In this document: in pieces, positions 1 to 64,000 of the stretch | Layout: the number at the start of each line of letters is the position of its first letter | Position numbering within the stretch: position 1 is the stretch's first letter | Assembly: GCA_950295325.1 (NCBI GenBank) | Contig: OX485804.1 | Span: forward strand, 36,828,001 to 36,892,000 | DNA length: 64,000 nucleotides | Reading direction: 5' to 3' | From: Polytrichum commune | Lineage: Eukaryota > Streptophyta > Polytrichopsida > Polytrichales > Polytrichaceae | The notes under the pieces: model-generated | Database searches by the model: none | What the model saw: only the letters and a program-made list of their open reading frames with translations | What the model was told of the DNA's origin: nothing | Program-made: the position numbers and the translations under genes

Positions 1-190
1 TATCACTCTACGAGCACCTTAGAACACCCACTGATTTGCTTGAAATGATGTGGCAAATGAGCATGTATTCATGAATTTAGTATCACTAAAAAAAGTAATT
101 TAATTCCTCATTGATTTTGAGACTTGGAAAAGTAGTGTGTGTTTCAAGAATTAGTCCAACACGCACTAATTGGGATAATCACTGTAGTTT
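1..190. repeat. Dispersed repeat E, copy 1
   Basis: This stretch is clearly similar to 26063..26256 in the same orientation. Both share an opening close to 'acaagcaccttagagcat', then 'ttttgagacttggcaaaa' and 'actgattgggatat'. No coding potential is visible. The copy may begin before the window. The element class is unknown; no terminal inverted repeats or target duplications were seen. Confidence 0.6.
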
Positions 191-3100
191 TAAGTCATGT
201 TCACCTTTCACCTTTTGTTACAAGTTGCTATAAAACCCAACCAACCCTTGCTAAGTCACCCTCCCGACATGATCCTTTGTTGAATCGTCAACACACTCTA
301 ATCAACATAGTCATGACTTGAGGGCTTGCTCGCATGGGCACCCATTGAGATAAGTGAGCAAGATAAGTAAGTCTTAATTATACACATGTATTGTTTGAGT
401 GGTGTTTGGTTAGGTGTGGGTTAAGGGCCATTTCACACTATGCCTGTCCAAGTCTAGAGGCCGTGGGGATTTAATGGCCAAACTTTGTTGAGAGTCCAAA
501 GAAATGGGCTGAAAATAGCCAATAAACTATAGGAATTGGAGCCTTCGGCAAGGCATAATGTGAAGCCTCCAAAGGCCAAGCTCAAAGTCTCAACCTTTGG
601 CCATGAACTCCCACGGCCTCTCGACTTGGACAACCATAGTGTGAAGCTTCCAAAGGCCAAGCCCAAAGTCCAAACTTATTTTAAACATCCCACTTTATTC
701 CTCGTCCAAAACAACCCCTCCAATCTAACGGCCAAGATCTTGTCAGTCTTCCTTATTTTTTATGAAAAGCATTCAACGGCCTCTCGACCATACTTTGGGT
801 TTCCATTCATTTTTGACCCAAACTTCCTTCAAGAGTTTTGTCGCCTTGGTCAAAAGTATTGCCATGCATGCATTTTGGAGAGCGATATGGCCTTTGGACT
901 TTGGCCTCTACTATGAAGGGTCGGGAGGCCGAATTCTCCGTTTCTTGCGATCTGATTGGTGGAAATCAACAACCTCTCGACCTTCGGCCATAGTGTGAAG
1001 CAGCCGTAACAACCAGACACCGAAAGGACATGTGTTTAAAAAAGATCGGAGTACGTGCTCAAAGTTTGTTTACTATTGTAGGTTCTATAGTCAATCTAAT
1101 TTTTTTTTTAATCTCTTCTTTTCGGGGAGAGGGTGGACACAACAAGAGGAGAGTCGATGACCATCAAAGAAGAAAGAGAATCTTCACTTTGATAACAAAT
1201 AAGAATTTTATATAAGCTATACAAATCATGTACAAGGAATTCGGCAATGGCCTCAATTTGGATATGCTATTCATTCCAAACTAATTGCATATTTTATATC
1301 CTAGGAGATGCGTTGGGAAACTAATGGACTACACCTAACCAATGCCCATGCAATACACAAGTGGCACACACCTTCATGGCACATTTGATGAGGACCAACC
1401 CATTTTGGTTGGTACTACCGTGTGATACTTCCTAGTAGCCAATTTATGGTGTGTTATGGCTCCACAAATGCATTTGAATCTTCCACCACCACATGTACGT
1501 GCATTATCGAACCCACTCAAGACAAGGATTCAATGTGACGATCATTGAAAGCGTGGTTTGAAGATGGCACACCTAGTGTAGAAAGTGACCTATAATAATT
1601 TCCAAGGTCAAGGTACATAGTTGGGGGGAAAAATCATTGTGGAACACATATGAATTCCACTTGAAGAATTTAGAAGATGTTCACCTCGATTCCCAAACAA
1701 TAAAAATAGAAGCTCGACTTTTATGTTAATGTGTTTGTGTAGTGTTTATTGTGTGGCCAAACTCTTACACTTATTAAAATGCTCATAAAGTACCGCATAC
1801 AATCACACTCACCTCAATCATCCACTAGTGTAGCGGCTTTTTGTTATGACAAAAAGTTATTGAATCTCCCTCAAGTTGCCACGTGTCGATCCTACATTGG
1901 TTGATGTATGTGTGAATCCTATTTGGAAACTACATACATGAAAATAGAAAGCGGGCTCTACGGTGTTGTAATTCCCAAACCAACGAGCACAATAAACAAC
2001 TATTATTATCATCACATTCACCATTTGCAACAATACAAAACCCCGAAGTTGAATCAATGGCTAGCAAATGCACACCCTACAACTTAGGATCTCAAGGCTT
2101 CACAATCACATACTAGGTAACAATCTTATGTTCGAATTGAAACGTGAAGGACGTAACAATGGTCGAAGATCATTATTGAATTCCACCTTATATCCTATAA
2201 TGAACTACCACAACTCCATAGTCTTGTGTGGAGTGGGAATGTTACCATGTTCCAACAATTATGTAAGGTTGACGAAATAACAATTCGAGCGTTTGACGAA
2301 ATTCCTAGAGAATTGGATGAGCCAAGTCCTTTGAAAGATGTTATTATTGGAGTCGTAACGTAAATCGACAAGTTTCAAAAAACAAATCAATTGGTTGAAG
2401 TACAATATATTGATGACCTACCTACATAATCATCAGGTTTCAACTCTTTGCAATAACTAAACTTGAAGGGATGTAAGAGCTTGTTAATTTGGCGAGTTTG
2501 AGTTTGGAGAACGAGAATTCGATGGGGTGGAAGTCAATACTAGTATCATTTAACCAAGTTATGACTGATCACGCTTAATCACACTTAATTAATCACACCT
2601 AATCACACTTGCTCACTAATCACATAGTAGTATAGATACTTCCAAAAAATTCTACAATACCATGAACTTCTTTGACCATGATGGATAAAACTTTATATCA
2701 AGTGTCGAGACGAAGTACATTGGTTGACCATGTTGTCTAAATACTAGGGTATAATTGCACTTTGAAATGGTGCCACTTTCATTCATATATACTAGGCATG
2801 GTGCATTAAGGTACGTGGACCTATGTGAGCTTTTCCAACTCCACTGCTTGCGAGCATGCTAATTCGGTTACTCATCTTAAATGGACACTTATGTTTAAGT
2901 GGTATGAGACTAGGTGTGGATCTAAGAATGGACAACAAAACATTATGCGTTTGAAAGAGATTGGCTTACATGATGGTAACTTGTCAATAGTTTGTAGGTT
3001 CAATAATCAACATAATTTGGGGGGAGGGGGGGATGGAGGACCTATATGATCATTTAGTTTTCTTAAAAATCTTTGTTTTCACAATGAATAAGATACTCTT

Positions 3101-3390
3101 GTGAACTCCATGGATTATGAGGAAAGTAGCTACACATGTAATTTAGATTTCCAATCATCTTGCACTAGTTGCATGATCCCATTGGATATGGTTGCATAGG
3201 TTAAAGTGTATGTGGAAGACATGTTTACCTTGAGATTTTGGCCATTGGATTGAATTAGGAATTGTTGCATCACATTAGCCAAAACCACATTTCAAGCTAG
3301 ATTTTGAATTATGGGACCAAAGTTGAGATGCGAAAGTTATAGGAAGAGTCTTTTCCCACTTCTACTAATCACACATGCTGTACACAAGCT
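191..3390. other. AT-rich spacer without a supported gene
   Basis: Only short chance open frames occur here. Visible structure is limited to a locally duplicated block at 545-672 and a run of short 'taatcacactt'-type direct repeats near 2567-2625. I see no splice-linked exons, RNA gene or conserved protein. Confidence 0.6.
545..672. repeat. Local direct repeat of ~36 bp
   Basis: The segment around 547-582 recurs around 636-671 with few changes; both contain 'ccaaaggccaag' followed by 'ctcaaagtc' or 'cccaaagtc'. The phrase 'gcctctcgac' also recurs near 614, 778 and 972. This is probably a decayed tandem or nested repeat. No function is implied. Confidence 0.55.
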
Positions 3391-3631
3391 GGGAGAGGAA
3401 AGTATCGCTATGAGTGCACCTCTCATCCATCCAACATAAAAAACTTTGACCCCCTATAGGTTTGTGGTTGTATCATCTCCAATGACTTGGACTACACTAA
3501 TTCAACATCTTTAAAACTAATTCTAGTGTCAACCCAACTTAAAATAGTAACCATACGGGCTACATACTATTTAAGGGTTTTATGTTGGATGAATGAGAAG
3601 TATACTCGTATGCAATAATTCCCTCTCTCCC
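3391..3631. mobile_element. MITE family B, copy 1
   Basis: About 240 bp with ~50 bp terminal inverted repeats. The left end reads gggagagg...cctctcatccatccaacat and the right end is its imperfect complement (atgttggatgaatgag...ttccctctctccc). The same element recurs at 15539..15762 in opposite orientation and at 33331..33567. It has no coding capacity, so it must be non-autonomous. The target duplication is not clear, so the superfamily is unassigned. Confidence 0.7.
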
Positions 3632-3744
3632 ACAAATTGTGTTGACAATCAAACTTGGAACAATGTCTAAAACTTGATTAGTTTGAGAACATGAATCATT
3701 CTCATCATAACACATGCCTTTTTGATGTCCATTCTTAAACTACA

Positions 3745-4410
3745 AAACCTTGCCAGAAGGTAGACGTGTCTTAAGTGGCTCGTTTTCTTAACCGAACCCC
3801 TATATTCGATTGGCATGCGATTCAGTGGCATCAAAGAGCAAACATCATAAAGACCCACATTTTAAAAGAGATTGGACCATGTCTTCAACTATTAATAACC
3901 ATTGTACACTCAATTAAGAAATGAACAAACATGCACTTCCAATAACCACAACCAAATCAAGGGAGGTCTAAATTTCAATCCGTTTTTTTTTTGTTTGCAG
4001 ATGTTTCATCATGAAATTGTTAACGTTTTAAGGTATGTGGGTGTTAATTGGTTCGTTGTTCATGCTCTCCAACTTCTACCGACGAGATTTACACAACAAA
4101 ACTCGTGTTGCATTAGCAACTGTACGATGAAACATTTGCAAAAACCGGATTGAAAATTAGACCTCCCCTAATTAAGTTATGGGTATTAGACGTGCACGTT
4201 TGTTGATCTCTTTAGTGGATACATAAGTCCTCCCAATTATGTTCACAGTGCAGAGTAGTTATCAAAATATGAAAACGTAGTCCAATCTCTTTTGAACACA
4301 TGCCTTTATGATGTTTTCTCTTTGATCATCACCGAACCCCATACCCATCAAATGTAGGGGTCCGACTAAGAAATCGAGCCACTCAACTAGACCCATCTAC
4401 CCTATATCAC
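3745..4410. repeat. Large imperfect inverted repeat (foldback), ~660 bp
   Basis: Two arms of roughly 280-320 bp face each other around a ~90-nt loop centred near 4065. Matching pairs from outside in are: 'agtggctcg' near 3774 with its complement near 4377; 'atcaaagag' near 3830 with its complement near 4323; 'aaaagagattggac' near 3865 with its complement near 4282; 'aatttcaatccg' near 3969 with its complement near 4149; and 'atgtttcatc' near 4001 with its complement near 4128. The arms also carry sequence of dispersed repeat D. RNA copied through this region would form a long imperfect hairpin. It could be a foldback transposon or two inverted copies of one repeat. Confidence 0.75.
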
Positions 4411-6907
4411 TCAAATGTAAGTGTTCAATCATGAAGAGTGTCTAGCTATGTGGGCACCAAATAAAGCCCACCTTCCTTGTTATTTGGTTCCAGTCAGCTC
4501 AGGCGGGCGCGGGCCCGGGTTAGGGTTAAGGGGCGGTATTGGTTGAGCTCCGATGAATTTAACGTCAATCACACGCTTAGGAGCAACGTCATTCTTGTTG
4601 GTCGATGTCGATTGCCGCTTGGAGCAGTTGCAGGTCGTGGAGTGCCATCTGTTTGCAGCTTCCCGCTCCCTTCGCAGCCGTTTCTGCAGGAGCGCCGCAG
4701 TCACAGCAGAATTCCTACCAGAAGAAGGTGCGTCATGTATTCGGGAGGCGAAGATAGATGGATGGATGGATGGATAGATATGGTTTAGTTTGAGGAACAA
4801 AGACAATCCACTTGCTTGTGATGCTTCTCTACATGTTTTTCCGCGGACGCACCGCATTGAGATCGACTGTTGAGAACTCGGTCGCCATAAATTCTTGCCG
4901 ACGAACTCGCGACAATCTCGGTTAGCTGATTCATGGCCATTTGATTGGACACGCCGGTTTGATCAAGCAATGACACGAATTTGACGTCTGAACTGCTGTG
5001 TCTGTGTGTTTCTTGAGGGTAGTGATTATAGGAGTATTAGTCACATCAGATAATCTTGGATGTCCGAAGCCATTCATCAGGGGTATGGTTTGTGCTATGC
5101 TCTGTTTGTAATCGAATTGCATTTGACACATAAGGTCCAAGTTGTCATTGAGAATATATCTCACGGAGATTGTGCATTCGGCAGTTTGTACACCTCTAGA
5201 AATTGATGGTACTTTTCGTCTCAATTCGCTTCCAATTTTGTTAGAGAATCATGAACTATTTGGTATTGGGTCACCTAGTTAGAATATTATCTTGAGGACT
5301 TGGCTGACGGTTAACGAACTAAAGGGAATTTCTGGCAGGAGCAGTAGTTGATATTGAGCAAAGCACTTGAGAATTTTCCTTCGATTTACGCTTGACAGAT
5401 GCAAGAGTTTTTTTTGACTTGCCACATTATCGCAGTAAAGGGCATCTCTGTCTGCCTTGTCCATCCAGACCCGGAAGTTATATGAATTGCGTTACGTTCA
5501 GAGTTGTGACTTCTACCTTCCAAACTCACACTCGAGGGTCAAACTTAAAGAATGTCATGAAAGTGGATTTAGTACAACTGATCCGTGTAGATCAATAATT
5601 ATTAGAAGCAATTGCGTGGTGATCATGAATTGGTTGTCACTTATTCACCACATCTTGTATCGGTTGCATATCAAACTATTGTAATACTATCTGTACCTGC
5701 TGGATGTTACACTATGTGACATGCATCAAGCATATGGAATTGGTAGAAAGAAACTTGCATCAATTTAGTTTCAGTGTACGCTTTGTGACCTGCATCATTT
5801 TAGGCATTCCGAGGTCCTGACGATATGGCTTATATAGCGCAAGGATTGTCTATATGCTTATCATTTCCATCCATGCCAATGAAGAAATGCCAACGACCTC
5901 ATTTCCACAATGGGCATATGCCATGTCAGGGTTCAGTGTCTCTTAACATTTTCCATTAGGGCAGCAAGAAGCGATTCAGGTTGTTTAAAAAGCTTTCATG
6001 CATTCAAGCTTTAAAAACTGCGAAGCAGGGTATTCTGGATGGTTTAGTGAAGTCGTTGAGTAGCAGGCATATCAAAAATTGTGGAATTGAATTGGATCTC
6101 GTACAGCCATATTCCTCACTTTGTGTGTCCTTGTACTCATCGCACATGAAGAAAGTACTTCGTGATGAAAATACTAGAAACAGACGCCAGTTTTGTGCCA
6201 TTTTCGACGGCAAGTCCTGAAACGGTTGAAGTTTCTATTCACTTTGCGGTCAAATGGCGAAGTTCTTCTGCCCTTCAAGAGTTCCGAAGCTTGTCGTGCT
6301 TCCAATGCATTCTTTGTCCGTGTTATCGGGTATCATGTATCGGTTATCGGTTATAGTCCATTACTCAGCTTACACGAGATGCATGTCACTTATACGTCTT
6401 GATGTTGTGATATATATTCTCTGAGCACCGCGAATCAATGTGTTCTTCTACTGCATCCTCCCTGTGAAGAATGTTTTCTTCAGTATATGTTACTCTACCA
6501 TTAATTTGAAGATTAGGTCAGAGGCTGCCTCATGTGTGACCTCCCCTAAATATTCAACTCATGGGAGCTCATGTTTGTGTTTTTTGCGCAGTTTATTTTT
6601 GCGGAGGAGCTGCTTTAATCTGGACCATCTTCGACGATGAGCAATGGTACTGCAGTCATTCTCGAACCCTTGTGTCATAGCAATGTAGTTCGTATTTCAG
6701 GGTTTGATCACGTGTGCGGTCCTTGGGACGTGTGGGTTTTCTAATTCAGAACTACCCTTTTCTTTTGACACTGAGGGGTTGCAAAAACTATTTTGAGAGC
6801 AAATTGGTGTATTGTGCAGTGGTTGGTGCCCTCGATTGACAAACATGCAAAACAAGTACGGGATTTCAAAGAACTGAAGGTGCATGTGAATATTTTAGTA
6901 GTGTGGT
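4411..6907 (+). promoter_or_regulatory. Upstream region of the U-box gene, GC-richer at 4490-5000
   Basis: The stretch 4490-5000 is noticeably richer in G+C and CpG than the surrounding spacer and carries a telo-box-like 'gttagggttaagg' near 4518. No long frame here has homology I recognise. It may be the promoter and untranslated leader, possibly with a leader intron, of the gene starting at 6908. A plausible acceptor, 'ttttgcgcag', ends near 6590. The transcription start is not determinable. Confidence 0.35.
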
Positions 6908-9725
6908 ATGGCCGGCACGCTGTCGCAAACATTGCATAGGTTGCAGATAGGGAGGCGGAAATCCATCGATGCGAGAACCGATCCTCTGCCTGTGGCGGTT
7001 GCGGAAGGTTGCGTTCCAGTCGTGCCCCTCGGAGAAGTTTTAGCAGATTCCCAGGTATCCGATGGCCCAAGTGAGTTGGCAACACCTCCTCCTGCTCCCT
7101 CTGGAAGTGGGGACATGCAAACTTCTGAAACGGAAGTGAAGCCGGCAGTGGAGAAGAAGAGCTCGTGGCTATTTTCACGGAGCAAGAATAAGAAAGCGTC
7201 GTCGAAGGAATGGCCTCAGGAGTTCGTGTGTCCGATATCCAAGTGCCTAATGGCGGACCCCGTGATTGTTGCGTCCGGAGAGAGCTACGAGCGTCGATGC
7301 ATAGAGATTTGGCTGCAACAGGGGAACGGGCATTGTTTTAAGACGGGAGTGAGTCTTGCCCACGACTCTCTGACTCCCAATATTGCTCTAAGATCTGCTA
7401 TCCAGACATGGTGCGAGAAGAATAAGGTGGCGAAGCCCCGGGTCCCAACCGTGGAGTCCGCAACCGAACTGGTGGAGAGGCGCGATGAAACAGCCTTCGT
7501 GAGCGGCGACGGAAGCGAGCCGAGGTCTCAGGAGGATCCCGCAAGGCCCGGGTTGAGCAGCGATTCGGCAAGGCCAGGGTTCGGCACCGACGAAGGATTG
7601 GAGGGTTACAACGGGAGTTCCCGGACAAGCAGCCACGGCAACAGCGAGATTTACGAGGAACACAGTGGGATTTCCGAGAACCAATGGAGCAACGGTGGCG
7701 AAGGCGAGCCAAGCGACCAAATGGGTCCGGCATGGACGAAATGTCAGGATCAGAACAGGCCTCTTTGGACGAGGCGGCAGTACGGGCATCGCACCCGGCT
7801 GTCGAGCGGCGGCTCAAGAGATTCGTCGATGGAATTCGACAGGAGGAATTCGTCGGCGGAGTATTACGGAAGCAGCACGAGCATCGGCAATACCGATGCG
7901 AACAGCAGCAGCGAATGGCCTCCCGCTGCGAACATGAATAGGTACGTCCATTCCGCATCGGCGGGTGCACTGAGAGAAGACACAGGTCATACGCGTACAC
8001 GCGGTAGAACCCCTTTGCCATTAGAGACGATTCCTTCCTCGTACCTGGCCGACGAGGCCGGGGAAAATCACGAAGGCGGTGGTATCGAGACGGAGCTGAT
8101 GAATAAGCTGAGGCACCGGCACGCCATAGAGCAGGAGGAAGGCGCCGCAGAGATCAGGAGGCTTACAAGGAACACAGAGGCCGGGGTGGACTACAGGGTT
8201 ACGTTGTGCACAGCGGAGCTTGTAGGGGCTCTGGTGCCTCTTCTCCTATCTCGATACGGCGGGGTGCAAATCAACGCAGCGGCAGCGATCATGAATCTGT
8301 CTCTTGCGCACGAAAACAAGGTGAAAATTGCACGGGCGGGAGCCATCCCTGCCCTGATAGATCTTCTGAAGAGTCGGTCCGACGCAGCTCAGGAGCACGC
8401 GGCGGGCGCCTTGTTCAGTCTTGCCTTGAACGATGAGAACAAAATGGCCATCGGCGTGTTGGGTGCCATTCCTCCTCTGATCCACGTGTTGCGAGGAGAA
8501 TCTCCAGGAGGGCAACGAGATGCGGCCATGGCTCTGTACCACCTGTCGTTTGCCACCATCAACAGGACGAAACTGATCAAAGCCGGCGCAGTTCCCATAT
8601 TGTTGCAGGTGGTGCAGGAAGAATCCCCGGACTTGGTGAGCAGAGGTCTTTTGATTTTGTGCAATTTGGCCTCCGTTCAAGAGGGGCGTTCTGCAATTTG
8701 CGAGGGCCATGGAATTATTGTGTTCGTGGACCTTCTGAGCGCTGGAAGAGAGAGTCCCTCGGCACGGTCCTCGGGTCCAGGTATGCATTAGAGACCTTGG
8801 CACTCGGGAATGTTATGGTAGAGAGAGTCAATGTATATATCTTTCCATTCTTCCTTAGAGGGCCCTTTACCATGGAAACTAATAATGTGTCATTGGTGGA
8901 GAATGCCGAGACATGCCGTGACAGTCCCACCGCAATTTTCACTAGAACTGGATGGCCTAAGGGAGCAAGGAAGTGCGAATGGATGAAAAACCTACAGGAA
9001 GTCCTACATGGCTTGCAATGCATAATGTTTCGTGGTGTACCAGATTCTGCGTCAAGCCCACCTCGAAGAGTTTGTAGACCTTGAGAGTGGATGTAGAATA
9101 AGGCATGTGCATCATAGTGTAGTCCTTGCTATCTGCACTCATCTCAGGTTTTCTCTCACAAATGTGAAACGAATTCACAGATGCCACTGTGGTCCTGGAA
9201 ATATAGGATCGGAATCTTCATTTGTGCTCAAGCTTTAGCTTGTGGGTTTGCATTATTACAAGTTCATTCTTGAGCGGTTGTTGCTATAGAGGCCGAGTTG
9301 GAAAAGCTCGAGGATGGAGGTGTGGCAGCTTGGGATGTAAAAATAAGTTGTGAATGGGGATGGATTGTGCAGATGACAAAGAATCCACAAACAGAGGAGG
9401 GGATGATTGGGGAGCTGTGCGAGAGCACGCTGCGGCTGCTCTTCTCCAGCTGTCACAGAACAATCTGCGATTCAAGATGCAGGCTCTGCAACGAGGTGCC
9501 ATAGAGCCACTAGTTGCCCTCCAGGAGACTGGCAGCCAAAGGGCGAGGGAGAAGGCAACCTCCCTGCTCAGGATTCTGAGAGAGTCCCCGAACCAGGACA
9601 GTGGCGAAGGTGAGGCGTTGTATGCACGTGCCCTATACCGCAGGGGCACCTGGGGTGTACATACGAACAACTCCAACGGGGCAGGTAGCGAGACCGCCTC
9701 GAAATCTGAATCTGCACAGTTTTGA
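6908..9725 (+). CDS. U-box/ARM-repeat E3 ubiquitin ligase (PUB family)
   Basis: Two exons, 6908..8780 and 9373..9725, give a 741-residue protein. The first donor is CCAG|GTATGC and the acceptor TTGTGCAG|AT; a one-base phase is kept across the join. Residues 101-172 form a U-box (EWPQEFVCPIS.., DPVIVASGESYERRCIEIWL), the E2-binding fold that ligates ubiquitin to substrates. Residues ~405-700 are tandem ARM repeats (for example VQINAAAAIMNLSL, GAIPALIDLLKS, GAIEPLVAL) that normally bind the substrate. Between them lies a ~230-residue Ser/Gly/Arg-rich, probably disordered linker. This order matches plant U-box/ARM ligases of the Arabidopsis PUB38-41 type, which are cytosolic or membrane-associated. 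The exact orthologue and substrate are unknown. The start is the first ATG after an in-frame upstream stop. The 592-nt intron interrupts the ARM region. Confidence 0.93.
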
Positions 9726-10478
9726 ATGACTTCTCCTTTGGATTCCACCACTTTTGCCGGGAACAAGATCCAATGGAAGAGGGATTTCGAATATACTCCT
9801 GGATCTGTTCCTTTTGGGCTTCCTGTTCTTTTGAAGCTCTCCCTACACGTCAATCCGGCCTGTCTTTGTACACCTTACTTTTCTTTTCTCAACATATCTG
9901 ACAGTCCGGTTTGTAGAATAAATTAGTGTTCTTAGAACGAAGAAGGTAATACCTCCTGAGGTTCTTCACGCGGGTTCCTGATTGTACTAAGGCCACCCAC
10001 CCACCTGCAACCTGGGGAAAGACGGCAAGGTGGTAGTCAAACCTATAAAGTTACTGGTGCAGGAATTATAAAGAAAGGGTTCGTTTAAGTAGAGACCACT
10101 TTCGAAGAAAGTGACTCGAGATTGGGAGAAGCTTTGTTCCCCACCATGCACAGCTGTTGAATCACGCTGTTTGTATTTTCTTTTCCTCTCGGATTCATTT
10201 CAGAAATTGGTGAGAACTTGTTGTCACCTAATGAATCAAAGTTTATTTGAGTTATGGTGCATCAGCAATAAGTCTCAGCCATCAGTTAATCATCATGACT
10301 GGAAGCTATCTTGGTTCCTATTGCACTGGTAATGCAAGAGGGTTAAGGGTGGAAAAGAACATGAAAATGTCAGAGTTTGAATGCAACCTAATTACTTTTC
10401 TTATTGTTAAAGGCTTTGCAGCTGTAACTGACATTGCATTGGGACATTGTGTCAATTTTGTGAGGATGATTACTATGT

Positions 10479-10646
10479 GTGAAGGCGAGCCAACTAACCA
10501 GGTAGGGCTGGCACGGACAAAATCTCAAGATCAAAACAGGCCTCTTATGACGAGGCAATAGTACAGGGACCATACTGGATGCTCTAGAGATTCCTGCTTG
10601 GAGTTTGAGAGGGGGAATTTGTCGGTGGAGTGTAATGGAAATAAGG
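10479..10646 (+). pseudogene. Decayed partial copy of the U-box gene linker region
   Basis: This ~168-bp stretch aligns to 7696..7876, inside exon 1 of the upstream U-box gene. Shared pieces include 'gaaggcgagccaa', 'atcaaaacaggcctctt' (source: atcagaacaggcctctt) and 'gacgaggc'. The frame continues as ..EGEPTNQ..DQNRPLMTRQ and then hits a stop where the parent has Tyr. A further internal deletion of about 12 nt follows. It contains neither U-box nor ARM sequence. It looks like the remnant of a local duplication, 2.6 kb downstream of its source in the same orientation. Confidence 0.85.
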
Positions 10647-10704
10647 TATGTGGGCCTTAAAATGGGCACTTTATGCTCTGCACCTACTTATTTGTAGGAT
10701 ATGG

Positions 10705-10960
10705 AACACGCAATTAGTGTGAGATGATTAGCAAATCCAACTTGTGCATTCAACTGTTTTCCTCATAATTTTTGGAGCTCGTATGAATCTCTTATTGATT
10801 ACCAAAGTGAAGAATCTCTTGCTTATTAAATGATCATATAAATTGCTCCAAGTATGTTGAGCATTGAGCCTAGAATGGTTAACAAATTTTGAACATGTAG
10901 TCCAATCTCTTTAAAGCAGACATCTTTTTGGTGTCTGTTCTTAGATGCCTGTCTCCAATT
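10705..10960 (+). repeat. Dispersed repeat D fragment
   Basis: Resembles 49300..49640 in the same orientation: both read through 'gagct(c)..gtatgaat', then 'gagc..tagaatggt.aaca', then 'ccaatctctttt'. The last portion is also found in the arms of the inverted repeat at 3745..4410 and at 27135..27460. It is non-coding. Confidence 0.6.
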
Positions 10961-12029
10961 GAGAAGGATGTGGATTGGGATTCTTTACCCACTTCATATA
11001 CATCATCACTGCAATTTGCATTTATAAGTTGAAGAACTTGTGTTTCTCCCTGGGTGCATGAAAGGCTCAGTGCAACATTTATGATTTGCAAATCTGGGCA
11101 GAGTGTTTCTTGTAAAAATGTTGCCTTTGGCTACCCTAAACCTGTATCAATAGATCATTCTTGAGAACAATCATAGGTTCTTGATTATACGTGTGTGCAT
11201 AACTGATCATGGGCTTTCATGTTTGAGCCATGTACATTGTAGTCAAAGTTCATTGACCAAATAGTACATACACAAACTTCCAGAGTGTAATTTATGATAT
11301 AATATTCCTTCAATAAACAAATTACTCTTATGTAACAATCTGTTTTGTAATGGTATAATGTGGCACACAATAAATGAGATCAACAAAGTAATATTATTAT
11401 CATGACATGAGTTCATATTACGATGTTATTCCAACATAATTGTCTTAAGGAAATTATTGATGAGTCCTCGATTTTATCCAACTATCAACATTGATTGTGG
11501 AGTTGGGATTGCCCATAATAGGGCCAAATTAAATAAGTATTTGTGTGTTCAATTAGGTCATTGTATGTCTCCCTTTTTTCTTTTTTTTCTTTTTTTTAAT
11601 GGAGCCCATGTAATATGATATGCTTTGCATCCATTATACTGCATTATTATCCATTAATATGGTCCATGAAATTTGACCACCTCTAGAAAATGCAAATAAA
11701 GTCCACTTTCGGAGACTTTATATATTCATGTCTATGTATCCCAAATTTGTACATGTGTCAAAGCTTTCAAAATTAGAAAAGATTATTTGCTCTAGTTGCC
11801 TCAACTTTCAAACTTCAACTTTCCCATTGTTGGATCTTCTCAAGTTTTGTTGGAATGAATGAATATTTACTTCCACACCTTCGATATGAAGTTGGCTTCG
11901 CATAGGAGGGGGCCTAACAAAACTAATATTGGTGATAGTTGGCTTAGAGGATCTCGACATTAAAGTTCATTGGAATCATTCACCCTGGATCAATTAAGGG
12001 TTAAACAATCAACTAGGCATTGTGAATGT

Positions 12030-12185
12030 GTTAAATATTGAATTTATAAGAATCTTGTCAACATCTTAAACACAATGTCTTTTTAATGTGTGTTCTTGAC
12101 TATAAGCCTTGCCATGTGCCACTTAAATATAGGTGTTCAATTAAGAAGAACGACCACATGAGGTCCACATACTAAGACACACTAT
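12030..12185 (+). repeat. Dispersed repeat D fragment
   Basis: Shares 'ttcttgactataagccttgcc', 'aggtgttcaattaagaag' and 'gaccacat.aggtccacata' type phrases with 27360-27460 and with the arms of the 3745..4410 inverted repeat. It is non-coding. Confidence 0.55.
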
Positions 12186-13328
12186 AAGTATGCCCACATA
12201 ATTTATCATAAACAATGTAGCAAGTGTGGCATGCCCCTCAAAATCTATTCGTTTTTATTTGCCACCTATATGTGTGTTAGTAGGTGATTGCAGTAGCAAG
12301 GGTCTGGTTATAGTGAGGTCAGCATGAGTTAAAGACCATACATCATAACCAAAGCATGTGGTGACCAATCCCCAATCATCTAGAGCTAAATGTTTTGTTC
12401 TTTGAGCTAGGCCTCACCAATCTTACCATCTAGTGGTCAACTCATTCAAATTGGGTCCCCATTGAGTCCCATGAACATATTTTGAGGTCTTTGATGACAT
12501 CAAGAGGATGTAATGTAGCACCACTTGTGTCTAGCTGCATGCGCAAGAGCCACAACACATATCCCATCAATGAAAAACTTGGAAACAAAATTGAAAATTT
12601 CTATTACAAAAATCAATAATACATCCAAACAAATTAACATAATTGTTGCACAATATGCACATTCTATACTAGTCCATAAGCGAAGACTAGAGAGTGGACA
12701 ACTTATCACATACCTCCATAACTCGCCATAAATAACTAACAAATAAATAAATATGTATATATAACAAACAAAAGTACCCCACCCCCTTAATATTACTAGG
12801 TTCTAGAGCGTCTCCTACTAAAGACGATTACATATTGCCGGTTATTGTTAATGGTTATCAATTACTACATATAGGGCGTGGCCAAGGATGTGTTACGAAC
12901 ATACACTTCGGCCTCCTTTGGAAACCAGAGTTCTTCTTCTTCTTTGATGACTCTTCCATAGTGGATCCTAAACACGTGAACATTTTGTGTTATAATATAA
13001 TACAATATGTTTCACCTTACATGAGATTGATTGGGGGGGGGGGGGCAAGACATTTACATCGATATGTGCAATTCATGAATATATTTCCTTTAGACCTATC
13101 AAACTACCTTAGATCAAAATGAAATTACAATAATTTATAACTTTGTTCATTTATCCATATAGCATTTACAACAAATTATTATTATTATTATTATTAGTAT
13201 AGTTTACATTGTGATAGTAAGAAATCCAAATAGTGTGGAATGTCAATAAATTAGCATGGAGGCAACCTAATTGCACATTGTAGGGTACCTAGCCTTGGAC
13301 TTCAAGTACGTTAAAATGTAAGAAAGTA

Positions 13329-13546
13329 CACTTAATATTGTATTTAGTGTCACTTACTATTTGGAATTATGCAATGCTATTTTTGTTTATTAAAAATATG
13401 ATATTTTTCCAACAAATGTCAAATTGATTCTTTGGACATTATAGGACATTAACAATCTTACTAGGTAAAAAAACACATCAACAATAAATAAGATACAACA
13501 TTGTGTAACTCCAAATAGTGAGTGACACTAAATATCATATTTAGTG
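13329..13546. mobile_element. MITE family A, copy 1 (218 bp)
   Basis: Terminal inverted repeats of ~40 bp. The left end is cacttaatattgtatttagt and the right end is the complement of cactaaatatgatatttagt. It is flanked by TA on both sides. The copy at 13974..14189 is the same subfamily in opposite orientation; sharing runs through the interior (tcctataatgtcc, acatttgttgg). It has no coding capacity. A TA duplication would suit a Tc1/mariner-like element, whereas CACTA..TAGTG ends recall CACTA elements, so the superfamily is left open. Confidence 0.8.
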
Positions 13547-13973
13547 TAGTGTGTGTTGATAGGTGAGCAATGCCACTACAATGATTATCCCAATTAATAA
13601 GGTTGGCACTAAATCCCGAAGCACTCACTATTTAGCCAAATGTCAAAGTTAATGAGGGTAGAATTTTTTTACTAAGTGACTCTAAATTCAATATATATAT
13701 GCTCATTTACCATGTATTTCAAGAAAAGTGGTGTTTGCTCTACAATGTTTGTAGAGTGGAAATTTTATAAAATATGGAAACACATGCTTGTCACAACACA
13801 ACGCACCAAAAAGGAGTGCACAAAAAAAATCACATCACATTGCCAAAGAAGATGGCTACTTTATTATAGAAAACCCAAAATATACATGGGCTTCAAAAAG
13901 CCTCTTTGATGCTCCTACATTTAAGTCCACGAACGGCACGTAACTAGACTCTTATGAACTATGGACGGAACTA

Positions 13974-14189
13974 CACTTAATATTATATTTGATGTCGCTT
14001 ACTATTTGGATTTACACATTGTTGTATCTTTTTACTATTGATGTGATTTTTATCAAGTAAAGTTGTTAGTGTTCTATAATGTCCAAACAACCGATTTAAC
14101 ATTTGTTGGTAAAATATCAGATATACAGTAACTATACATAGCATTGAGTATTTTCAAATAGTCGGTGACACTAAATATCATGTTTAATG
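13974..14189. mobile_element. MITE family A, copy 2 (216 bp)
   Basis: Inverted relative of 13329..13546, only ~430 bp away. The ends are cacttaatattatatttgat and the complement of cattaaacatgatatttagt, with TA on each flank. The pair could itself form a hairpin. It is non-coding. Confidence 0.75.
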
Positions 14190-14677
14190 TAGACTATTGT
14201 GAAGCCTTAAGGGTGAACTCAACTAGGCTATTATGAAGCCGAGTGAATAAGAATAGATTAGTGGCAATCTAGTTAACTACTTGTAGCCCCTAGTGACGAT
14301 CTTGCCAAATACTTCTAACTCCTCTTATATTGGATATCTTATCTTGTCTTATCTTACTCTTATATTAGCTTATCAAGCCAACTTGTTAGCTCCAAATATA
14401 TTACCCCCCCTTCCCTCCAATCACATTGTTGGACAAGTAATTGTATCCACCTCATCGCCCCCCAGTAATGTGCCTAAACATTCATATATATTTAGACCTT
14501 AAGAATTAAGACCTATTGTAAAATCATTATGTGTGGGACTTTGCCCTCTACCAATCACATTGCTCGACAAAAATGGGACCTAGGAACAAAGACATAGTGT
14601 AAAGCAACCTAATGCTAGCCTTCCAGTTCATTAAAAATGTAAGTAAAAAAAAATTGTTGACATGTGAGAAAGTAGTT

Positions 14678-14717
<40 letters not shown>

Positions 14718-15538
14718 ACCATGACTTAGTGGTCAGTTTTGTTAAATATAATAATCCCCGTGCTATTCAAAGTGTGCAATGTTTTCACCCTCCCCCTTTG
14801 GTAGGCGTTGTGAAATTTGTACCTTTCCACAATTCACTGAGATAAATTGTCAGTACATGAGTAAGTACTCTAAACAATCCTATTAGTGTGAGTCATAATA
14901 ACTCTCTAGAACCCACATTAAATTCAACCCGCAACAAATCTCTACTTTAAAACATGTGTGCCCCCCGTACTAATTGTTTTTCTAAGAAATTGATGTTGGT
15001 GAAAATCTAATTCTATGCTACTTTTGATGTAAGGTGGCTCTTTTATTGGCTATGCCTTAGAGTAGAGCTCTAGATTTCCTCTCTTTTTCCTTGCCCATAT
15101 TTGTCCCAAATGAATGTACGGGGATGAATGTGGAAACTAAATAACTAATGCGAATGGATTTCAGTTAACTTTAGATAACTAGAGATTTATGTATGAAAAT
15201 AGATTGAGTTATCCATAACTTAAGATAACTCCCACTCTTAAGATGAAGCACAAGGTAGCTATTGATGACAAGAGTTTGAGCAAGATACACATAAATTAAC
15301 TCAATAATTAATCAATTGGACATAAGTCCCTCACGTGTGTAGCACCTTGTTTTATGTAAAGTGTCGGTCGGAAGTCTCAAGGAAGATCAAGGGGAAGACC
15401 TGGGTTCTTGGACCCATGCTACTTCCACCTTAACTAGACAACTAGAGTGACCCACATCAATTATCACCACACTAATTTCCCACCCATACAAATAGGATTT
15501 TTTATTGTAGTTAGATGAGTAAGTTAGTGTGGTATGTA
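14190..15538. other. Spacer without a supported gene
   Basis: AT-rich sequence with a (GA)n microsatellite at 14681..14713. No exon-like or RNA-gene-like structure was seen. Confidence 0.6.
14681..14713. repeat. (GA)n microsatellite
   Basis: About 16 uninterrupted GA units in AT-rich spacer. Confidence 0.95.
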
Positions 15539-15762
15539 TGGGAGAGAGGTAAAATAATTCCCTCTCATTCATCCACATAAAAGCCTTAAAATAGTATGCA
15601 CCACATAGGTTACCTTTCTTAGTTGATTTGACACTGAAATTAGTTCCAAAGACCACAAATTAGTCTATTCAAGGTCATCAGAAAGAATAAGCAACAAACC
15701 TATAGGGGTCAAGTTTTAGGTTGGATAGATGAGAGGTATGCTCGTACATAATAATTCCCTCT
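15539..15762. mobile_element. MITE family B, copy 2, with a partial copy attached
   Basis: Runs in opposite orientation to 3391..3631 and 33331..33567. It shares 'cataaaagcct', 'ttgatttgacactgaaatta' and 'gagaggtatgctcgtac' with them. The left end is rearranged. Immediately after it, 15763..15855 repeats the first ~90 bp of the element (ccaacataaaagccctaaaa.., ttgatttgacaccggaat) and then stops, so this is one full copy plus a truncated tandem copy. Confidence 0.7.
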
Positions 15763-15855
15763 CATTCATCCAACATAAAAGCCCTAAAATAATATGCTTC
15801 ATGGAGGTTACTTTTCTTAGTTGATTTGACACCGGAATTAGTTTCAAAACCACCG

Positions 15856-16215
15856 CTAAGGTCGAGACATTCATAGTCGATTAAGTCCATTCAATTGTAA
15901 GTAGGGTCATGTAATGCCCACATAGATGAGATCTATATTTATAACGCAAGCAAAGTTAAAGTTTATGTGCTGGCATATTATGACTGATGACCCTCATAAG
16001 AGTTTTGACAACTCTCGTAGCCAAGGAGTAGCCTTGAGATGAGAGGTTATGGGATACCCTATAAATTGACTATGTGTAACCCTAAAATTCATGCTTCAAA
16101 ATGTGTAGCAGTCTCCAAATTCACAATCTTTTTATAAAAAAAAACTACATTCCCCTTAGAATTTGTTTCTCTTCACAAGAAAATACAATTATGTATTATT
16201 TGTTCTCCTAAACAA
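15856..16215 (+). repeat. Dispersed repeat F, copy 1
   Basis: About 360 bp aligning along its whole length, same orientation, with 49826..50182. Shared landmarks are 'catagtcga', 'gatgagatctat', 'accctcataag', 'cctataaattg' and 'acattc(c)cctca/taga..tttct.ttcacaagaaaa'. No coding frame is conserved between the copies. Class unknown; it could be an LTR or non-coding piece of a larger element. Confidence 0.75.
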
Positions 16216-16534
16216 ATGCAAACCCTCTTATTTTATCAATTATAGATGCCTCAACCTTAACTGAAGTTGAGTGTCTCACTATGCATCAACTTCTATGTTT
16301 CAAGAGCAATTTTCCTAACCACTTTGTGTTCACACTTGAACGTTGCTTGTTATTGCTATTTTTGGTCAAGTTTATTTAACGTGGATGGTGAAACCTTGCA
16401 TACCTTGGACAACAAACCAACTAATTCAATTATTAGTTAACTAGTTGCCTTTTGTAACTATAGTTGTTCGCGATTTGACTTGCCAAAAAACGTAGTTAAC
16501 TATAGTTGTTCTAAAATCTAGTTAACTATAGTGT

Positions 16535-16655
16535 TATATACATATATACATACACATACACATACACATATATACATATACACATATACATAGATACACA
16601 TACACATACACATACACATATATACACACACACACACATATACATACATACAATT
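16535..16655. repeat. (TACACA)n / (CA)n compound microsatellite
   Basis: An imperfect alternating pyrimidine-purine tract of tacaca, tatatac and caca units about 120 bp long. It is flanked on both sides by 'aactatagttg'-type short repeats that may be the ends of a host element. Confidence 0.9.
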
Positions 16656-16929
16656 AACCATAGTTGTACCCTAAAATGTATTGAGAAAATATATAATTGA
16701 CTATAGTTGTTTATAGGTATAGTAAGTAGCCATGGACTGGCATGAGCAAAGTATACATCTACAATTATAATAATTCATAAGAAAGGACAGAGCCTCACAG
16801 TTCTACCCTTTTCTTGTTTAATTATTTGTCGGGTATCAAGGATTATGCGTATGTCTTCTTCATGTGTTGACATACATAAGTAGATTATTACTAGTAGGGT
16901 GAGAGGGTTATTGGCTATTGTAGTATTTC

Positions 16930-16968
16930 CTCTCATCATCATCATCATCATCATCATCACCACCACCA
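16930..16968. repeat. (CAT)n-(CAC)n trinucleotide tract
   Basis: About nine CAT units followed by CAC units. The surrounding sequence 16.9-17.2 kb is pyrimidine-rich, but no supported protein was found there. Confidence 0.9.
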
Positions 16969-17282
16969 CTAAGTTAACTGAAGTTGTAGGTGGGGCTCCC
17001 TCGCTCACTCCACCTCTTCCACCTTCTTCCCTCGCATCAACCATCATGCCACCATCCTCTGCTCTCCCTCCCAATCCTCAATTTCTTTCTTGCCCAATCC
17101 ATCCATCCATTGCGGGCGCCCACACGCTCGCAATTGGACCTCTCACATCACCACAACAGCAGCCCTTTCCACAAATAACTAACTTCACCACCATAGCTCC
17201 CTAATCTTACAATCACAACGATTAACGTAGGGAGGCTCAACCTCAGTTTGTGGCGTGGCAAGAGGAAGAGTGGGTGAGACGG

Positions 17283-17412
17283 AAAGAGATCACTTCACTT
17301 CAGAGATGATGCGATTGAGTGAGAGAGATCGCTTCACTTCAGAGATGATGCGATTGAGTGAGGGAGAGAGAGATCACTTCCACTTCAGAGATGATGCAAT
17401 TGAGTGGTTGAT
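17283..17412. repeat. Minisatellite, three ~43-bp units
   Basis: Three near-identical units of 'gagatcacttcacttcagag' followed by 'atgatgcgattgagtgag', spaced ~41-46 bp. They sit about 1 kb upstream of the C2H2/PHD start codon, in a GC-richer stretch. Confidence 0.9.
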
Positions 17413-18350
17413 TGAGTGGTTGGGTTAAGTAGGTGGACTGCATGAGATCAATTGTCGGGTGTTTATCATGATCGGAGATTGAGAAAAGGGACCAAATCTG
17501 GGTTGACATGATATGAGCTTTTCTGGTTGCGATTTAGGGTAGGGGAGGGGAGGGCGGAATTTGCGTTGCGGTTTGTTTTGTTTTGTTTTCCTGGGGTTGG
17601 GTTGGTTGGGTGTCGGTGTTGTTGGTTTTGTTTTTTTTGTGTTTTTTTTACAATCTGTGTTGGCCTCAGCATTGCGATCGTCGCCTGCGTCGGTCGGCAT
17701 CACGGCATTTCTTGCACGTTCTTGGTGTTGGGTTGTGGAGGTTTGGGCGGATTTTGATTTTTGGGGGTTGGTTGTAGAGAGGGGCGAATTTGGTTGGTTG
17801 GGAGGTGGTGATTTAGGGCGCCTACTGGATTTATTTATTTTTATTTTCTTGGGAGAGGGTCGGATCGGCTGTGGGATGTTGGTGTCGGGGAACTAAATTT
17901 CTATGGAGAGAAGGAAGTGTAGGAGGAGCCAAAGAAATAGAGAGGAATTGTATCGATAAAGTCCGTGTTCTCAATGCAGTTGCATTGCATCGTCATTATC
18001 ATCATCAGAAGAAGTGAGAAGTGGATTGGCGATAATTGGCTTGGTTAATTGTCATGGTGGTGGTCACATATTATCAGGGAGCGATCATCTTCTAGTCACT
18101 TCAACGGAGTTACAGTACATTTGACTTTTTGTGTATGTATGGTTCTTCAATTTCGTCCATCCGGGAGGAGTAATTAAATCTTGCTTCATCAATGCTCGTA
18201 GGTTGCGGAGTACTTTCGAGGGCTTCGATGTACTTTGTTGGCCTTTTGGTTTTCGGAGACTCTTGACCACACTTGCCGGGAGGGAGGGAGGGAGGGAAGG
18301 AGGGAAGGAGGGAGAGAGGAAGGAAGCTCTTGTTGTTGATCCTGTTCCAA
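17413..18350 (+). promoter_or_regulatory. Upstream region of the C2H2/PHD gene, with a GGGA tract
   Basis: GC-richer sequence immediately before the gene at 18351, with no protein I can support. A (GGGA)n purine tract at 18281-18325 lies just before the chosen start codon. If transcribed it would be in the leader and could fold as a G-quadruplex. The promoter position itself cannot be read. Confidence 0.4.
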
Positions 18351-21300
18351 ATGGATGCCTCATATGCCTCAGACTCCATGGAGGCCCCCGGGGATGACGA
18401 GGGTGGGTCTCATCATATGCCCTCCCTGATGTTGCCCTACATTGATATGGCTTCGTTCGATCAAGAGGAATTAGAGAAGCTCGTTCGATGTGAAAGCATG
18501 CATGTGCAAGAGCGTCGACACTGCAAATACGAAGTGCCTGTCCCTGAGATTGACAAGGATGTGTTCAACGAGAGCCTTAGCAACAAACTCCAGGGCTTCC
18601 GTGCGGTGCTACTTGACAAGATGGAGGAGGAAAAAGGTGAGGGCGGTTCATCCTCTTCCTCCGAAGAAGAGAACGACGAGGATTTTAGTTTGAGCAGCAG
18701 GTCAGGGAGGGGCAAAGCACAAAAGAGAATTGCGAGAAGTGTGCAAGGAGAGCCCCCCAAGAAGGTGCAGCGTGCAGATCGAAAGGCTGTAAATGTTGTA
18801 GGAGCTTCTTCTAGTGGCCTCGCGGCTACCAATGTCGAGGCTTATGTGAATGTGCATGACAAGAGCAAAGGGAAGTTGAAGGCTAAGGTGGGTAGTGAGG
18901 AGGAAGAGGAGGCGCACAGAGTTATTGGCCATGAGTTTGGGAAGGTTGATCAGAAAGGCTGCCATGTGAGGTATGTTGAAATGTTGCAAGACCCTGAGAC
19001 ACTTGCTCGCTCACTCACTCACTCTTGTTTTTTTTTAAAAAAATTTAATTTATATACGTTATGCCTCCCCCTCGAGGCATGTAAGTTATGTCTAGGGAGG
19101 TGTGATCCTTTCTCTGCAGTCGGTAGAGGAGATTGGATAATGGGGTTTGAGAAGTGGGGACACATGAACTAATTAGCAATAATCCACAACAATAAGGTAA
19201 TTCATATTGCTTTGCATCGTAGTCAACCTTCATAAAGGCTACTTGAAACACCGGTTGAGGTGGTATATAAGGAGTTCCAGTACACTTGGGTTGGTGAATG
19301 TGCACCTTGCTATTCAAGGATGCCAGATTCTTTGCATATTCCAATACAACTTCTCCAATTTTATTTAGAGTTTGATGAATAACCACAGGCTGTTAGCGGC
19401 AACTAGAAGGATGAGTATCCACATTTAGTCTCGGATTTAGTTTTGGAATGCCTAGCAAATTGCAGCATGGATTTTTGCCTAGGTAGTAATCTATGTTACT
19501 TTTTTAAGCTTATACATGGCTGAGGTTTAAAAAGGTCAAGTGAAGTTAGGTTTTGGATGTTTGGATCCCTTTGATTTAAAAGGCGCGTTACCAACAAAGC
19601 TCCTAGATAATAAATAAACAGGTTCAAGCAAGCTTCGAAGAAGTCATTTGTAGGAGTGTCATGGAGGTAGAGTCCACTTAATTGCTTTGGTAGTTACTGA
19701 TTCCCTTGTTGAATTGTTCCTTGAAAGATTGGCCATCCTTGTATTGTCTCTCTCCATCCACCTTTTTGAGATTTATCACAAAATTAATACATCAGAAAGT
19801 CTACTAATTTGGACTGTCTCTCTGGAAGACTTATGTGTTGGGCTTGTTTGATGATGCAGCTCTGCAGGCAAGTCATTGAGCTCATTTATGGAGCCTTCTA
19901 CTCTTCCTGTAGATTTTGGGCAGGAAGTGTCCCAAAAAATTGACTTTGATGCTCATGCAGCCCATCTACATGGTGAAAGCAGTCAACCGAGACACAAAAT
20001 GGGTGCCCACATTGTTGGCATTGGTACTTTTGGGTGTTCCCCATTCAAAACTCCCTCTGCAGAGAAGACATCAAACTACTCTACAAGTATTTCCCATAAT
20101 ATGAAGTATTTAGATTCCATCAAGGTGCAACAATCCTCACTGCTGCTCGAGAAGAGTTCAAAGAGGTTGAAAAATGACAAAGTCAGTGGTCATAGTAGTA
20201 TTGATGTGAGCAAAACCGCTCCCATTCGAAATGAAGTTGGGCTATATGAATGCCTCATCTGCCACAAAACATATCTTGAAGTATCCAGGTACTGGGGTCA
20301 TAAAGCTTCCCATAGAAAGCGAAGGAAAACAACACCATCATCCCAAACTAGAGTATCTGCAAAACACATTGCAACCCATATGCAGGATGTCTTACAGGTT
20401 ACATGTGCAAACTCAAGAGATGTGGTTTTCTCTAATCACCAACAACCCTCACCACCACCACTAGAGCACGGTGAAAATGAGAAAGTGATTTTTTCAAATC
20501 AGCATCAGCCCTCAGCACCATTGGAGCACAATGAGAATGTGGTATTCTCTCATCAGCAACATGCTTCACCATCATTGCAGCATGGTGACAGTAAGGATAT
20601 TGAAGACAAGGCATGTGATATTGGTGCAGGAATTACTCAAATGTCTCCTGGTGAAGTTGGATTGTATCAATGCCCTACTTGCCCCAAGTCATACAATGAC
20701 ATAGCTAGGTATTATGGTCATATGTCTTGCCATGCAAAGAGGAAGAAGAAGACTTTGTTACCACCAAAGAGGGCATCAAAGAATACCGCAACTAGTGCTA
20801 AAGATGGCATTCCGGTTGTTAAGGATCACCCAAGGGTTCCAGATTTTGTTGGTGAGCAGCCTGCACCTGCGATCCGGAAAAGGGGGAGGAAGCTACTCAA
20901 CAAGAAGACCTGTGGTAGTGATGTGGGAAAACCAAAACCAAAACCTCGCATTGTTCCCAATGAAGATGGAATGTTTCAGTGTCTAATTTGCCAAAAATCT
21001 TATAGTGAAATATCCAAGTATTATGGGCACATGTCTTGCCATAGGGTCAAGAAAATCTCATCAGTTCAAGGAAGAAAAGCCAAGCAGGACGTTTTAGTAC
21101 ATCCCAAGAGTGATGTTCCTATTGCCAAAGCCAAGGCCGAGTTAAAGAAATCAAAGTCTGCTGAAGAACGGCAGATCGCCCTTGTATCTGAGCATAATGC
21201 AAAGGAGTCTATTATCAATAAGTCCTCTGCCAATAATGTGGAAAGGACCTCTAGCATTGTTGGTGAAGATGGACCCCTTCAATGTTCTATTTGCCAGAAA

Positions 21301-22678
21301 TCTTTTCGTGAAGCCTCGAGGTACTATGGCCATATTGGTAGCCATGAAAAGGGGAGGAAGTGGGTTGCTGCAGAAAAGAAAATGACCATGAAGAAAATTA
21401 GGGTTCCTTCTTTGTCAGGCAGAGTAAAGAACTCCATTGTTAAAGCTATTGAAGTCTGTGATAAACTCCAGGTCTCACCATTGTTGAAGGGTAGCGAGAT
21501 GAAATCCATTACAAACAAAGTCCCTGAGAATGAGATGGAAAAATGCTCTACCATTTCTAAGGGCGACATAATTCTACAGTGCCTCATTTGCCAAAAAGTG
21601 TACGATGACGTTTCCGGATTTAGTGGCCATTTAGCTTGCCATAAGGAGGGACACAAGACTACATCATGTCAAAGAAGGGTGTCAACCAAAAATGCTACAA
21701 CCCCTATATTGTCTCCATGTTTTGATGACGTAATTCAACCTAGTCCAGCTGCTGAAGTTGATCCACTAGGTAATGTGCATGATGAGACTGTTGAGACTGC
21801 TAATGCTATCATCGTGGCATCAACAACACCCGCACTATCTGGCTTAAATATACCTAGTCCAGTTGGTGAAATTGGAGAGCCAGAGATTCAGGTGGATGAT
21901 CAAGGTCTTGATGATAACACCATGGCACCAATGAATATATTTCAGACATCACTCCATGTAGGAGTGGATTCACAGGAGATCAAATGCACTCTGACTTCAA
22001 AGGTACTTCAAGTTGTTTATGTTTTTAGCCATATTGAAGCAGTAAAACACTCGGATGTCCCAGGTTCTTTTGAAAATTTCTCTTTGAATGTGGTATTCAC
22101 CTCATGGATGGTTGTATTGGCAAGGTTAGATTTGAATGTTTTCCCTTGAGTAGGAACCTGTTACTACACATGTTATGTACCACTAGAAGTGACACATGAA
22201 TATGGAAATCTTCAACTATGATTCTCTCTTCAACTTGTTGTGTTTACCGATTGAACATTGTCATGAACCTAATAACTGCCTACCCTATACATTGCAGACG
22301 TTCTTTGATACAAAGCCTGAAGCTGCCAGTATTAGCCCAAATCATCGCAATGGATTCCTGAAGTTGCTTGGCAAACCAACTCAAAATAAAATAGGGGGCA
22401 GCAGTCCAAGTCATATTGCAACTCTTGTTGAGAATGCAACAAAGCCACATTCTGACATGAAGATTGGTGGCCAACTAGTATCAAAAATGCAAGTGCAAGG
22501 TCCTGCAGTACATAAGGACACTGGTTGCTGGCAATGTGGCGAACCTTTTCAAAACCTTGTTGATCTATTGTTCTGTGATTGGTGTGACCGGGAGTTTCAT
22601 TCAAGGTGTGTGTTGGGTGGTTTGCAACCCCTGCCTGAAACAAATTGGGTTTGCCCTCTTTGTGAAGGTGGGAGTTGA
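18351..22678 (+). CDS. Five-C2H2-finger, PHD-finger nuclear protein
   Basis: Three exons, 18351..18970, 19860..22002 and 22298..22678, give 1047 residues. Donors are GAG|GTATGT and AAAG|GTACTT; acceptors are GATGCAG|C and ATTGCAG|A; phase is kept at both joins. Five fingers with C-x2-C-x12-H-x3-H spacing lie at ~338-358, 478-498, 581-601, 682-702 and 781-801. Each reads like CLICQKSY..YYGHMSCH. Residues 998-1043 form a C4HC3 PHD finger (CWQC, CDWC, H, C, CPLC), a fold that usually reads histone tails. The N-terminus has acidic and Ser-rich stretches (GGSSSSSEEENDEDF). A nuclear, chromatin-related role is inferred. I do not recognise a named family. An upstream in-frame ATG at 18273 lies in a GGGA repeat and was not used. 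The end is uncertain: GAAG|GTGGGA six bases before the stop could be a donor to further exons. Confidence 0.82.
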
Positions 22679-25600
22679 GCTTTCCATATTTTTTGCAATG
22701 TGTTTGCTGCACTTATATACGGGCTAAAGAGGACAAGCCTAGCAAAAATTGGGAACTTTTGCATATGCAGGTGTTGAAGTTTTGATTTACGATTGTTGAG
22801 GACATTTATAAATTTCCTCATAGCCCCTGGAGTAGATCAGATTGCAACAGAGAATCAAGTATTCATGAATACAATTGTCCCATGATTCGGGACTCGTATA
22901 TTGCTTGGACACACTTGCAGTTCTATGACAATCCTTTTTAAAGTTCTTGCAGGACCAACTACAAAGGCCAAATTGTTGAGAATTTTAATTGAGCGGGTGG
23001 AGTCATTGTTCTACTTGTCATCTTATTTATTGTACCATTCAGCTGGAGATTCTAAATCAACTCCTGCTCACATTTATTTTTGCATTCTTGAGCTTGAGAT
23101 TAAATTTTCTCTTTTTTCCAATGTTTTTCTTTTCTTTTCATTTTTTAAGATATTCGTGATAATTGGGAAGATTTCCTAGTGTTTTGTGCACATCAGTAGG
23201 GACAGGTGATCAAGTAGAACATCAATGATGACAGGTGATCATCATTGAGTTTCACTACGAGGATCACCTTGTCATCCCACTAGACTGTGTTACTGGGATC
23301 AATGGTTTTCACCCAAAAGTGGTTGAAGCCATTGTTGTACCCAATGTGATTTGTGGCATAATTGGACAACCTCACTATAGGTTTTGTCAATTGAGGGATC
23401 TCTATTGAGGCCAACTATGCCAATACATGCATTAGTATAGTGATGAAATAAAATTACACCATCGCTCACGTAACACAATTTGAATGTGAAAATTTGTATT
23501 GAACCCAAAGATGGACCTTCTAGCGGACAACCATTTTTGAGCTCATTTGAGCTCAGACAACAGAATCTTTTAACTCCTTTAATCTCCTACTCCTCTTGAG
23601 ACACCAAGAAAAACTTTGAATGCAAGGGTGCATATTCACATCCACATCTTTAACTTGCATGTTCCTATTAAGCAACCCTAGTTTTTGAAAGCTAACTTAA
23701 GAATTGAGCAATTGCTTTTTGATATCTGACACCTCTGCAACCAATTTCTTAGTGTTGCAAGTCCACATTGATAGTCAACATCATGTGAACAAGCTTGGCT
23801 CCTTCACTATATAATCACATAATTAAGTGAAAGGATTCCATTCACTATGGCAAATATTACATTAACATGCAAAAATTGTTGCTTATGTAGCATTGTGTCT
23901 TCAAATGTAGGAATCCATTTTGAGGCATATGTGATTGAATAATTTCTCTTTCAAGAACATAAACAAGCACGACATGTTTTTATATAAGCTGCCTCCATCC
24001 TACACCAAATGCGTTATTCTCATTGCCAGTTCATGAATCAACACTTTGGTTGCATCCTTAGGTTATCTAACGCCTCTACATCCAATTTCTTAGCATTGCA
24101 AGTCCACATAGATAAGCATGGCTATTGTAAAGTGATCAATAAATTGTTTAACAACCTCAATATGTGCATATGACATGAGTGAACTTTAGTGGCTAGGCCA
24201 GCCATTTGGGAGTGATGAGGACTTGCCCTGGGTAGATCACTTTGGGCATTTTTTTAATGACATGTGGCCTAATATAGAAAGGATGAAATTTATTTGACAT
24301 CAATTTTATAAAAGACTTCCACATAATTTAGGGACTGTAAAAAATGTATAATTTCATTACAAGTTAGGAACATAGGCTTTAAATCTGAACCATTTAATTT
24401 TCCTATTAATAAAATAGGGGTTCAAGATAAGAATGTTAGGATTTATGTCAAGTAGGCTTAGATTTGCACACATGCTTCATGATATTTGGATGAAAATTGC
24501 AACATCGTATGCCCAAAAAGGATGGAAATTCCCAATGATCCTTAAATGATCATCTTCCTCATCCGCACTCTTGCACTCCCGTTGGCCAACACATAGGGTT
24601 TTGGTTCCACTTTGTCCATACTAGTATTTTTTGGTTTTTTGTTTAAGGTTTAGTAAACAAAGGAAGTAAAGAGCAGTATATAGGTTGACAACACATTGTG
24701 GCTTGGGGCTAGACTACCATGGAGTGTATGTGGTGTTTATAAACACATGTTCACTCCTGTTATGTTTCCAGCCTAAGCCTTCTTTTGTGATGCATAATGA
24801 TAATGTAATATTAAACCCTAAACTTGCAAATTTGTAAGTAGATTTTGAATTATGCTTAATTTTCTTGGTGCATTTTCTATTCATGTTATACTCTTGAAAT
24901 AATTTGCTTCATGTTGTTGTAGTTATATGTTGTGTCTTTTTGAAGTGTTGCGCTTGTATGGTTTTGCAATGATATGTATGAATCATGCCATTTTGTTGCC
25001 ATGTTTTTTAACATCACTTTTCCAATGTGTATACCTTTAAATTATTGTTCTTTAACATATAAGGAATATAAGCTACGAGAATATGCAACAACATTGGCAA
25101 TATAAGTTATGGTAGGGTGGACTAAAATGTTCATTTAAGAGAAATAAATAATTATAGGGATTTTTTAGATCATGTTGTGGAGGTAAACAACCCTCAAACA
25201 AATAGCCCTCAGTTGCACATGGTGACCAAAAAGTCCTATAGAATGACCTACCCGAAGATCATGCTATCAAAACCCTTGGCTAACCCCCTTACATTAGTTG
25301 TGCATGCCTAGGTAGGCACTATCTTGTGCGGTGCCAAGCTTCAGTTGGGTAAACCTAATGATTGCAACTATTTTGATTATAAGCAAACTTTCCCAAGTAA
25401 ACATTGAATTATGGGTGGGCATCACCATTGGTTCCATCCCACTGCAATTTACTACATAAAACTATAAAAATGGACAAATGATATGCACCATTTCCACCTT
25501 CTAAACTAGTTGATTTGCCAATGACTTTACCACGTGAGCCTTGTATTATGTACACTACATCCTTGGCCAAGTTTGCGACTCCCAATGATTGTGTTTGAAC

Positions 25601-26062
25601 TTGCAATGTGAGCTTTCCTTAAATCTAACTTCTTACTTGAAGCACACATTGCAACTGATTTCTTATAGTTCTTGCTATGTGCTGTAGATATCTTGTTGCT
25701 AGAAGATCTTATGAATGCTAATTGTTTTAAATTTTAAAAATAAAAATAAAAAGTATTTTCATCAATTAGTTTCAACACCAGGTGGATTTACAATAATCTG
25801 GGTTTTGTCGATGCCCATGTCACAAGTTGCTATGTTTCAAAGTAACATGTAACTTAGTAAGTCCAACATTCTAATGACATCCTTGTTGAGTGAAACTACA
25901 AAATAACATGTTGGGAACACAATATTATTAAGCAGTGTGGGTTCGTTCATGTGGGCTCTGAGAATATAACCATGAGATGTCCCAACCTAGTACAAATTCA
26001 AACTTAATATGAGTTTCCTTGCACCAGGTTGGGACATCCCATGGTTAAATTCTTTGTTTGAG
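22679..26062. other. Spacer without a supported gene
   Basis: AT-rich sequence. The first few hundred bases may be the 3' untranslated region of, or unseen further exons of, the C2H2/PHD gene. No recognisable protein, RNA gene or clear element boundary follows. Confidence 0.5.
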
Positions 26063-26256
26063 GTTAGATTTAACGCTACAAGCACCTTAGAGCATGCAAT
26101 AATTTTCTTGAAATGCAAGGTAAATGAGCAGGTATTCATGATTTAATGTCACCCAAACTTGGATTTCACCGCTCACTAATTTTGAGACTTGGCAAAATAG
26201 TGCACGTTTTGAGAATTAGTACCACAGGCACTGATTGGGATATTCATTGTAGCAAC
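26063..26256 (+). repeat. Dispersed repeat E, copy 2
   Basis: Same-orientation relative of 1..190. Shared phrases are 'agcaccttag', 'ttgaaatg', 'gtattcatga', 'ttttgagacttgg' and 'gattgggata'. Non-coding. Confidence 0.6.
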
Positions 26257-27572
26257 CGTACAATCACAAAGATTGCCAATTCAAATTTCAACTTCACTGA
26301 TGAGATGCAAAATTAATTGAAGGTCAAAATGAAGATACTCCTACACTTTAAGAGATCGCATAGGCCCTCACAATTGTATTAACTCCTAAAGGACCGGCAA
26401 ACCGAGAAGTGGTTTTGTTGCTTCGTATTTTGCACCGTGTGAGAGGTGGCCTCCGTATTTGTAATAACTCAACAAAACAAACTTGTGGGCACAAGTGCAA
26501 AGGAGCCTCATGATAGTTTTTGGGAAAAACAATATGAAAACAACGTATGCTCGATCCAAGAGGGAATTTGTATTCACATATTTACAACTATTGGGAGAAT
26601 TCATATTCACGTTTCACATGTTTTGTACTCATAGAGCACATAATCGGTGCTACATACAAAAGAGATTGCACATAACCGGCTCAATCGGTCACAAGGTTGG
26701 GTGCCCGATTGAGAGGAAATCAAATCCCAATGACCTTCCATCCTATTAGTGAAGGGCAGATGGTGCCATCAGTTGGCATGTTGGTCCAATAACAATGTGA
26801 TTCTTTGACTTGGAGTACCCATCATTGTATTTCATTTCTTTGCCTTGTACATGCCCCAATATTTTTGTACCCTGGAGAAAACGTTCACATATGCTCATAC
26901 GTACTTGGGAGGCAACAATATTAGACAAAAGTTAGCAATGTGCCCTAATCCTGAACACACAAATTCACACACAGTTCTTGGACACCATTTCCCCCAACGA
27001 ATTAGCAACTATATGCCTGTGTTCACATTTCATCATGGGAAAAATCGCAGCCGAATTGACATTGTAAAGGAATCTCAAGGACTGCCCATACAACAAGCAA
27101 CATACTATACAAGAATTGTGCAAAAAATGGTGTGGTCCTTTAGGAGTTAGCTATTGAGCCTGGAATGGTGTCTATATTTTGAGCACATATCCAATCTCAT
27201 CATAAAACACTATTATGGATCCATGCCCTCCCAGCCCTTTGCACCCACACACATGACTCATCACTCTTAACTTAGTCTCCCCTCCGTCCCCGTGCTCTTC
27301 TCACCTTTCCAGAACGGTGGCGCGATGGCCTGACCACCGCCACAACATTGTCCATTATATAGTAGATGTGTATTTAGGCATTCATTCTTAACTACAAGCC
27401 TTGCCATATACGAGTCAAATTTGGGTGTCCAATCAAGGAGAGTGACCACATAAGGCCCACATACATCATCTTACATCGCACAATTTGACACAAGGACTTA
27501 CAAGATGTGTATTTGAGCTAACAAATAGGATCAATTACTTTGATAAAGAGTTGTGCAAAGGCAATTCAATTA
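26257..27572. other. Spacer downstream of the bS6 gene
   Basis: No supported gene. 27135-27460 belongs to dispersed repeat D (gagcctggaatggtg, ccaatctcatcat, aagccttgccatat, gaccacataaggcccacata). The rest is AT-rich with short frames only. Confidence 0.55.
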
Positions 27573-29555
27573 CTAAAAGCGAACAAATCTCCCCTGCCCT
27601 TCAACAATTTCTTCTCCCTCATCTTCTGAGCTATCCACTTCACTACCACTGTCTTCTTCTTCTTCTTCATCGTCTTCTTCTTCTTCTTCGTCTTCTTCAT
27701 CATCATCATTATCATCACCTTCTTGTGCCTCAGCATCAGGACCTGACTCAGGGTAATAATTAGGAGGAGGAACACTGGCTTCTGTGATGGCTTCTTTCTG
27801 AGTGATACAAATGTGACGGATCACTCGTTCGTCTTTTTGTAACATAGTGTTGAGCTCATTGATAGCCGAAGCCTTAATTTCTATATTCATGAGCACGTAG
27901 TTAGCTTTACTTGCCTTCTTGATTTTGTACGCGAGGCGCCTAAGACCCCAGTCATTCAGTCTCCAGACTTTCCCTTTTTTCTCTGCAACAAAACCTGAAC
28001 ACAAAATGTCTGATGTCAGCCTGACATCTCAACCATCATGTATAGTCCAACTTTGAATGCAACCAACTCCACCTCATATCTGAATTTTGCTCAAACATTT
28101 GATTTGAAAGTGCGACCACAGCATAGGAGGACCTAGACACTTACCTTCCACCTTCTTGATTACATCTGGGACTTTCTCAACTTCACTTTCAGGAACTAAA
28201 AACATTATCTCGTAATGCCGAGCTGTATTCTCCAAAAACAGAATGTAAGTTAGTACTTTCAGAGTCCTCTACCCCAGAAGAACTTCTCGACAAAAACATG
28301 AAGGATGTAAAGGACATATCTGCAATGTGGTGATGCCATACACACAAACCCTAAACCCTTACACACACAAAGCCCATTGCAACTCAATTTGTAGTCAAAA
28401 TGTCATAGGCTGCTATAGATTTCTGTCCTAATGCTATTAGAAATTTTAAATAATATTCTATAAGTGAGAAGGCCAAGAAGGATACTTACAATCTTCAAAG
28501 TCGTAATCACTTTCGAGCTCAAGTTCCAAAAACGCTTCAAGTTCATCTGCGAGCGAGTGATGAAGTGGTTCATCAATATGATTTCATCAACATTAACTGA
28601 TTACTCTGCAGCATTGAACATACTGAAGCTCAGAACACTCTGGACACTTGCTAGAGAAGAGGGTTTCTCACATTTATTACATCAAAGCATGGGTTGAGCC
28701 AAACTCATTGACAGCTGGAGAGAAAATCTGACACTGCCTACTGGAGCAAGATAGCTGAACATCTTGACATTCTGATCATGTTTTCCCAAGTAGAATAATT
28801 GAAATGCAAAACTCTAAATCTGCAGGAATGTCACCTCTGTCTATCTCTTCAAAGTCTGGGAACGCGATTTCGTTACTTTCATTTTGCATCTCTCTCTCAC
28901 GCTTAGTTGAAGCACATACCTGCATCATCTCCCAGAGCAACAGCATTCAATATCTTTAGTTAGGGCTCGAGTGCCTACTGAACAATGGGTCTAGGAATCT
29001 AATTCCAATCTCAATTTCCCCAAAACAACGCATAGCTAAGGGGTTATGTTTGCGTCAATGCACATGCAATTGCCTCAAAAATTCACATGTTCCAGAAGGA
29101 GCCTCACCTGCAAGGGTGTTCTCATAGGAGCGGGATGCCAACAGAGATATTGATGTTGTTGTCTCAAAAGTGTCCCACATGCTGGTGTTCGCACCGAAAC
29201 TATTATAACCAATCCCCAGGACACCATTTCAGACCGATGGACTAGAGGGCTTTCTATTCACAAAGAAAATAATTGCTCTTCCCTCAAATCCTAGCACGTG
29301 TCATTCCTAAACTATTGAAGACCCGTTTGAATTCCATGTGGAAACTAGGTACGCTACGGCACCACTAAAGATGAAGAACCCTAAACCCAAAAGAAATTGC
29401 AGGATGCATCTCACAGAATTCACAAAAATGTTGATGAGGAATTTACCTGAGCAAGCCCGCCCAGAGGCAGCATTTGTGAAGGAATAGAGTGGCCGCCTCC
29501 CAGGCTCCACCAGCCCCAAGCTCCTGACCGTCGGTGCTTGCACGAAGACCGACAT
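27573..29555 (-). CDS. RPS6: Plastid ribosomal protein bS6 (nuclear-encoded)
   Basis: Six exons on the minus strand: 29555..29447, 29241..29108, 28919..28835, 28546..28490, 28222..28145, 27994..27573. They give 294 residues. All joins have GT..AG ends (for example CAG|GTAAAT, CTTGCAG|GTGAGG) and keep phase. The first ~85 residues are Ser/Thr/Arg-rich with few acids (MSVFVQAPTVRSLGL..; ..PLQVCAST near 78-85), as in plastid transit peptides. Residues ~129-221 are the bS6 fold (RHYEIMFLVPESEV; KVWRLNDWGLRRLAYKIKKA; YVLMNIEI; ITQKEA), which sits on the 30S platform and contacts 16S rRNA with bS18. Residues ~243-284 are a run of Asp/Glu/Ser. A shorter form could start at the in-frame ATG at 29227. 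A mitochondrial S6 is less likely given the leader, but not excluded. Confidence 0.9.
28346..28359. promoter_or_regulatory. Telo-box (AAACCCTAAACCCT) in a bS6 intron
   Basis: Two tandem plant-telomere-like units lie in the intron between exons 4 and 5 of the bS6 gene. Telo-boxes are known in 5' regions of plant ribosomal-protein genes. This one lies well inside the gene, so function here is uncertain. Confidence 0.4.
29377..29388. promoter_or_regulatory. Telo-box (AACCCTAAACCC) in first bS6 intron
   Basis: Lies in intron 1 (29242..29446), close to the start of the gene, the usual location of telo-boxes in plant genes for translation components. Known family behaviour suggests coordinated expression in dividing cells; that is inference for this gene. 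Confidence 0.5.
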
Positions 29556-30539
29556 TCCGTTCCCAGCTGCTCAGGGGTTCCTTACAGCATTGATTGAATG
29601 AACAAACAAAACACTGAGGAGGCTCGTTAAACCTCCCTAAAACCCTACGCAGGAACTCTTCTGGCTGTTTCTTACCGCCACGAAGTAGAAAAAAAAAAGT
29701 AGCTCCCCTGACCCCCAAGAGTAGCACGGCGATGTCGAGAACCAAAATCCAGTGTCTCTGCGAACAACAATACAATCTGCTTACCGGTGCGTCGATCGTG
29801 GGTTTCTTGCACAATCTTCTTCCGAGGTGGGAAGGGTGGGTAGCCCTATCCAAGCCACGTCAGCAGGATTGCCACCATGGCCATCCAGCTGGCATTGATC
29901 GAATCTCTCAGGTGAGTTGTTATTATAATAGGGGGGCATTCAGTGGTTCTTTTTGACGGGTCCACCTTCATTTCATGTGACTTTTACCCTTCAATGTGAC
30001 GGACAGCATCATTAACTAAGGTAGCAGCACCTTAAACCAAGAAGTTAAGGTATTCTACATACATGTGATGGTTGTATGACCTGGAAAAAATTATTCCCTA
30101 GTGGGAAAAAAAAAATTTAAAAAAAAATGTGGTGTACAACAAGTTTTATTTTATTTTTTCTCAAATTGTTGAAATAAATATAATTTTTTGAAGTGAAAAT
30201 TGTGTCATCGTCTGAAACCGTTAGGGGGGGGGCATGATCTTCACATGGTGAACATTCTCATAATCAATATGTACTTATTATGCAAGATTTTAAGGTGTTG
30301 GTTTTGGGTGGGGTGTTGGTTTTAGCACCCTCTACCTTACCTTTTCCAATGACAGGTTGAGAGAATCTTAATATTTCCCACAATCTTGAAAATCAATCAT
30401 GTTCTTTCAAAAGTAAATGTAGAGAAGTTTGAACTTCTTATAATTTTTAGTCCAAGGTAAGAATCCTCTAGTTCCTCATGTTGCAACATAACTCAAATAT
30501 TGCCCTCGAATCCATATCCTCCAACTCTATTCAGCATTA
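29556..30539. other. Upstream region of bS6 and spacer
   Basis: 29556-29900 is GC-richer and probably holds the bS6 promoter and leader. A divergent transcript on the plus strand cannot be shown: a CAG|GTGAGT donor-like site near 29911 has no convincing coding context. 30.0-30.5 kb is AT-rich spacer. Confidence 0.4.
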
Positions 30540-31420
30540 TGATACTCACCGTCATCCAAAGTGTCCAACTTCAATGAAGCTCGCAAGTTGCTCTTGATAG
30601 CATTTTGTTCTGAGAATCCCCTTTCAAAAATTGCAATACTTGAGGGAATGACAAGTCATTTTTATGAAAGTTTTGTGGGATGTGGCCAATTCGTATACCA
30701 CTTGTTGATGCCCCATGAAATTGTCATGCCTCGAAGTTTCTACAAACTAAAGCAACTCGGCTCTACTTGCATCACTTTCAACCGCCGTCAATCCAAAACT
30801 TATGATCAATCTATCTAACCATTGCTCTGACATAGTTATACAAACTCCTTTGTCACACGGATAATACTTTGGATTGAAAAGTTTTGATGCATTGAAAACA
30901 AGTAAATAAAAAAAACCTTTCGTTCAAGCTATCCACAAGTCATATTGAAAATGTTATTTCAATTTGTTTAGCTCTACCAACACATCCATCACAAGATGAA
31001 GCATAAATTGAAACTGGAAGGTTATAACTTGATGGTACTAATAGGCCTCCTCCACTTGAAAGCATTCAATATCACTAGCATATCATACAAAAGCCACTCC
31101 AACACTTGACCTCAAGAAAGCCAATGAATTGAATGGAATTGCAAGATAGCCAACGGATGTAAATCAAACTTGATCATTCAACTTTTCAAAATTTTCCATC
31201 GATTGCTACTTCTCCTTGCCCACTCATAAACTTTGCTGATAAATTGATCCAAAATGGGCTCAAAAACAACAACTATGTATTGTTTTGAATCCGTCATTGC
31301 AAACAAACCTTCTCAATGTGCAATGCAATGAGTGTTGACCAAAGCAGGAATCATGTCTCAACCAGTCATCAATCCACAATGACAACCTTTCTTTTGAGAG
31401 GACCTTTCTTTTATGAGCTT
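30540..31420 (-). pseudogene. hAT-like transposase relic (C-terminal part)
   Basis: Read on the minus strand, short broken frames resemble the C-terminal half of plant hAT-type (ZNF862-like) transposases. Near 31130 there is WLS followed by QVLEWLLYDMLVILNAF. Near 31000 there is FQFMLHLVMDVLVELNKLK. Near 30640-30560 there is PSSIAIFERGFSEQN.., the dimerisation region of such proteins. The pieces are in different frames and are interrupted by stops, so no functional protein can be made. Assignment rests on recognised phrasing only; a profile search was not possible. Confidence 0.5.
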
Positions 31421-32149
31421 AGTTTTTTATTTTATTTATAGTTTTCCATATGACATGCATTTTTTCAGTTTCGCTTTTCTTTGAACATGCAAGATTCATT
31501 TCAAACTTTATAAGCCTTTCGTTTTGCTTTTGACAGGTGCAAAAAGGAGCCTTGGGGTCATTTGAGGGGTTGTTCAAGCCGACTTGGCTACTTGGGGCCT
31601 TATGTTATATGTAATATGAACGAGTCTTACATGGACACATTTCTCATATTAAAGTGTTATTGTCATAAATGTTTAGCACTTAAACTCTTAGGTAAGGTAG
31701 GTAGACCCATTTATGCTATATGTAAGCAATTTCGCATAAGTATAGTACAATTGTGATATTGGAGTGGTTTTTTTTTATAGGTCTCAAAAATGATATCACA
31801 ATGTTTAACAAAAACATCACAATGTATTTCCAAGTTTTGAAATTACCATAAATTTTCAAAGGCAAGATTCTCTCCCAACCCATATTCACGGCATAGATCG
31901 ACTTATTCTCAATAATTAAGAGATGAAAACTTGAGTACGATTGGTGCCCTTTTCAAGGAACCCAAATCCATGGCCTTAAAGCTTACTTTTTTCCATCATT
32001 GACAGCTACATATGTGATTCCTCACGGCTTTTCCATCACATTAGAAAATGACAGTTGCATGTATGGAACTTCACAGCTTTAGGGGACTCTATGTACTAAG
32101 AATTGGGGGAGGGGGGGAGGGTATCGGAAATGGGCTTGTCTACCATACT
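31421..32149. other. Spacer
   Basis: AT-rich, no supported gene. It ends at the target-site duplication of the MITE that follows. Confidence 0.55.
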
Positions 32150-32504
32150 CTCGGGGGGGGGGGGGGGGGGGCAGTGTGTTAAAAAGTTAAGGATATAGGT
32201 GCGAACAACCACTATTTTATAGGGGGGTATTACTTTCAATTCTCTTTTTTTTTCACATGCTATCATTATGTAAATTTCTACTTTGGGTTAATAAAAAAAT
32301 GGCTTGCATTACTTATAATTCCAAAGTACCTATTATTCCATACCCTATAGTACTTTAAAGATGTCCAATGCCATTTTTGATACCCTATATTACTCTTAAG
32401 TCCATTTATAATTTTTAGCTCCCATGTTTTTAAAATACCCTATCATTTGTTCGCACGTATATTGCTACTCCAACCAATGACTACCCCCCCCCCCCCCCCC
32501 CGAG
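32150..32504. mobile_element. hAT-type MITE family C, copy 1 (355 bp)
   Basis: The ends are CTCGGGG.. and ..CCCCGAG, with 19 G's at the left and 18 C's at the right. It is flanked by a perfect 8-bp direct duplication ACCATACT (32142-32149 and 32505-32512). An 8-bp target duplication is characteristic of hAT elements. The interior is ~97% identical to the copy at 51822..52163 and has no coding frame, so movement would need a transposase supplied elsewhere. Confidence 0.92.
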
Positions 32505-32642
32505 ACCATACTTGCAAATGTGAGTGGAGGAGATAACAAAAATCCAATTATGATTTGAAGCTCATGGGATTTTGTTATGAATTTTAGTTGACTTAGGTGC
32601 ACTAGTTTGATTTGTTAAATATACTTAAAGTGCAATGTCTTA

Positions 32643-33009
32643 CACTAAATATTGTATTTAATGGCATATGGTTGATGACATTTATGAATAAGTGTACCAA
32701 GTATTGTCATCCCAACTTACTTCTAGGTCATCCAAATTCCATTTACAGAAACAAAGTTTGGTATATTTTGCATCTTAACATTTTTGTAGTGAAATATCAT
32801 CACAAATAATTGAAATTTGGATGATAAAAACACTTAATAAGTGACAATATTTGCGAGATTGTAAAATTATAATGTCCAAAAACATTTCACAAGGAATGAC
32901 AAAGAATGTTAGGTTTAAATACAGTGTTGGTGACACTACACAGGCGGTTTACAACTAGTATTGAACACAAATTCAAATAAAATTGGTGCCACTAAATACA
33001 TCATTTATT
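32643..33009. mobile_element. MITE family A, copy 3 (367 bp)
   Basis: Begins cactaaatattgtatttaat and ends with the complement of caataaatgatgtatttagt, with TA on both flanks. The interior aligns with 48760..49121 (gatgacat/ctt.atgaa, attgtcat, aagtgacaatatttgc.ga, gttggtgacacta), so these two form one subfamily. Confidence 0.75.
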
Positions 33010-33330
33010 GTAGTCTTTCATGTTGAATTATAGAAAAATATTGTAGATAATAAGCATGTTTGACACTTTGATGTCAAAATGTTAATGTTTTGAGGTGCCA
33101 CGCGGGATTTTGCAAAGGTTTCAACCTTATCAAAAAGTGACACTCGACCTTTTGCTCAAAGTTTGAAATATTTTGTGTCAAACTTGCTATTCACCTAAGG
33201 TATTAGAAATGCAAGCTCCAGACAAGTTTGTTGTCATTTCCCGAGGTAAAATTATATGCATTCATTGCATAGGTAATTCTTTATGGCCCACCCAATGTAC
33301 TAGGACACTCTATAGAAGGACCATAGTCTG

Positions 33331-33567
33331 GAGAAAGAGGGAATTATCACATGTGAGCATACCTCTCATCCATCCAACATCAAAACCTCTATAGGTTTTC
33401 TTAACATTTCATCTCAAATGACCTTGATCATATTAATTTGGGATCTTCGAAGCTAATTCCAGTGTCAAATCAATTAAAAAAGAGCAACCTCCAAGGTGCA
33501 TACCGTTTCAAAAAATTACTTTGAATGAATGAGAGGTGCTCTCATATACGATAATTTCTCCTCTCCC
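33331..33567. mobile_element. MITE family B, copy 3
   Basis: Left end gagaaagagggaattatcac..catacctctcatccatccaac; right end is the imperfect complement (gaatgagaggtgctctc..aatttctcctctcc). Same orientation as 3391..3631. Just downstream (33603-33619) is a 17-base C run. Non-coding. Confidence 0.7.
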
Positions 33568-33862
33568 CATGGTGCATGTCCCGGTGCCCACTAACCATTG
33601 AACCCCCCCCCCCCCCCCCAACCACGTCGTTTTTCTTAACCTCTTTCCCAAGCTTCTCAATAAAGTTTCCATGAATCTCGACTCTTGAGAGAGTTGGACG
33701 TCAAGGTCGATTTGCAAGTTGGCATTGATTGTCATGATCGCTTTCACAAGTAAGTCAAACATGCTAGGTACATAGAGTGCACCATGACGTCAAAGTTTAC
33801 ACAACGTGTGAGGTCCTATGTGTAAAATTTGAACATCCAACAATAATAATCTTAAGAACTTA

Positions 33863-34180
33863 CACTAAATATGATATTCAGTGTTTGATTATATTTAATG
33901 TTGTTACCACCCTACCTTGCTCAACATCAATTTTCAATTCCTTGACAATTAGTGTTAAAAGATCCGCTAGAAGATATGTTGGAATTCTCCTTGTATCATT
34001 GTTATTGTATTCCTTTATATTCTTACTAACACTAAATTCAAACATGTAACTTCCACATATTATCATGGTTGATTCTTAGTGTTTGAATTTACATTTACTG
34101 TTACATACTTTCATATGATTATTGACATTTAGTGTATACGTTCATATTTAGTGCATCAAACACTAAATATCCTTTTAGTG
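33863..34180. mobile_element. MITE family A, copy 4 (318 bp)
   Basis: Begins cactaaatatgatattcagt and ends with the complement of cactaaaaggatatttagtg, with TA on both flanks. The interior differs from the other copies, so it is a separate subfamily sharing the ends. Additional internal 'tagtgttt' and 'aacactaa' words suggest decayed nested ends. Confidence 0.65.
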
Positions 34181-35476
34181 TAGTACAATCTACACGAGGA
34201 TTTATCCCAAAATATATGATTGTAGGAATTCCTCAATAAACTGACCGTACTATCACAATATCAGTTGGTTTCAATATTCTAGCCAAGCACACCTAAAATG
34301 AATAGTTTACTTCATGAACATGATTCATATACAAACATTGCACATGAATAAAAAAAAACCTTGCATATTGATTAACCTATAGTAGCAATACAATAAACAA
34401 ACAAAACATATAATTTTAGGTTATTTGTTGGGTGTGTGTTATTTGTTAGTTGCTTCCTAGGAGGGCAAGGGATTGGGGGGGAGGGTCTCCTCAACAAACA
34501 AAATTGACTTGACATCTTATGAGAATATTCATCTTATGAGAATATGATAAATAATTAAAGAGGCTTGAAGGAAAGATTGAGAGGGGAGGGTGAAGCCTCG
34601 GGGAGGACACTTAGGAAAATTAGTAAACATGGTGCGTTAAAATATAGGGTGTATTTTATTCATGAGCAATAAAAATTAGAAAAAATTAGATGTAATATAG
34701 GATGCTTAAAATTCAAGCAAGGAATAATTAGAGAATATACCAAGAATGTACTTGGAACATTATATAATATTTGAGAATATTCCAAGAATATTCCAATTAT
34801 GTGATAGCCTCATTTAAATACCCCTTTAACGCACGTGTTCACACAAAGTATAGTGAAGTGTCCCCCCCGAGGGTGAAGCTAGGGAGCCGAGTTGACTTTC
34901 GTCTAACATTTTCACAAAATGGATGCACACGTTCAAAGGGTCACACAAGCCTTTTCCAAACTACACACTTCTCTTTTTTAGTGTGGGTACTTAAATAACG
35001 TGCCATCATGTTAGTGTGATCTATTTTAATTGATTATTTGTGTGAAAAAAATGGCATGCTCAAATAGTTGTTGTCCACATGTGTCATTGCGTAGATTGGA
35101 AGTGGGCTTCTACGGCCATTGTTTACTTACCACCAGTCCTTGTACACCGTGTGGCCACCATTTTCAAAGCGAACAATGTAGCTAATAATCTCAAGACTAT
35201 TTGTCATGCCTTCATACCACCATTGTTGGACGTGGACATTGTCGTACACGTTCAATTGTGAAATGCAATGTCTTGCATACTACATTAATTACATGTTTTG
35301 TAGAATAATGTGGTGTTATACTATAGTGTGCACCATGTTCATGGCAAATTGACTAAATTAGGGATTCGGGTTTGAAATAAAGATAATAAAGAGAAGAATG
35401 TTTTAAGGGTGGAAGCACTTGTTGAGTTTTTCTTGTATATGCTTTGTCCATAGCTAGCATGGCTATGAGGATGTGA
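34181..35476. other. AT-rich spacer
   Basis: No supported gene. The stretch 34860-35260 is slightly richer in G+C and has short open frames, none recognised. Confidence 0.5.
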
Positions 35477-35983
35477 GAGCTTGCCTATTTCCAAGCAGAG
35501 GAGCAAACACGTGCATGCCTCAAATATATTGATGCTTCGGTGACAATTGCCATGGGAGGTGTGGATATAGATGTTAGACTTCTTGTAAATTTGAGAAGGT
35601 TCACAAAGGAAAATTGCATTCCGGGCTTGTGCTTGGTGAAGAGGGGTAGCGCATTGACACAAAAACATTTCCAAATGGTTGTGAGGGGGAACTTTAATAG
35701 TCTACTGGTGTTAAACCAAACAATTAAGGTGTGTTTGGGTTGGGATGTGAGTCCATTGACGAGGGGTCATGTTGTTTCATGCAAGAAGTTGAGGGATGAG
35801 GGTTTGCATACATTCAAGGGCATGGTGGATTATTGTATGAATGACAACGGGGAAGAGCATTTTGAGTTTGTTCATAATAATGTCTCATCCCAAGACATGA
35901 ATGAATGTAAGTTGGAGTATGTGAAGTTCAGAAAGATTGGCTTGAACAATCAAATGCTTCCACCTTGCGGTGGATCATTGTGA
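35477..35983 (+). pseudogene. Relic open frame resembling a HUH/Rep-type nickase domain
   Basis: An open frame of 168 codons runs from just after an in-frame stop at 35474 to the stop at 35981-35983; the first ATG is at 35540. Landmarks are KHFQMV, similar to the metal-binding HUQ/HUH motif of rolling-circle nickases, and ~65 residues later KGMVDYCMND, similar to the Tyr-x2-Lys motif with the usual Lys replaced by Asn. These spacings fit Rep-like transposon or virus-derived proteins such as those of replitron-type elements. I see no helicase domain and no N-terminal start context, and the sequence after the stop has no recognised extension. If it is a Rep relic it lacks the catalytic Lys and is incomplete, so it should be inactive. 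Assignment is by motif resemblance only. Confidence 0.35.
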
Positions 35984-37322
35984 GAAGGAGTGGGAAATCA
36001 ATCGTGCACTTCAAGATGAATGTAATCTTCATGACACAAGGGTCCGTGCTTGAATGGACTTGGGAAACCAATGGTTGCGGAAGGATTTGTTTGATGGTTT
36101 TGCCGACGGAGGAGCTACATCCTTAGCTACCGAGGCCCCTAGACTTGCAAGGTCAAGCGTTGGGTTGTTAGTGCGTTGTGGCTTTGCTAGCATGCAACGG
36201 CAATGGCCATGTGCCGTTGTATGTGCATGTGAGAAGCATCCGCAAAATAAGCAAGGATGAAGCTATTAGAATAAATCCATGATAAAGGTCCTAGTTGGCC
36301 CACACTTTGTGCCAACGTGTCTTTTTTTACAACGTGTTTTTTTTTGGTTGCCTTGTGCAAAGGCCTACTAATTAATGAAACACCCGATATATCAAAAGGA
36401 ATTGCTATTAGAATAGCAACAGCTCGCACGACAACCCCAAAAAAACATTGTCTAAAAAAAGCTTTGCCAATCTCGGGAGTGTCTTGGCACCTGCTTTTCC
36501 ATCCACCACTAACACTATCGTTGCCACCTGGTTCTACATCCCACCGAACACCCATGTCCCCCGCTACATACTCCTCAAGGCCACCATAGATTCCCCATAA
36601 AACTTCAACCCTGCCCCCACAACCAATCCCATTTTTGCATGCCAAAGTAATTCCACGGTCCCCCCCTCCCCCCAAATGCCCCTAAAATAGGTCCCACTTA
36701 TTTGGACCTTACTTTCATACTTAACATCGTACCCAAGGTTGAAGATCGGTTTCTCAAACTAAGAAAAATATTTTTCTTGAGTGGGGACCAACGAGATTTG
36801 ACAAGACAGTGATGCCGCAGTAGCACCACTTCATCTTCTCATGCCTTGGACTTGGACTTGGACCTGGACCCTAGTGTAAACTACTTGGACCCAAAAATCT
36901 CCTCTAAAGTTAGACCAATAGGATCGCTTGATTTTGGAGTTTCTTTGGTCTTGGACCCTAGTGTAAACCCACCCTTAGTTTTACCACCAAGTAAGAGTGG
37001 AGTGTGAAGAATGGGATTCTAACCAAGCTAGTATCGTAATACTGTAAGTTTGAATCTTGTCAACCTCCGAGGGACTTTGCACCGCGAGTGTTTCGCAGAG
37101 AGTGTGAAGTTTCTCCAAACCCCAGCTGCCACGGCCTTCCCTTCCATAGCTCATCACAACTGCCATCGTCGCCGTCGTCGCAGGAAAGATCGGCAGCATT
37201 CCATTAAAGTATCGTGGAGCGGTGCGGAATCAGTCTTGCTGTGCGCCGGAAGCAACAGACAAGCGGACTCGAAACCAGAGCGCGGGATAATACTGAGCTG
37301 AACAAGAAAGAAAAAGGAAAGT
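35984..37322. other. Spacer and upstream region of RPN8
   Basis: 36.05-36.66 kb is GC-richer, with frames on both strands but no recognised protein; it may belong to the mobile relic before it. 36.83-36.97 kb contains a repeated 'ttggacctt/ggaccctagtgtaaac' phrase. 37.05-37.32 kb is GC-rich and is the probable RPN8 promoter and leader. Confidence 0.4.
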
Positions 37323-40300
37323 ATGGACGTCATAAGTGCGAGCGTGGGGGCGGGGTCGCAGGGAATTGAGAAGGTGGTGTTGCATCCGCTGGTGCTGCTC
37401 AGTATAGTGGACAATTACAACCGAGTTGCCAAGGATACGAGGCGGCGTGTCCTTGGAGTGCTGCTGGGCTCTACTTTCCGTGGCCGTGTCGACATCACCA
37501 ACAGCTACGCAGGTTTTGTTTTCGCCATCTGTCCATCAAACTAGTGATTAGGTTCTTTGTTGATTGCTCTGCCTCCTCCGCTCTGCGCCTTAGTTTAGTG
37601 GAGCGTTTTAGGGCTAGGGGATAGCGAGAGGCAGGGGAGGGTTTATCGTTTAGGGTAATCACTGTAGCGAGAGTGTGGAGGAGTGTGGGATGATTCCGTT
37701 CGTTTCTGCTCGAGATGGTTTTTTAAATGTTGGAAAAAGAGCTCTACTTGAGGATTTTGCAATCCCATTTGGGGACGATGACAAGGATGCCAGCATTTGG
37801 TTCCTGGATCACAATTATCACGAGGTCATGTAGATATCACTCAAAAAGCTATGGAGGTTTTCATCATCTAACCATCAATTTAGCGATTAGGTTTTAGTCG
37901 GCTCTGCAAGGGGATTGCTCTGCCCCCCTCCTATCTGCGTCTTAGTAGTTTAGTGGACCGTGTTAGGGTTAGGGGATCGCGGTAGACAGGGGAGAGGGAG
38001 GGTTTGGTTATTGTAATCACGTAGCAGGAGTGAGGAGTATGGGAATGTGCCATCAGCTGGCACTCGAGATGATGCTTTAGACGCTGAAATGAGAGCTTTA
38101 CTTGAAGATTTTGCAGTCCCATTTGACAAGGATGGCAGCATTTGGTTCCTGTATTACAACTATCACGAGGTCATCTAGATACCACCAAAACAGCTATGGA
38201 GATTTTCATCATCTGTCCATGGAATTTTGAGATTAGTTGTTGGTGGGTTCTGTAATGCGATTGCTCTGCCCCCTCCTCTATGCGCCTGAGTAGTTTGGAG
38301 GAGCGTTTTAGGGTTACGGGACGCCCAGAGGCATGGGACAGGGAGAGTTCGGGTAGGGTAAGAATGAGTAGTATGGGAAGGTGCCGTAGTCTGGCTCTCG
38401 CCTCTCGAGATGATGCTTTGAAAAAAGAGATGTACTTGAGGATTTTGCAGTCCCATTCGAGGGAGATGACAAGGATGCCAGCATATGGTTCCTGGATCAC
38501 AACTATCACGAGACTATGTAGATACCTGCAAACACCTATGCAGGTTTACATCTGTCCATCAATTTTTAGATTAGGTTCTTGGTCGGTTCTGTGTGAGGGA
38601 GAGGGAGTATTCATTAGTATTCATTTAGGGAAATCACTGTAGCAAGGGTGAGGAGTATGCGAAGGTGTTGTCCGCTGGCTCTCAAGATGATTAGGTGAAT
38701 GCTGAGAAAGAGCTGTTACTTGAGGATCTTTCTGTCACATTTGACAAGGATGCCAGCATTTTGGTTCCTGGATCAGAACTATCATGAGGCCGTTTTGATA
38801 GCCGTGGTGGTGTAGATATCACCAACAGCTATGGAGGTTTTCATCATTTGTTCATGAGTTTTTGTGATTAGGTCGTTGGTCAGTTCTGCAAGGTGATTGC
38901 TACTCCACCTTCTCTCTGTTACTTAGTTTAGTGTAGCGTTTAAGAGTTAGGGGACCCCAAGAGGCAGGGGAAGGGGTTTTTGTGTGACCGATGGAATGCG
39001 TTCAAGGTAACTACTGTAGGAAGAGTGAGGAGAATAGGAAGGTGCTGTTACTTGAGATCTTGCTTTAAATGCTGAGGAGAGCTGTGACTGTGATTTTGCA
39101 GTCCCATTTGAGGAAGATGACAAGGATGCTAGCATTTGGTTCTTGGATCACAACTATCACGAGGTCATGTACGACATGTTCAAGAGAATCAATGGTACTT
39201 TGTTTCTACCTGCATCTAAGTTCGTGAGATATTCATGTTGTGTTGAAGGGTAATAATATGTTTTTGTAGTGGATGCTTTATTGAGGCACATGACAATCAT
39301 AGAATCAAAAAGTGCCGAGGCGCTGAATCCTTGGCAATGGGCACACTGTAGTAACATGTCCTAACAGTTGCTCACACACCGTGAAGGCTATCTATACTCA
39401 CCTTGAATCGGGCTTCATCAACTAGTTAGATGTAACCTATATTTATCTGTAATGCTGGTCTTGGGAGATATGAAAAAATCACACAGAATGACTTGGGAGA
39501 TATATTTTCAGATTTCTTTTCATTATACTTATCTAGGGTCAATTTATAGAGCTCAAAGCCTGTTTGTGGATGTGTTGGAGACAGATTTTATTGCATGTCT
39601 TAAATAGGTGTCAATAGTACTCTTCAAGAACATTGCATGCCTTACAAGGCTGGTATTTCTCCTTGAAACCCCTACTAGGTGTTTGTCTTTACTTAGAGTT
39701 CAGGTCAACTTCTTGAGTATGATTTCAGGTTTTAATAGGAACTAAATGTTCCTGCCTTGTTTTCACTGAATAGCAAAGGAGCACGTCATAGGTTGGTACA
39801 GCACTGGGCCTAAACTCCGAGAGAATGATCTCGACATCCATGAACTATTTCGGGAGTGAGTACATTACCTTCTGAACCATAATATATTTGATCACTTCGT
39901 GTCTTTGAGACCAGGACATGATAAATGCATGTATTTATTTTGAACGTTGAAGGTTTGCATTTTAAGAGTTCCAAAAGAGGTACATTGATGATCTGGAACT
40001 GAAGGTTAGCATGCTGTGCAGTTACTGTCCAAATCCAGTTCTGGTGATCATCGATGTTGAACCAAAAGAGCTTGGTATCCCAACTAAGGCTTATTATGCA
40101 GTTGAGGAAGTGAAAGAGGTGAGCTATTCTGATACAAGGAGCTGTTCTTGGGTACACCAAAGAACCGCTCATTTTCTTTTGCTCGTGTTTCAAGTGGAGC
40201 CCCAGCAGAGAAGAATAATTTGCAGGTTTATTTGGAGCAGTTACAACATTTCTGCAGTTCACTGTTTGGGTTGTCTTTTTGATGGCGTGCAAATGAGCTG

Positions 40301-41981
40301 ATTGTGGGATCATATACAGGATGCTACACAAAAAAGCCAGAAAGCCTTCGTTCATGTTGCATCTGAGATTGGGGCTTATGAGGCTGAGGAAATTGGTATG
40401 TTGTATTCCCCTTTTCAAGGTGTTCATGACTTCTGCTATGCATCAATGAAATTGGTATAATATATTTGGTCAACGACAGAAAACTTAAAACTTTGAGATG
40501 CAATGACAGCTTGTTGTGAAACAGTCGCCATGCAGTCTGAGCTGTTTCGCATTTTCACTGTATAAATTAATAACGCAAATATTGTTTCTGGCATTGGAGA
40601 AGATTATTTCTGTACGATTATGTAGAGATTATTTCTATGCAAAAGCACTTGTATGTAGATTGAAACAAGGAAGTGGGCATTTGTATTGATAGATGTTGCT
40701 CTATGTATATACAGGTGTAGAGCATCTTTTAAGGGATGTGAAGGATGCTACAATCAGTACACTTGCCACTGAGGTATTACATTGTACTTGACAGACCTGC
40801 TGGTGTTCCCATCCTGCTGTAAACCTTTGATTCTTGTGATTGTGGAAAATACTACAATGGTCTTAGTGTTAAGGTTATTGCCATCGTTTTCTGCAGGTGG
40901 GAGGAAAGTTGGTGGCATTGAAGGGGTTGGAGGCAAGGCTGAAAGAAATACATGCATATCTAGAGCTTGTAGTTGATGGCCGGCTACCTCTTAACCATGA
41001 AATTCTATACCATCTTCAGGTAAGCTTCTTATCAACTTCTTGGGACTCTGAAATGTTTCCACTTGGGCAATTCTTTTATATGATATGGACAAAGAATCTC
41101 TTTGACTATGTGAGAATATGTAGTGTCTTTGAGAATGCTGTTGCTAAAGATTTGCTCTTGTATTCTAAGCAGGATGTATTCAATCTGCTACCCAACCTCA
41201 ATGTGCATGAGCTTGTCAAATCCTTTGCTGGTGAGTTTTAGACTTTGTCAGCACATCATATAGTTGTCGACAAACTTCCTTCTTTTCATGCTTTGTGTTG
41301 TATCTCATCATGTCCGCTATGGCTGGTTCACATTAAATTGGCTGTTGTGTTGAGCTCATTGTTCCTTATAATTTTCAAAAAAACTGCAAGAGCAATGCTT
41401 ACTCAATCAGACACAGAGATTGCAGAACTGCAATTTCTCCTGTAATTTGCAGAATGGCAATAGTTTGTAATGTAATCTGATGCTAGCAACGTTGCTATGT
41501 ATTGTCGTTTTGTAAACTGATGTACTCTTATTTGAAGTTTCCAAGGTCCAAACCTGATCCTGTTGACATCTTGGGTGGTGCCTTCCCTGTGCAGTGAAAA
41601 CAAATGACATGATGTTGGTGATTTATCTCTCGTCTCTTATTCGAAGCGTCATTGCACTACACAACCTTATCAACAATAAGGTAATGATTTCTGCATGTTT
41701 TAATACTAGGATATAGCTCCTACCTTCACCAAGTGAGCTAGTTACTTCATATCCTTCATGAATATGTGGATCAATTGTAGGAGGGCTTTGTACTGCTTTC
41801 ATCTTTATTGCTTGTGGCAGTCTTTGAAGATTCTCTATTCCCAGACGATTTCCCCTTTCAGAATAATATGATAGGCATATTATAATGATATGATGGTTAT
41901 GGTGGGGTGCAGATTTTAAATAAGGAACATGAGAGAATTTCAGATGCAGCATCAACTAGTGTTTCAGCTATTGCAGTCTAG
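37323..41981 (+). CDS. RPN8: 26S proteasome regulatory subunit RPN8 (PSMD7), MPN domain
   Basis: Ten exons (37323..37512, 39102..39194, 39774..39855, 40022..40118, 40320..40395, 40715..40773, 40897..41019, 41173..41230, 41595..41680, 41913..41981) give 310 residues; every join is GT..AG and in phase. The length matches plant RPN8 (~308). The MPN domain spans ~14-150 ([33 protein letters not shown]). At 101-106 the motif is GWYSTG, not the JAMM HTH, so this subunit has no peptidase activity; it forms the lid heterodimer with catalytic RPN11. The C-terminal half ([30 protein letters not shown]) is the helical part that joins the lid bundle. Intron 1 is 1589 bp and is a tandem array with dead copies of exon 2. 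The correct exon 2 is the last, as only it has both splice sites and an open frame. Confidence 0.97.
37762..37832 (+). pseudogene. Dead RPN8 exon 2 copy 1
   Basis: Encodes [20 protein letters not shown]-type sequence then reads straight into TAG at the unit junction. The acceptor is lost (ttttgcaa instead of ttttgcag) and there is no donor. Confidence 0.9.
38116..38177 (+). pseudogene. Dead RPN8 exon 2 copy 2
   Basis: The acceptor ttttgcag is intact, but 9 nt of the acidic EED codons are deleted, His/Asp positions are changed (FLYYNYHEV), and the frame ends at TAG at the junction. No donor. Confidence 0.9.
38451..38521 (+). pseudogene. Dead RPN8 exon 2 copy 3
   Basis: The best preserved copy: intact acceptor gattttgcag, frame [20 protein letters not shown], then TAG at the junction and no donor. 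If the acceptor were used, the transcript would gain a premature stop. Confidence 0.9.
38731..38795 (+). pseudogene. Dead RPN8 exon 2 copy 4
   Basis: The most decayed copy. The acceptor is lost (ctttctgtc), the acidic codons are deleted as in copy 2, and an extra T in 'gcattttggtt' shifts the frame. Confidence 0.85.
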
Positions 41982-43325
41982 GTAGTGCATAAGAGGCCGT
42001 TTCCACTTGATACACACACCAATTCAAAGGACTTTGTGGGTTGTTTACGCTTCCCTGTCAGATGAATATAATGGTATTCTTCATTTTCTTCATTACCATA
42101 TAGCATGATATGTATACATATTTATACACTTCCAAGTGGCACATGGAACTCCTGCATCTGATCACTCTAGTCCAATCTATCTTGTATTTGTTTGCCCATG
42201 CCCTGAGCCCTGTTTACACTACATAGTGCTCGAGTGGAGATCATGAGCTGAGAGCTCGAAGATTAGTGAGGTGCCTCTTACGCGTGCTTCTTCACTCGTA
42301 TCCACTTTACACACAAGCTCTCAACTTGAGAGCTCAAAGTTCTTACCAGGCTTACAACGCTTAGATGGATCCTATGTAGAATTAGCTAACTTACTTCCAT
42401 GGGCTTAGAAATTGTGGAGAGCTCGAGCTCTTGTTTTGTGAGCCCCAGGCCATGAGTGCTCCATTGATTTCCCATGAATGCGTTTTTGTTTCAGTATCAT
42501 TCCTTCACACTTGCTCAAACTATTTGAGATTGGTCAAGCTCTCACTAGTTTGAGCTCTGGATGAAAGCTTGTGAAACTCCTAGTATCAAACTCTCAAAAT
42601 TGTAAGTTTGAGCTCTGAACTCGAGCTGCAACCACATCCGAAGGGGGGGGGGTTGGCCCAAGCTCCCTTGTGTTCTTGATCATCAAATACTGGAAGGGCT
42701 TTAAAAGTGCTACTCTTATACTAGGATAATGATAGGGGATTGTTAAATCAACCATGTAGTTTGTTAAAACGACCACAAAGACATGTCATGTGGTCACTTG
42801 ACCTGTCAAATTTTGATTTTTCATCACATGAAGAGGAGCAAGGTGTTTATCTTTGTTAAAACAATAAACGTGGCCAACTTGGATGACATATAACCTGGTT
42901 TGTGGTCAATGATAATGACCTTCCCCTTATTACTAATTTTGTGGCATCGTACAACAGTAAACATGGACCTGTTTTCATACTGCAAATTGGTTTGGAAGAT
43001 AAGCAACTTCGTCAGGGGTGGTTCCCTAATTGTGGTATTGTCACAATATCAAAAGTATTGGTGAGCATAAACATCACTTTGATTGAATTCAATAAGTGCA
43101 GGTTTAGGAATCCATCCATGACATTATAGTTCACAACTAACAATACTTGTGTATAATGATACATGTCTTGAGCTGTTGAAAAAGATGTAAAGTATTCTGC
43201 AAACTTCCTCAGCTATTCTACAATTTTTCTACTATGTCAATCGAACAGAAGAAACTGTTCTGGTTTGACATTGCATCCTGCTGATACAAAGCTTCAAAAT
43301 TCACTATTGAGAATATGATATAACT
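41982..43325. other. Convergent intergenic region between RPN8 and the SUMO-like gene
   Basis: Should hold both 3' untranslated regions. 42230-42640 is unusually rich in GAGCTC/AGCTCGAG words (for example tggagagctcgagctcttg, tttgagctctg), a low-complexity, probably repeat-derived patch. A run of ten G's lies near 42644. No gene is supported. Confidence 0.5.
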
Positions 43326-46300
43326 TTAACACTTTTGAGGGCTCTTGTCATACACTTCGATAATGTCATCATTCTCCAGATCTAATTCCTTTGGAGTGCT
43401 ACTGGGAGAGAGTTGATCCCCATCAAAACGGAAACTGAATGCTGAAGGTGAAGCTCCCACCAGTTTTGCATAAGCGGAGAAGAGTTTTTCAAACTTGTCT
43501 GACTGTTCATACAAGAGATAACACTAGTCAACCTTCTGAAATTGTAATGCTTGGAATTTCAGAGTCAACATTGTTCAGGGTGATCCAAGAAGGTACAACG
43601 GGAATGTGCATATGATCTTGCAGAGAAGAATATGAGGATATGATAATGTGCGAAGAACTTGTTGATCTTGTAAGGAGCATGACCTAAACAACAATCTCAT
43701 TGTAGTTATGTAAGTGAACAAAGGATCTAACTAGAATACCAGAGGGCAATGAGTAATACGAACAGTGTATCTATGTTAAGACAATTCACAAGTGTGTCTT
43801 CTAACTTTTGCAAGGGCCATGATGTATTTGTAATGTAATCAATATATTCCAGGGAACTGCTTACCGAATAGATTCGAATAGACTGTGCAGACCCATTTTT
43901 GTTTTGCACTTTCAACAGAATTTTTTCTCTACTCCCAAAAGTTTCACTCTCTGGCTGGAGTTGAGGTTTTAGAATCTGAGGGGGAGTACTTGGAACAATT
44001 GGAGGATCTGGCACCCTCTGCCGTTGTACTTGCATCCTTGCCATCTCCTCAACCCTCCTTAAAAATCCTGGAGATGTTCGTGTCTCAATATTCAACAACT
44101 CATCTCTCTTCATCCTGTGAACAGAAAATTACATGAAATGCAATCAGTATTCTTTTGCGCAGAACAATACAAACACACTGGCCACCTGGGAAAAAATAGA
44201 AAATACCATAACCAACACAGTAATATAATCAAAATCAGCAAACTTTTCATTAAGCTCCTGCATGATAACAACATGCTGAGGTCTGATGTTCACGTCACCA
44301 GTGACTCATATGGTGCTGCACCACCCTAGCCATATCAGAGTATTCTTTTGGAATTCACATAGAAACGACCCATAATCCTATACATATTAACAAAAACTAG
44401 AGTGGAGTTTCTTACATTCACTAAATGTAGACGTTCTTTCAAGCAAAATGAAAGGATGTCATTATATATAGCTTTAAAGCACCATATGAATCCAATTCCA
44501 TTGAATATCTATATAAGTCTGAAATTATCATGTCCTCAAATATTGAAGGAAGTAAGGGAATGCTTTTTGGCGCAGCATACAGTACCTCAGCTGTTGTACT
44601 GTACGATCCCCACTAGATACCACTGGGGTTGCCAACTTTGGCAACGTGGGAGGTAAGGACAACCAATCATCATCGTCATCATCTAGCTCAGTGACATTCA
44701 TGCTAGAAGCTAATTTCGCTGTTGATACTGATGCTTTAACTGGAACCTGTATTTAATATAAAGCACACCATTGAACTTGTCAAAGCAGAATATTACAACG
44801 TACAAGAATCGCAAAAATGTGATTATATCCTGAGACTTAAAATAGGGCTTTAATGACCTGACTGCAAAACCATCTGAGTGCAAGGGTGGTGGATAATACA
44901 ACAGCCAGAAAAACTGCTTGCAACTTGCCACCTCCAGACAAATAGATAATGAACTAAAATTCCTTGTTTTCTACCCCCTTGGAAGATTCATTTTGTCAAT
45001 AGGATGTTGGCTCATGCACATGCAGAAATGCTTTACAATATTGTGAAGCTAATTGGGAGACTAGGTAACTAGGTACTAATAAACATTAAACAAGTGGTCT
45101 TACTTTCAAACAAGTAATACCAGGGAACACGTGGTGAACATTCACAAACCTTAGATTGCAATATCCCAGAACTGCGTTTTGGCGCAGATGCAATAATAAT
45201 ATCATCGTCACTAGAATCTGTCTCACACAAAAAAAACAGTTTGTAGGGATTTCATTTAAAGCTCAAATTGATAGGACACTTTCATATAGAAGGGAAAAGA
45301 GATACATCAGCTGATAACATGTAGGACGTTGTACAAAACACTAACCGTCAAGATATATTGGTTGAGCACTGACAGTCTTGCTATAGTCAAATAAGCTATC
45401 AAATTCTTCTTCCATTTCCTCCACCTGATCATTCAATAACAGTTTAGTCAATTCAAGGGCAGTTTCCTTCAAGTTGACAAATTTCTGTGATTCTTACAAA
45501 GGATGCCATTAATCACTATGGGTTGCATCACTTTCACCAGTGCTAACCTTTTCAAAGCATGAGGATTGATCATGCAGTAACCAATATTGTGAATTGAATT
45601 CATAACACATTACTTTCTGATAAAACAGACCACCAACCCATGTAGTGATTTATCACTTTTTGAGGGGAAGGGTTGAGCCATGTTTGCTCCACTAGAAAAT
45701 TTTCAGTAGAGAAAATTAAATAAATACCAAGACTCCTAATGGCCGTACTCCATCTCACAACCTCTAACTTTAGGGAGTAGGGCCTCTTAAAACAAAAGAA
45801 CTTTCTGTGAAGCGTAATGGAAGGCCTGCGCTACATAACAGAGTAGTCTTGTTAGGAATACAAAATTTAACCTGCGAATACTCTCCCTTAATTATGGAAT
45901 GTATGAAAGAATGTGAAGAGAAAAAAACAACTTACAAGAGAAACAGACACAGCCGATTATCCACCGTGACTATCAACAGAAATCGAAATAACAAGACACC
46001 TATCGTGCACAATTTTAATTGTCATCCCAGACCTCCTGAATACGTACTTCATAGAGCTAATACAGTAGCATGATCAGGCACCTTCATTTGGTCAATTCGT
46101 CACGCCTGGAAAATGCTCTTGCTTGTCACATACTATCATCTCTTCACCGAAGGCAAAAGCAAACTTAAAAAAAAGTCTGGCGAGTGATTTACTCGTGCAT
46201 CGATAGTAAAGCTCGGGAGAGAGGATATTCAATCAGCTCACACACTCAGGCAAATCGTCCACAATCCATCGGAACAGAGTGCACCTCATCTCGACCCTCT

Positions 46301-46667
46301 CTGAAAACTGGACAAATAGAGAGAGCAGGGAGTGCCTGTCTCCAAACATTTGTAGCACTCCAACACATTTAACTATGCGGTGCCTGTCTGAAATTCACTG
46401 ATGCACTTCCCCTTGAATTCTCTGGAAACAGAGTGCAGCGGTTCGTCTGTAAGAAACCTACTGATGCGATCGCACTCCACCGACAAGTTCCCGCCACCAT
46501 CACGAGTTCGTCACACATCTTAAGACACTAAAGAGTCAAACCGAGGCGATTCGTCACCAATTTCGTAGATTCCTGAGCCTAATGATGAGCGACCAAATTG
46601 AGAGGGGAGAAAAAGGCACATAGGTCGACGAACGTACCTGGCCAGGTGGAGGCGGAGCCGAAGTCAT
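43326..46667 (-). CDS. SUMO-like-domain protein (NIP45/Rad60/Esc2 type)
   Basis: Six minus-strand exons, 46667..46638, 45424..45346, 45217..45150, 44746..44586, 44114..43865 and 43502..43326, give 254 residues; all joins are GT..AG and phase-consistent. The N-terminal half is acidic with SUMO-interaction-like patches (SSDDDIIIASAP near 37-48; VTELDDDDDDWLSL). Residues ~176-248 form a ubiquitin/SUMO fold: EKILLKVQNKNGSAQSIRIY, then FEKLFSAYAKLVG, FSFRFDGDQLSP, STPKELDLENDDIIEVYD. It ends without a diglycine, so it is a fixed SUMO-like domain, not a conjugated modifier. Related yeast and animal proteins act with SUMO ligases and STUbLs in DNA repair; plants have short homologues such as Arabidopsis At1g68185. 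Intron 1 is 1213 bp. A nuclear role is inferred. Confidence 0.88.
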
Positions 46668-47090
46668 GATCGGTGGTGGTGGTGACGGCGGGGGCGGTGA
46701 CGAGGTAGGAAGGAGTTGGCAGGGTTTGCTAGCACGGTGATGCTACTTCCCAGCCTTCACTCTTTTTCTGTGAGATTTTGCCGCCAACTCCGCTTGAACG
46801 TTCACTCTTGGCGAGGACGAGAGAGGGAGAGAGAGCAGATGCAGCCTCCCGCTAACATACCAAACTTATTACTTTCCACACCAAACAACGCTTTGGAACT
46901 GAGAGATGGAAAGCAACGCAAGCAGAATGATGCCAGAGTGCCGACTGAACGAACGAACGAACGATTACTAGCGGAACGAATGCCGCACGCAGACACCGTC
47001 GGCAAAAAGACGATGAGCACGAGGACGAGGACGAGGACGAGGATGATGGCTCATCCACTCAGGTCTGGGCGCCAGTGATTGGCGGTTCTA
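46668..47090. promoter_or_regulatory. GC-rich upstream region of the SUMO-like gene
   Basis: Sequence immediately 5' of the gene is much richer in G+C than the spacer beyond and includes a (GGACGA)n tract near 47020-47045 and (GAACGAAC)n near 46945. Open frames on both strands are compositional artefacts. Probably leader and promoter. Confidence 0.4.
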
Positions 47091-48759
47091 AAAATAGATG
47101 ATACATAATATTCCACAATTCTTCACTGTGTTTCGTGGATGAAGTAGCCAGAAATATCCCTAAGAATCATTTAAAATGGATGAAACCTTCAACTTGTGGA
47201 TGAACGTGTGTGCATTTGGATGAATTTTGTATAATTTTGCATTGGTGGCTTCATCGCTTTAATGGTTGTAGCCAATGCTCCACTCATCAAATTTTGAATA
47301 AAATTCCTTATGGTTGGGAGGAGATTAGTTGCTTTATCCACACGTTGCTCACAAAGACCAAGCTATGTAAGGGTCCACTCGCACCCACCTAATTAACCCT
47401 TATTATCCCTAGGGGGGTTTATGTATTTTCAAAGTCAATTAGATAGTGAGATGTGCATGCTTCCTTTAGGAATGTTTCACAAAGTAAAACTTTTGACGCA
47501 AAGTTCATGAACACATCTATACAATTGGACCTCTTATATAAGGTCATGAGCTTTGTGTAAGCATTTTCAAGCAAAGGTTTTTTTTTTTTTAAATCATAAA
47601 TTGAAGATGATATTATTTGCCTACATATTTTTGTACATTTGTTCATCATAGGAAAACTTGTGACTTGTGCTAAAATGCATGAAAGAATAAGTAGTGTGTG
47701 GTTCCAACCATTGGCCGAAATTGTCAGGTTGGACTTACTAGATGAACCAATGACGGGACTAGTCAATGAAAGGGGTTGTTAGCTTTTTTGTAGCGTGGCA
47801 GGAGGGCATATTGTGTCGACATGTGTGGGTAACGTAACAAGGCCGAGTTTGGAAGGCGGGGATTTCTTTTCCTTTTGACAAAAGGCTCAAAGGCATCCAC
47901 AAGTGGCATAACTTGGCAACATGCCCATAATGGAAGGTGAACTTAGCTTGTATATAAGCTAGGTCATTGGGCCCATTACCCAAAAAGTCCTTTGGGTATA
48001 GCTCTCATTTTTATTTTTGCATGCTACAACATAGAGGAGGCATTTTGTTTGTTTGCTAATTTTTTTTCCTTAATAAAGGCTGTGCTTCGTTGTGCCCATG
48101 TTGTTGCTTGTGTTTCTTTTTGTCCTTTTCCCCATTTTTGAGGTCCTAGTTGACACCCCCTGCTAATCTAATAGGAATCCCAATATACCAACATACATGC
48201 TCCTATGTGTAGAGTGAGCAACACTTGTTAAGTACATTAAAAACATTCAAGAGAGGAGTTAAGTTGACTTATCAAGGTTTCACATGGTTTGAGGTTGCCC
48301 AAGTTTTGAGCATGACATTATGATAGACATTATGATACACTATGATTTTTGTGGCCACACCATTTATGTTTCATTTTAATCAAACTACAATTGAATACTA
48401 AATATATTTATTGAACATGATTGGTTATCTAATTTTGAATATTGAAAATGGGTTTTATTATGTTATTTGATCAAATGCAAATTTTATGATTTAAAATATA
48501 TGTTAATTAAGAATGATGTAAAACATAATGTGATCCAAAATGTAGAGGAATAGAGAAGAGATGGGAAAATGAGAGGCAATCCTTCAAAAAACAAAATGAG
48601 ACTAATTATTTTTACGATGTTAGTTAGCAGTATGGGTATGGATGAGTTAAGATTTCTTCACAAAAACAAGGCCCGTAAAGCTAACTAATGTCTCCTTTCT
48701 AAACCTTAGTTTAAACAAGGTGGTGTGGGCATGAGAATGGTTAACTCTCACATAAGCTA
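47091..48759. other. AT-rich spacer
   Basis: No supported gene, RNA or element boundary. Confidence 0.55.
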
Positions 48760-49121
48760 CACTAAATATCATATGGTATTTTATGTCACTATGGTAACTT
48801 TTCGGATGACACTACTTATGAACGAGCGAGCAAATATTGTCATGCATGATGGATGAGTTCATCCATTGGCCAAAGCCCTACCCTCTCTTGTCACCAACTT
48901 GTGATGGATAATTGTCATGGATGATTGAAATTTGGATGAAAAATCACTTGGTAAGTGATAGTAATTGCAACACTGTAAAATCTACAATCCCCCCCAATTT
49001 TTTTACAAGAATGACAAATAGTGTTGGATTAACAGTTAATGTTGGTGACACTATATTGTGGTTTATAATTAGTATTGATTAAGACACTTATATTTGGTGA
49101 CACTAAATATCATATTTAGTG
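48760..49121. mobile_element. MITE family A, copy 5 (362 bp)
   Basis: Begins cactaaatatcatatggtat and ends with the complement of cactaaatatgatatttagt, with TA on both flanks. Same subfamily as 32643..33009, same orientation. Non-coding. Confidence 0.8.
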
Positions 49122-49299
49122 TAGTTTCATGATATGTTAGCTAATTATCTTAATTGGGCATTGCGGGAACAATATAACTACTTTGAGTGGTTACTTACTC
49201 TAAGCGAAGCCTGAACCATGAAGTACAAGTGGACCCTAACATAATTAAGTAGGTGTGTTAAATGATTAGTTCAATAAGCTTTGCACCCACTTCTCGCAA

Positions 49300-49640
49300 T
49301 TTACAAAACACGTGATTAATGCAAGATGATTGCCAATTCCAAGTTATGCCCATATCCATTTTCCTCAAAGTTTTAGGAGCTCATATGAATATCTTATCCA
49401 TTGTCAAAGTGAAGATACTTGTGGACATTAAATGGTCATAAAGGTCACATGCCCTTCCCCCCCCCCCCTCCCCCAACGAAGAAAGGAAAACATAATGTTG
49501 ATGATTGAGCTTAGAATGGTCAACATATCTTGAGCACAAACTTCAATCTCTTTTAGTCGCGTGTCTTTCTAGTATTCATTTTTAAATCCATGCAATAACC
49601 ATGCACCACTCAAATATGGCCGTTTGTTTAAGAGGATGGT
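49300..49640 (+). repeat. Dispersed repeat D, long copy
   Basis: Aligns with 10705..10960 and, at its 3' side, with 27135-27300 and the arms of the 3745..4410 inverted repeat (ttgagcttagaatggtcaac, ttgagcacaaacttcaatct). Interrupted by a C-rich tract near 49457-49474. Confidence 0.6.
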
Positions 49641-49825
49641 TTGAACTAGACCCATTGATATTGACGAATATAAACTTTAGTAAAAGCTAGTGGTATGATA
49701 GGCTTGAATAGGAACAATGATTTTGAAGTTTGGTAACACATATGTTTAGTATGGCCCTAAAGTGGTTGCATCTATTCCCAATGCTTTGGTGAGTTTAGAT
49801 ATTCAAAGGGATTTGGTTTATGTGT

Positions 49826-50182
49826 TGATTAAGGTTGAGGCATGCATAGTCGACCATGTCCATTCAACTGATCACTAGGATATTTGTTATCCTGACATGG
49901 ATGAGATCTATGTTTTTTAGGCAAATAGAGTTAGGGTTTATATGGTGTTGGCTTGTGATGACCACCCTCATAAGCGTATTGACAACTATCATGGCCAATA
50001 ATTAGCATTTAGATGAGCGATTATGGATTAACCTATAAATTGGCGATGTGTTCCAGTGAACTTCAAAAATTGTAACAATTTCCATATTCATGATAAAATC
50101 TTAAATTTTACATTCTCCTCATAATATGTTTCTATTCACAAGAAAAATGATCCCCTGCTATAACTCCTCCTAAACAACGAGT
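49826..50182 (+). repeat. Dispersed repeat F, copy 2
   Basis: Full-length relative of 15856..16215. See shared words there. Neither copy conserves a reading frame. Confidence 0.75.
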
Positions 50183-50571
50183 AATAGCGGGGCATCGTTA
50201 TGATAAACTCTCTTATGTAATCTTTTGAAGCGCTTTACAAATGAGACTCCATTGATAAATTTATGGTGTAAAAGAAAGTATGCATGATATGATATGAATA
50301 TTTGGATTCATGATCAAAGTAAACAAAAGTTAATGTTTAAGAGAGTGTCGCACATGTCACTTCCAACATAAAGCTTCTAGTACCAAAGTGTGGAACTTGC
50401 TTATCACCTAGGGGAAGTACGTATTACTATTGATGACCATATGCAGGATTCACTTTGGAGGTTTCTCCTAAACTCCGTGTATTTTAGGAACCCCGTCCAC
50501 ATTCGAAACTTGGGAAATGTGAATGAATATAAGTTCAACTACTGCTCTGTCAGAACACATATATCTCTACC

Positions 50572-51108
50572 AAGGGTGGAAAAAACCCAACTCTTTCCAG
50601 CCGATGCATTGGGTTTTTGGTTTTAATGCAAAACACCTTATTTCTGCGAATAAAACAATGATCTTATGTTAGCTACTGCCATATGTATTCCAGCCAGCAT
50701 TTATCATCAAGGGTGGAAAAAACCAATTTTTTTCTAGCCGATGCATTGGGTTTTTGGTTTTAATGCAAAACACATGATTTCTGCGAATAAAACAATGATC
50801 TTATTTTAGCTACCGCCATATGTATTCCAGCCAACATTGTATCATCAAGGGTGGAAGAAACCCAACTTTTCCCAACCGATGCATTGGGTTTTTGGTTTCA
50901 ATGCAAAAAACCCGATTTCTACGAATAAAACAATGGTTTTATTTTAGCTGCCGCCATATGTATTCCAGCCAACAGTTATCATCAAGGGTGGGAAAAACCC
51001 AACCTTTTTCCGGCCGATGCATTGGGTTTCTGGTTTCAATGCAAAAATCCGATTTCTACGAATATAATCATGGTTTCATTCTAGTTGCCGCCATATGTAT
51101 TCGCCCTT
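50572..51108 (+). repeat. Tandem repeat, four ~137-bp units
   Basis: Units begin with 'aagggtgg' at 50572, 50709, 50847 and 50984. Each contains 'ccgatgcattgggttttt', 'tttctgcgaataaaac' or 'tttctacgaata' and ends 'cgccatatgtattcca'. A degraded fifth unit (ccggatgattgggtttttt) follows near 51165. Neighbouring units stay in one frame over the last two copies, but the period is not a multiple of three overall, so coding is unlikely. Confidence 0.93.
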
Positions 51109-51821
51109 TGCCTTATAATCTCAACTTATATGCAATAAAACCAAATAAATCCGGATTTTGCTGGACCGGATGATTGGGTTTTTTTTTCTTAAAAACCTAT
51201 GGAACACCCAACTGTAAAAAAAACCGTGTGGTGCCAACCCTGATCTCCACACTCAATGGAAAATTTATGACATACAAATGCAATGCAATTGGTGGGATGC
51301 TTTATTGTGGTGACCAAAGGAGGGTATTTCATGTATACTCAACTTGGTGAAGAATAAAGTCGATCTATCATGCAGGGTAACCTTATCCTTTGGCAAGGTG
51401 AATATGCAACAAGCCATTATTTGGCTTTCTTTCTTTCTTTTCTCCATGTAAGGTTGATTGGACTTCAAAAAATGGCATCACAAAGCATGACCAAAAGCCC
51501 AAGAGAATAAGGGCCAAGTAAACGAGAAATATAATATGTGGGCTTTAAAATAGCTCGTTATGTTTTCAGCTCCATTGCCATGAGGTTTACCTAGACACAA
51601 TGAAGCTCTAACCATCTAGACTCTAGTGCATACCTTTGGTTTGTGGTCTCCAATATATACAATATCTTCACTAGGGACGATGAGGAAAGACTCTTCAACC
51701 TCTCTTGAGTTTCCATTCTGCATGTACACTAAATAGTCTTATTACTGTGATCCACAATAATTTTTTAGAGTCGACGCTAATTTTCATAATAGAGAATAGA
51801 TGTAGGTCACATATGTTTGTA

Positions 51822-52163
51822 CTCGGGGGGGGGGGCAGTGTGGTAAAAAGTTAAGGATATAGGTGTGAACAACCACTATTTTATAGGGGCTTATTACTTT
51901 CAATTCTATTCTTTTTTTCACATGCTATCATTATGTAAATTTCTACTTTGGGTTAATAGAAAAATGGCTTGCATTACTTATAATTCCAAATTACCTATTA
52001 TTCCATACCCTATAGTACTTTAAAGATGTCCAATGCCATTTTTGATACCCTATATTACTCTTAAGTCCATTTATAATTTTTAGCCCCCATGTTTTTAAAA
52101 TACCCTATCATTTGTTCGCACGTATATTGCTACTCCAACCAATGACTACCCCCCCCCCCCGAG
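51822..52163. mobile_element. hAT-type MITE family C, copy 2 (342 bp)
   Basis: Ends CTCGGGG.. and ..CCCCGAG, with 11 G's left and 12 C's right. Perfect 8-bp target duplication TGTTTGTA at 51814-51821 and 52164-52171. Same orientation as 32150..32504 and nearly identical to it inside. Confidence 0.93.
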
Positions 52164-52171
52164 TGTTTGTA

Positions 52172-53763
52172 TAAATGTATTTCAACATATGCATGTCTAT
52201 GCAAAAAACCATAAATCATAAAATCAAAATCTTGCTACGAGAATGGACATCTACCAAACAAATAAACAAAGTAAATATCTTCCCCATTTGTTAGTTTGTC
52301 AAATTAAAAGAGAATGCTTACATATTGAAATCCATCAAGTGTGTGTGATTTTACATGTTTACAAAACTTTGGATTTCTAAATGTACCAAAACTTAGATTC
52401 CAAGATCAGGTTAAGCTTAATTTTGTAATCCATGAACGCTATGAAAAATCCCTAGACCTTGAAATATGCAACATCGAGGCCATCAATGGGGAGACTTTTA
52501 TATGCCAAATTGTATTGATGAGGTACAAACTTGAGTCTCAAAGGTTATGATGGAGAGCATTTCCATAAAATTTTGTATTTAGTTAACGTTCACATGACAA
52601 TGTTTGATTACTTATTTGGCCTCTTCATTGCGTATTGGAGTTTCAACAACCATATTTATGGAGTCCTCTTGTGAGCCAACTTTTTGGTCAATTAGTCTCA
52701 CTATGGGCAGCTAGAAAGCACCTAGATGAAGTTAGTGCCTAGGTAAATGAAATAGTTAATTATAGGCAATGATAGGTAGTTACAACCATAGGCGCAAGCT
52801 TAGAAGTCCATAGTCGGTTACAACTGCACTATCGTCTTCCCCGCAGGGCACAAAGAGGCAGGGAGAGTCAAGGAAGGCATGCAATTCTCCAGACATAGTT
52901 GAGAGTATAGTTAAACCAAATAGTTTTGTCTCCCTCGGCACCGAGAGTGTGCAAGGTTATAGTTAAACTATATTTTGCAAACTAAGAATAATCACTGTAG
53001 TGATTGTGGGATTACCGCTTTGTGATATAATATAGTATCGTTTTGAATATAAGTTCCACCGAATGGCTGAAGTATGGTCGAATTATTTTCTTGTTTTGAT
53101 TGAGTGAATGTGAAACTGTGAACCATTGTCCATTGTTGTGATCGCAATTGATTGAGTGTGAAATTACGGATATAGTTGAGTGAGTTGAAGTCGTGGACCA
53201 TAATTATGAAGAATGATGTGTGAGATAGCTATCATCTGAGTAAAAAACTCTTTAGTAAGAGAGATAGGAGTAGTGGGATTAGTATCCTAAAAATATGAAA
53301 ACAAATAGAACTATGGGCAGAGTGTCCCTTTGAGTTAAAAGCATACATAAAGCATTTGGCCAAAGTATGCAATAGAGGGTTAGAGAAGAGTGATGAAGTA
53401 ATCACTCCAAAGCGAAGTACTTTTGAGCATAGACAGAAGTTGCATGAGAGCAAAGTCCTCGAGCGACCAGGGAATAACTGAGTGGTAGTATGATTAAGTT
53501 AAAAACAAGGACAAAGCCCATTGTTAAACAAAACCGATGAACATCATGTGAGAGACATCCAACATGTAGAAGAATCGAGAGGTCAAGGGTTAGTGTTAAG
53601 GTAGAAGTTAGCACCGTGTTGTAAGAACATAAAATGTCCATAATAAACCAACATGTCAAAAACTGACTAGTTGGTCACAAATTGACAAAAGGGCAAAAAA
53701 TGCCAGTTTACTAATTGACGTCAAACTTGTTTCTAATGCAATTAGTTGTTAGAGTGTCCACTA
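52172..53763. other. AT-rich spacer
   Basis: No supported gene or element. Confidence 0.55.
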
Positions 53764-54101
53764 CACTAAATAGGTAGATTAGTGTTGGAAACACTAATAG
53801 TCGACGAAAACGCTAAATGTAAATTGTCTCTATAGTGTTAGAACACTAAATGTCAACTCTAACACTATTTGTACCAAGTAGTAACTTTAAATATTTACAT
53901 GAGCGCATTTAGTGTTAGATGATATTTTGTAAATCTTGGAATGAAGAATTGAAGGAAGAAGAATATGAGAACCTCGTAAAAGGTATAATTTGTTCAAACC
54001 CTATTCAAACACTAATTGTAATATCAGTTGAAAATTAGTGTTTTAGGTAACTATTGCATCTAACACTAATCTTCATCTAACACTAATCTACCTATTTAGT
54101 G
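53764..54101. mobile_element. MITE family A, copy 6 (338 bp)
   Basis: Perfect terminal inverted repeats of at least 23 bp (left end cactaaataggtagattagt; right end is its exact complement), with TA on both flanks. The interior is full of 'tagtgtt' and 'aacacta' words, so it can fold into several stems. The perfect ends make it the youngest-looking member of the family. Confidence 0.85.
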
Positions 54102-56285
54102 TAGTTGGTTTTTTTCTTGTTACACTACTAAACAGTTTATTCAATAGTAGTAATTATTTGGTGTTAGTTATTAAAATGGCATTGCGAGTCTTTTATTAGT
54201 TGACCGTTTTTTATGACCTCAGTGTGCAAACTGGTCATGAAATGGACAAAGGGCAAAAACGTGTTAGGGCAGCTAGTTGCAGTATTTTGATAGGGTGGCA
54301 ACCTACTAAGTTGGCCCACCTAGTGGGTAGTTGTTTTGAGGTATATAAGGATTGTCCTAGAGCCTCTTGGCTCTCTTAGTACACATATGCAAAGATGGCT
54401 TAGACTCTTAGAGAAGGTGTGAATGCTTGTGAATTTTAGATCTGGACGAGTAGCATCTTGGAAATGTATGGCGGTCTTGACGGACCACAGTCCTGGAAAA
54501 CAAACAGTAAAGTGTTGAAAGAGGGATTTAAAGAGTAGATTCATTGTTGGTATTCTCCTATTACTACCCTTCTTGTAAGCTAACATAGTCCTTAGTGTTG
54601 ATAAGATGAAGGTATTGAATGTGTTACTAAAAAGGTGCATCGGACAGCTTGTAATGTAGTACTAAATAATGCAATAGAAAGTAGAAAGGGTGGGTATGCA
54701 CATATGTGACACTCATGAGAGGACATCTAGAGCAAGTAGTTGGAATGACATGAATAATGTACCATAGGTTGGTAGAAGGTTAGAGAGGTAAGATCCAGAT
54801 ATGGTTTGCAAAAACCACCTCCAGAAATGGCAAATCTGACCAAAAACGTGAGCTGGTCGAAAATATGAAAGTGGTCAAAATGACCCAAAAACTCTACCAT
54901 AAGTTGGTAGAAGGTTAGAGATGTCAAATCCAAGCTTATATTGTGGAAACGACCTCCTGAAGTTGGCCGATTGGGCCAAAAACGTGAGCTGGTAGGTAGT
55001 GTCCATGGCATATTTTCAAGCCTTAAATGGAAGTTTTAGGGGATTATATGTCAAAGGAGCTTTTTAGGGATGAGGGACTTGCTTGGGAGGTGTTTTTGCA
55101 AGGTCTGGATGTGACTAGCGCAAACTAGTTAATGGAGCAAGGAAAGAGTGCAAAAACCCATTAACAGTTAGTGCCACCTAGAGGCTGGGCTAATTCCCCT
55201 TGAGGCCGATTGCATGAAATTTTAGCCCCTTTTGGGTTGGAGGCCGGCCTCAACTACACAATATAATAAGATTACGATGAGGGCCGATTTTCCCATATGT
55301 AAAGGCCTTAGGGCCAAGAAGCTAGGCCGATTCAATAAATCTAGCATAATCCAACGGATCTAGCATAATCTAGCATAGAGCCATTCATATTTCCACATAA
55401 TCCAATGGACATGGTTCGTAAAAAGAATCATATCTTATTTTTAAAATGCTTATTTTTATTGAAATTTGACATTGACCCTGAGGCCAAAAATTGGCCTTCC
55501 ATTTTGGGTGCACCCAATTCAATGAGCTCGGGCCGTGTCATACCATGCATTTTTTGATTAAAAATTTCATACCACCAGATCGGCTCGGCCTCTAGGTGTA
55601 AAGGGGTTGGGGCCGATTTCAGCCTTTTGGCCAATCACAAGTGAGTATTTCAAGCCTCTTACACAACGAATTGGCCCGGCCTCTAGGTGTAAAGCGGCCC
55701 TTAGTCCAAGGAAAAAAACTATTGGCAATTGTTCAAGCATGTGAGAGTCAAAGATAGAGAAAAAGAAACATGATAAATCATGTGATCAAGTTTATGATTA
55801 TACTTAAAGAAAATACCATAGTTTTGTGGTTGTAATTCTATTAAGTTTGTTGAGTTGATGAACCTTTTACCAACTGAACAGGATGAGAACAAACTTTGAT
55901 CACTTGAGTAATATTGGGCATAAAAGATTAAGAGTAATTAAGTGTATTTGAGATAGGATGAAATTTGGATTATCAAGAAGATAAAGGCAAGGATTAACCT
56001 AGGATTAATTAGAGTTTCAATTTAACAGATAGTCTAGAGACTTTGATCTTTGAGGATGAAATGCAAGTTCACAAGATGGACTATCATCTTATTTCAAAAA
56101 AACCATTTATATGCAACCTACAAAAATATGCAAAGTACACAATAACTTTATGTATTAATGGCACGGTAACCATGTACAATAACTATATACAAATAATATG
56201 AAGTAATTATCTACAATAAATATGTGAGGTAACTAGGTCAACAACTCATGTACCCAATAACTATATTACATACTACTAGTGTGCA
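54102..56285. other. Spacer with a two-unit tandem repeat and GGCC-rich patch
   Basis: 54757-55030 is a direct duplication with a 136-bp period (tt/agttggtagaaggttagag, then ccaaaaacgtgagctggt). 55190-55700 repeats 'cggcctctaggtgtaaag' near 55588 and 55677 among GGCC words. No gene is supported. Confidence 0.55.
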
Positions 56286-57576
56286 TGTGAGCCCAATATG
56301 GTGCTCCCAAGTGTTTTAAGCTTAGTAGTCACTAAGAATTGGCATTTGATTTTCCATTACTTATTTTGAAAACATAAACACAGTGAGGTTGGATTGAAGT
56401 GTGTTTTAAGACTTAGACTAGTGTTTAGGGCTTTGATGGTTAGAAGGCGGGGTAGGGATTAGTTATGGAATGGGTTTGGATAAAGGTAAAAGTTACGGGT
56501 AGGATCAAGGAGTTGGGCTTAAAATTAGCCGAATTGGGATCGGTAGTGTTTGAATTAGGAAGGGGGATATTGGACCCCTAGCAATTTCCGGGATCCTGGA
56601 TTGTGTTGTGTGGCGGTTGGGAGTCTGCTCTCTCACTCTCTGGGTCCTCGGTTACGGTGTCGGGTAGAGAGGGTTCCGCCTTGGGAAAGCACTGGGCTTT
56701 TGGCTGCAACTGGACTTGTTTACCGGACCGTCGAATCTTCTAGTCTTCAAGAGCCTTGGTCTTCAGTCTCTTCAAGTCTTCAAACTCTTTCCCGTCGACC
56801 TATCCTGTTGCGGCTCTATATGGGTCAAGGGTAAGGGTAGGGTGATAAGATACCACAGGCCTCGGACGGGTAAAACGGGACGTCAGAACATGAGCTGACG
56901 TCCGAAAGATTGGCTCCTAAACTTTCAAACCCATGGTGACCAGCAATCGTGCCTCACCAATGGGAACGACAGAAAACAACCTTGTGGGTCATTAATCCCA
57001 CTTCGTTGTCACAAACATGAAACAACCTTGTGGGTCATCAATCCCACTTCGTTGTCACAAACATGAAACGGGGGTTTGTGGTTTCCCACATAACCCGCAA
57101 CAAATTTACGATGAAAAATACAAATGCAACTAGCCTCCAAAACCGGCTTGGAATCACAAAAAAACACAACGAACAACGCTCTTGAGTCTTGTGAAGTTCT
57201 CAAATCTTCAAATATGTCCGTCTTCTATGGTCGGTCGAAGCCTCGGCTCTTCTTTTTTAAGAACCAACAAACCTCCCTCCACTCAAATTAGCACAAATTT
57301 CGATTGCTAACTTCAAAACAAACAAGTGATATCACTCTTAAAGAAACAACTTTTTGAATCACAACTCCTCAGTATTTTATTTCAAAATTCCTCTCAACAC
57401 AACACACACCATGCTTCAAATCAAGTCCCTTATTTTCTACAACCTTCTCAATACAATCATAACACCACAACTCTCCTCTTCACAATGTCTCTCTCTCCTC
57501 AATGCCCGCGACAAAGTTCCATCTTATCCCCATCACATGGCTTCTAATCACCTATTGGTCCAAAGTAACTCAAGAT
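56286..57576. other. Possible LTR-related sequence, with a 46-bp tandem duplication
   Basis: Starts with tgtgagcccaatatggtg, similar to the first bases of the solo LTR at 57707, but no matching end was found. 56590-56900 is GC-richer without a recognised protein. 56976-57067 is two copies of a 46-bp unit (acaaccttgtgggtcat..). Confidence 0.35.
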
Positions 57577-57706
57577 AACTAAAAGGCAAGAGTAAACTAT
57601 GAGTAAACAAAAAGATAATCTATTTCTATCCTTTAGTAAAGGTAACTAAGAGTAACCTATGAGTAGACACAAGGGTAATCTATTTCTATCCTTTAGTAAA
57701 GGTAAC
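57577..57706 (+). repeat. ~60-bp minisatellite, left part
   Basis: Two units of the form 'actaagagtaacctatgagt' .. 'taatctatttctatccttta' .. 'gtaaaggta'. The array continues at 59203-59290 with two more units, so it has been split by the LTR between. Confidence 0.88.
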
Positions 57707-59202
57707 TGTGAGCCCAAATTGATGCCCACATGTGTTGTTAACACTTGTAAAACATTACAAGTGGTATTTTGTTGATTTATGATTATTCACAAAAATATAA
57801 AAAGAGTGAAGCTTGAAGAAAGCTAAATTTGAAGCATTAGGCTTGTGTGGAGTGGATTTAAGTAGTATGAGGACATACCTTGGTAAAGTGTGAAAGCCAA
57901 TGTTAGTTAAATATTTGAATTAGGATCTTTGTTGATCATTTAAGGGAGGAAGGCTTAGAAGATAAGATAAAAGCCTACAAAGTAGGAGGAGATTTCGAAG
58001 GCTTATCGTGAGCCTTGAGGGTGCTCACCCCCTCAAACTCACTATATAATCCCTTATTCTTCCCTCACTCATCTTCTTTTTCCTTCGTGCTCCTTGGCAC
58101 CCCACGTGTTATAAGTGTGGGTGTATGGAAGCAAGATAGGAGCACATGTGTGTGCATGATTTTGAAGTTAGGAGCCAAGGCTAGTTGGCCTTGAAGAGGG
58201 CTTGACCTTTTGTTAGAATTAGTTTGGGTGTGAATAATTTTAAGATAATTAATGGCTTCAAGTTGTAGTACTTGAGTTCATATTTCTTGGGTATATGTGT
58301 TTGCTAAGTGTCATCATAACTATTCCACTCGGGCTAGGAGGAAATCGAAGGTTGGAGTACTTTTGGTGACACGTTGCCGGAACACGAGTTGGTAAATGAG
58401 AGGGTCCTTTGAGTAGTCTAGGTTGTAAGGGGCATAACTTCCGAGCAGAAGAAGATACTTCGTTGAAATTTAGAGGGTTAGTAAACAACTTGTTTATATG
58501 AACATGGTCAAAATCTGAGGATGTTTGGAGTACTGGAGCAGCAGTTATGACATTATGAACTTTGCCTACATTTTTGAGCTGAAATGGGCATAACTCCTGG
58601 ACAGAGGCTTGGAAACGCATGAAATTTTGAGGGATGCCTTGTTCTTAAGTTTCCTAGTTGTGATACAAATTTCAAGTCACTCCGAGTAGATGAGAAGGAG
58701 ATATATTATTCTGAAGTGTTTTCAAGACTTGCAGACTAAAAAGGCCATAACGTTTTGGCAGAAAATGAAAATAGTTTGAAATTTCAGGGGGTCATAAACG
58801 ATTAGTTTTTGTGATTGCTCCCAAAATTTGAAGTTCTTTGGAGCCCGTGGGAGGAAGCTATGACATTCTGAAATCTGGGTGGACTGACACACTAAAATGG
58901 TCATAACTGTCGGACAGAAAATGAAATAGGCTCACAAATTGGTGAGATATTTTTTGCTTTGTCTCCCTAGTTACAGATAAAATTTCAGGATATTCTGAGA
59001 AGTAATGGGAAAGTTACACTATTCTGAAATTTGTTCTGGATGTAGCCTTGGGGGTTAAATCATAAGTCATTAACGTTGTGTATATTCCAAAGGCATATTG
59101 GAATGATACATTGAGTTACTAAAGAAGGAGTTTGTTAAGTGTCATCAATACTATTCCACTCGGGCTAGGACGAAATCGAAGGGTGGAGTACTTTTGGTGA
59201 CA
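57707..59202 (+). mobile_element. Solo LTR-like element (1496 bp) with 5-bp target duplication
   Basis: Begins TGTGAGCCC and ends GGTGACA (TGT..ACA ends), flanked by GTAAC on both sides (57702-57706 and 59203-59207). These are the hallmarks of an LTR retrotransposon integration. No gag, protease, reverse transcriptase or integrase sequence is present, so it is a solo LTR or a terminal-repeat-only element. Inside, 58433-59055 contains four diverged ~156-bp units each starting near 'ggcataac', and the last ~67 bp (59136-59202) also occur at 58305-58371. Confidence 0.82.
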
Positions 59203-59290
59203 GTAACTAAGAGTAACTATGAGTAAACATAAAGGTAATCTATTTCTATTATTTAGCATAGGTAACTAAGAGTAACCTATGGGTACTAAA
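59203..59290 (+). repeat. ~60-bp minisatellite, right part
   Basis: Continuation of 57577-57706 after the LTR: one full unit and one partial (aactaagagtaacctatggg). Confidence 0.85.
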
Positions 59291-60560
59291 ATCACAATGC
59301 AATTCTAAATAAGTACACATCTATACAGTGTACGTATTTACATTATGACAACGGCTGGGCATGGCGCTGAAGGAAGGTGACGGTTCTGGTTGAGAGGAGC
59401 AGAGCTCAACTGTGGAAGCTGGTAGTTGTGGCGGAGAAGGAGCTCTCGATGATCGAGCCAGGGGGATGATGAGCAATTGGGACACAAGGAAGGTTGCAAA
59501 AGAGATGGAATAGAGGTGGTTGCGGCAGTTGCCGCACTGGAAACTGGACTTCAGGGGATTCAAGAGCTACGAATCCCTCCAGCACTTGCTGCTGAGCAAG
59601 GAATACTTAATGAGGGTTGCCGAATGTCAGAGGGTAGAGGAGGAAACCAATCGCTAACTTCTGAGGCCTCGCACTAGTCCTTCACTTCTGTTTACACACG
59701 CTCTTCAGAACAGGGGAGCGGCGGTGTCCGAGTGGCGTTTTGGGATTCCGAAATGGAGGCAGCGTGAACGAGGGAATGGGTGGATCTCAACAACGTATAT
59801 ACAACCGACGGAGGGAGGTCAGATTGCCTGATGCTTGTAGCTATCCTAATTTGATTTCTCAGATCTAGCATTTACTTGGCAGTCAAAATTCACTCGCTGT
59901 CATAGCTCAGGGAGGTAGAGAGGCAGTTGTGTCCTAATGGGCACTGCTGGTTAAAATTGAGGAATTCCACACTCTGTTCTAGAGGAATCCATATTTGGTT
60001 AGAGTTGCCAGAAGGCTCAGCCGAAAAATGCAGATTCAACTCATGGGTTGTGGGTGTGCTGTGAGGAGTTCGGTGCCTTGGCACTGGAAGCTGGTCACCC
60101 TGCCGAGACCCACATTGCACGGCTTCGCCGAAGGAGCCCTGGAAGGCTTAAGAGCCAAGGTCGAGGGCGAGCTGAGATTACTGGCTCAGAGCACAGGAGA
60201 CTGGGAACAATCGTTCAGGGCAGCCGTAAACCATCCAGCTTGGGTTTTTGAGGACGATCCTCTGCTGGGAGCTCGGTGATCGATGACAGAGGATTGAGAA
60301 TGACGGTGGGGGCTCTACTGTCGTGCTTCCAAAATAGTTTGAGGCTGGGAAGGTGATTTCAGGGAAGGTTGAGAGGTTACCGGGTTCCGAGGCTGCTGAG
60401 TTGTGCACTGGAGCTGCATCAGATTGACGGAGAATAAAGGTGGCAGCACACACGTCTTACTGTGAAGACCAGGGAAGGCACAGGGGGCAGCTGAGTTCCA
60501 ATTTAGTCTGGTCGATTGCACTGATCGGGAGGACGAACCAGGGGAGTTGACATTGTAGGG
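59291..60560. other. GC-richer region, no recognised gene
   Basis: Composition rises toward coding-like values and short open frames occur, such as 59995..60279 (+). None shows a domain, conserved phrasing or convincing splice links. 'aagctggt' words recur near 59413 and 60085. It may be a decayed mobile-element body or an untranslated region. Confidence 0.35.
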
Positions 60561-62430
60561 GTTTGAGTCTATTTCTTAGTAGTGAGCATTAGGAAGAGTT
60601 GGATTTGACTGGGCTTCACATGCATGGTTGAGTGATTAGTTTAGACTGCAATTGCTAGCCGAATGTGTACTCGGTTTTGTTTTTAGGATATAGGAAGTAG
60701 TTTATGGTAGCGGATGGGAATGCCCAAGAAGGGATCAAGCACAATGTGTAATGCTGGTTGGAAACCTTAATAAGGAGATGAGTATTTCTCAATACTTGTC
60801 ACTTCATTCTCTAAAATAAAGAGTTGTGTGTTTATCAAGTTTTGTCATTGAGATAGTTGTGACTCAATGCCAAAAGGTTAGAGACATACGTAGTCACATG
60901 TCACTTTAGACTTCCACCTGGATTACGACGCTTAAGGGTGGAGGTTTGAGGCTGACAGTGCACATGAGACGTGAATGTAATTGATGGCTAAGGGTTTGGT
61001 TTGGGATTTGTGTGGTCCGGCTTCAGAAGCCCCCTTGCATGCCATCCACTTCTTCTAGGTTTACCACCCTAGGTACTTGGAATGGCCATTTTGGGCCCAA
61101 CCTACCGGTAGATGACTACTTACTATGATTGTACTTTTAAATATTATACAATTTCCACTTAAATTCAGAACAAAAATTAAGGGAAGTTGGCTCCGCATCA
61201 CATGTTGTTGGAATATTTGTGATGTGATAAAAATTAATAATAAAAAAGGAAGTGGGTCCCGTAGCACAAGGTGTTAGAATATTTGTAATATAATATACTT
61301 ACCACTTAAAAAAAGGTGAAAGTGATCACGGTCATTGCAACATGATCGAAATGACAACTATTTGATTGGAGGTGTAAGATTTGCTTACTATATTGATTGT
61401 GATTAGATTAGCCATTTTCAACAAAAATGGAATCATATTTGATGCCGCCTTGGCCCTAGTATCCTCGGAGTGCTCCCTTCAAGTGAATCTTCACTCAAAC
61501 GCTACCTAAGTCTTACGTGGAAAGCATGCGCATGTGACAAATAATTTGCTAATGAGACACCCATGGTAGACAATGATAAGTTCCACAACTAAACATCAAA
61601 ACTAAACACAAACATATATGGACACACTAAAGTTGGCAACCAATTTGACATACTTGTCGACTTCCTATGTCATATCTATGTGCATTTTTAGTCCATGTGT
61701 TTTACAACTATTAATAAGTTATTCACATTTTTTTAAGAAAAGAAAAGAAAAGAAACTCATGTATCTAGGTACCGGCGTGTATGTGAGACTGTTGGCCTGA
61801 TGTTGATCATGGTTGTCCGTGATGCAACTTAAGGTGTTTTGCCTCCCTGAAGAGGTGGGCTCTGGTGGTGTACTAGTTATCCCAAATTCGTTGAGGTGGG
61901 GGGGGGGTAAATGTTTGTTTATTGTCAAGTTTTCTTTTGTTTAGGACAAGATGATGGCATTCTGGTGTATATTTTTCATGAGGGTTTTAATGTTTGATTT
62001 CGGGATTTTTAGGTTGGCAAGTTTATTAATTGAATGTTCGTGTATAGCCCCTCTTACTCATGTTGTGATAGTAATGAGGAGGTTGGAATTCCAATTGTTG
62101 TTTTGTATGGTGTTAATTAGTGGATCGTATTTGGTATGTGTATATGTGAGGGCTTGATCAGGGAAACTGTCATGGCAATATGTGAATTTGATGAGTTGGA
62201 CTGTAAGTGTAGGAGAGAGTGATATTGGTGTCTGGTATTGGTTTGAGGCTCCTATCATGCATAGGATATTTGGTCTTAATTTAGATTGGCAATGGCAAGT
62301 TGGTTGTGAACATGTGTATTTGAGGGGCCATTCCAAAATTGTTTGTTCTGGTGGTTTGTTGTTAAGATTGCTTGCATTGGTTAGTGTGAAGAACCAAGTG
62401 TTTTTGTTGGCTTGTAGGGTTTGGGTGATG
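60561..62430. other. AT-rich spacer
   Basis: No supported gene. A nine-base G run lies near 61900. Confidence 0.5.
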
Positions 62431-64000
62431 AGTGTGAGCCCAAGATTGTGCCCATGAGTAATTAATTTAAAGGCAAAGTAATCTTGGTGTTGAAAGCAAT
62501 GTAAGAACTCGAGAAACACTCAAAGATAAGAGGAACCAAAGTTAAGGTAAGTTAAGGTAACGTAAGCTAAGTTGAAAAGCTATGTTAAAAGGCAAGGAGA
62601 AGGGAAAAGAGAAGAAAAAAAATCAAGTGCTAAGCTCATTTTTTTCTTTATGCTGCCCCAAAGATGTTGTGCAGTGCGGGAAAAAAGGAGAAAGTTGGAG
62701 GGGTCTCGAGAACTCGGGTAGGAGAGTCTCATTACACGAGGAGCAAGAGGGAGAATGAGGGAGGAGGCGGAAGCCCTATTGCGTTGAGAAGCTTCTGGGT
62801 GCCCTCGTGCCGGAGAGAGAGGATTTTGGGTTGTGGACTTGAGGATAGCAATCTTGGGTAGGGGGAATGGACCTCATGACTAAGGTGAGTTAGAGGGGGG
62901 TGAGAGCGAGCAAGAGAGAGTTGTGATCTGGTCGTGGTGCGAGTAAGTTAGTTTGTGAGTGAATCAAAGCTCAGACGCTGTAAGGAGTAGTAATGTAGAG
63001 TTTGGAGCATGAGTGTGGAGTAAATGTGTTTCGGAAGGTTATGAAGAAGAGATCGATGTCGGAGAGGAAGAATGATGGGTTCTATATTGTGAGAGAAACT
63101 TACCCGGTCTCAAATGGACGCCTTGGCCCGGTCGCCTTGGCTCTGGACCACCTGGAAGTTGGAGAGACAGTGCTTGAGCACTAGTAAAGCAACAAGAGAG
63201 GTAATTGAGAGAGGTCTGCATAGCAAGGAACCGGATGGCTATGAGGAGCTGTGCATCCGAAGTGAAGCCTAGAGGAGCAAGGGATGGGGAAGCTATGGAT
63301 CGAGCAAGCAAGGGAGGGTTGTTGGTGTGCCTACCTACGTGGGGCAAGGTGCAAGTAGCCACATCCCCATTGCCATGACATCTTCCGCATCCTCATTCCT
63401 GCACAGCATGCTGAGGCCCCGCGCATCACCACCACGATGCGCGCATCTGTCTTTTAATCAAGTTGAGTTATCTAACTATTTTGTTCGGTGGACAGTAGGC
63501 CAATTTAGATCCTCGTAAGGGTTCATGTAACTTATGGACTGTCGTTGTGATTCCTTGGGAATTTAATTTGTCGTTGTTGCAAGTAAGTCTCACCAGAAGG
63601 TCTCATTCGATGCTTATGGAATTCAGGCCGGAGGTATGCCTTGTTAAAGTTTTGTAGGTTTCTCTCCAAATGACAGTGTTGCTGTTGCGTACCCTCGTTC
63701 AAGGAGCTTTTGTTGAAGCATTGGAGTGGATTGAATTGCAACATTAGAGATATCAATGTTTTGCAGGCTTAGGGTTCATGCTTGAGTTAAGTTTTCACTT
63801 TTCAAGTGTTTTTGGCGTTGAAACGGTAAGTACAAGTTTCAGTATGCATAGATCGATGAACTTCGAAAGCCTCTTAATTCTAAATTGGAGTGATTGAGGA
63901 GTAGGCTATTGACTTGCAGTGCAGCTATAACTCAGTTTAGCCTGAAAGGAAAAATTGATTTGGATTTCTGGTTGAGAGGTTCCACAATGATTTCACTTTG
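62431..64000. other. Possible further LTR start, then unassigned sequence to window end
   Basis: 62431 reads tgtgagcccaagattgtgcc, matching the opening of the solo LTR at 57707 and the site at 56286. After about 25 bp the similarity is lost and no end or target duplication was found. 62650-63450 is GC-richer with short frames only. Confidence 0.3.

What the first reader, a model, noticed from the sequence alone, without database searches (positions are those of the whole stretch)
37488..39168. RPN8 intron 1 is a five-unit tandem array with four dead exon 2 copies
A ~343-bp block spanning exon 1 tail, intron and exon 2 has been duplicated four times inside an essential single-copy-type gene. 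Breakpoints fall at a short similarity between exon 1 and exon 2. Each dead copy runs into TAG at the junction, and copies 2 and 3 keep a good acceptor. This is an unusually clear case of tandem exon duplication followed by decay, with splicing having to skip four decoys. Use of a decoy acceptor would give a premature stop, a possible dose-control route.
Basis: partly seen in the sequence, partly recalled or inferred. Interest (0 to 1): 0.85.

Follow-up and report, generated by a model that had tools for sequence, protein, structure and literature searches.

The report
Dead exon-copy array in RPN8 intron
The first intron of a plant proteasome gene holds four broken, tandemly copied versions of the next exon; this is a real and tidy example of a known kind of gene remodelling, with no sign yet that the copies do anything.

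Summary
Intron 1 (37513-39101) of an intact ten-exon RPN8 gene is a five-unit tandem array (spacing 345, 343, 276, 375 bp) with four dead copies of the first three quarters of exon 2, each fused to a copy of the exon 1 tail. Units differ by 23-37% in intron, so an assembly stutter is unlikely. Corrections: the gene is not single-copy; an intact paralog on contig C6 lacks the array, and unit divergence lies below paralog dS, so the array is probably younger than the paralog split. Three of four copies run into the junction TAG; the fourth is frameshifted and meets TGA. Only one cassette (38451-38543, 93 nt) keeps both splice sites; its use would put a stop at codon 87. I infer that the founding hybrid exon was 111 nt, phase 1-1 and open, and that a later 19-bp deletion brought TAG into frame. 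Unexplained: dead exon copies differ from each other roughly a third to two thirds as much as the surrounding intron, though their changes look unconstrained at protein level. Best reading: remnants of intragenic tandem duplication, skipped in splicing. Dose control by the surviving cassette is possible but untested.

The parts
37323..37512 (+). RPN8a exon 1 (live), from ATG, ends in phase 1 at CAG|GTTTTG
   Evidence: spliced reading gives an intact 310-aa protein over ten exons
37478..37831 (+). unit 1: live exon 1 tail, intron stretch, dead exon 2 copy 1
37832..38176 (+). unit 2: exon 1 tail copy, intron stretch, dead exon 2 copy 2
38177..38519 (+). unit 3: exon 1 tail copy, intron stretch, dead exon 2 copy 3
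38520..38801 (+). unit 4: exon 1 tail copy, shortened intron stretch, dead exon 2 copy 4 (frameshifted)
38802..39194 (+). unit 5: longest exon 1 tail copy, intron stretch, live exon 2
   Evidence: (family D13)
37763..37856 (+). hybrid cassette 1/2 (exon 2 copy + exon 1 tail copy), 94 nt; acceptor lost (CAA), donor kept; TAG at junction
38117..38201 (+). hybrid cassette 2/3, 85 nt (9-nt deletion); acceptor kept, donor lost (AT); TAG at junction
38451..38543 (+). hybrid cassette 3/4, 93 nt; both splice sites kept; inclusion would stop translation at codon 87 (potential poison exon)
38735..38836 (+). hybrid cassette 4/5, 102 nt, long junction with about 12 more bases of exon 1 than the others; acceptor lost (CTG), donor kept; TGA by frameshift
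39102..39194 (+). live exon 2, 93 nt, phase 1-1
39774..41981 (+). RPN8a exons 3-10 with introns
   Evidence: Pfam JAB and MitMem_reg over cut-off; named top solved relatives are 26S proteasome Rpn8/PSMD7

Best explanation
After the two RPN8 genes of this plant had split, a stretch of RPN8a running from the exon 1 tail through intron 1 into exon 2 was duplicated in tandem, creating a hybrid exon (exon 2 head + exon 1 tail) inside the intron (inferred from anatomy). Unequal exchange between units raised the number to five (inferred). The hybrid exons cannot replace exon 2, because they lack its last 17-25 bases and its own donor, so the mature mRNA must join exon 1 to the last, complete exon 2 and skip them (inferred from the reading frame). 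The copies then decayed: stops, a frameshift, a 9-nt deletion, and loss of one splice dinucleotide in three of four (shown). The founder was probably 111 nt, phase 1-1 and open; a later 19-bp deletion at the junction, together with a C>A change, brought TAG into frame before or while the short-junction units multiplied (inferred). One cassette is still spliceable in principle and would lead to NMD if included (prediction).
For: Five-unit periodicity far beyond chance. Intact 10-exon RPN8a reading frame using the last exon 2. Paralog with one exon 2 and no direct-repeat array in its 935-bp intron 1. Pooled unit divergence in intron p = 0.29 (pairs 0.23-0.37), about 0.37 by Jukes-Cantor (my arithmetic), below paralog dS of 0.73-0.95. 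Private changes in exon 2 copies 12 N: 5 S (exon 1 tail copies 7 N: 4 S), versus 1 N: 7 S between the live exons of the two genes over the same exon 2 codons. Intron 1 as query matches only itself and the paralog's exon 2 in the assembly (2 matches; that search skips very common words). Unit 5's start matches the exon 1 end for 40 nt at 85% (D13).
Against: Plain neutral decay since duplication does not predict that dead exon 2 copies differ from each other less than the intron between them: fitted rates of exon part to intron part of about 0.29-0.40 in six runs, per-event ratio 0.51-0.65 under four scoring schemes, alignment-free 0.13-0.14 versus 0.26-0.29. Ectopic gene conversion, RNA-level constraint or a lower mutation rate must be added. 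In single pairs the contrast is often not significant (P 0.009-0.7; P 0.07-1 for substitutions alone under the gap-tolerant scoring), and pooled substitutions alone do not differ under that scoring (0.117 v 0.122). No transcript data were available, so skipping itself is inferred.
Confidence: 0.85

Rival explanations
1. Retained poison-exon switch: the complete cassette 38451-38543 is spliced in under some conditions, sends RPN8a mRNA to NMD and tunes its dose; RNA-level selection slows change in the exon copies.
For: Both sites intact; acceptor 7.7 (at or above 13 of 18 left-out scores of real RPN8 sites) and donor 4.5 (at or above 4 of 18); stop at codon 87 with nine exon junctions downstream; exon copies slower-evolving than intron.
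Against: Three of four cassettes are broken at a splice site; one intact out of four seems unremarkable under random decay (my estimate, not computed). The small matrix also scores unrelated intron sites as high or higher (AG at 38294, 7.9; GT at 38647, 8.4), so it does not single the cassette out. Paralog B has no such cassette. No RNA evidence. Four paper searches listed two papers in all and none by title about such a switch at RPN8/PSMD7 or plant proteasome genes; the one holding PSMD7 and poison exon (PMC8306420) was seen in the listing only.
Confidence: 0.08
2. The hybrid exon was once a live in-frame coding exon (a 37-residue tandem insertion in the MPN domain) and died later.
For: Exon 2 to GACAT joined to exon 1 from CCGTGG gives 111 nt, open and phase 1-1, for both genes' sequences. 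The two changes found in all four copies, TTG>CTG and GAC>GAT, are synonymous.
Against: A random join is in frame one time in three. Of the five changes shared by two or more copies, three are nonsynonymous. Later private changes look neutral (12 N: 5 S in exon 2 copies). The insertion would sit within the MPN fold (inferred). The model rests on about 12 exon 1 bases kept at junction 4/5.
Confidence: 0.07
3. Assembly artefact: one unit repeated by error.
For: Tandem repeats are a usual place for assembly error (general knowledge).
Against: Units differ by 23-37% in intron with private indels; stuttering gives near-identical copies. The contig is 70 Mb of a 408-Mb, 64-contig assembly.
Confidence: 0.02
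4. Mutually exclusive exon cluster, with the copies acting as alternative exon 2.
For: Tandem copies of one exon lie between constant exons.
Against: No copy has the last 17 nt of exon 2 or its donor; all four hold stops; cassette lengths 94, 85, 93 and 102 differ.
Confidence: 0.01

Closest known systems
Tandem exon duplication within a gene (Letunic et al. 2002: seen only as an entry in the reference list of PMC12343006, content recalled) and degenerate intronic exon copies, which the Exonize tool is said to detect (PMC12343006, passages seen)
   Same: A copy of an exon lies in the intron next to its source, in tandem, and is degenerate.
   Different: Four dead copies of a partial exon 2 fused to an exon 1 tail, rather than one full exon copy; kept in a five-unit array.
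[quoted passage not shown] seen only as an entry in the reference list of PMC7605655, content recalled)
   Same: A segment spanning an exon-intron-exon boundary is duplicated inside a gene and absorbed into intron sequence.
   Different: Here an existing intron grew; no new intron was made.
Intragenic exon duplication in dmrt1 of Solea senegalensis (PMC7605655, passages seen)
   Same: Exons duplicated inside a conserved gene.
   Different: In the sole the duplicated exons 2 and 3 form part of the reported seven-exon gene; here the copies are dead and only one is spliceable in principle.
Poison exons coupled to NMD (PMC6547761, search listing with start of abstract only)
   Same: A cassette with a stop codon between intact splice sites.
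   Different: No evidence of inclusion or of conservation in another species; that abstract concerns RNA-binding proteins that regulate themselves, and RPN8 is not known to me as one (recalled).

Membership tests
RPN8/PSMD7 (26S proteasome lid subunit) | MPN (JAB) domain plus C-terminal MitMem_reg domain; best sequence matches to Rpn8 | tested here: met
   Pfam JAB 123.8 bits and MitMem_reg 135.7 bits, both over cut-off; full-length Rpn8/PSMD7 chains score 295-394 bits, eIF3F up to 109 and CSN6 up to 98.6; the top chain 8amz_U (546 bits) is named only 'MPN domain-containing protein'
Tandem exon duplication with degenerate copies | Tandem copies of a coding exon inside an intron of the same gene | tested here: met
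Tandem exon duplication with degenerate copies | Copies carry disabling lesions | tested here: met
   4 of 4 with stops, 1 of 4 with a frameshift, 3 of 4 lacking a splice dinucleotide
Poison exon (NMD switch) | Intact splice sites around an in-frame stop | tested here: met
   only cassette 38451-38543, 1 of 4
Poison exon (NMD switch) | Inclusion in RNA and decay by NMD | not testable with these tools
   no transcript data
Poison exon (NMD switch) | Conservation between orthologs or paralogs | tested here: not met
   absent from the paralog's intron 1; no ortholog of another species was examined
Mutually exclusive exons | Each copy open and of compatible phase and length | tested here: not met
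   all four copies hold stops

The most novel reading that the evidence does not exclude
The array is not inert: its hybrid exons are, or were until recently, under RNA-level selection, and the one complete cassette (38451-38543) works as a stop-containing exon that tunes RPN8a output against its paralog, so a dose switch was built from a decaying exon duplication.
Probability: 0.08. Interest if true: 0.65.

Novelty: new member of a known kind. Interest (0 to 1): 0.36.

Why it matters
It is a readable fossil series of intragenic duplication: a probable founder junction, a derived junction, successive lesions and one cassette still spliceable in principle, all in one intron of a conserved gene with an array-free paralog as control. 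It gives a natural test of how a spliceosome ignores sites that look as good as the real one, and of whether exon copies in an intron are homogenised by conversion or held by RNA-level selection.

Tried and rejected
Transposon origin: intron 1 as query finds only itself and the paralog's exon 2 in the assembly (that search skips very common words, so this is not proof). Structured RNA: no Rfam family over threshold in 37000-42500. Mutually exclusive exons: rejected, every copy has a stop. Exon 1/exon 2 micro-similarity as the founding breakpoint: the longest shared word is 7 nt, elsewhere, and no more than chance (1006 of 2000 shuffles); the short TGT(A)CGACAT resemblance at the short junctions stays possible for the secondary deletion. 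Alignment artefact behind the slow exon copies: tested with four scoring schemes and k-mers and with three MAFFT modes with and without cassette 3/4. The contrast holds in these, except for substitutions alone under the most gap-tolerant scoring (exon 0.117, intron 0.122; pair by pair). Species: not identified. rbcL was located on contig C8, and its locus was not read; a paper search on a guess about mosses gave nothing that I used. Paper searches for earlier reports listed no title that describes this array. I opened two of the papers listed, and only by passages; most subscription papers are not held.

Full report
What is there. The window lies at C2:36828001-36892000 of a 408-Mb, 64-contig assembly. 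The gene on the + strand from 37323 to 41981 has ten exons with GT-AG introns and an intact 310-residue reading frame. It carries Pfam JAB and MitMem_reg domains, and its best named solved relatives are 26S proteasome Rpn8/PSMD7 chains (the top hit, 8amz_U, is named only 'MPN domain-containing protein' there, and I recall that entry as a plant proteasome). That the organism is a plant rests on this recall and on an rbcL gene in the assembly. Intron 1 is 1589 bp, against 123-579 bp for the other eight introns of the gene.

The array. Intron 1 with its flanking exon ends splits into five units: 37478-37831, 37832-38176, 38177-38519, 38520-38801 and 38802-39194. The exon 2 core recurs at a spacing of 345, 343, 276 and 375 bp. 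Self-BLAST finds 8 off-diagonal direct hits at E <= 1e-3, against 0 in 50 single-base shuffles. Units differ at 23-37% of aligned intron positions, pooled 29%. That is far too much for an assembly stutter.

The cassettes. Where two units meet, a dead exon 2 copy is fused to a copy of the exon 1 tail, so each meeting point has the layout of an exon: acceptor, exon 2 head, exon 1 tail, donor. Cassette 1/2 (37763-37856) lost its acceptor; 2/3 (38117-38201) lost its donor; 3/4 (38451-38543) has both; 4/5 (38735-38836) lost its acceptor. On a matrix from the 18 introns of both RPN8 genes, the acceptors of copies 2 and 3 score 7.9 and 7.7. The live acceptor scores 4.4 when left out of the matrix and 7.9 when included. 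The matrix is small and also gives unrelated sites in the intron scores as high or higher (AG at 38294, 7.9; GT at 38647, 8.4). Copies 1-3 read in frame into TAG at the junction; copy 4 has an extra T and reaches TGA. Joining exon 1 to cassette 3/4 puts a stop at codon 87, upstream of nine exon junctions, so NMD would be expected if it were ever included (a prediction from the general rule).

The paralog. The same protein query finds a second RPN8 gene on contig C6. It is intact, 311 residues, with dN 0.025-0.026 and dS 0.73-0.95 to the first. Its intron 1 is 935 bp, holds an inverted repeat of about 320 bases, and shows no direct-repeat array. Unit divergence in the array (about 0.37 substitutions per site by my Jukes-Cantor arithmetic from the pooled 29%) lies below that dS, which fits an origin after the paralog split. 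The gene is therefore not single-copy.

How it arose. Junctions 1/2, 2/3 and 3/4 are short and alike; junction 4/5 is longer and keeps about 12 further bases of exon 1, 10 of them identical (unit 5's start matches the exon 1 end over 40 nt at 85%, D13). All four copies share TTG>CTG and GAC>GAT relative to both live genes, and three share GCA>GGA, which points to one founding copy. Joining exon 2 up to GACAT with exon 1 from CCGTGG gives a 111-nt, phase 1-1, fully open hybrid exon from either gene. I infer that this long junction is the older state. A 19-bp deletion relative to it (alignment), with a C>A change that is synonymous in the founder frame, brought TAG into frame and spread with the units. 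A second, separate duplication for junction 4/5 is not excluded. The founder could have been an in-frame insertion rather than a poison exon at birth, but a random join is in frame one time in three, and of five changes shared by two or more copies three are nonsynonymous.

Decay and an oddity. Private changes in the four exon 2 copies are 12 nonsynonymous to 5 synonymous, while the live exons of the two genes differ by 1 to 7 over the same codons (Fisher P 0.011). So the copies show no protein-level constraint since they separated. Yet the copies differ from each other less than the intron around them. In a four-cassette alignment 13 of 60 fully occupied exon 2 columns vary, against 106 of 164 intron columns. 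Fitted relative rates are 0.34-0.47 for the exon part and 1.16-1.21 for the intron, with P from 1.3e-4 to 2.3e-8 in six runs, three of them without cassette 3/4. Counting substitutions plus gap events gives 0.138-0.141 for exon and 0.211-0.275 for intron under four scoring schemes, and the k-mer estimate is 0.13-0.14 against 0.26-0.29. Against this, single pairs are often not significant, and with very cheap gaps pooled substitutions alone do not differ (0.117 v 0.122). Misaligned intron stretches, seen by eye in cassette 3/4, inflate the intron figures in the four-cassette runs. The exon copies thus seem to have been homogenised or held back at the nucleic acid level. Ectopic conversion among exon copies is my first guess. 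RNA-level constraint and uneven mutation are alternatives, and nothing here decides between them.

Verdict. A well-confirmed array of decayed hybrid exons from intragenic tandem duplication, most likely skipped in splicing. It belongs to a known kind (tandem exon duplication with degenerate copies), notable for the number of units and the readable order of events. The dose-control reading rests on one complete cassette and no RNA.

Noticed in passing
L007 (paralog RPN8b), reverse-complement positions 1232-1549: Intron 1 of the paralog holds a palindromic inverted repeat of about 320 bases (70.6% self-complementary match), which looks like a miniature inverted-repeat transposon.
   Followed up: partly
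window 37763-37831, 38117-38176, 38451-38519, 38735-38795: Dead exon 2 copies diverge from each other at roughly a third to two thirds of the rate of the intron around them, without protein-level constraint; unexplained.
   Followed up: partly
window 50571-51102: Tandem array of a 137-bp unit, 3.9 copies, 89% matches.
   Followed up: no
window 13316-14192: Two stretches of about 220-235 bases match each other both inverted (80%) and direct (68%), suggesting an inverted-repeat mobile element.
   Followed up: no
window 57588-57707 and 59203-59285: A 60-bp unit in two tandem copies (91% matches), with further matching copies about 1.6 kb away.
   Followed up: no
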